NCBI GenBank assembly: GCA_025362115.1
Contig: JANYIK010000166.1
Coordinates: forward strand, 1 to 36,729
Direction: 5' to 3'
DNA: 36,729 nt
DNA from: Methylophilaceae bacterium
Lineage (GTDB): Bacteria; Pseudomonadota; Gammaproteobacteria; Burkholderiales; Methylophilaceae
Shown here: positions 1 to 36,729 of the stretch, piece after piece
How positions within the stretch are numbered: the first letter of the stretch is position 1
Layout of the letters: each line of letters starts with the position of its first letter
Position numbers and translations under genes: made by a program
Notes under the pieces: model-generated
The model's database searches: none
The model's input: the letters and a program-made list of their open reading frames with translations, nothing else
What the model was told of the DNA's origin: nothing

Positions 1-1652
1 CCCTGACGGGTACGGTCGCCAATATCAACACACGTCTAGCAGCGGTCACCTACAACCCCACCGCCGACTACAACGGCAGCGATATGCTGACTATGCTCAC
101 CAGCGACAATGGCAATACAGGTGGAGGTACGCTGACGGACAGCGATACCGTTGCGATTACCGTCAACTCGGTAAACGATGCCCCCAGCGGTAACAACAAT
201 ACGCTGCTTACCCAAACGGTTACGACGATCGAAGATACGCCCCATACCTTCTCTGTCGCCGAGTTTGGGTTTACTGATCCCAAAGATACGCCAGCCAACA
301 ATTTTATTGCGGTAAAAATCACCACCTTGCCGGTGCTGGGTACGGTGACGCTGAATGGGGTGGCGGTGACAGCCGGGCAGTTTGTCACGGTGGTTGATAT
401 TGCCGCAGGCAAACTGGAATACAAACCGCTGCCATTTGATAATGGTGTCTCCTATACCACGTTTACCTTCCAAGTGCAGGATGACGGCGGCACGGCCTTG
501 GGCGGGGTTGATCTCGATCCCGTACCCAAGACCATCACGATCAATGTGGGGTCAATCAATAATGCGCCTGTGAATACGGTTCCAAGCGCGGGAACCACCA
601 ATGCCAACACTAGCCGAGCGATTGCCGGCTTGAGTATTGCCGACATAGATGCTTTGGGTGGCAGCATGACCGTGACTTTGGTGACTACCAACGGCACATT
701 AACGGTTTCAGGCGGCACGGCGGCGATTGTCGGCAGCGGTACTAATACGGTCACTCTGACGGGTATCTTGGGCGCTATTAACTCTACTTTGGCGGCTTCG
801 GTCAATTATGTACCTACCAGTGGCTTCAGCGGTAGCGCCGCCCTGACCATGACCACCAATGATAACGGTAATACCGGTGCTGGCGGCCCACTGGGTGATG
901 TGTCTACGGTGAATACGACGGTGAATACGGTTCCGCTGATCATCGTGGTGCCACCACCGTTACCGATAATCCCACCACCACCACCACCACCACCGCTGCC
1001 GATAGTGACACCGACGTCAACGTCAACGCCGACGCCGACGCCAGCGGCGCAATCTGGTGCCAGCGCGAATGCGCCAAGCAACGAAGTGGCCTTGGACAAC
1101 TCGCGTACGGAAGAGCCTACACCTGAACGTAAGGTGACCGTTATCAGTTTGGGGAATACTGCAACCTTGGCCTCTAACGTGGCTACGGTAGGGGTGCAAG
1201 CGCCCAAGGCGTTCTCCAACCCCAATCAAACCGCCAATGTGTTGAACCAGCAGCTACAGTTGCTGAATATCGGCATTTCCAAGCAAGCTAGCGGCAGTTT
1301 CGGCGCTCTTTTGAATGACCTCTCTACTGGTGGTGGCCGTATCCACATAGAAAGTGCCAACACAGCAACAGGCGTAGAAACGAGCCAAGAAAAAGAATTG
1401 CGATCTCTAATCTCATCGCTCACCGTGGAAAAGAAAGTACAGCTTACCAGCACGGCGGCTTCGGCGGGTTTGGTGGTTTGGGCGCTGAACTCTGGCGGGA
1501 TTTTATCTTCAGTGTTAGCCACGGCACCAACGTGGAAGAATCTCGACCCCATCTCTCTGCTTGATGACAATGCGGGCAATTTGCCGGATGAGGATGAGGA
1601 CGAAGCTGCAGACAGCTCTGAAGAGGGTGTGGCGGATATGTTGTCTCAATAA
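1..1652 (+). CDS. Large tandem-repeat surface protein (adhesin-like), 3' end only
   Basis: The frame beginning at base 3 is open to the left edge, so this is the C-terminal part (about 550 residues) of a longer protein. Two related Ig/cadherin-like repeat units are visible. They share the signature NDNGNTG or SDNGNTG followed by a threonine-rich strand, and lie about 210 residues apart with a different beta-rich domain between them. The NDAP and NNAP joints are typical of VCBS/cadherin-type repeats. After the second unit comes a proline-rich linker (PPPPPPPP, then Thr-Pro repeats) and a low-complexity region. Near the end is a hydrophobic stretch (about 60 to 40 residues from the C-terminus) with the pattern GxxxSxxxxxPxWxxxDP, followed by a strongly acidic tail (DEDEDE). 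Such repeats usually form extended surface or secreted adhesins. The N-terminus and export signal are outside the window. Its position next to c-di-GMP genes and an adaptor/protease/SecA-like operon suggests that it is the substrate of that operon. Confidence 0.85.
   Translation, partial: LTGTVANINTRLAAVTYNPTADYNGSDMLTMLTSDNGNTGGGTLTDSDTVAITVNSVNDAPSGNNNTLLTQTVTTIEDTPHTFSVAEFGFTDPKDTPANNFIAVKITTLPVLGTVTLNGVAVTAGQFVTVVDIAAGKLEYKPLPFDNGVSYTTFTFQVQDDGGTALGGVDLDPVPKTITINVGSINNAPVNTVPSAGTTNANTSRAIAGLSIADIDALGGSMTVTLVTTNGTLTVSGGTAAIVGSGTNTVTLTGILGAINSTLAASVNYVPTSGFSGSAALTMTTNDNGNTGAGGPLGDVSTVNTTVNTVPLIIVVPPPLPIIPPPPPPPPLPIVTPTSTSTPTPTPAAQSGASANAPSNEVALDNSRTEEPTPERKVTVISLGNTATLASNVATVGVQAPKAFSNPNQTANVLNQQLQLLNIGISKQASGSFGALLNDLSTGGGRIHIESANTATGVETSQEKELRSLISSLTVEKKVQLTSTAASAGLVVWALNSGGILSSVLATAPTWKNLDPISLLDDNAGNLPDEDEDEAADSSEEGVADMLSQ
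972..994 (+). repeat. In-frame CCA trinucleotide repeat encoding a polyproline linker
   Basis: Seven CCA units plus CC run without interruption inside the repeat-protein gene and encode the polyproline part of the linker. A second short repetitive tract (ACGTCA/ACGCCG-type hexamers) follows at about 1010-1043 and encodes Thr-Ser and Thr-Pro pairs. Slippage in either tract would lengthen or shorten the linker without changing the frame. Confidence 0.8.
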
Positions 1653-1722
1653 GTATTTGAGTTACGCAGGGTGGCGCGATTAGTATAAGCTTGCAAAACA
1701 AAGCCGTTTTCGACCCGATACT

Positions 1723-3336
1723 ATGAAACTACTTGGTCTTCGCATACCGTTCATGCGCTTGCCCAGCCTTGAAAAGCTAGGAATCAAGCTGCCTAAAGTC
1801 AAGATCAGCCCTGCGGTGCGGATTAGTTTTGGCTTGATTTCGCTCGTCATGGGCTGGATCTTGCTGCTGGACATGATGGTGGGTTTTTGGCCGGATACCG
1901 GTAAAGTCACGATTCAGTTGCGCGCCAAAACCAGCGAAATGCTGGCCATCCAATCCGCACAATACATCCAAGCCGGAGATTTCGTCGGCCTCAAAAAATC
2001 CTTAGAAAAAAGCGTACATGAGCAAACAGGGGTGCGCTCAGTGGCAATGCGCCATAAAAGTGGCAAAATCGTGCTGCAAGTAGGCGACCACGCACTTTAC
2101 TGGAAACCAAAAACTACCGCCTCCACACAAGATTTTGCACGTTTAGGCATTAGCGCAGGCAACCAGCCCTGGGGCGAAATTGAAATTGCATTTACACCTT
2201 CAACTCCTCAAACCCCCTTGGATTGGCTGAGGAAAAAAGCTGTCGTTTCCTTCTTGCTGCTGATAGTGGGCGGCTTTGTGATGTATGTGTTCTATCTGCG
2301 CGGTGTATTTTCTTATCTTGACCCTTCTACCGTCATCCCCGATCGCGTCAGTTCAGCCTTCGATGCGTTTAGCGAGGGCGTGATGATGGTGGATGTCGCT
2401 GGTAAGGTGATGATCGCCAATAAGATGTTCCGTAGCTGGGGCGAGGATATGGCGGGAAACCTGTTCGGCAAGCAGGCGAGTACGTTGTCGGTGGTTAAAA
2501 ATACTATGGGGGTAGACCCCAAAGCCTATCCTTGGACTAAATCCATGGAGGCTTTGCAATCGGTCAATGGCTGGCCGCTCAAGATTGCACTGCCCTCAAA
2601 AGAGAGTATCAAAGTCATCGTCAACTGCTCGGTGATTCAGGATGCCGCAAACACGGTACGTGGTTGTATGGTGACATTTGCTGACGTGACCGAGTTGGAC
2701 AACTTGAACCAGAACTTGAACGCAGCGATGGGTAAGCTGAAAAAATCGCAAGACGAATTGGAAGAAAAAAATGAAGAGCTTTACCGTTTGGCTACGCGCG
2801 ACCCGATGACGGGGGCTTTCAATCGGCGCGCCTTTTTTGCCGACGCCGAAAAGCTGCTGGTCGAGTACAGGGAGGGCAACCGTCCGATGTGCGTCGTCAT
2901 GTCGGATATTGACCACTTCAAGAAATTCAACGATGTCCACGGCCACGCCGTGGGAGATTTGGTGATTGTTGCTTTTTCCAAGTCATTGTCTGTACCTCTG
3001 CGTACCACGGACATGCTATGTCGCTACGGCGGCGAAGAATTCGTGGTGCTGTTGCCGGGAGCCAACAAAGAAGTGGCGATGGGCATCGCAGAGCGGCTGC
3101 GGCAAGAGGTTGAGCAGCGCGCAGGCCCCTCTATTCGCCATACTACGCCGCTTAACATTACCTCCAGCTTTGGCGTGGCGCAGTTGGAGCCTGACGTGAA
3201 AGACCTGACCATGTTCATAGACCGCGCTGACCAAGGGCTCTACGTGGCGAAGAAGAGCGGCAGAAATCGGGTGAAATTCTATGGTGAGCCGATAGAAGAA
3301 AACGCTCCACCGGAAGAGCCTCGGGATTTGCATTAG
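1723..3336 (+). CDS. Membrane diguanylate cyclase (periplasmic sensor-PAS-GGDEF)
   Basis: This 537-residue protein should make c-di-GMP from two GTP. A first membrane segment lies at about 34-55, then a periplasmic region to about 170, then a second membrane segment at about 172-192. A PAS-like domain covers about 208-320, a short coiled coil about 325-355, and the GGDEF domain about 358-520. The active-site loop is GGEEF (436-440), with SDIDHFK at 394-400 supplying the metal aspartates. An RxxD inhibitory site (RTTD, 427-430) lies exactly five residues before the loop, so product inhibition is expected. The gene starts 70 bases after the repeat-protein stop. A possible -10 (TATAAG, 1684-1689) lies in that gap, with no convincing ribosome site. 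Its position suggests that it supplies a c-di-GMP signal for the adjacent adhesin/export genes; this link is inferred. Confidence 0.93.
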   Translation: MKLLGLRIPFMRLPSLEKLGIKLPKVKISPAVRISFGLISLVMGWILLLDMMVGFWPDTGKVTIQLRAKTSEMLAIQSAQYIQAGDFVGLKKSLEKSVHEQTGVRSVAMRHKSGKIVLQVGDHALYWKPKTTASTQDFARLGISAGNQPWGEIEIAFTPSTPQTPLDWLRKKAVVSFLLLIVGGFVMYVFYLRGVFSYLDPSTVIPDRVSSAFDAFSEGVMMVDVAGKVMIANKMFRSWGEDMAGNLFGKQASTLSVVKNTMGVDPKAYPWTKSMEALQSVNGWPLKIALPSKESIKVIVNCSVIQDAANTVRGCMVTFADVTELDNLNQNLNAAMGKLKKSQDELEEKNEELYRLATRDPMTGAFNRRAFFADAEKLLVEYREGNRPMCVVMSDIDHFKKFNDVHGHAVGDLVIVAFSKSLSVPLRTTDMLCRYGGEEFVVLLPGANKEVAMGIAERLRQEVEQRAGPSIRHTTPLNITSSFGVAQLEPDVKDLTMFIDRADQGLYVAKKSGRNRVKFYGEPIEENAPPEEPRDLH

Positions 3337-3381
3337 AGCTTTCACCGTATGTCCGCGCCGGAATGATAAATAAAGCGCTGG

Positions 3382-6126
3382 TTAGTGCGAAGTAATGCGC
3401 CCAAACTCAGCCGCTATCTTGGTTGCGTATTTTTCAAAGTCATCGGCCACCAGCGGTTTACTGAACAAAAATCCTTGGATAATTTCACAGCCCAAATCTT
3501 TTAGATATATGTGCTGATGTTCAGCATCCACGCCTTCGGCAATCACCGCTTTTTCAAATGTGTGCGCCACGTCCACAATGACTGACACGATCTTTTCTGA
3601 GGGCTTGCCTATGCCCAGCACGAAGGAGCGGTCTACCTTGAGGATATCGAACGGTAGCAGTCCTAGGTAGCTCAAGCTGGAATAGCCAGTGCCAAAGTCG
3701 TCAATGGCGATGAGAAAGCCTTCTTTTTGCAGGTTACGCAGCACATCTACCACGCCGCCGGTGGCGTCTACAAACATACTCTCGGTAATTTCCAGCTCGA
3801 TATTGGCGGTGGAAACGCCATAGTGCTTGAGCGTGGCCAACACTTCCTCGGTGAAAGTGGCGCGGCGCAAATCCTGACTGGAAATGTTGACGGCGATACG
3901 CGGCGGAGCAATGCCTTTGGTTGTCCAATCCACGAATTGCTTGCACGCGATGTGGCGTATGGTGTCGCTCATTTTGATGATGATGCCGGTTTCTTCGGCG
4001 ATGCTGATGAATTCGCCCGGATTCACCAGTCCGCGCGTGGGGTGCTGCCAGCGTACCAGCGCTTCAACGCCAGCAATCGCGCCGCTACGTAAGTCAATTT
4101 GCGGCTGATACATCAGAAATATCTCGCCATCAGTATTCACCGCCTGACGCAGGTCGTGTTCCAATTTCAGGCGCTCCACTGCCTTGGAATTCATGTGTTC
4201 TTCGTAATACACGTATTGGGTCTGGCCGGACGCTTTAACCCGCGTCATCGCCATCTCGGCATAGTGGAACAGGTTGTCTATGCTCTCGCCATCTGTGGGG
4301 TAAATGCTGATACCCATCACCGCGCCTAGGTGCATGGTTTGGCTTTCATAAGAGAAATTGTCGCCAAACACGCTCACCAGTTTTTCTGCCACAAATCCGA
4401 TCTCGTTAGAGTTGTTGAGGTCAGGCAGCACCACCACAAATTCATCATTGCCAAAGCGCGACACCACGTCGGATTCACGTAATTTGCTGAGTAGCCGTTG
4501 CGCCACTTCATTCAGTACGTGGTCACCACCAGCATAGCCTAGGCTATCGTTGACTTTTTTGAAGCCCGCCAAGTTGATGTAGATAATGGCCACCAGCAAT
4601 TTTTTACGCCGTGCACGTGAGATTTCTTGTGACAGACGGTCGCGGCAGAAGGCGCGGTTGGGCAAGCCGGTTACTGGGTCAAAGTGCTCCTGCATGTAAA
4701 GTTCTTTGCCGCGCATCACCGAGGTCAGCGCCACGCCTAGTCGGTCTGCAAAGGCGCGCGCAAAATGGTGCTCACCTTCGGTGAGTGACTTGTCTTGCGC
4801 TAGGCCGAAATGCAGAATTGCAGACAGTTCTCCTTCTCGATATACCGGAAACAGGTGCAGTCTGGAGGCGCCGAATTCGATCAGTGGCTTGAGGAATTCC
4901 ACCTTATCGGGATGCTCTATAAGCACGCCATTAGGATCTCCGCTCAGACTTTCTTTGAACTTGCTCTGCAAAGGAGGCAGGCTGACGGCATGGGTTTCGT
5001 CTAAAGTATTCACCCAAGTGCTTTGCTGGTCTTGCTCCGGTGCAGTGTCGTCGAGATGCGTCACCGCCACCAGCACGCAGGGAATTACTTTTGGCACGTT
5101 GGTGAACACCAGTTCTATGATGTTGTTAAAATTGGCGTTGGAGAGGATGGCGCGGTCAAACTCGTCCATTGCCCGCACAATGTCTAAAGGGTGGGACACC
5201 ATGAGTTGCCCGCCGACGCCGTGCGGGGTGGCTCTGGCACGGCGCGGACGCAAGGTCACCAGCCAGGCCAAAAACAGCGCCAGCACGATGCTGGCGGCCA
5301 TCACTCCGTCTGAGGTATTGCCGGCAAACATAGCGCTCGGACTGGCGGCGATGATGTTCCAGTCGTTTGTTGCAAACTGATCGCGTAGCGGTAGCGCGAT
5401 ATAGCTGGCTTTGCCTCCGGCGTTGCCATCATTCCAGTGTAATTCCCCAGATTGCAGTCGGAGAGGTTTGCGTAGTGTTTGTATCAGTGCGTTGTCCGGC
5501 GTGCTGGATCTGTATAGCACCTGCTGGTCGCGCTGATTGAGGACGAGTAGAGGATTACCGCTTGGCGATTCGTTCTTCCACAGATAGGCGGGTGACAACT
5601 CCGCGCTGAGCAAGTCAAAGCTATTGCTTTCACTGCCGTCATTATCTTGCGCCACGCTACGCAGCAGGATGATTCTGGCGTTGCCAGTAGTGCTTGGTAG
5701 CGCGATGAGTGCAGACTCCCCATGTGATAGATGTATTTTTATAGCTTCGGTTTGATCGGCCAGAGTGAGTTGCGTACCCAGCAGAGCCGTAATATGGCCA
5801 GATTCGTCTACATAGTTGACGGCCTTGAAGTAGGGCGTAGAAATCTGTAACAAAGAAGACGAGTTGGGGTCGCGCGCCGCGCGCTCCAAGGCGTGGTCAG
5901 CGGTACGCAGGCGATCTTGCAGAGTTTGCTTGAAGCTGGTGGCTTCTTGCAGCAGTGTGGCTTGGTGCGTGCCTTGCAAGGTAGAATCGCCTTTAGAAAA
6001 GAAAATGAAGGCGATGCAGGTCACCAGTAGTGCCAGCACCAAGGGGATTCTTCTTTGCGTGAAGCCGAATTGTGTAGAATCAGAACGCATAGCTTCCATA
6101 ATACTTGCAGTTGCTTCAAACTGCAT
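3382..6126 (-). CDS. GAF-GGDEF-EAL protein, probable c-di-GMP phosphodiesterase
   Basis: Residue numbers count from an upstream TTG at 6132; the first ATG (6126) is preferred, and ATGs at 6099 and 6090 are also possible. No start has a clear Shine-Dalgarno. A membrane segment at about 29-46, a periplasmic sensor region and a second membrane segment at about 277-295 precede a GAF-like domain (about 315-475). The GGDEF domain (about 480-640) is degenerate: the loop reads GNDEF (561-565) and the first metal aspartate is Asn520 (INLAGF). It keeps an RxxD site (552-555). The EAL domain (about 655-905) keeps the expected catalytic residues: E690 of EAL, N749, E781, D811/D812 in IDDFGTG, K832 and E866. 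The likely activity is c-di-GMP hydrolysis, with the GGDEF half as a regulatory GTP or c-di-GMP site. The gene converges on the diguanylate cyclase and diverges from the HlyD operon across only about 40 bases. Confidence 0.92.
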   Translation of the reverse strand: MQFEATASIMEAMRSDSTQFGFTQRRIPLVLALLVTCIAFIFFSKGDSTLQGTHQATLLQEATSFKQTLQDRLRTADHALERAARDPNSSSLLQISTPYFKAVNYVDESGHITALLGTQLTLADQTEAIKIHLSHGESALIALPSTTGNARIILLRSVAQDNDGSESNSFDLLSAELSPAYLWKNESPSGNPLLVLNQRDQQVLYRSSTPDNALIQTLRKPLRLQSGELHWNDGNAGGKASYIALPLRDQFATNDWNIIAASPSAMFAGNTSDGVMAASIVLALFLAWLVTLRPRRARATPHGVGGQLMVSHPLDIVRAMDEFDRAILSNANFNNIIELVFTNVPKVIPCVLVAVTHLDDTAPEQDQQSTWVNTLDETHAVSLPPLQSKFKESLSGDPNGVLIEHPDKVEFLKPLIEFGASRLHLFPVYREGELSAILHFGLAQDKSLTEGEHHFARAFADRLGVALTSVMRGKELYMQEHFDPVTGLPNRAFCRDRLSQEISRARRKKLLVAIIYINLAGFKKVNDSLGYAGGDHVLNEVAQRLLSKLRESDVVSRFGNDEFVVVLPDLNNSNEIGFVAEKLVSVFGDNFSYESQTMHLGAVMGISIYPTDGESIDNLFHYAEMAMTRVKASGQTQYVYYEEHMNSKAVERLKLEHDLRQAVNTDGEIFLMYQPQIDLRSGAIAGVEALVRWQHPTRGLVNPGEFISIAEETGIIIKMSDTIRHIACKQFVDWTTKGIAPPRIAVNISSQDLRRATFTEEVLATLKHYGVSTANIELEITESMFVDATGGVVDVLRNLQKEGFLIAIDDFGTGYSSLSYLGLLPFDILKVDRSFVLGIGKPSEKIVSVIVDVAHTFEKAVIAEGVDAEHQHIYLKDLGCEIIQGFLFSKPLVADDFEKYATKIAAEFGRITSH

Positions 6127-6168
6127 TACCAAATAGCATAGCTTTAAGCTAAAAAAGTGAGATAACGA

Positions 6169-7542
6169 TTGAAAGCTGACGCAGAACTTATCTTAGAATT
6201 TCAGGCCACCTTGCTCTCGCATCCGCAGTTTGACGAGGCAGCTACGGCCTTCGCCACCGAGCTGGCGCTTAGGCTGGGCTTCGATCGCGTTGCCATAGGC
6301 TTGATTGAGCGCGGGCAGGTGGCGGTCAAGGCCATCTCGCATAGCGCGGATGTGCTGGCTAAATATGAGGCACATCGCGCTATCGCCAATGCTATGGACG
6401 AAGCCATAGAGCAAGCCGCGGTGCTGACTTCCACTGAAGTCGGAGGCAAAACGCCGAGAATTTTGCTGGCGCACAAAGCGCTCGCCAGATCCACTGGCAA
6501 TCAGATATGCACTATTCCGCTCGCCAATAACCATGAAATCTATGGCGCTATCGCCTTAGAGCGCGGCGGTGGTACGCCGCTGGTACAAGAAGATATAGAG
6601 GCCTGTGAAACCATCGTCAGCCTGCTGGGGCCGCTGCTGTTGCTCAGATGGAGCGAGGCGCGTCCTTGGTATATGCGCTTGATGAAGCTGGGCTTGGGCA
6701 GTATGAAGCGCGGTTATATGTTGCGTAGATTCCTGTTCAAAACGCTTTTATATTCAACTGTGGTGGTGTTCGCGCTGCTGTTGTTTTTCCCCGTCACCTA
6801 CAACGTCAGTGCGCCAGTGCGGCTGGAAGGCCTGATTCAACGAGCATTGGTGGCACCCGAAGCCGGATTCTTGGAGAAATCCTATGTACGGCCTGGCGAC
6901 CGGGTTAAAGCCGGTCAAGTGCTGGCCGAACTTTCTGATCAGGAGTTGCAACTGGACAAGCGCAAATGGGAAAGCGAGCTGGCACAGCATGAAAACGCTT
7001 ATGGCGCAGCGCTGGCACAGGCTGACCGTGTGCAACTGGTCATCAATCAAGCCAAAGCTGATGAGGCGCGCTCACAACTGGAGTTGACTGAACAGAAAAT
7101 TTCCCGTTCCAAATTGGTTGCACCGTTCGATGGCATCATTATCAAGGGCGACTTGCGGCAATTGCTAGGCACGCCAGTGCAACGCGGCGATGTGCTGCTC
7201 GCGGTGGCTCCGGTCAACGCTTACAGGTTGATGATAGAAGTGGACGAGCGCGACGTATCTTATGTGCAATCCGGCCAGACGGGTAGAGTGGCCTTGGTCT
7301 CTTTGCCCGACAAAACCTTGCCGTTCCAAGTCCTGCGTATCACGCCAGTCGCCGCTACCAAAGAGGGTCGCAACTTCTTTGATGTGGAAGCCACTTTGAC
7401 TACTGCATCACAAAGCGCCCTACGTCCGGGATTGGAAGGTGTCGCCAAGATCAACGCTGGCAACCGGCCATTCATTTGGATATGGACGCATCGTGGCTTG
7501 GATGCGGTACGTATGACCTTATGGAACTGGGGCATTTTCTAA
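6169..7542 (+). CDS. GAF-domain HlyD-type periplasmic adaptor
   Basis: This 457-residue protein has an unusual layout. A cytoplasmic GAF-like domain (about 10-160) is followed by one membrane helix (about 188-208) and a periplasmic membrane-fusion region. That region has a split lipoyl domain (about 223-256 and 313-346) joined by a short coiled-coil hairpin (about 257-312), then a beta-barrel domain (about 350-430). HlyD-type adaptors link an inner-membrane pump to an outer-membrane channel. The short hairpin suggests a small adaptor rather than a full HlyD. The start is TTG at 6169; a weak GTGAG lies about eight bases upstream and there is no in-frame ATG for the next 75 codons. The gene leads a three-gene operon, with 12 bases separating it from the next gene. 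The GAF domain could sense a small ligand and gate the system, but no ligand can be read from the sequence. Confidence 0.88.
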   Translation: MKADAELILEFQATLLSHPQFDEAATAFATELALRLGFDRVAIGLIERGQVAVKAISHSADVLAKYEAHRAIANAMDEAIEQAAVLTSTEVGGKTPRILLAHKALARSTGNQICTIPLANNHEIYGAIALERGGGTPLVQEDIEACETIVSLLGPLLLLRWSEARPWYMRLMKLGLGSMKRGYMLRRFLFKTLLYSTVVVFALLLFFPVTYNVSAPVRLEGLIQRALVAPEAGFLEKSYVRPGDRVKAGQVLAELSDQELQLDKRKWESELAQHENAYGAALAQADRVQLVINQAKADEARSQLELTEQKISRSKLVAPFDGIIIKGDLRQLLGTPVQRGDVLLAVAPVNAYRLMIEVDERDVSYVQSGQTGRVALVSLPDKTLPFQVLRITPVAATKEGRNFFDVEATLTTASQSALRPGLEGVAKINAGNRPFIWIWTHRGLDAVRMTLWNWGIF

Positions 7543-7554
7543 AGGGTTTCCTAG

Positions 7555-9702
7555 ATGCGTGAATCTCTATTCAGCCCGCTCTGGCATCGCTATTCGCAAC
7601 AGCGTCCGCAGTTGCGTTCCAATGTAACTGTTCAACAGCAGGAATACCGCAAAAAGATGTGGTATCTGCTCATCAACACCACCAACGGCAATCACTATCG
7701 CATCAACCATGTGGCTTATCAGTTTGTTGGGCGTTGTGATGGTCAGCACACGGTGCAGGTGGTGTGGGATAGCGTGTTGGAAAGCTTGCAGGACGACGCG
7801 CCGACGCAGGACGAAATCATTCGCCTGTTGACCGAGCTGGATCAGCGCGACTTGCTACGCTATGAGGCGCTGCCCAATATCAAAGGCATGTTCAGCCGCA
7901 AAAAAGAAAAGGTCAAAAAGCAGCGCCGCGCCACCATCAATCCTTTTGCTATGAAGCTTTCTTTATGGGATCCCAGTGCTTTTCTGGATAAATTGTATTG
8001 GCTACCGAGGCTGATTTTTAATCCGCTGACATTTCTGCTGTGGCTAGTCGCCGTGGGCTTTGCACTGATGTCGGCTTCTGCCAATTGGGACGAACTGACT
8101 ACACATTTCAGCAGCAACATGGCTACACCCAGATATTTATTGCTGACTTGGCTAAGCTTTCCCTTCATCAAGGCGCTACACGAGCTAGGCCACGCATTGG
8201 CGGTACGCAATTGGGGCGGGCAGGTGCATGAAACCGGCATCACCTTGTTTTTGATGACTCCCGCACCCTACGTGGATGCCTCTGCCGCCAGCGCTTTCCG
8301 CCGCACTTCCCATCGCGCCACCGTGGGGGCGATAGGCATCATGGTGGAGTTGTTACTGGCCTCCATCGCCATGCTGGTGTGGTTCAGCAGCCAACAGGGC
8401 ATCATTCACGACCTCGCCTTCGTCACCATGTTCATCTGCGGCGTTTCCACCTTGGTATTCAACGGCAATCCCCTGATGCGCTTCGATGCCTATTACATCT
8501 TGTGCGATGTCTTTGATTTGCCCAATCTTGCCACGCGTAGCAGGATGTATTGGGTCAATCTGCTCAAAAGACTGGTGCTGGGCGCTCGCAGTGTGGTGTC
8601 TATGGACAAAGCCGAAGGTGAAGGCAAGTGGCTGTTTTTTTATGCGCCATTATCGTTTGTGCTGTCGCTGACATTGATGAGTTACGCGGTGTTGTGGCTG
8701 GGCTCGCAGTCCTTGGTTGTTGGCGTGATTGGCGCGCTATTTGTGCTGATTTCTCTGGTATTGATGCCCTTGTACGGCCTGATTCGCGACATCGTGTCTT
8801 CCGCCGCCTTGGGGGCGACACGTGCACGTGCAAAAATGTTGATTACGTTGGGCTTGGGTTTGATTGTAGCTGTTCTGGTATGGGTTCCGGTGCCTTTCAG
8901 CTCAAGCGCGCAAGGCGTGATATGGATTCCCGACGAGGCTCGCATTCGCCCCGAAACCGAGGGCTTTATCAGGCAAATTCGCGCCAATCACGGTGATCCG
9001 GTTGAAATAGGCGAAGTGCTGTTTGTACTGGAAGATTCTAGCTTGCAGGCCAAATACGAGCAGTTGAAAACGCAGATTGCGGGCTTGCAGTCCGACCAGT
9101 TCAATGTGGTATTCAGTGACCCCAGCCGCGCCGTGGACATTTCTCAGAAGATTGTGAAGGTGGAGGCTGAATTGAAGCATGTAGAGGAAGATTTGGCGGG
9201 GCTGATGGTACGTAGCAAAGCCAAAGGCGTGCTGGTACTGCCACATCAGCAGGACATGCCTAACGTATTTGTGAAAAAGGGCGAGCAGCTCGGTTATGTG
9301 TTGGCGCAGGATGCTATCAAAGTCCGGGTCGCCGTGCCGGAACCCGATGCAGCGCTGCTGCGCGAACGTTTGCAGCGCGTGTTGGTGCGCACCGCCGATC
9401 ATCCTGATGAAGTGGTCGTGGCGCAGGTGGAATCGGATACCAACACCGTGACGCATACCTTACCTAGCCCGGCTCTGGGTTATAGCAACGGCGGCAGATA
9501 TGCCACCGACCCCGCAGATAAGGACGGCCTGACCGCCACCGAAGCCGTAGTGCTGTTAGACCTAAAGCTCCCCAGCGCCATGCTGGAACGCGCTGGTGTG
9601 CGCGCCAGTGTGCGCTTTGATCACGGCAACGAACCGATCGTTAAGCAGGTGTATCGCCGCTTGAACCAGCTCTTCCTGCGCTATTTTGCGGCTTCTGGTT
9701 AA
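7555..9702 (+). CDS. PqqD-like / M50 site-2 protease / HlyD fusion protein
   Basis: Three modules occur in 715 residues. Residues about 30-105 resemble a PqqD-type winged-helix peptide-binding domain. A polytopic membrane part (about 150-447, roughly seven helices) carries the M50 zinc motif HELGH (209-213) and the distal motif NPLMRFDAYY (305-314), whose Asp311 is the expected third metal ligand. The C-terminal part (about 450-695) is a periplasmic HlyD-like adaptor with a lipoyl half-motif at about 463-495 and a coiled-coil stretch at about 496-550. M50 proteases cut transmembrane helices, and PqqD domains bind peptide leaders or substrates in RiPP systems. A plausible role is to recognise and cut or release an exported substrate while contacting the first adaptor. 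The stop codon overlaps the next start by one base (TAATG), so translation is probably coupled. The catalytic residues are intact, and activity is predicted. Confidence 0.88.
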   Translation: MRESLFSPLWHRYSQQRPQLRSNVTVQQQEYRKKMWYLLINTTNGNHYRINHVAYQFVGRCDGQHTVQVVWDSVLESLQDDAPTQDEIIRLLTELDQRDLLRYEALPNIKGMFSRKKEKVKKQRRATINPFAMKLSLWDPSAFLDKLYWLPRLIFNPLTFLLWLVAVGFALMSASANWDELTTHFSSNMATPRYLLLTWLSFPFIKALHELGHALAVRNWGGQVHETGITLFLMTPAPYVDASAASAFRRTSHRATVGAIGIMVELLLASIAMLVWFSSQQGIIHDLAFVTMFICGVSTLVFNGNPLMRFDAYYILCDVFDLPNLATRSRMYWVNLLKRLVLGARSVVSMDKAEGEGKWLFFYAPLSFVLSLTLMSYAVLWLGSQSLVVGVIGALFVLISLVLMPLYGLIRDIVSSAALGATRARAKMLITLGLGLIVAVLVWVPVPFSSSAQGVIWIPDEARIRPETEGFIRQIRANHGDPVEIGEVLFVLEDSSLQAKYEQLKTQIAGLQSDQFNVVFSDPSRAVDISQKIVKVEAELKHVEEDLAGLMVRSKAKGVLVLPHQQDMPNVFVKKGEQLGYVLAQDAIKVRVAVPEPDAALLRERLQRVLVRTADHPDEVVVAQVESDTNTVTHTLPSPALGYSNGGRYATDPADKDGLTATEAVVLLDLKLPSAMLERAGVRASVRFDHGNEPIVKQVYRRLNQLFLRYFAASG

Positions 9703-11675
9703 TGGCGAGCGGCATCAAAAACCCAGCCCCCGGCATTCTGCTGGGAAGTTACCCTGAGAAATTCGCTGAATCCCCTACCTTTTTTGCCGCCTTAAAGCGC
9801 AAATTACTCACACTTTATGCTGCGGTTGGTTGGCAGAACGCTAATTCTTATGCGCCACTTCTCAAAAAAATTGCCCAGCACGAGGCCACACTGGCGAATT
9901 TGACCCCATCACAAATGGCAGAAAAAGTACTGGCGTTGCGCCAACAGCTTTCAGTCCATGGCATGACCAATTCTCTCAAGATTGAGGCACTAGCTCTGGT
10001 GAAGCGCACCTGCCAGCGTGTACTTGGTGTAACGCCTTACGATACTCAAGTCACCGCGGCGCTCATCATGCTGGACGGCAAGCTGGCTGAGATGGCCACC
10101 GGCGAAGGTAAGACGCTGACCGCGGGGTTATGCGTGGCGGTTGCCGCATTGGCGGGCATTCCGGTGCATCTCATTACCTCCAATGATTACTTGGTGACAC
10201 GCGACGCAGAAAAGTCACGCCCGCTGTTTGCTGCGCTGGGCTTGAGCGTGGGCAGGGTGACACAGGCGATGGACATGAATGAGCGTCGCGCCGGATATGC
10301 TTGCGACATCACCTATTGCACCGCAAAAGAGTTGGTTTTTGATTATTTGCGCGACCTTGCCGTGGGCGGCAGGCCGCGTTCCGGCTATCACGCACGGGTG
10401 GCAAAGCTAGTGGGTGAGGCCTATCAGCCTGTATTGCGTGGCCTGTGTATGGCCATCATAGACGAGGCCGACAGCATACTCATAGACGAAGCACGGGTGC
10501 CGCTGATTTTGTCGCAAAGCGTCGTGGATCCCAAACAGGTAGATTATTATGGTCAGGCGCAACAATTAGCGGAGCAACTGGAAATAGGGAAAGACTACCA
10601 CCTTAATCGCCACGGCATGTCAGCCAGTCTTACCGATATTGGGCGAGAGAAATTGGAAGAAAAAGCCAAAAACCTAGGCGCTTTATGGCGTAACCGTATG
10701 CACCGTGAGGAGACCATCTGCCAGGCCTTGGCCGCGCAACATTTGTTTCTGCGGGACAGGCACTACCTAGTGCGTGACGACCAAGTACATATCATTGACG
10801 AAATCACTGGCAGACTTTCTCCCGGCAGGGTTTGGTCGCGCGGCCTGCATCAACTCATCGAAATCAAGGAGCAGTGCAAACCCAGTGGTGAAATGCTCAC
10901 CGCCGCACAGATTACCTTTCAGCGCTTTTTTCCGCGCTACCTTAAGCTGGGCGGAATGAGTGGAACGATTAAAGAATCTGCGGGTGAGCTATTTGGCGTG
11001 TTCGGACTGATGGTGGTCAAAGTGCCACTACACCAACCCAGCAAAAGAGTGGTTTACCCCAGTCGAATTTTTAGAAACAAGGCTACGCAGTGGAAAGTGG
11101 TAGTGGAACGTATCCGCCACATGCGCCAAACAGGCCGTCCGGTGCTGATAGGTACCGATTCTGTCAGCGATTCCGAAGCGCTTTCAGAGATGCTGCATAA
11201 GGCTAATTTAGCGCATGAAGTATTGAACGCCAGGCAAGACCAGCACGAAGCTGCCGTGGTGGCCAAGGCGGGTGAGCTAAACCAGATCACGGTCTCCACC
11301 AACATGGCCGGACGTGGTACGGATATTCCCTTGGGGGAAGGAGTGGAAGCTTTGGGCGGCCTGCACCTCATCATTTGTCAGCACAACACCTCGCGCCGTA
11401 TTGATCGCCAATTGTTAGGTCGCTGTGCCAGACAAGGCGACCCCGGCAGCGCAGAGACGCTGATTTCGTTTGAAAAGCCGCTGTTGACAAAGCTTTACCC
11501 TAAGTGGCTTAGCATGTTTGCCGGAGAGCAAGGGTTATCTCAGCCGCAATGGCTAGTCAGGTTGCTGGTATTGTTGCCACAGTGGTTGGAAGAAGCGCAT
11601 CAACGGGCGCAGCGTAAAGAGATGCTGGAGCAGGATGCAAGGCTGGAGCGGGAGTCGTTGACGGCTGGGGATTAG
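9702..11675 (+). CDS. SecA-like ATPase, C-terminally truncated (accessory SecA)
   Basis: This 657-residue protein keeps the SecA DEAD-box motor. Walker A is ATGEGKT (132-138), Walker B is IIDEADSILIDEA (252-264), and NBD2 has TNMAGRGTDI (533-542) and the arginine-finger region RIDRQLLGRCARQGDPGS (566-583), where housekeeping SecA usually reads LRGRSGRQGDPGS. A crosslinking-domain-sized region (about 222-375) sits between the NBD halves. Housekeeping SecA runs to about 900 residues, but this protein ends about 60 residues after NBD2. Most of the helical scaffold, the helical wing/two-helix finger and the zinc-binding C-terminal tail are therefore absent. It is probably a dedicated ATPase working with the two upstream adaptor proteins rather than the general preprotein motor. 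Its 3' end overlaps the convergent HD-GYP-like gene by four bases. Loss of the translocation finger means a changed mechanism, which is not known. Confidence 0.9.
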   Translation: MASGIKNPAPGILLGSYPEKFAESPTFFAALKRKLLTLYAAVGWQNANSYAPLLKKIAQHEATLANLTPSQMAEKVLALRQQLSVHGMTNSLKIEALALVKRTCQRVLGVTPYDTQVTAALIMLDGKLAEMATGEGKTLTAGLCVAVAALAGIPVHLITSNDYLVTRDAEKSRPLFAALGLSVGRVTQAMDMNERRAGYACDITYCTAKELVFDYLRDLAVGGRPRSGYHARVAKLVGEAYQPVLRGLCMAIIDEADSILIDEARVPLILSQSVVDPKQVDYYGQAQQLAEQLEIGKDYHLNRHGMSASLTDIGREKLEEKAKNLGALWRNRMHREETICQALAAQHLFLRDRHYLVRDDQVHIIDEITGRLSPGRVWSRGLHQLIEIKEQCKPSGEMLTAAQITFQRFFPRYLKLGGMSGTIKESAGELFGVFGLMVVKVPLHQPSKRVVYPSRIFRNKATQWKVVVERIRHMRQTGRPVLIGTDSVSDSEALSEMLHKANLAHEVLNARQDQHEAAVVAKAGELNQITVSTNMAGRGTDIPLGEGVEALGGLHLIICQHNTSRRIDRQLLGRCARQGDPGSAETLISFEKPLLTKLYPKWLSMFAGEQGLSQPQWLVRLLVLLPQWLEEAHQRAQRKEMLEQDARLERESLTAGD

Positions 11676-12874
11676 ATTGCCGCTGTTGTTCCCCAGAACT
11701 TGGACATTTGCACGTTTACGCCCGCCATGTCTTTGTACACCTGTTTGACGATATTAAACTTGGAATCTTGGGTTTCGCGTACGATTATTTTTTCTGTGGA
11801 CATGCCGCTGGGGCTGATGGTGACCCGCACTGCCGCGGCACCGGGGGCAGTCCCTTGTTTCAGGACAATGCCAATCTCGCCGCTTTTGAGTAACACGGCG
11901 ATACCGGGTGGGTGGATACCAATCAGCTTGATGAAATGCGGGGCAAGTTGCGGTTTGAAGTGCGTCTGTTTTTCCAGAAACAAGGCGCTCACCGTGTCTG
12001 CAGGCAATGCAGGACGATGCTCACCACGCGAAGTGACTCGGGCGCAATAGCGCTCGGCGAAGCTAATGATATTGGCGTTGAGGGGAATTTCATCGCCTTT
12101 TTTCCCCGATGGGTAGCCGCTGCCGTCTTCATTTTCGTGGTGGTTGAGCACATAACTCAGCCATGCCTCGTTATTGATATCCACCTTCCTTAACATTTCT
12201 ACCCCCAGCACTGGATGCGCGCGCACGGCAGCCATTTCGGCTGGGGTAAGCGGGGTCGTCTTGTTACTCACCTTGAGTTGCAATTTCAACATGCCAATAT
12301 TGGCGGTGAGCGCAGCCGACAGGATGGTCATAATCTCTTCAGGGGTTTGCTCCAGGGCTTGTGCCATCAAGCCCGCGATGATGGCACAGTTGACAGGGTG
12401 GTGATGGGCGTAGCGCATAGCCCCCTGATTGAGAAAAATAGTGGCGATGGCAATTTCTGAATTGAGTTTTAGCGCGTCATAGATGAGCTGAGCGATGCCG
12501 GTGATACGCTCTTCCGCACTCTCTTCCTGTTCTTCCTCTGCTTCTTCCGGCGTTGGAGATGACGCTTCCGTTTCTTTTGCTTCTTCAGTTTTTTCTGTTA
12601 ACGGATTCTGTATGTCTGTGAGTGTTTCCCGCAATAGCTTGTTAGCTTGGTTTATCAAGCGCACCACGGAGGGAGCATTGTGCGGATTTTTTGCGGCGGC
12701 GAGAGCGTCTTCGTCATCGTAAAACAGCTTTTGTGCAGTCAGTTGCGCTAGCAATTGTTCGTTGGTGATGCACTCCCCGGTTTTTAGCGCCACACTGCCG
12801 TCCTCGCGATAGACGTTCCAGCGCATGGGTTTGCCAATGACGGTATTAGCTAGAGAGCAGGAGACTCGAGGCAT
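11672..12874 (-). CDS. Degenerate HD-GYP-domain protein
   Basis: The ATG at 12874 gives 400 residues. The frame extends upstream to 13081, but that extension looks non-coding and overlaps the divergent lipoprotein gene. The N-terminal region (about 1-95) is of unknown type and is followed by a very acidic linker (about 96-122). The rest aligns with HD-GYP domains: a first-helix histidine cluster at 157-159 (AHHHP), HHENEDGSGYP at 245-255, and the usual C-terminal IGIHPPGIAVLLKSGEIG region (318-335). The catalytic HD pair, expected in a LLHDIGK context, is instead AN (191-192, LTANIGM), and the later aspartate of the ADxYDA motif is Glu (AERYCA). It probably cannot hydrolyse c-di-GMP through the standard metal site and may serve as a c-di-GMP-binding or scaffold protein. 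It is convergent with the SecA-like gene. Confidence 0.85.
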   Translation of the reverse strand: MPRVSCSLANTVIGKPMRWNVYREDGSVALKTGECITNEQLLAQLTAQKLFYDDEDALAAAKNPHNAPSVVRLINQANKLLRETLTDIQNPLTEKTEEAKETEASSPTPEEAEEEQEESAEERITGIAQLIYDALKLNSEIAIATIFLNQGAMRYAHHHPVNCAIIAGLMAQALEQTPEEIMTILSAALTANIGMLKLQLKVSNKTTPLTPAEMAAVRAHPVLGVEMLRKVDINNEAWLSYVLNHHENEDGSGYPSGKKGDEIPLNANIISFAERYCARVTSRGEHRPALPADTVSALFLEKQTHFKPQLAPHFIKLIGIHPPGIAVLLKSGEIGIVLKQGTAPGAAAVRVTISPSGMSTEKIIVRETQDSKFNIVKQVYKDMAGVNVQMSKFWGTTAAI

Positions 12875-12964
12875 TGAAAATTCGTTATTTTGAGTTGTAT
12901 GTTGGCAAAGTGTTGAGATGAAGCTAATAGTATTATAGTGGGAGTTTATGGGTGATGTGAGTGA

Positions 12965-13693
12965 ATGCGGGTGCTTAGTCGAGTTTTTATTTTGATGTTG
13001 TTGAGTGGCCTCGCAGGCTGCGTCACCACGCCCCCCGCTGATGCCCCTGTCACCGATAAAGTACCGCACAAAACCGATCAATCTTCTTTTACTCAGCTCG
13101 GCAAGGGTGACCTAGATCGCATGGCGGATGTGGAGATGTCGGAGAATACGCAAAATTTGAAATTGCTGATGACCAAGCTGTACAAGCGAAATCCACATGA
13201 GTTGCACAAGAGCACCTCTGGCACGGTGGAGGAAATGGTGGCTTGGGTGTTTGGTGGTGCTCACGGCTGGAAATTCAAGAAATTAAACGAGGTGCAAGGC
13301 GTAGAGGCGATTCAGCTCGCTTTCAAACCGGATTATGAAGGCGACCGCGTATTACCTTTTATTGTTGGCCTGCAAACCATGCTGATCAAGGCGCACGGGG
13401 GTAAGACGGAATTTTATCTGACTGACAGCATAGAGCCGCAAAACGTTTATAACGCGGCGCGGAATGTGGAGATTGCGGTGTGGAAGCTTTCTACTGACCG
13501 CAGCGAGCAGGGCGAGCTTTATTTACTCAGCAATGAAATCAACGATTCCGAGCGCAACATAAGTTTCGAGCGCGAGTTTGGCAAGATCATCGGGCGGCTG
13601 GATTTGTACGCGGTGACGCTGGAGGAAAAGTCGCAGCGCCTGATTTCACGGGTAACGCAAGGTTTGGCTACAGCCTTGTTTTTGCCGTTTTGA
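12965..13693 (+). CDS. Predicted lipoprotein of unknown function
   Basis: The protein has 242 residues and an N-terminal lipoprotein signal ending in LAGC, with Cys19 as the lipid-attachment residue. The residues after it (VTTPP) do not include the classical Asp+2 inner-membrane retention signal, so outer-membrane sorting is possible. The mature part is mixed alpha/beta with no motif I recognise. It contains phrases such as FIVGLQTMLIKAHGGKTEFY, which suggest a conserved family of unknown function. The gene diverges from the HD-GYP-like gene across 90 bases. That gap contains a possible -35 (TTGGCA, 12902-12907) with an AT-rich stretch (12925-12936), which may form the promoter region. Its place at the edge of the export/c-di-GMP cluster leaves open an accessory role there, but nothing in the sequence proves it. 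Confidence 0.8.
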   Translation: MRVLSRVFILMLLSGLAGCVTTPPADAPVTDKVPHKTDQSSFTQLGKGDLDRMADVEMSENTQNLKLLMTKLYKRNPHELHKSTSGTVEEMVAWVFGGAHGWKFKKLNEVQGVEAIQLAFKPDYEGDRVLPFIVGLQTMLIKAHGGKTEFYLTDSIEPQNVYNAARNVEIAVWKLSTDRSEQGELYLLSNEINDSERNISFEREFGKIIGRLDLYAVTLEEKSQRLISRVTQGLATALFLPF

Positions 13694-13716
13694 TAAGCGC
13701 CCGTTCACGCTGAGTG

Positions 13717-13805
13717 TTTTTCGTTCGCTTCCTTCGATACGCACTTCGTGCTACTCAGAGCCTGCCCCGTACTTGATACGGGGACGAACGAAAAATGTAT
13801 CGAAG
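13717..13805. repeat. REP-like nested palindrome in a convergent junction
   Basis: The outer arms TTTTTCGTTCG (13717-13727) and CGAACGAAAAA (13785-13795) are perfect reverse complements. A second pair, CTTCGATAC (13732-13740) and GTATCGAAG (13797-13805), is interleaved with them. Small perfect hairpins lie inside: GCAC-TTC-GTGC (13741-13751) and CCCCGTA-CTTGA-TACGGGG (13765-13783). The element fills the gap between the lipoprotein gene and the oppositely oriented adenosyltransferase gene. It may act as a bidirectional transcription barrier and looks like a dispersed REP-type repeat. Confidence 0.75.
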
Positions 13806-13809
13806 CGTA

Positions 13810-14349
13810 CTAGCGTTTCCACAGCACGTCTGGCGTGCCTTGCAGCTTGTTGAGCACGCGCGACAGCACGAACAAAAAGTCGGATAGGCGATTCAGGTAT
13901 TGCCGCGATTCTGCACTGACATTCTCAGCTTTTCCCAAGGCCACCACGGTTCGCTCAGTGCGGCGGCACACGGTACGCGCCACATGGGCAAACGCCGCAG
14001 CGCGACTGCCACCGGGCAGGATGAATTCTTTCAGTGGTGACAGCGTGCTGTTGAGGCCTTCCACTATCTTTTCCAGCCACACCAGACGCTCTTCCTTAAT
14101 CGCCACATGCCCGGGAATACATAGCTCGCCGCCCATGTCGAACAAATCGTGCTGAATTTCGACAAGCGTGGCGCGCAGGTTATCCGGCAAGGTTTCTGTG
14201 AGCAACACGCCGAGTGTCGAGTTCAGCTCATCCACGTCGCCCAGTGCGGTGATACGCAGGCTGTCTTTGGAGGTGCGCGAACCGTCGCCCAGTCCCGTGG
14301 TGCCGTCGTCTCCGGTGCGCGTTACGATTTTGCTCAAGCGGTTGCCCAT
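13810..14349 (-). CDS. pduO: PduO-type cob(I)alamin adenosyltransferase
   Basis: This 179-residue protein should transfer the adenosyl group of ATP to cob(I)alamin or cob(I)yrinate diamide, giving adenosylcobalamin. The N-terminal ATP-binding signature TRTGDDGTTGLGDGSR (10-25) is diagnostic of the PduO/MMAB family. DVDELNSTLG, the RAAAFAHVARTVCRRTER stretch and the final SDFLFVLSR helix also fit this family, as does the length. It is a cytosolic trimer in characterised members. The gene stands alone on the reverse strand with no cobalamin synthesis gene in the window. It therefore more likely serves salvage or cofactor activation than a local pathway. The symbol is assigned by family; no pdu operon is present. 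Confidence 0.92.
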   Translation of the reverse strand: MGNRLSKIVTRTGDDGTTGLGDGSRTSKDSLRITALGDVDELNSTLGVLLTETLPDNLRATLVEIQHDLFDMGGELCIPGHVAIKEERLVWLEKIVEGLNSTLSPLKEFILPGGSRAAAFAHVARTVCRRTERTVVALGKAENVSAESRQYLNRLSDFLFVLSRVLNKLQGTPDVLWKR

Positions 14350-14423
14350 AATTTTCTCATATCAAGTTTGGTTGGCTGTATTTTAAGCTAAACTGCGGCG
14401 GTTTAGACACGAGATGACGTGCT

Positions 14424-14972
14424 ATGGCGCTTAAAGCCACTATCTTCAAGGCCGATTTGCAGATTGCCGATATGGACAGGCACTATTATCACAGCCATGC
14501 CCTGACCATCGCACGCCATCCTTCCGAAACCGACGAGCGCATGATGGTGCGACTGTTGGCCTTCGCCCGTCACGCTGACGAGGCGCTAGTGTTTGCCAAA
14601 GGCTTGAGCGATACCGACGAACCTGACATCTGGCTGAAAGATTTAACCGGCAGCATCAAGCTGTGGATAGAAGTTGGCCAACCCGACGAAAAGCGCATCC
14701 TCAAGGCCTGTGGCCGTGCCGAGCGAGTGGTGATTTACGCTTATAGCGGCAATGGTGCGGGCATTTGGTGGAACCAGATCGCGCCCAGATTGCAACGCCT
14801 GAGCAACCTCACCGTCGTCAACATCATCCCGCCGACCAGCATAGAGCTTTCCAAATTGGCGCAACGCACCATGCAACTGCAATGCACCATACAGGATGGC
14901 GAGGTGTGGATGGCGGGCGACGAAGACAGGGTGCAGATTGAGTTCACGACGTTAAAAAGCCCGCAATCATGA
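14424..14972 (+). CDS. yaeQ: YaeQ family protein
   Basis: The 182-residue length and sequence match the YaeQ family throughout. The N-terminus MALKATIFKADLQIADMDRH, then ARHPSETDERMMVRLLAF (30-47), then the PDIWLKDLTGSIKLWIEVGQPDEKR core are characteristic. YaeQ has a PD-(D/E)XK nuclease-like fold. The conserved acidic and lysine residues at E37, D68 and the EVGxPDEKR segment are in line with that fold, but the cellular role is not established. The stop overlaps the murI start by four bases (ATGA), so the two genes are probably translated together. Confidence 0.93.
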   Translation: MALKATIFKADLQIADMDRHYYHSHALTIARHPSETDERMMVRLLAFARHADEALVFAKGLSDTDEPDIWLKDLTGSIKLWIEVGQPDEKRILKACGRAERVVIYAYSGNGAGIWWNQIAPRLQRLSNLTVVNIIPPTSIELSKLAQRTMQLQCTIQDGEVWMAGDEDRVQIEFTTLKSPQS

Positions 14973-15754
14973 GCCGCGCACCTATTGGTGTATTTGATTC
15001 TGGAGTAGGCGGTATCTCGGTGCTGCGCCATATACGCACCGTATTGCCCAATGAAAACCTGCTGTATGTGGCAGATTCCAAATACGCACCGTATGGCAAC
15101 AAATCCCCGGAGTTCATCCGCGAACGTGCCGTTTTTCTGGCGGATTTCCTCATCGCACAAGGCGCAAAAGCGCTGGTGGTCGCCTGTAACACCGCTACTG
15201 CCGCCGCAGTTGAAACGCTGCGAGAGCGTTATGATCTGCCCATCATCGGTATGGAACCCGCGGTCAAACCAGCCGCCGCCGCCACTAAATCTGGCGTGGT
15301 CGGCATCCTGGCGACGGTGGGCACACTCAAGAGCGCGCAGTTCGCCGCGTTGCTGGAGAGTTACGGTCAAAGCGTGACGGTAGTGACTGAAGGCTGCCAC
15401 GGCCTGGTGGAATGCATAGAGCGCGGTGAACTGGCGACAAAAGAAACCAGGACGTTACTGGAAGGTTATCTCCAGCCATTGCTGGATGGGCGGGTGGACA
15501 CCATTGTGCTCGGCTGCACGCACTACCCGTTTGTGCGGCCTTTGATTGAAGAGATCGTGGGCAATGAAATCACCCTGATTGATACCGGTGCGGCGGTAGC
15601 ACGGCAATTGCAAAAGCGCTTGGCGGAGCAAGATTTGTTGGCAGACGCTGGAAAAGTGGCGAGCGTGGCGTTTTGGACGAACAACGAAGCGGTGGATGCA
15701 GAACAAGTGATAAAGCAGCTATGGGGTGATGAGGTCAAAATTCAGCAGTTGTAG
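14969..15754 (+). CDS. murI: Glutamate racemase
   Basis: MurI interconverts L- and D-glutamate, giving the D-glutamate of the peptidoglycan stem peptide. The 261-residue protein has the N-terminal signature GVFDSGVGGISVLR (7-20), the first catalytic cysteine in VVACNTATAAA (Cys73) and the second in LGCTHYPFV (Cys183). DSGVGG and YGN (41-43) line the substrate pocket in this family. The start codon overlaps the yaeQ stop. The stop lies at the edge of a palindromic repeat that probably ends the transcript. Confidence 0.97.
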   Translation: MSRAPIGVFDSGVGGISVLRHIRTVLPNENLLYVADSKYAPYGNKSPEFIRERAVFLADFLIAQGAKALVVACNTATAAAVETLRERYDLPIIGMEPAVKPAAAATKSGVVGILATVGTLKSAQFAALLESYGQSVTVVTEGCHGLVECIERGELATKETRTLLEGYLQPLLDGRVDTIVLGCTHYPFVRPLIEEIVGNEITLIDTGAAVARQLQKRLAEQDLLADAGKVASVAFWTNNEAVDAEQVIKQLWGDEVKIQQL

Positions 15755-15857
15755 GGTGCCAATAAGCCTGCCCTGAGCTTGTCGAAGGGCGGAGCGCATT
15801 GCACCGGATGAGAACTACACACATACGGCGCAATGCCTTTCAGTTATTGCGCCCTAC
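15751..15857. repeat. REP-like palindromic element after murI
   Basis: The outer arms, GTAGGGTGCCAATAA (15751-15765) and TTATTGCGCCCTAC (15844-15857), are nearly complementary. The inner arms are GCATTGC (15796-15802) and GCAATGC (15830-15836). A hairpin around GCCCTGAGCTTGTCGAAGGGC (from about 15770) resembles a dispersed repeat common in proteobacteria. The element covers the murI stop and fills the convergent gap to the cupredoxin gene. Confidence 0.7.
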
Positions 15858-15863
15858 GCGGGT

Positions 15864-16247
15864 TCAATCCGTAATATTGATTCGGCCCGTCATGATGGAA
15901 TGGACTAGGCAGTTATAAAACAATTGCGTCGGTGCATCGGCAGGTACGGTAAATGTAATTGTCCCCACCGCCGTGCCGTTGCCGGTGACACCATTGGTAT
16001 AGGCGTTGTCACTGCCGGCGCTTTGGATAGTCTTGATCCATAGCGGATGGCCGGGCGCGTTTACTTGAATGTCGTAGGTAATGCCGCGCTTCAGCGATAA
16101 ATCCGGGTTAAGTTGTTCATTGACCAAATACGCCGTACCGCGGGTGGTGAAAGTAATCGTCTCTGCGGCGCAAGCAGGCGTAGCGGCTATCAGTGCGGAT
16201 AGCACGATGAATGCGCGAAATTTTGATATCAATTGTTTGTTTTTCAT
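15864..16247 (-). CDS. Small secreted cupredoxin-like protein
   Basis: The protein has 127 residues with a signal peptide (about 1-28, cleavage near ACAAE) and a beta-rich mature domain of about 100 residues. Candidate type-1 copper ligands are His67 (GHPLW) and Cys113, His116 and Met119 in YNCLVHSIMTG. The C-x2-H-x2-M spacing matches amicyanin rather than plastocyanin (C-x2-H-x4-M). A periplasmic electron-transfer or copper-binding role is therefore likely, although no redox partner is adjacent. The ATG has a good Shine-Dalgarno (CGGAG, five bases away), and the 15 bases that hold it are duplicated just upstream. The gene converges on murI. Confidence 0.75.
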   Translation of the reverse strand: MKNKQLISKFRAFIVLSALIAATPACAAETITFTTRGTAYLVNEQLNPDLSLKRGITYDIQVNAPGHPLWIKTIQSAGSDNAYTNGVTGNGTAVGTITFTVPADAPTQLFYNCLVHSIMTGRINITD

Positions 16248-16275
16248 GGCTGCTCCGTATATGGCTACTCCGTAT
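16246..16275 (-). repeat. Tandem 15-bp duplication of a ribosome binding site
   Basis: The bases 16246-16260 and 16261-16275 differ at one position in fifteen. Read on the reverse strand, each copy is ATACGGAGnAGCCAT. The downstream copy provides the CGGAG site and the first two bases of the ATG of the cupredoxin-like gene. In the upstream copy the next base makes ATA, so it has a ribosome site but no standard start codon. Confidence 0.85.
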
Positions 16276-16315
16276 AAAGACGCGTCAGACGGTTAATGCA
16301 ACAAAATAGTAGAAT

Positions 16316-16507
16316 CTAATGATGTTGCAGCACTTCACCCGCTTTTAGCCGGTATTTCGTCCCGCAATATGGGCACATCGCATTGCCGCTATCGGCAATA
16401 TCCAGGAATACACGCGGATGCGAAGCCCATAGCGCTACCTCTTTGGTGGGGCAGTGTAGCGGCAGGTCTTTCGCTGTGACTTCGATCTCGCGGGTGTCTT
16501 GTGCCAT
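16316..16507 (-). CDS. CHCC zinc-finger domain protein
   Basis: This 63-residue protein has four likely zinc ligands: Cys19 (LHCP), His30 (ASHPRVFLDI), Cys45 and Cys48 (MCPYCGTKY). The order C-x10-H-x14-C-x2-C and the CPYCG-x-x-Y ending match the zf-CHCC family, which is related to the mitochondrial complex I subunit NDUFS6. In bacteria the function is not firmly established. It lies 18 bases behind ilvE on the same strand, and the two are probably co-transcribed. Confidence 0.88.
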   Translation of the reverse strand: MAQDTREIEVTAKDLPLHCPTKEVALWASHPRVFLDIADSGNAMCPYCGTKYRLKAGEVLQHH

Positions 16508-16525
16508 TTTTCTTAATCCCTCTCC

Positions 16526-17446
16526 TTAAACCAGGGTCAGCCAGCTTTGGTGGCGCGGCGATTTTCCGGTCACTGCGTCAAAGAACAGGCCTTGCAGCTT
16601 TTCCGTGATCGGGCCGCGCGTGCCTTTGCCTATGGCGCGGTTATCCAACTCGCGGATAGGGGTGACCTCAGCCGCAGTGCCGGTAAAAAAGGCTTCGTCG
16701 GCAGAATACACCTCGTCGCGCGTGATGCGTTTCTCGATAACAGACAGGTTGAGTTCGCCCGCCAGTTGGACGATGGTGTCGCGGGTGATGCCTTCCAGCG
16801 CACTGGTTAGGTCTGGCGTGTAGAGCTTGCCGTTACGGATGATGAAGATGTTTTCTCCAGCACCTTCCGCCACGAAGCCATCCACATCCAGCAACAGCGC
16901 CTCGTCATAGCCATCCTGAGCGGCTTCTTGATGGGCGAGAATGCTGTTCATGTAATTGCCGTTGGCCTTGGCCTTGCACATGGTGACGTTGACATGGTGC
17001 CGTGCGAATGATGACGTTTTGACGCGGATGCCGTTCTCCAGCGCTTCTTTGCCCAGATAAGTACCCCAGCTCCAAGCGGCGACGATGACGTGTACCGATA
17101 AGGTTTTGGCAGCGATACCCATGGCTTCAGAGCCGTAGAATGCCATCGGGCGCAGATAGCCTGAATCCAGCTTGTTCTCGCGCACGGCAGCTTTTTGTGC
17201 TTCCATCAGAGTCTTTTTATCGTACGGAATCTTCATGCCGAGGATGTGCGCGGAGCGCAGCAGGCGATCGGTATGTTCCTGCAATCTAAATATCGCAGTG
17301 CCCTTTTCTGTCTTGTAAGCGCGCACGCCTTCAAACACGCCCATGCCGTAGTGCAGGGTGTGGGTGAGTACGTGGGTGGTGGCATCGCGCCAAGGCACCA
17401 TTTTGCCGTCATACCAAATGAGACCATCACGGTCGGCCATAGACAT
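16526..17446 (-). CDS. ilvE: Branched-chain amino acid aminotransferase
   Basis: IlvE is a PLP-dependent fold-type IV transaminase that makes leucine, isoleucine and valine from their 2-oxoacids and glutamate. The 306-residue length is standard. Conserved parts include WYDGKMVPWRDATTHVLTHT (11-30), HYGMGVFEGVRAYKT (32-46), the PLP lysine Lys160 in CKAKANGNY, and EGAGENIFI (194-202). The FTGTAAEVTPI stretch (254-264) binds the cofactor phosphate. The start is supported by an AGGGA ribosome site about seven to eight bases upstream. A TACAAT-like -10 may lie about 40 bases before the gene on the reverse strand. A zinc-finger gene follows. Confidence 0.97.
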   Translation of the reverse strand: MSMADRDGLIWYDGKMVPWRDATTHVLTHTLHYGMGVFEGVRAYKTEKGTAIFRLQEHTDRLLRSAHILGMKIPYDKKTLMEAQKAAVRENKLDSGYLRPMAFYGSEAMGIAAKTLSVHVIVAAWSWGTYLGKEALENGIRVKTSSFARHHVNVTMCKAKANGNYMNSILAHQEAAQDGYDEALLLDVDGFVAEGAGENIFIIRNGKLYTPDLTSALEGITRDTIVQLAGELNLSVIEKRITRDEVYSADEAFFTGTAAEVTPIRELDNRAIGKGTRGPITEKLQGLFFDAVTGKSPRHQSWLTLV

Positions 17447-17759
17447 CTTGAAGTTCCCTGTCGAGTGAATTGCTAAAGCGTAATTGTAACCTTTGAAGCC
17501 TGAATACAGGAAGTGGCTTAAAATCCTGCTTGTCTTCCATTTTTTGATATGCTAAATTTCGCCCACTGCGACAGTTAGTCGCAGTTTTTTTGGTTGGTAA
17601 ATGTCCTGATTGAAGGGGGTAGCACAATAACCCCCACCCGACATTGCGCTGCTAACCAACAAATTAAAAGTGCGGTTTTTCTGTTGGGTGCCAGCTTTGG
17701 TGCCGGGTGGATGTGCCGTCGGTGGATGACAAACTATTTACAATGGGGTGGGTTTAGTT
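17447..17759 (+). other. ilvE-coxB intergenic region and structured coxB leader
   Basis: These 313 bases hold no supported gene. They contain the divergent start regions of ilvE and coxB. On the forward strand there is a perfect terminator-like hairpin (17565-17591). Downstream of it, a second hairpin GGGGGT...ACCCCC lies at about 17614-17635, flanked by complementary arms GGTTGGTA (from about 17592) and TAACCAAC (from about 17651). The segment could be a structured 5' leader. I see no clear sigma-70 promoter for coxB and no tRNA. Confidence 0.6.
17565..17591 (+). terminator. Intrinsic terminator-like hairpin upstream of coxB
   Basis: ACTGCGAC (17565-17572) pairs perfectly with GTCGCAGT (17578-17585) around an AGTTA loop, and seven thymines follow (17585-17591). 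The orientation is forward, yet no forward-strand gene ends nearby. It may therefore end a short leader or small RNA, or act as an attenuator before coxB. Confidence 0.75.
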
Positions 17760-18899
17760 ATGAATAAGAGAACCATTCTCTCTTTTTGCGCAGTGTTTTT
17801 ATCTTTCCTTGCTAGTAGCAGTGTGCAAGCGGAATATGCACTGAATCTTAGGGCTCCGGTTACCGAAATCGCTACTCAGATTTACGATTTGCACATGCTG
17901 ATTATGTATGTGTGTATCGCAATTTTTATCGTAGTGTTCAGTATCATGTTTTATTCCCTGTACAAGCATCGCAAATCAGTGGGTCATAAGGCAGTTCAGT
18001 TCCATGAGCATCATATGCTCGAAGTAGTGTGGACTATCATCCCTGCGCTGATTCTGATTGGCATGGCCATTCCCGCAACCAAAACCATTCTCGCCATGAA
18101 GGACACCCGCGAAGCCGACATGAGCATCAAGGCTACGGGACATCAATGGAAATGGGAATATGAGTATTTAGGCAAAGACGTGCGTTTTATTAGCACGTTG
18201 GCCACGCCGCAAGAACAAATTCATGGCACAGCACCAAAAAGCGAACACTATTTGCTGGAAGTTGATAATCCTGTAGTAGTGCCTACCGGTAAAAAGGTGC
18301 GTGTGCTGCTGACCGCTGAGGACGTGATTCACGCTTGGTGGGTGCCATCATTCGGTGTCAAGCAAGACGCTATCCCTGGCTTCATCAAAGAAGTCTGGTT
18401 CAGGGTAGAAAAAGAAGGGACTTACCGCGGCCAGTGCGCCGAGCTTTGTGGTAAGGATCACGGATTTATGCCTATCGTGGTAGAAGCCGTTTCTGAAGAA
18501 AAATTCAATGCGTGGATTGCATCCAAGAAAGCTGCTGCTGCTGAAGCTGCCGCCAGTGGCGACAAGGAATGGAGCAAGGACGACCTGATTGCTAATGGTA
18601 AAACGGTTTATGAGAAGAACTGCGCGGCTTGTCACCAAGCTAGCGGCGCGGGTCTGCCACCGGCATTCCCGGCCTTGACTGGAAGCAAGATTGCTACCGG
18701 GCCGATTTTTGGTGCAGATGGAAAAATGCTCAAAGACGGCCACCTCGATCGGGTGCTTAACGGAGTGCGCGTGATGCCATCATGGAAAGCGCTGTTGAAT
18801 GACGTGGAAATTGCTTCCGTTATTACCTACGAGCGTAATGGCCTTGGTAACTCGACCGGCGACGTGCTGCAACCAGCCCAAGTCAAGGCTGCACGCTAA
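17760..18899 (+). CDS. coxB: Cytochrome c oxidase subunit II with fused cytochrome c domain
   Basis: The ATG at 17760 gives 379 residues; it follows a G-rich GGGGTGGG ribosome site, and the upstream in-frame GTG at 17748 would precede the signal peptide unhelpfully. A signal peptide (about 1-24) and two membrane helices (about 45-67 and 88-108) precede the periplasmic CuA domain. The aromatic patch GHQWKWEYEY lies at 127-136. The CuA ligands are His191, Cys226, Cys230, His234 and Met237 in CAELCGKDHGFM. A C-terminal class I cytochrome c domain has CAACH (288-292) and a likely axial Met339. Subunit II receives electrons from cytochrome c and passes them to heme a. The extra heme makes this a caa3-like arrangement. 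The gene heads the oxidase operon. Confidence 0.96.
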   Translation: MNKRTILSFCAVFLSFLASSSVQAEYALNLRAPVTEIATQIYDLHMLIMYVCIAIFIVVFSIMFYSLYKHRKSVGHKAVQFHEHHMLEVVWTIIPALILIGMAIPATKTILAMKDTREADMSIKATGHQWKWEYEYLGKDVRFISTLATPQEQIHGTAPKSEHYLLEVDNPVVVPTGKKVRVLLTAEDVIHAWWVPSFGVKQDAIPGFIKEVWFRVEKEGTYRGQCAELCGKDHGFMPIVVEAVSEEKFNAWIASKKAAAAEAAASGDKEWSKDDLIANGKTVYEKNCAACHQASGAGLPPAFPALTGSKIATGPIFGADGKMLKDGHLDRVLNGVRVMPSWKALLNDVEIASVITYERNGLGNSTGDVLQPAQVKAAR

Positions 18900-18947
18900 G
18901 ACACTTACTATTAGATTTGAACAAGCTGTAGTTTTAAGGAGAAATTG

Positions 18948-20537
18948 ATGAGTACCGCAACCGCAAAACATCACGACGATCATGGACACGATAGCCATGG
19001 TCACCCTACCGGGCTAATGCGTTGGGTTAAATCCACCAACCATAAAGACATTGGCACCATGTACCTGTGGTTCGCTTTTACCATGTTCCTGTTCGCAGGC
19101 GCTATGGCCATGGGTATCCGCGCTGAATTGTTTCAGCCCGGGTTACAGTTTTTTCAACCGCAAGTGTTCAATCAGCTTACCACTTTGCATGGGCTGATTA
19201 TGATTTTCGGTGCCATCATGCCGGCCTTTGTGGGCTTTGCTAATTGGCAGGTGCCGTTGATGATAGGTGCGCCGGATATGGCCTTCCCGCGGCTCAATAA
19301 TATGAGTTTCTGGTTGCTGATCCCTGCGGCACTGTTGTTGGTGACCTCGATTTTCGTTCCCGGTGGTGCGGTTGCCGGTGGCTGGACGATGTATCCGCCA
19401 CTGGCGATTCAGGGCGGCTTGTCTATGGATATGAGCATTTTTGCGCTGCATATATTGGGCGTGTCATCCATTGTCGGCTCCATCAACATCATTACCACCA
19501 TCTTTAACATGCGTGCCCCCGGCATGACCTTGATGAAAATGCCGATGTTTGTTTGGACATGGCTGATCACCGCATATCTGCTGATTGCGGCGATGCCGGT
19601 GTTGGCTGGTGCATTGACCATGATGATTACCGACCGTCACTTCGGTACTCACTTCTTCAACGCTGCCGGTGGTGGTGATCCTGTGTTGTTCCAGCATGTG
19701 TTCTGGTTCTTCGGACATCCCGAGGTGTACATCATGATTCTGCCGGCTTTCGGCATTCTGTCCACCATTATCCCCACCTTCGCACGCAAGCCACTGTTTG
19801 GTTATACTTCCATGGTGTACGCCACCACCGCGATTGCGGTGCTGTCCTTCGTCGTATGGGCGCACCACATGTTCACCACCGGTATGCCAGTCGCTGGTCA
19901 GCTGTTCTTCATGTACAGCACCATGCTGATTTCTGTGCCAACCGGGGTGAAAGTGTTCAACTGGGTGGCGACCATGTGGAAGGGTTCCATTACTTTCGAG
20001 ACACCGATGCTGTTTGCGGTGGCCGTGGTATTCCTGTTCACCATTGGTGGATTGAGTGGCCTGGTACTGGCGATTTTGCCGGTGGATATCCAATTGCAGG
20101 ACACTTATTACGTGGTAGCTCACTTCCACTACGTGCTGTTCTCCGGTGCTGCTATGTCTATCATGGGTGGTGTTTATTACTGGATACCCAAATGGACCGG
20201 CCATATGTATGACGAAACCTTGGGTAAGTGGCATTTCTGGTTGACTACCATTGCTTTCAACGTCACCTTCTTCCCGATGCACTTTACTGGATTGGCTGGT
20301 ATGCCACGCCGTATTCCTGACTATTCGCAACAGTTTGCCGAGTTTAATATGATCTCCTCATATGGTGCATTTGTTCTGGGTCTCAGCCAACTGCTGTTCC
20401 TGTATGTGGTGATTAAGTGCATTAAGGGAGGTGCAAAAGCGTCAGCTAGTCCATGGGAAGGCGCACATGGCTTGGAGTGGACTGTGCCTTCACCTGCACC
20501 GTTCCATACTTTTGAAACCCCGCCGGTTGTGAAGTAA
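18948..20537 (+). CDS. coxA: Cytochrome c oxidase subunit I
   Basis: The ATG at 18948 lies six bases after AAGGAG (18936-18941), which rules out the TTG just before it. The 529-residue protein has about twelve membrane helices and holds heme a, heme a3 and CuB. The ligands are His81 and His394 for heme a, His392 for heme a3, and His257, His306 and His307 for CuB. Tyr261 in GHPEVY is the usual crosslinked tyrosine, and Lys335 (PTGVKVFNW) marks the K channel. These features place it in the A family of heme-copper oxidases. The N-terminus has a histidine- and aspartate-rich stretch (about residues 8-19) before the first helix. Confidence 0.97.
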
Positions 20538-20564
20538 GCTTAAGCAAACTAATTAGGAGCAAAC

Positions 20565-21392
20565 ATGAGACAGAGTACAAAAAATTATTATCTGCCAGCC
20601 CCATCTTTCTGGCCGGCTATTGCGGCAACCGCTTTGTTCTTGATGTTCGGCGGTTTTGCCATGGCCTTAAATCAGATTGGGCTGGGTAAACCGGTGATGA
20701 TCGCTGGCGGACTGGTTTTTGTCTACTTGCTGCGAGGCTGGTTCAGTGAGGTGATTAAGGAAAGCATCAGTAAGGTCTATAACACGCAGGTTGATCATTC
20801 CTTTCGTTGGGGCATGGGCTGGTTCATTTTTTCCGAAGTCATGTTCTTCTTCGGTTTCTTCGGTGCTTTGTTCTATGCGCGTAACGTGTCTTTGCATTGG
20901 CTGGCTGATGCTCAATTACTGTGGCCCGGCTTTGTAGCTACGTGGCCTAGCGCTGGCCCTAAGCTGGTGCTGGAAGGGCACATGGCACCTTGGGGTCTAC
21001 CTGCCATTAACACTTTGTTGCTGCTTACTTCTGGTGCAACCTTGACTTGGGCGCACTGGGGCTTGATGAAGAACAATCGTAATCAACTCACGATTGGCTT
21101 GGTTCTGACCATTGCTTTGGGTGTTGCCTTTTTGACTCTGCAAGCGCATGAATATGCCGAAGCGGCCTTCACTATCAAGTCTGGCATCTATGGGGCTACC
21201 TTCTATATGTTGACTGGCTTCCACGGCTTGCATGTGACGATGGGCGCCATCATGTTGACCATCATTCTGCTACGTGTCAGGAGTGGTCACTTTGATGCGC
21301 ACAACCACTTTGGATTTGAAGCGGTGGCTTGGTACTGGCACTTTGTGGACGTGGTGTGGTTGTTCCTGTTCATATTCGTTTATTGGTTGTAG
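20565..21392 (+). CDS. coxC: Cytochrome c oxidase subunit III
   Basis: The protein has 275 residues and about seven membrane helices, the usual layout for CoxC. Family markers include WFSEVIKES (48-56), FRWGMGWFIFSEVMFFFGFFG (80-100), the HEYAEAAFTIKSGIYGATFY region and the final WYWHFVDVVWLFLFI. Subunit III stabilises subunit I and supports proton uptake. A TTAGGAG ribosome site precedes the ATG. A strong terminator follows the stop and closes the structural operon coxBAC. Confidence 0.96.
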   Translation: MRQSTKNYYLPAPSFWPAIAATALFLMFGGFAMALNQIGLGKPVMIAGGLVFVYLLRGWFSEVIKESISKVYNTQVDHSFRWGMGWFIFSEVMFFFGFFGALFYARNVSLHWLADAQLLWPGFVATWPSAGPKLVLEGHMAPWGLPAINTLLLLTSGATLTWAHWGLMKNNRNQLTIGLVLTIALGVAFLTLQAHEYAEAAFTIKSGIYGATFYMLTGFHGLHVTMGAIMLTIILLRVRSGHFDAHNHFGFEAVAWYWHFVDVVWLFLFIFVYWL

Positions 21393-21412
21393 GTATTAGT
21401 TAGATTCACCTA

Positions 21413-21447
21413 ACGCCACAGGGTGTTTCCTGTGGCGTTTTGTTTTT
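21413..21447 (+). terminator. Intrinsic terminator after coxC
   Basis: ACGCCACAGG (21413-21422) pairs perfectly with CCTGTGGCGT (21429-21438) around a six-base loop, followed by a thymine-rich tract to 21447. It separates the oxidase subunit genes from the assembly genes, so the latter probably depend on readthrough or on a separate promoter. Confidence 0.9.
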
Positions 21448-21469
21448 AAGCTTCCGAATCGGGGGGGCT

Positions 21470-21946
21470 ATGACCTTATCTGTGGTAGATGCCAGCACCA
21501 GCTACAAAGCCATCTCAAAGCCTAATAGCTCTTTAAGTTCCTCAGGCAAGATTAGGGTGGTATTGTTGCTGACGGTGATTCCATGTTGTATTGCGGTAGG
21601 ATTCGCCTTGTTAGGTGCTTGGTTGGTGTTGCCTTTTGTGGGGCTGGAAATTTTTGCGCTAGGCTTTGCGTTTTATCACGTCAACAGTCACGCAGAGGAC
21701 TATGAAAGTATTAGCATAGACGGCGACAGCCTAGTGGTGGAGCGGCGTACTAGGCGGCAGTTTAGCCAATTTGTACTCAGTCCGTATTGGGCAAAACTGG
21801 TTCGCCATGAGTTGCCGAATGGAGAATTGCGTTTAGGCCTACTTTCGCACGGCAAGGAATTTGAAATTGGGCGTTATTTAACTAAAAAGCAACGTGAACT
21901 TTTGGCAAGACAGATATACAACCATATCGGTACGCCATACAAATAG
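21470..21946 (+). CDS. DUF2244 family membrane protein
   Basis: The ATG at 21470 follows a run of six guanines and gives 158 residues; the frame also opens from a TTG at 21440 inside the terminator tail, which is unlikely to be used. Two hydrophobic helices (about 30-72) precede a soluble C-terminal domain with the family-like phrases FYHVNSHAEDYESI and VERRTRRQFSQF. DUF2244 proteins commonly lie in oxidase loci of proteobacteria, but their function is not established. The next gene starts eight bases downstream. Confidence 0.85.
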   Translation: MTLSVVDASTSYKAISKPNSSLSSSGKIRVVLLLTVIPCCIAVGFALLGAWLVLPFVGLEIFALGFAFYHVNSHAEDYESISIDGDSLVVERRTRRQFSQFVLSPYWAKLVRHELPNGELRLGLLSHGKEFEIGRYLTKKQRELLARQIYNHIGTPYK

Positions 21947-21954
21947 AGAAAAAT

Positions 21955-22068
21955 ATGGAACAAGACAATCAGAAAAAACGCCGTAGAAATTTGCTGATAG
22001 GCTGGTCAATAGGCATATTGGCAGTGGTTTTGTACTTCACTTCTATCTTCTACGGCATGGGTAAATGA
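21955..22068 (+). CDS. Cytochrome oxidase small assembly protein (37 residues)
   Basis: An ATG at 21955 opens a 37-codon frame. It encodes a basic N-terminus (QKKRRRN), a single membrane helix (about residues 13-33) and a short GMGK tail. The stop overlaps the ctaG start (ATGA), and a GAGAAAA stretch serves as a weak ribosome site. Very small single-pass proteins of this type sit directly before ctaG in betaproteobacterial oxidase loci and are annotated as small assembly proteins. The role is inferred from that context. Confidence 0.85.
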   Translation: MEQDNQKKRRRNLLIGWSIGILAVVLYFTSIFYGMGK

Positions 22069-22625
22069 AGTTGCAAGTAGTAGCTTTAAATAAACGTTTA
22101 GCTTGGAAGTTGAGTCTGATCGTGCTCGCAGGGCTATTATTCGGCTTCGCCATCGCGCCCATTTATGACGTGATGTGCAAAAAATTCGCCTTGAATGGTC
22201 GCGCGGATAGCAACGCCACCTTGATGGCTAGCGGACAAAAAATAGACAAAACGCGCTGGGTCACGGTTATTTTTACTGGTAATACCATGCCTGGCTTGGA
22301 CTGGAGCTTTCATCCCAAGCAAGACACTATGCGTGTGCATCCTGGCGAGATGAATCTCACCAGTTATGTGGCCAAAAATAACGCAGGAGCAGGGGTCATG
22401 GGGGTTGCGGTGCCTAGCATTACGCCAGAATTGGCCGCGCTTTACTTCAAAAAAATCGAATGTTTTTGTTTTAAGCAGCAAACCCTGAAAGCGGGCGAAA
22501 GCCGAGAAATGCCAGTGATGTTTTACGTCAAGACCGATCTGCCCGAGGACGTGCATACCTTGACGTTGTCATATGCGTTTTACAATGGTACGGCCAATAA
22601 CGTAAAGCAGACAGCGACCAACTAG
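22065..22625 (+). CDS. ctaG: Cytochrome c oxidase assembly protein CtaG/Cox11
   Basis: CtaG delivers copper to the CuB site of subunit I. The 186-residue protein has one N-terminal membrane anchor (about 14-32) and a periplasmic immunoglobulin-like domain. The copper motif CFCF (133-136, in KIECFCFKQQTL) is intact, and a further cysteine (Cys38) lies just outside the membrane, as in the family. The start overlaps the small assembly gene. The stop overlaps that of the reverse-strand gene within the palindrome CTAG. Confidence 0.96.
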   Translation: MKLQVVALNKRLAWKLSLIVLAGLLFGFAIAPIYDVMCKKFALNGRADSNATLMASGQKIDKTRWVTVIFTGNTMPGLDWSFHPKQDTMRVHPGEMNLTSYVAKNNAGAGVMGVAVPSITPELAALYFKKIECFCFKQQTLKAGESREMPVMFYVKTDLPEDVHTLTLSYAFYNGTANNVKQTATN

Positions 22626-22828
22626 AGCGGCGTGGGGTTGGGATGGCCGATGACACCGAGATAAAAGCCTAACATCAGCAACAGGAACAACCCCAGAGAC
22701 AAGGAAATACGCCAAGTGAGCGCCTTGACGGTTTTTTCGCTGTTGTCGCCCTTCATCAAATAGTACAAAGCGGAAAATAGACTGCCAGCGATGAGCAGCA
22801 GCATGATGACAATGAGAAGTTTAACCAT
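22622..22828 (-). CDS. Twin-transmembrane protein (small membrane protein in oxidase locus)
   Basis: The ATG at 22828 has an AGGA ribosome site about eight bases upstream, so it is preferred over the TTG at 22834. The 68-residue protein has two membrane helices (about 3-25 and 42-62) joined by a short polar loop (MKGDNSEKTVKALTWR). It resembles the 'twin transmembrane protein' family found between ctaG/coxC and SURF1 in betaproteobacteria, where its function is unknown. Here it lies on the strand opposite to the oxidase genes and diverges from SURF1 across 66 bases. Confidence 0.82.
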   Translation of the reverse strand: MVKLLIVIMLLLIAGSLFSALYYLMKGDNSEKTVKALTWRISLSLGLFLLLMLGFYLGVIGHPNPTPL

Positions 22829-22894
22829 GACCAATCCTAGTTGGGCGTATGCGGATGATTATGCGGGGTCAGTCGCCAGATTGCAATCCATAAT

Positions 22895-23608
22895 ATGATG
22901 GTGAAGTTTCGTCCTAGTCTATTCATGACTATCGCCATGTTGCTAACAGCCACGCTGTGCGTCAAAGCCGGGTTGTGGCAATACGGCAAGGCGCAAGCCA
23001 AACAGGCGTTGCAAGCGCAGCTCGAACTGAGTCTGAAGCAAGCCCCAGTGGCACTGCCGCAGAAGATTGTAGATATGGATCGCTGGCGTTATCGTCGCGT
23101 CAAGTTCGCTGGGTTTTACCAGCCGCGTTACCAAATTCTGCTGGATAACCAGGTGGAAAACACCATGGTTGGTTACCATGTGTTGACACCGATGCAAGTG
23201 GAAGGTGGTGCGGTAGTGTTGGTTAATCGGGGTTGGATTCAAGGTTCGACAGATAGGCGAGTGCCAGTGATAGATACGCCGTCTGGCAAGCAGGAGTTGG
23301 AAGGTGACATTGTGTTTCCCTCGGCAAAGTTTTTCACGCTGGAAGCGCCGCCTACTAAAAATGCAAGCTGGCAGCCAGTTTGGCAAAATCTGGATATGAT
23401 GCGCTATCTCAAAACCGTGCCGTTTGTCGTGCAGCCTTTTGTGGTGCGTTTGGATGCCCAAAGTGAGGCAGGAGGTTTTGTGCGAAACTGGCCGCCGCCC
23501 GGCAACAACATCGCCATGCACTTGGGCTATGCTTATCAATGGTTTGGCTTCGCGTTGACCTTGTTAGTGATTTATATCGTATTGAATATTAAGAAAGTGG
23601 AGTCTTGA
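22895..23608 (+). CDS. SURF1 family cytochrome oxidase biogenesis protein
   Basis: The 237-residue protein has one membrane helix at each end (about 8-26 and 207-230) and a periplasmic domain between them, the standard SURF1 topology. Family signatures are GLWQYGKAQAKQ (27-38), DRWRYRRVKFAGFY (62-75), the LLDNQ...GYHVLTPM segment, VNRGWI (110-115) and the terminal YAYQWFGFALTLL. SURF1 helps insert heme A into subunit I. Two ATGs in tandem (22895 and 22898) could start the protein. One base separates its stop from the next gene. Confidence 0.93.
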   Translation: MMVKFRPSLFMTIAMLLTATLCVKAGLWQYGKAQAKQALQAQLELSLKQAPVALPQKIVDMDRWRYRRVKFAGFYQPRYQILLDNQVENTMVGYHVLTPMQVEGGAVVLVNRGWIQGSTDRRVPVIDTPSGKQELEGDIVFPSAKFFTLEAPPTKNASWQPVWQNLDMMRYLKTVPFVVQPFVVRLDAQSEAGGFVRNWPPPGNNIAMHLGYAYQWFGFALTLLVIYIVLNIKKVES

Positions 23609-23609
23609 A

Positions 23610-24173
23610 ATGCAGTCTAGTTCTGGTAGAAAAACCTTACTCATTCTTGCGCTGGTGTTTTTAATGCCCTTCACCTTGGCAGCCACCTTGCATTTAGTGG
23701 GTTGGCGGGCAAATGTGCATAGTTATGGTGAGTTAGTACAGCCACCACAGAGCTTGCGATTCCGCGATTTACAGGATGTTCAAGGTAAGCCATTCAGTGC
23801 CAATCAATGGGCAAAGAAGTGGACCATAGTAATAGTGGCGAACGAGTGTGAAGCCAGTTGCCAAGAACAACTGCAAATACTGCAGAATCTGCGCATTTCC
23901 TTAAATAAAGACGCAAACCGTGTCCAGCAAGTTTTGCTGCTCACCGCCGAAAGTAAAATCCTTCCGCCGCAAAATGTCATCGTGCTGAAGGGTGCTGGAA
24001 TTGATGATTTTTCTAGACAGTTCAAAGTAGCAAACCAGCCCACACCGCAAGCGGGGCGCGTCTATCTGGTGGATCCATTGGGAAATTTGATGATGAGCTA
24101 TGCACCGAGTTTCGAACCTAAAGGCGTGCGCCATGACTTGGAGCGCCTGTTAAAAAATTCGTGGGCAGGTTGA
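23610..24173 (+). CDS. Sco-like thioredoxin-fold membrane protein lacking the copper histidine
   Basis: The protein has 187 residues with an N-terminal membrane anchor (about 8-30) and a periplasmic thioredoxin-like domain. The CEASC motif (Cys80, Cys84) has the CxxxC spacing of Sco proteins. In the region matching the Sco [10 protein letters not shown] segment it reads PQAGRVYLVD, so the conserved copper-binding histidine is missing. It is more likely a thiol-disulfide or chaperone factor than a complete Cu donor. It is tightly packed between SURF1 and ctaA (gaps of one and four bases), which supports a role in oxidase assembly. No established gene name is known to me. Confidence 0.75.
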   Translation: MQSSSGRKTLLILALVFLMPFTLAATLHLVGWRANVHSYGELVQPPQSLRFRDLQDVQGKPFSANQWAKKWTIVIVANECEASCQEQLQILQNLRISLNKDANRVQQVLLLTAESKILPPQNVIVLKGAGIDDFSRQFKVANQPTPQAGRVYLVDPLGNLMMSYAPSFEPKGVRHDLERLLKNSWAG

Positions 24174-24177
24174 GCAT

Positions 24178-25125
24178 ATGTTCAAAAAAATAGTATTGGT
24201 CGCCACTGTGCTGGCTTTATGTGTGGTGGTTTTGGGTGCCTATGTGCGCTTATCGGATGCTGGATTGGGCTGTCCGGACTGGCCAGGATGCTATGGTCAT
24301 ATTACGGTGCCGCACACCAGTGACGCTGTGACGGCTTTTCCTGACAAGCCATTGGAAACACACAAGGCGTGGAAAGAGATGGCACATCGCTATTTTGCGG
24401 GCACTTTGGGCTTGTTGATTTTGGCAGTTTTTGTCACGGCATGGCGCAATCGTCGCGTCGCCTCTCCCGCATTGCCAAGCGCCTTGCTGATATTGGTGAT
24501 ATTCCAAGCGGCGCTGGGTATGTGGACGGTAACTTTGCTGTTGAAGCCGGTGATTGTGAGTTTACATTTGATCGGAGGCATGACCACGTTGGGCTTGTTG
24601 ACCTGGCTCGCCAGCCGTCGTTTGGCAACGGTTTCGCATCCCGCCATACGGCCTTGGGCGCTGTTGGCGCTGCTGGTGTTGGCCTGTCAAATAATATTAG
24701 GTGGTTGGACTAGTACCAATTATGCCGCGCTGGCTTGCCCTGATTTTCCCGCATGCCAAGGCATGTTGTTGCCGCCTACCGATTTTGCCAACGCCTTTCA
24801 TCTGGTGCGTGAATTGGGAGTGAATGCTGACGGTAGTCAGCTGTCGCTGGCCTCGCTCACCGCCATTCACCTTATGCACAGGCTGGGTGCGCTGATCACC
24901 TTCCTTTATCTGGGGTGGTTTGGCAGCAAATTGCTGAAAATTCCCGGCTTGAGTTTTTTGGGCAAAGTGCTGTTGACCGCGCTATTGGCGCAAGTTGCCT
25001 TGGGCATCAGCAATGTGGTGTTTAGCCTGCCATTAGCTGTGGCGGTGGGGCATAATGCGGGTGCCGCAATACTATTGATGGTGCTGGTAGTGATAAACTC
25101 AAATTTGACTCCCAAAGATAAATAA
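24178..25125 (+). CDS. ctaA: Heme A synthase (Cox15/CtaA)
   Basis: CtaA oxidises the C8 methyl group of heme O to give heme A. The 315-residue protein has about eight membrane helices in two four-helix halves. The extracytoplasmic cysteine pair Cys32 and Cys38 lies in [11 protein letters not shown], and a second pair in [10 protein letters not shown] matches the duplicated fold. Heme-ligand histidines are in [23 protein letters not shown] and VGHNAG. It is followed two bases later by ctaB, which makes its substrate. Confidence 0.96.
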
Positions 25126-25127
25126 GC

Positions 25128-26036
25128 ATGACAACGGCAAGCAAAATGATGAACCACATAAGTTTTGGAGATAGTTGCCGAAACTTTTTGACCATGTGTA
25201 AGCCGCGCGTGACCGGCTTGATCGTATTTACCGCGATTATTGGTATGTTTCTCGCCACGCCTGGCATGGTGCCACTGAATATCCTATTGGCGGCAAGTAT
25301 AGGTATAGGTTTGGCTTCGGGGGCAGCAGCAGCATTTAATTGCCTGATAGAGCAAAAAATTGATGCACGGATGGCGCGCACTCGTGCACGACCATTGCCT
25401 ACAGGGCAAGTGACTTCCAGTCAGACCTTTATTTTTGCTAGTGTAGTTGGTTCTAGTGGCTTGGGCATCCTGTACTTTTTAGTCAATCCGCTGACTATGT
25501 GGCTCACTTTCGCGACCTTTCTAGGTTACGCGGTCATCTATACTGTTTTTCTCAAGCCTGCCACCCCTATGAATATTGTCATCGGAGGTTTCTCTGGAGC
25601 TATGCCTCCGGCATTAGGATGGGCGGCGGTGACTGGGACAGTTTCGCCAGAAGCGTGGATTTTGGTGCTAATCATCTTTGCCTGGACCCCACCACATTTC
25701 TGGGCGCTCGCACTCTATCGTCGTGAAGAGTATGCGGCTTCTGGTTTGCCTATGTTGCCAGTGACGCACGGCGAGGAATACACGCGCTTGCAGATTCTGC
25801 TCTACACCATCATCTTGGTCGCAGTGACTTTGATGCCTTTAGCGCTGGGTATGAGTGGTTGGGTTTTTGTGCTGGGTTCTGCGGTACTTAATACCATGTT
25901 CATGCGTTATGCCATTGCTATATATAGGGTGTATAGCGACGAACTCGCCAAGCGCACTTTCCGCTTTTCTATCTGGTACTTGATGTGGATGTTCGCTGTA
26001 TTGCTAGTAGATCACTATTTCTTCTACCCTATTTAA
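25128..26036 (+). CDS. ctaB: Protoheme IX farnesyltransferase (heme O synthase)
   Basis: CtaB attaches a farnesyl chain to heme B to give heme O. The 302-residue UbiA-family membrane protein carries the aspartate-rich motif [21 protein letters not shown] in two parts (from about residue 66), the conserved [17 protein letters not shown] stretch, GWAAVTG, and [19 protein letters not shown], where the second polar motif lies. About nine membrane helices are expected. The gene is spaced two bases from both ctaA and the SCO gene, so the three are one transcription unit. Confidence 0.97.
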
Positions 26037-26038
26037 TC

Positions 26039-26623
26039 ATGCGCCGCATTTTGTGTTTGCTATTGTTGATGAGTTTGGCTGGATGCTCTAAGAGCCCATC
26101 TGCTGGTACTCCCCAATTTGTTGGTTCGGACATGACAGATGTCACTCTGACTAGCGATTTCGTGTTGCCGGACCACAACGGCACGCCTCGTAAATTGACG
26201 GATTTTCATGGCAAGGTTGTGGCTTTATTTTTTGGCTATACCCATTGCCCGGACGTGTGTCCCACTACCATGACTGATCTGGCTGGCGCACTCAAGCTCA
26301 TGGGAGAGAAAGCCAAAGACGTACAGGTATTGTTTATCTCGCTAGACCCGGAACGCGATAGCGCTGAGGTGCTGAAGAAGTTCGTACCCTCGTTTAATCC
26401 TACTTTTTTAGGCTTGCGCGGCGATCAAGCGCAAACCGTCAAAGTCACGCAAGACTTCAAAGTGTATTTCGCCAAACAGGAATCCAACTCCAAAGCGGGC
26501 TACACCATAGACCATAGTGCGGGCGTGTATGTGTTCGATAAAACCGGCACGCTGCGCGTGATCATGAAGGCTGGCCAAAGCCAAAAAGACATCGCCCACG
26601 ATTTAGGTTGCTGCTTTAATTGA
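26039..26623 (+). CDS. SCO1/SenC family copper chaperone lipoprotein
   Basis: The ATG at 26039, two bases after the ctaB stop, gives 194 residues with a lipoprotein signal (LAGC, Cys16); the frame extends upstream into ctaB but that would bury the signal. The thioredoxin-fold domain has the copper motif CPDVC (Cys70, Cys74) and the partner His159 in TIDHSAG, so it can bind copper. SCO proteins load or reduce the CuA site of subunit II. The C-terminus ends in CCFN, an extra cysteine pair. The gene closes the assembly operon. Confidence 0.95.
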
Positions 26624-26624
26624 A

Positions 26625-26726
26625 CTCCCTCCCTCTCGCAGGGGGAGGGTTGGGGTGGGGGTTGCACGTGGAAATTTTGAACCATCTAACCCCCATCCTA
26701 CCCTTCCCCCTGAAAAGGGGAAGGAA
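26625..26726. repeat. G/C-run inverted repeat between SCO and trhO genes
   Basis: The left hairpin uses CTCCCTCCC and GGGGGAGGG (26625-26649). The right hairpin uses CCTTCCCC and GGGGAAGG (about 26702-26724). Between them, GGTTGGGGTGGGGGTT (26648-26663) is nearly complementary to AACCCCCATCCTACCC (26688-26703). The right half (26688-26726) has a near-identical copy in the opposite orientation at 28298-28336. It is probably a dispersed repeat and may also act as a terminator. Confidence 0.75.
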
Positions 26727-26744
26727 TCTGCCGGTAATCATCAG

Positions 26745-27677
26745 ATGAGTAAATATTTAACTGCTGCGTTGTATAAATTCGTCACTTTGCCTGACTTTAC
26801 CGAGTTGAAAGCGCCTCTACTGGCTTGCTGTGAGGCGCATCAAGTCAAAGGGACTATCTTGTTGGCAGAAGAGGGTATCAACGGTACCATTTCCGGCCTG
26901 TCAGCTAATATCAATGCGGTGCTCACCTATTTACGTAGTGACACACGTTTAAGCGATTTGGTGCACAAAGAATCCTATGCCGATAAGCAACCTTTCTACC
27001 GCATGAAGGTGCGTTTGAAGAAGGAAATCGTGACTATGGGTGTACCCCATGTGAAGCCCAGTGAAATGGCGGGCCAGTATGTTAAACCAGAAGACTGGAA
27101 CGCGCTCATCAGTGACCCGGATGTAATTCTGGTGGATACACGCAACGACTACGAAGTGGCGATAGGCACGTTTCAGGGTGCAATTAACCCCAAAACCAAC
27201 AATTTTCGTGAATTGCCAAAGTGGGTGAAAAACACTCCGGAATTACGCGCAAAACCTAAGGTCGCCATGTTCTGCACCGGCGGCATCAGGTGCGAAAAAT
27301 CTACTGCTTATCTGCGTAGCCAAGGGTTTGAAGAGGTGTACCACTTACAAGGTGGGATTCTGAAATACCTAGAAACCGTACCCAAGGACGAGTCTTTATG
27401 GAAAGGTGAATGTTTTGTGTTTGATGAGCGCGTTTCGGTAGATCACGATCTCAAACCCGGCCAATTCCAGATGTGCCGCGCTTGTCGGCATCCGCTGGGG
27501 CATGATGATCTAGCCTCGGAACATTACGAGTTGGGCGTGAGTTGTCCGCATTGCTACGATAGAAAAACAGAAGAACGCAAGCAGGCTTACGCAGAACGTC
27601 AGCGGCAGGTGGAGCTGGCTGAAAAACGCCAGCAGGCGCATATCGGCGCGAAGTTCACGCCTAAAAACTCGGGTTAA
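26745..27677 (+). CDS. trhO: tRNA uridine-34 hydroxylase (YceA/TrhO, rhodanese domain)
   Basis: TrhO hydroxylates U34 in some tRNA anticodons, the first step to 5-carboxymethoxyuridine-type modification. The ATG at 26745 is preferred to an upstream in-frame start at 26655, which would include the repeat element. The 310-residue protein has an N-terminal domain with [12 protein letters not shown] (36-47), a rhodanese domain with the active-site loop [12 protein letters not shown], and a C-terminal zinc-like CRACRHPLG...CPHCYD region. These match the family well. It is convergent with slmA, with one base between the stops. Confidence 0.94.
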
Positions 27678-27678
27678 A

Positions 27679-28257
27679 TTACTCTTCCAGCCCGTAAAGC
27701 AGTGTCAATTGCGGCTGCACATACTCCATAGGTTTACGCTTGAAGCCGCTCTTGGCGAACTGATGCCAACGCCCCGCCACGTAGCACAGCAATAAGTTGG
27801 CTTGGGCTTCGGGGTCTAGCTTACGCTTGCTTTGTGTCTCGGCGATGCGTAAGGACTGTTTTAGCGTAGATTCCACACGGTCAAATAGCTGGTTGATGCG
27901 TAGTTGCAGTTTGGCATCTTCATTCACTAGCGCATCGCCAATCAGCACACGTGTCATGCCTGGGTTCTTCTCCGCGAACAACAGCAGAATGGTGATGATA
28001 CGGCGCACTTGCTTGAGGCCATCTGTTTCCTCAGTGGTGATTTTGTTGATTAGTGTAAACAGTGATTGCTCGATAAACTCAATCAAGCCTTCAAACATCT
28101 GCGCTTTGCCGGAAAAGTGCCGGTAGAGCGCTGCCTCGCTCACGTCCAGTTTGGCGGCAAGCCTAGCGGTAGTGATTTTCTCATGCTTGGGCATCTCCAG
28201 CATCTTTGCCAAGGTTTGCAGGATTTGTTGCTTACGTTCACCAGGTTTTGTAGCCAT
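27679..28257 (-). CDS. slmA: Nucleoid occlusion factor SlmA (TetR family)
   Basis: The 192-residue protein has an N-terminal TetR-type helix-turn-helix (about 10-55, TTARLAAKLDVSEAALYRHFSGK) and an all-helical ligand/dimer domain. The wording of the C-terminal domain (FAEKNPGMTRVLIGDALVNED, CYVAGRWHQFAKSGFKRKP) is characteristic of SlmA. SlmA binds chromosomal sites and blocks FtsZ assembly over the nucleoid. It lies downstream of argB on the same strand, separated by a short G/C-run repeat. Confidence 0.93.
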   Translation of the reverse strand: MATKPGERKQQILQTLAKMLEMPKHEKITTARLAAKLDVSEAALYRHFSGKAQMFEGLIEFIEQSLFTLINKITTEETDGLKQVRRIITILLLFAEKNPGMTRVLIGDALVNEDAKLQLRINQLFDRVESTLKQSLRIAETQSKRKLDPEAQANLLLCYVAGRWHQFAKSGFKRKPMEYVQPQLTLLYGLEE

Positions 28258-28297
28258 GATTTCAGTCCTTATTTAAGTTGCTACAAGTTCAAGTTCG

Positions 28298-28336
28298 TTC
28301 CTTCCCCTTTTTAGGGGGAAGGACAGGATGGGGGGT
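28298..28336. repeat. Second copy of the G/C-run repeat, between argB and slmA
   Basis: CCTTCCCC and GGGGGAAGG form a hairpin here, followed by AGGATGGGGGGT. The 39 bases are almost the reverse complement of 26688-26726, with only a few differences. The copies thus flank trhO and slmA in inverted orientation. The hairpin directly follows the argB stop and may end its transcript. Confidence 0.75.
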
Positions 28337-29257
<921 letters not shown>

Positions 29258-29369
29258 TTACTCGAATGTGTGGTTCTGGTGTCATGTGCATCAAGAGATT
29301 GCATGCGAAACTGGGGCAATATAGAGTGGGCTTTGTTAAGATGGAGTCGTCGCGTATCAAGGAGCCGCT

Positions 29370-31034
29370 ATGCTGAGTGATATAGAGATTTCGCAACAAA
29401 CGCCCATCAAGAAAATAACTGAGGTTGCCAAAACACTTAGACTCAATGTTGATAGCTTAATCCCTTATGGGCATTACAAAGCCAAGATTGATTTAGCCGC
29501 TCTTGATCTGGCAATTAAGCCGGACGGCAAGCTGATACTGGTTACAGCTATTTCGCCGACCCCACCCGGAGAAGGCAAGACGACCACTAGCGTGGGGCTG
29601 GGCGATGCCTTGAATCACATCGGCAAGCAAGCTGCCATCTGCCTGCGTGAACCTTCGATGGGTCCGGTGTTCGGCATGAAGGGTGGCGCTACGGGTGGCG
29701 GCTATGCGCAAATTGTGCCGATGGAAGACATCAATCTGCACTTCACTGGCGATTTCTCTGCCATCGCGCTTGCACACAACCTGCTGTCAGCGTTAATAGA
29801 CAACCATATCCACCAAGGCAACGCATTGGGGATAGACCCGCGCCAGATCACCTGGAAGCGTGTAATGGATATGAACGACCGTGCGCTGCGACAAATTGTG
29901 GTGGGACTGGGCGGCAAGGTGAATGGACAAACGCGCGAAGATGGATTTGATATCGTAGTGGCTTCTGAAGTGATGGCAATCTTTTGTCTGGCAGAATCGC
30001 TCAAAGACTTGAAACAACGCCTAGGCAATATCGTGATTGGATATGGTTTTGACGGGCACGCCATTCATGCGCGAGAACTCAAGGCTCATGGGGCTATGGC
30101 GGTGCTGTTGAAAGATGCCATCAAACCGAATCTGGTGCAAAGTCTGGAAGGCACGCCAGCCTTGATTCACGGTGGGCCATTTGCCAATATCGCGCATGGA
30201 TGCAATTCTGTTATTGCCACCAAACTGGCGCTCAAGCTTGCGGATTATGTGGTCACCGAAGCGGGTTTTGGCGCGGATTTGGGGGCGGAAAAATTCATAG
30301 ACATCAAATGCCGTAAGTCTGGCCTGCAGCCTTCTGCCTGTGTCATCGTGGCGACCATACGTGCACTCAAGTACCACGGCGGGGTGGAGGTGAAAGATTT
30401 GAATGTTGAAGATGTCTCGGCGTTGAAATCCGGTCTGGTGAATCTGCAAAAGCATGTACAAAATGTCACCCAGCACTACGGTTTGCCTTGCGTGGTGGCG
30501 ATTAACCGGTTTACTTCGGATAGCCACGCGGAGATCGCGCTGGTCGAACAAAGCATGGCGGCACTGGGAGTAAAAGTAGTGCTGGCTGAACATTGGGCAA
30601 AAGGCGGAGTGGGTGCGGAAGCCTTAGCGCATGAAGTGGTGCGGTTGGCGGATGCCAAGCCTACGATGAAATTCGTATATGAGGATGGCGACGCTTTGTG
30701 GGAAAAGATGCGGAAAATCGCCATCAATATCTATGGTGCCGCCGACATCGCTGCCTCACGTCGTATCCGTGCACTGATTGATGAGTTGCAAAAGGATTAC
30801 GGCCATTATCCTATCTGCGTGGCCAAGACGCAGTCATCGTTTTCAACCGATGCTACCCTCAAAGGCGCACCTACAGGCCACACTGTAACGATACGAGAAG
30901 TGCGTTTGTGTGCTGGAGCCGAGTTTATCGTGATGTTGTGCGACGACATCATGACTATGCCTGGCTTACCCAAAGAGCCTTGTGCCACGCACATAGATAT
31001 TAGTGATGATGGCATCGTGTCGGGTTTGTATTAG
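29370..31034 (+). CDS. fhs: Formate-tetrahydrofolate ligase
   Basis: Fhs joins formate to tetrahydrofolate using ATP, giving 10-formyl-THF for purine and C1 metabolism. The 554-residue length is standard. The ATP loop is TPPGEGKTT (64-72), and [18 protein letters not shown] (94-111) is the family signature. [20 protein letters not shown] and the [16 protein letters not shown] segment also match. AAGGAG lies five bases before the ATG. The stop is three bases from glcD, so fhs and the glycolate oxidase genes are probably co-transcribed, which is an unusual pairing. Confidence 0.97.
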
Positions 31035-31037
31035 CGC

Positions 31038-32492
31038 ATGTTGCCATCTGTTTTATTGACAGGGTTGCGCCGCTTCTTGCCCAAGGCCAGCTTGTTGACC
31101 AAGCCTGAGCAACTTGTTCCTTACGAGTGCGATGCGCTTTCGGCATATCGGCAAATGCCGGCTGCGGTAGCGCTGCCGGAAGACGAAATCCAAATAGCCA
31201 AAATCTTGCGACTTTGTCATCAATGTAATGTGCCAGTGGTAGCGCGCGGCCATGGTACTGGATTGTCGGGTGGTGCATTGCCGCTCAAGAATGCCTTACT
31301 GCTCTCATTGGCAAAGCTAAATAAGATTATTCATATTGACCCGCTCTCACGCATTGCCAAGGTTCAGCCCGGTGTGCGTAACCTCGCTATTTCTCAAGCC
31401 GCTGCACCTCATGGTTTGTACTACGCGCCTGATCCTTCTTCGCAAATCGCGTGCAGCATAGGCGGAAATGTGGCTGAAAACTCCGGCGGCATCCATTGTC
31501 TGAAATATGGCCTCACTGTGCATAATGTGCTCGAAGTGCGTGTGGTGACGATGGATGGCGAACTGCTCACGTTGGGGAGCCAAGCGCTGGATAGCCCGGG
31601 CTACGACCTGTTAGCGCTTATCAATGGCTCTGAGGGCATGTTGGGCGTGATTACCGAAATTACCGTCAAGTTGTTGGCCAAGCCAGAGCGTGCGCAAGTC
31701 ATGTTGGCAGCGTTTGATAGTGTGGAAAAAGCCGGCCACGCGGTGGGCGAAATCATTGCTGCCGGCATCATACCTGCGGGGCTGGAGATGATGGACAAGT
31801 TGGCGATACGGGCGGCAGAAGCCTATGTTCATGCTGGTTACCCTGATAATGCCGAAGCTTTGTTGCTAATAGAGATTGACGGAGTAAATGAAGAGGTATC
31901 GGATGGTATCCATGTGGTGCATGATGTGGTGCAGCGCTGCGGTGCAATAGAGATACGCACCGCCACGGATGATGCGGAACGCGCTACTCTGTGGGCAGGT
32001 CGCAAGGCTGCTTTTCCTGCAGTGGGTCGCATCTCGCCCGATTACTACTGTATGGATGGCACCATCCCGCGCAGCAAGCTCCCTGAAGTTCTGCGGCGTA
32101 TAGCGGAGCTTTCCAAGGAATACGGCCTACCTGTGGCTAATGTGTTCCACGCCGGCGATGGTAATCTGCACCCGCTGATTCTGTACGATGCTAACAAGGC
32201 GGGTGAGTTGACCAAAACCGAAGAGATGGGGGGCAAAATTTTAGAGCTATGCATCGCTGTGGGGGGCACGATTACAGGCGAACACGGCGTAGGAATAGAG
32301 AAAATCAACCAGATGTGCAGTCAGTTTGCCACGCCAGAGTTAGAGATTTTTCATGCATTGAAAGCCGCGTTTGACCCCTTGGGCTTGCTCAATCCCGGCA
32401 AGGCCGTGCCTAGCCTCTATCGCTGCGCCGAGCTGGGAGCGATGCATGTGCATCATGGGCAATTGCCGCACCCTGAGTTACCGAGATTTTGA
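31038..32492 (+). CDS. glcD: Glycolate oxidase subunit GlcD (FAD-linked)
   Basis: GlcD oxidises glycolate to glyoxylate with FAD, together with GlcE and GlcF. The 484-residue protein has a PCMH-type FAD domain with RGHGTGLSGGA (70-80) and PDPSSQIACSIGGNVAENSGG in two parts (131-151). Its C-terminal oxidase domain has NVFHAGDGNLHPLILY, GEHGVGIEK and the LLNPGKAVP ending. It could also act on D-lactate, but the GlcE and GlcF neighbours favour glycolate. The stop overlaps the glcE start by one base (TGATG). Confidence 0.93.
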   Translation: MLPSVLLTGLRRFLPKASLLTKPEQLVPYECDALSAYRQMPAAVALPEDEIQIAKILRLCHQCNVPVVARGHGTGLSGGALPLKNALLLSLAKLNKIIHIDPLSRIAKVQPGVRNLAISQAAAPHGLYYAPDPSSQIACSIGGNVAENSGGIHCLKYGLTVHNVLEVRVVTMDGELLTLGSQALDSPGYDLLALINGSEGMLGVITEITVKLLAKPERAQVMLAAFDSVEKAGHAVGEIIAAGIIPAGLEMMDKLAIRAAEAYVHAGYPDNAEALLLIEIDGVNEEVSDGIHVVHDVVQRCGAIEIRTATDDAERATLWAGRKAAFPAVGRISPDYYCMDGTIPRSKLPEVLRRIAELSKEYGLPVANVFHAGDGNLHPLILYDANKAGELTKTEEMGGKILELCIAVGGTITGEHGVGIEKINQMCSQFATPELEIFHALKAAFDPLGLLNPGKAVPSLYRCAELGAMHVHHGQLPHPELPRF

Positions 32493-33508
32493 TGGATATT
32501 GCTGTTCGAATTCAACAAGCTATCGCCGAAAAAAAAACGCTGACCATACGCGGCAGCGGTAGCAAAGCGTTTTACGGCAATGCTCCCACAGGTGAATTGC
32601 TTTCCACTCAAGGGTTGACAGGGATTGTGGCCTACGACCCGCGCGAACTTACCATAACTGCGCGGGCTGGTACTACGCTCAAAGAAATTGAAGCGGCACT
32701 TGGGAAAAATAAGCAAATGCTGCCGTTTGAACCACCGTATTTTGGCGATGGTGCAACTTTAGGGGGCAGTATTGCGACTGGCCTTTCCGGCCCGCGGCGA
32801 CCTTACGCCGGGGCGGTGCGTGATGCAGTATTGGGGGTAGAGTTGATTGATGGGCGTGGTCAGCATTTGCGTTTTGGTGGGAGGGTGATTAAAAATGTGG
32901 CAGGTTATGACGTGTCGCGTTTGGTGGTGGGGTCACTGGGGAGCTTGGGCGTGTTGACTGAGGTCACGATTAAACTATTGCCACAGCCCTCCTGTGAGCG
33001 CACGCTTTCGCTGGAGATGAATGAAATAAAGGCCATTGAAATCATGAATCAATGGGCGGCTAGACCGTTGCCGTTGTCTGCAAGTGCATGGATAGCTGGG
33101 CGTTTGGTCGTAAGACTTTCCGGTGCCGAGAGCGCGGTCAATGCAGCAGTGGGAAAATTAGGGGGAGAAGATATTGCCGATGGCGCAGTTTTTTGGGCTG
33201 CGCTGAAAGAGCAAACCTTGCCGATATTTGAAACATCGTCTTTGTGGCGACTCAGTGTGCCCTCCACCACGCCGCCGATAGCGGGAACACGATGTGTCGA
33301 ATGGGGCGGTGCGGTGCGGTGGGTGGTGGATAGCAGCGATGCGCCGCGACATCAGGCATTAGCGGCGGGGGGGCATGCCACTCTGTTCCGTGGAATCGGC
33401 TACCCGGCTTTTGCGCCGCTGTCAGCGCCGATGGCAGATCTGCACCAACGCATCCGCCAGATTTTTGACCCGCATGGCGTGTTCGACGCGGGAAGACTGT
33501 ACGCTTAA
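32492..33508 (+). CDS. glcE: Glycolate oxidase subunit GlcE (FAD-binding)
   Basis: The ATG at 32492 overlaps the glcD stop; a TTG one codon earlier is less likely. The 338-residue protein is shorter than GlcD and carries one FAD-binding domain: LTIRGSGSKAFYG (17-29), GDGATLGGSIATGLSGPRR (85-103) and RVIKNVAGYDVSRLVVGSLG (131-150). Its C-terminal oxidase half is reduced, as expected for GlcE. It forms the catalytic complex with GlcD and passes electrons to the iron-sulfur subunit GlcF, whose gene starts six bases after its stop. Confidence 0.94.
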   Translation: MDIAVRIQQAIAEKKTLTIRGSGSKAFYGNAPTGELLSTQGLTGIVAYDPRELTITARAGTTLKEIEAALGKNKQMLPFEPPYFGDGATLGGSIATGLSGPRRPYAGAVRDAVLGVELIDGRGQHLRFGGRVIKNVAGYDVSRLVVGSLGSLGVLTEVTIKLLPQPSCERTLSLEMNEIKAIEIMNQWAARPLPLSASAWIAGRLVVRLSGAESAVNAAVGKLGGEDIADGAVFWAALKEQTLPIFETSSLWRLSVPSTTPPIAGTRCVEWGGAVRWVVDSSDAPRHQALAAGGHATLFRGIGYPAFAPLSAPMADLHQRIRQIFDPHGVFDAGRLYA

Positions 33509-33514
33509 GCCAAC

Positions 33515-34714
33515 ATGCAAACCCAACTTTCCCCTGAATTCATCAATACCACGCAAGGACTTGAGGCCAATGCGATCTTGCGCAAGTGTGTGCATTGCGG
33601 TTTTTGCAACGCCACTTGTCCGACTTATCAGGTGAAAGGCGATGAATTGGATGGCCCAAGAGGGCGTATTTACCTGATCAAGCAGATGTTGGAAGGTGCG
33701 CCAAGCGGTGGCACTATCCATACCCATTTGGATCGCTGCCTGACTTGTCGCAACTGCGAAACCACCTGTCCGTCAGGTGTGGAATACGGGGAATTACTGG
33801 AGATCGGTCGTGAAATCGCTGAGAGCACGATCAAGCGCCCATGGCACCAAGAGTTCAGCAGATGGTTACTGTGCAAGGTGCTGACACAGCCCAAGCTATT
33901 TTCAGCGGCGTTGAAAGTGGCGCGCTGGCTCAAACCAGTATTGCCCACAATACTTCAAGACAAAATCCCCGCGCAACAGCAAGCCCAACCTTGGCCACCC
34001 ACCCAACACCTGCGCCAGATGTTGATATTAGAAGGCTGCGTACAACCCCAGCTCGCCCCCAACATCAACGCCACTGCCGCGCGAGTGCTGGATAAATTAA
34101 GCATCAGCTTGATTCGTGCGGAGCAGGCTGGTTGCTGTGGCGCACTCCCCCAGCACTTGTCTGCGCCAGAACATGCCAAAGCGCTGATGAGGCGCAACAT
34201 TGATGCTTGGTGGCCGCATATTGAAGCGGGAGTAGAGGCCATCGTGATGACGGCGAGTGGCTGCGGGGTGCAGGTGAAAGACTATGGTCGCTTGCTCAAA
34301 GACGATATGGCTTACGCGGTAAAAGCTGCGCGTATCGCAGCGTTAACCAAAGACATCGCCGAAGTTTTGATTCATGAAAACCTGTCAAACATCACCAGTG
34401 CCCCGCGCAAAATCGCTTACCATCCCCCATGCACCTTGCAGCATGGGCAAAAACTACCGGGTTTGGTCGAGGGGATACTGCTCAAACTAGGACATCAACT
34501 CACGAAAGTTGAAGATGCGCATCTGTGCTGCGGTTCGGCAGGGACTTATTCATTGCTGCAAAACAAGATTGCGGGTGAACTGCGAGCCAATAAGCTGGCA
34601 GCGCTGAATGCGGGGAAACCGGAATTGATTGCTACTGCCAACATTGGCTGCATGTGTCATTTGCAAAGCGGAGTCGATAAACCCGTGATGCACTGGCTGG
34701 AGTTGCTGGAATAG
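33515..34714 (+). CDS. glcF: Glycolate oxidase iron-sulfur subunit GlcF
   Basis: The 399-residue protein has two [4Fe-4S] ferredoxin motifs: Cys25, 28, 31 and 35 in CVHCGFCNATCP, and Cys75, 78, 81 and 85 in CLTCRNCETTCP. Two CCG-type motifs (AGCCGALPQH and LCCGSAGTYS) in the C-terminal half are typical of the heterodisulfide-reductase-like domain. GlcF carries electrons from GlcDE toward the respiratory chain at the inner membrane. It is the last gene of the fhs-glcDEF run. Confidence 0.95.
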   Translation: MQTQLSPEFINTTQGLEANAILRKCVHCGFCNATCPTYQVKGDELDGPRGRIYLIKQMLEGAPSGGTIHTHLDRCLTCRNCETTCPSGVEYGELLEIGREIAESTIKRPWHQEFSRWLLCKVLTQPKLFSAALKVARWLKPVLPTILQDKIPAQQQAQPWPPTQHLRQMLILEGCVQPQLAPNINATAARVLDKLSISLIRAEQAGCCGALPQHLSAPEHAKALMRRNIDAWWPHIEAGVEAIVMTASGCGVQVKDYGRLLKDDMAYAVKAARIAALTKDIAEVLIHENLSNITSAPRKIAYHPPCTLQHGQKLPGLVEGILLKLGHQLTKVEDAHLCCGSAGTYSLLQNKIAGELRANKLAALNAGKPELIATANIGCMCHLQSGVDKPVMHWLELLE

Positions 34715-34778
34715 TGAGCTTGCCCCTGTTTTTCGGATACCTAACATAGCACCTAAATGAACAATTGCTTTCCGTGAC

Positions 34779-35996
34779 ATGAAAAAAACTCCCCTGATTA
34801 ACCGCGCTTTTGCCGAGCTGTTGGCCTTTCGCATTCTCATTGTGTTGTCTTACCAAATGGTGGCGGTGATTGTGGGCTGGCATATTTACGAGCTCACGCA
34901 CGATCCGCTGGCGCTGGGTTTATTAGGCTTAGCCGAGGCGATTCCTTATTTTTGCTGTGCTTTGTTTGCGGGCTATGCGGTCGATCACCATTCGCGGCGG
35001 ATGTTCGCGGTGATGGCCTGCGTATTGTTAGTGATAAATTCTGCGGCTTTAGTGGCGGTGTCTATGGGGCTGTTGCCGGGTGATGCTACGCACTGGATTT
35101 ACGCTTCTATAATGCTCAATGGTGCTGCCCGCGCCTTTATCGGACCCTCCTACAATGCTTTGTTTGCGTTGATTCTTCCACGCGCGCAATACGCACGAGC
35201 ATCGGGGGTTAGCAGCTCAGTATTCCAGATTGGCTTGGTGCTTGGCCCTGCGCTGGGCGGCGTGCTGGTGGGCGTGACAGGCAAAACGGTGGCTTATAGC
35301 GTGGCGACGGTGTTTGCCATTATCGCCGCCATTGCGCTGTTGTTATTACGGGTAAAAGAACCTCCTTCTGCGGCGGGCATCCCTGTATTCACAAGCATCT
35401 ACGAAGGATTGCGTTTTGTGTTCAGCAATCCGTTGATGCTGAGTGCGATGTCGCTAGATATGTTCGCTGTGCTGTTTGGTGGGGCGGTTTCTATGTTACC
35501 CGTGTTTATCCACGAGATTTACCACTATGGCGCGGAAGGTCTGGGTGTTCTGCGCGCCTCTCCTGCTGTAGGTGCCATGCTCGTAGGTTTGGTGCTGGCC
35601 AAACACCCCGTCAATCGCCACGCGGGACGATGGTTGCTGGGTTCAGTCGCTGGTTTTGGTGTGTGCATTATTGGCTTTGGCTTGAGCCAGAACTTCTGGT
35701 TGGCAGGCTTGCTGCTCATGCTCTCCGGCGTGTTCGACGGTATCTCTGTGGTGATGCGAACCACTATTTACCAACTCATCACCCCAGACAGTATGCGCGG
35801 CCGTATCTCCGCCATCAACGGTATTTTCATCGGCTCGTCTAATGAACTGGGCGCGTTTGAATCCGGCGTAATGGCGCGGTTGATGGGCTTGACGCCATCA
35901 GTGGTGTTTGGTGGTGTGATGACTTTGCTGGTAGTGGGCGTAGTGGCGAAGGTGTCGCCCAGGTTAAGACGCTTGGAGTTGCGGGAGTTGCATTAA
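34779..35996 (+). CDS. MFS transporter (EntS-like exporter family)
   Basis: The 405-residue protein has about ten to twelve membrane helices. The loop after helix 2 has the MFS motif A form GYAVDHHSRRM (65-75), and the central loop (about 195-215) separates two six-helix halves. Residues such as ARAFIGPSYNALFALILPRAQYARASG and the TPDSMRGRISAINGIFIGSSNELGAFESG segment match the drug/siderophore exporter group that includes EntS. The substrate cannot be read from the sequence. It stands alone, 64 bases after glcF, and the two stops at its 3' side converge through a palindromic repeat. Confidence 0.85.
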   Translation: MKKTPLINRAFAELLAFRILIVLSYQMVAVIVGWHIYELTHDPLALGLLGLAEAIPYFCCALFAGYAVDHHSRRMFAVMACVLLVINSAALVAVSMGLLPGDATHWIYASIMLNGAARAFIGPSYNALFALILPRAQYARASGVSSSVFQIGLVLGPALGGVLVGVTGKTVAYSVATVFAIIAAIALLLLRVKEPPSAAGIPVFTSIYEGLRFVFSNPLMLSAMSLDMFAVLFGGAVSMLPVFIHEIYHYGAEGLGVLRASPAVGAMLVGLVLAKHPVNRHAGRWLLGSVAGFGVCIIGFGLSQNFWLAGLLLMLSGVFDGISVVMRTTIYQLITPDSMRGRISAINGIFIGSSNELGAFESGVMARLMGLTPSVVFGGVMTLLVVGVVAKVSPRLRRLELRELH

Positions 35997-36005
35997 ATCA
36001 CCGCT

Positions 36006-36138
36006 GTCATTCCGGCGGAGGCCGGAATCCAGCCAAACGTCAATATAGTCGCCGTGCGAACCCATGTCGCCCAAGCCACCTGAACTGGATTCCCACTGCA
36101 GCCTGCCCTCGAATGCTTTAGTCGGGGGCGGGAATGAC
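36006..36138. repeat. REP-like inverted repeat after the MFS gene
   Basis: GTCATTCC (36006-36013) pairs with GGAATGAC (36131-36138), and GGAATCCAG (36024-36032) pairs with CTGGATTCC (36085-36093). The left half contains the hairpin CATTCCGGCGGAGGCCGGAATC, split as TTCCGGC and GCCGGAA, a form widely dispersed in proteobacterial genomes. It fills the convergent gap between the MFS gene and the edge gene, and may limit readthrough in both directions. Confidence 0.75.
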
Positions 36139-36729
36139 TTAGGAGTTAGATGTTTGGTGTTTTGCTGGCACCGCTAACAGATTATTTTTCATGGGTGTGG
36201 CGTGCTTTTTGTCGGCCTGTAAGCGATAGCTGACGGGTACATTTGTCTGCAATTCTGGTGCAACAGCGGGCACGTTCTTGCTATTGATCAAGGTTTCGGC
36301 CAAGCCATCCACCCCTAGCGTTTTGCACACGTGCATGGCCAGCGTATCAAACGCTGCGGGTAGATCATCACTTCTGCCAGAATAAGCAATCTCGCCGCTT
36401 AAGCGCATTTCTATTTGGTTGGCGATGGCGATGACGATGATTTCCGCATCAAAGACACCTAAACCATCCGTGCCGATTAAAGGCATAAACAGCCAGGCAT
36501 TAAAGTCTTCACCGCGCTGGGTATAAGCACGGACTCTGGTTTCTACAGCGCTGTCTTTACCGCCCAGCATATGTTCCATCACGCTCACTGCGGCTGGCAC
36601 ATCGCTGGCATGTTGCATCCCGTGGCTATACAGCGTGTGCAACATTCCAGCGAGTACGATTTCCAGCTTGAAGCCATAACGTATCAGTATGCTGGCAGTG
36701 CCGACTAGATGGTTCACAAATGGCCTGCC
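36139..36729 (-). CDS. HD-like (DUF6817-type) protein, 5' end outside the window
   Basis: The frame is open to the right edge, and the GTG at 36717 is probably internal, because the four upstream codons (GRPF) continue the family pattern. The visible 196 residues start with a segment FVNHLVGTASILIRYGF...VLAGMLHTLYSHG. This resembles proteins with an HD-like fold in which His-rich helices read HLxGT and AGLFHxxYG; DUF6817 is the closest family I can name. The C-terminal 50 residues are low in conservation. The function is unknown, and a metal-dependent phosphohydrolase-like activity cannot be confirmed from this part. Confidence 0.6.
   Translation of the reverse strand, partial: GRPFVNHLVGTASILIRYGFKLEIVLAGMLHTLYSHGMQHASDVPAAVSVMEHMLGGKDSAVETRVRAYTQRGEDFNAWLFMPLIGTDGLGVFDAEIIVIAIANQIEMRLSGEIAYSGRSDDLPAAFDTLAMHVCKTLGVDGLAETLINSKNVPAVAPELQTNVPVSYRLQADKKHATPMKNNLLAVPAKHQTSNS

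Follow-up and report, generated by a model that had tools for sequence, protein, structure and literature searches.

A HlyD-type adaptor with a predicted cytoplasmic GAF domain in a widespread SecA-like ATPase/M50 peptidase cassette associated with giant proteins

Introduction

In the classical HlyD, MacA and EmrA adaptors only a short segment lies in the cytoplasm. Adaptors of the MacA/EmrA/MexA type serve ABC, MFS or RND pumps and, to our knowledge, have no folded cytoplasmic domain. The combination of a GAF domain with a HlyD adaptor is nevertheless already known. It was first reported in 2015, when Kamneva, Poudel and Ward described a locus encoding a GAF-HlyD protein, a peptidase M50 with a HlyD part, a SecA_DEAD protein and a HlyD/biotin-lipoyl protein, and proposed a regulatory and sensory role (PMC4452313). 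An example of this secondary SecA_DEAD/T1SS-like locus is META1p2402-2399 of Methylobacterium extorquens AM1 (PMC4452313). The broader biological role of the locus was called completely unknown, no substrate was proposed, and the main text uses none of the words giant, cadherin and GGDEF (PMC4452313). The literature searched, which excluded most subscription journals, yielded no subsequent experimental study of this locus. The cassette is a little-studied, widespread bacterial gene set, of which GAF-HlyD is one standard part.

The locus and related systems

The window analysed here is a stretch of 36,729 nucleotides from a Methylophilaceae bacterium (contig JANYIK010000166.1); its features are listed in Table 1. 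As in the locus of Kamneva et al. (PMC4452313), the GAF-HlyD, M50-HlyD and SecA_DEAD genes are adjacent (6169-11675). The further HlyD/biotin-lipoyl adaptor is encoded outside the window but within this genome, on contigs C104/C118, and is 69% identical to that of locus L008. The window locus differs from the 2015 description in also having GGDEF and GGDEF-EAL genes, and its GAF-HlyD protein lacks about 165 N-terminal residues found in most relatives compared. A GGDEF cyclase, a GGDEF-EAL protein and an HD-GYP protein surround the export cassette within this one window.

Table 1. Features of the window and of two small contigs from the same genome
Feature	Position	Strand	Evidence or remark
Cadherin-repeat protein, C-terminal part, cut by contig start	3..1652	+	Cadherin_4 1.1e-7; gene order in relatives
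GGDEF protein with PAS-like part	1723..3336	+	GGEEF and RxxD motifs intact
Divergent GGDEF-EAL protein	3382..6132	-	EAL and DDFGTG intact; GGDEF reads GNDEF
GAF-HlyD adaptor gene	6169..7542	+	457 aa; TTG start
GAF domain, predicted cytoplasmic	6196..6663	+	Residues 10-165; Pfam on 51 homologues, AlphaFold2, Foldseek
Single transmembrane helix	6730..6786	+	Residues 188-206; hydropathy, charge bias
HlyD/membrane-fusion part, predicted periplasmic	6787..7539	+	Residues 207-457; Pfam, Foldseek
PqqD-like, M50 metallopeptidase and HlyD protein	7555..9702	+	HELGH at residue 209, NGNPLMRFD at 303
SecA-like ATPase, 657 aa	9702..11675	+	DEAD, preprotein cross-linking and P-loop domains
HD-GYP protein (HHE..GYP), at cassette end	11672-13081	-	Side observation
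LEPR-XLL/DUF4347/cadherin giant N-terminus and small adaptor	L141 1-2439 (-), 2624-3202 (-); L140 2082-3140 (+)		On small contigs; same genome as the window

With type I secretion (HlyB-HlyD-TolC) the cassette shares HlyD-type adaptors, TolC-type channels in some related loci, and large repeat proteins as probable cargo. It differs in having a SecA-like ATPase and an M50 membrane protein; the scanned cassette and neighbouring genes include no ABC transporter accompanying the adaptor. The high-score match of the SecA-like ATPase to the SecA equivalog model extends only to about position 549. Among the M50 proteins of the cassette the HExxH motif is present in 49 of 50, the exception being a fragment. 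Nearly all relatives retain both HExxH and N-x-NP-x-x-R/K-x-D, and a PqqD-like domain precedes both; the product of 7555-9702 therefore resembles an active protease that carries a module for peptide recognition.

An adaptor with a folded GAF domain

The TTG start of the adaptor gene was tested as a possible artefact and accepted, as the homologue in congener G001 has the same start; an in-frame stop lies directly upstream of the ORF. The sequence-only reading of this DNA held that the promoter must overlap the divergent GGDEF-EAL gene. Such an overlap is likely, because only 36 bp separate the two ORFs (42 bp if the divergent gene starts at its ATG), although a sigma-70 scan found no sigma-70-like site. 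The equivalent gap in the congener is 70 bp.

The identity of the protein as a HlyD adaptor was confirmed by Pfam (HlyD_D23 1.4e-17, residues 232-396; HlyD_3 1.2e-14). One inner-membrane helix is followed by lipoyl/barrel-sandwich and hairpin domains, as in HlyD/membrane-fusion proteins, and Foldseek likens residues 207-457 to MacA, MexA and EmrA. The adaptor shares the fold of these proteins and adds to it a folded GAF domain on the predicted cytoplasmic side.

Single-sequence scores for the GAF domain are weak, with GAF_3 at 1.5e-4 and GAF at 5.2e-4 (residues 22-153) in the full-length protein, although GAF exceeds its gathering score (23.7 against 22.4 bits) when the domain is scanned alone. 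The doubt that these leave is removed by the family, since PF01590 is matched by 43 of 51 homologous domains (best 1.3e-13). A family profile searched against the PDB also retrieves GAF-containing proteins. AlphaFold2 predicts a confident GAF fold for residues 1-170 (pLDDT 84.0, pTM 0.82); in the full-length model, with an overall pTM of 0.40, the GAF part is confident and the reading is confined to single domains rather than their mutual placement. Among the PDB matches listed by Foldseek for the 1-170 model, all are GAF structures or GAF-containing phytochromes, including the GAF domains of NifA and Lcd1 (E down to 5.7e-7, TM about 0.5-0.67). The GAF-like sequence that had been proposed in front of the membrane helix is therefore real, with its size corrected from about 160 to about 155 residues. 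The accompanying generalisation, that the cytoplasmic part of adaptors is normally short, is true of classical HlyD/MacA/EmrA proteins, but in the GAF-HlyD family a cytoplasmic GAF domain is the rule, and the combination had been reported in 2015.

The N-terminal side of the helix is rich in lysine and arginine in the window protein. Across the family a helix is found in 51 of 54 proteins, with a mean net charge of +2.8 on the N side versus -0.1. The N-terminal side being positive, the GAF domain is predicted to be cytoplasmic. In comparison with congener G001, identity is 65% for the GAF domain and 73% for the HlyD part versus only 17% for the linker and helix, and in the GAF domain dN is 0.24 and dS, at about 3, is saturated. 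The N-terminal region is thus translated and under purifying selection. The ORF at 6169-7542 is confirmed as an envelope adaptor with a folded GAF domain, placed inside the cell by predicted topology.

Distribution and link to giant proteins

The survey covered 398 Pseudomonadota genomes, with 55 loci used for neighbourhood counts. A GAF-HlyD homologue was found in 38 genomes (a count that includes a few matches mainly over the HlyD part, while most cover GAF), M50-HlyD in 84 and LEPR-XLL in 49. M50-HlyD is present in all 38 GAF-HlyD genomes and in 48 of the 49 LEPR-XLL genomes. LEPR-XLL co-occurs with GAF-HlyD in 33/38 genomes (Fisher 7e-31, over 398 genomes) and gave no match in 5/38.

At the level of loci, M50 is present in 50 and the SecA-like gene in 43 of the 55, several of the remaining loci being cut by contig ends. 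The gene order is conserved as giant protein, GAF-HlyD, M50/HlyD, SecA-like, small adaptor and TolC. Throughout the phylum this order is seen both on chromosomes and on plasmids of alphaproteobacteria, and DUF3467 or SapC, a small adaptor and TolC often accompany it. The giants beside the cassette are LEPR-XLL/DUF4347/cadherin proteins whose open frames reach 19,427 codons. Of 34 LEPR-XLL frames listed for genomes with GAF-HlyD, 27 are no more than about 5 kb away from a GAF-HlyD gene. The 19,427-codon LEPR-XLL frame itself (G121:C115, near 112865, minus strand) adjoins a GAF-HlyD gene, provided that the assembly is correct.

In the window's own genome, a LEPR-XLL/DUF4347/cadherin N-terminus adjoins the small adaptor on contigs C104/C118. 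We infer that this N-terminus and the cadherin C-terminus at the window start, which are on different contigs, belong to one gene; giant genes have probably broken the assembly of this genome. The cadherin-repeat protein is a probable export substrate, judged from its Cadherin_4 match and the gene order in relatives.

Since the cassette adjoins giants and co-occurs with them in 33 of 38 genomes, giant-protein export is its likely job, and the cassette probably exports giant surface proteins. As far as the literature searched shows, the association with LEPR-XLL/DUF4347/cadherin giants is new. Should the adaptor instead serve a drug or metabolite pump, with the giants as bystanders, the likeness of its HlyD part to MacA/MexA/EmrA and the five genomes without a LEPR-XLL match would be accounted for. 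This is very improbable, given the strong co-occurrence and adjacency with the giants, and the scanned cassette genes encode no transporter of the RND, MFS or ABC type.

Possible roles of the GAF domain

The conserved residues of the GAF domain are S57, H58, E78, Q82, H102 and E131. In the alignment, H102 falls on the SP-x-H histidine of phytochromes, a chromophore-pocket residue. A bilin- or phytochrome-like function was rejected because the family has no cysteine at position 101. The sequence-only reading proposed that a ligand inside the cell could gate the envelope bridge; the domain would then bind a small cytoplasmic molecule and thereby control opening and closing of the export conduit. 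The GAF fold, the conserved residues, the alignment of H102 and the sensory role suggested by Kamneva et al. (PMC4452313) are consistent with such gating, which is plausible yet tentative. The c-di-GMP enzymes neighbouring betaproteobacterial loci point the same way, but GGDEF/EAL genes adjoin only 5/55 loci, every one of which falls among the betaproteobacteria on the tree, and c-di-GMP coupling was rejected as a family trait on this count. A Pfam scan of the window protein found no c-di-GMP receptor domain, and nothing specific supports c-di-GMP as the GAF ligand.

Motor docking fits about as well; the coupling may run through a ligand, through docking or through both, and the first two are rated equally likely. 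H58, E78 and H102 are retained by 45/45 proteins from genomes with the SecA-like motor and by 1/19 from genomes without it. This tracking, new as far as the literature searched shows, represents one or two independent events on the tree (one starred pair, two in all), and coupling of the motif to SecA independently of ancestry was rejected for this reason. A ligand-free GAF platform might do nothing more than recruit the motor or the substrate to the membrane complex, a possibility held with some doubt. The motif counts agree with it, and the searched genomes of motor-less members have canonical SecA only. Against this, the division of both motif and motor follows a single deep clade, and ancestry alone can account for their link. 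In addition, the motor-less sister group L125-L139, in whose searched genomes the SecA-like motor was not found, keeps a domain of equal length before HlyD. Several of its members match GAF (best PF01590 1.8e-5), and the S-H/E/H residues are absent. GAF therefore cannot serve SecA docking alone.

The reading we favour, and consider probable, is that GAF-HlyD is one adaptor of a SecA-like-ATPase/M50/HlyD machine that exports giant surface proteins, with GAF coupling the conduit to the cytosolic side. Its basis is the observed domains, fold, linkage, co-occurrence and conservation, along with the predicted topology; from these the substrate, the complex and the coupling role are inferred. Three components, namely the HlyD part of this adaptor, that of the PqqD-M50 protein and the small separate adaptor, would line a periplasmic conduit that leads to a TolC-type channel. 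The GAF domain would hang in the cytoplasm below the inner-membrane end, most likely coupling through contact with the SecA-like motor or the substrate, and a small ligand in its pocket may switch the coupling.

A more specific and speculative version is an ABC-free route, in which the short SecA motor and M50/HlyD would drive LEPR-XLL giants through a multi-adaptor TolC conduit, GAF being a cytoplasmic coupling switch with key residues that co-vary with the presence of the motor. If true, this would be a widespread bacterial export system for some of the largest predicted proteins, with a SecA-type motor replacing the ABC transporter. The GAF adaptor would then be the obvious place to seek its on-switch. 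Through the proposed LEPR-XLL substrate, the biological role of the locus, described as completely unknown in 2015 (PMC4452313), also becomes directly testable.

Variation at the N-terminus

Most SecA-linked relatives have about 165 extra residues before GAF, which are missing from the group of the window protein and from a few further members; presence or absence of this region changes five times on the tree. It is called GAF-like only, because GAF_3 is matched by 4/42 and GAF by 2/42 sequences and the hhalign probability is 31%; a second GAF domain was dropped as a firm identity. This weakly GAF-like region, absent from the window protein, is new as far as the literature searched shows. The cassette of the L125-L139 group consists of a small adaptor, a HlyD protein of 440-510 aa with a GAF-like N-terminus, M50-HlyD and large cadherin-like frames.
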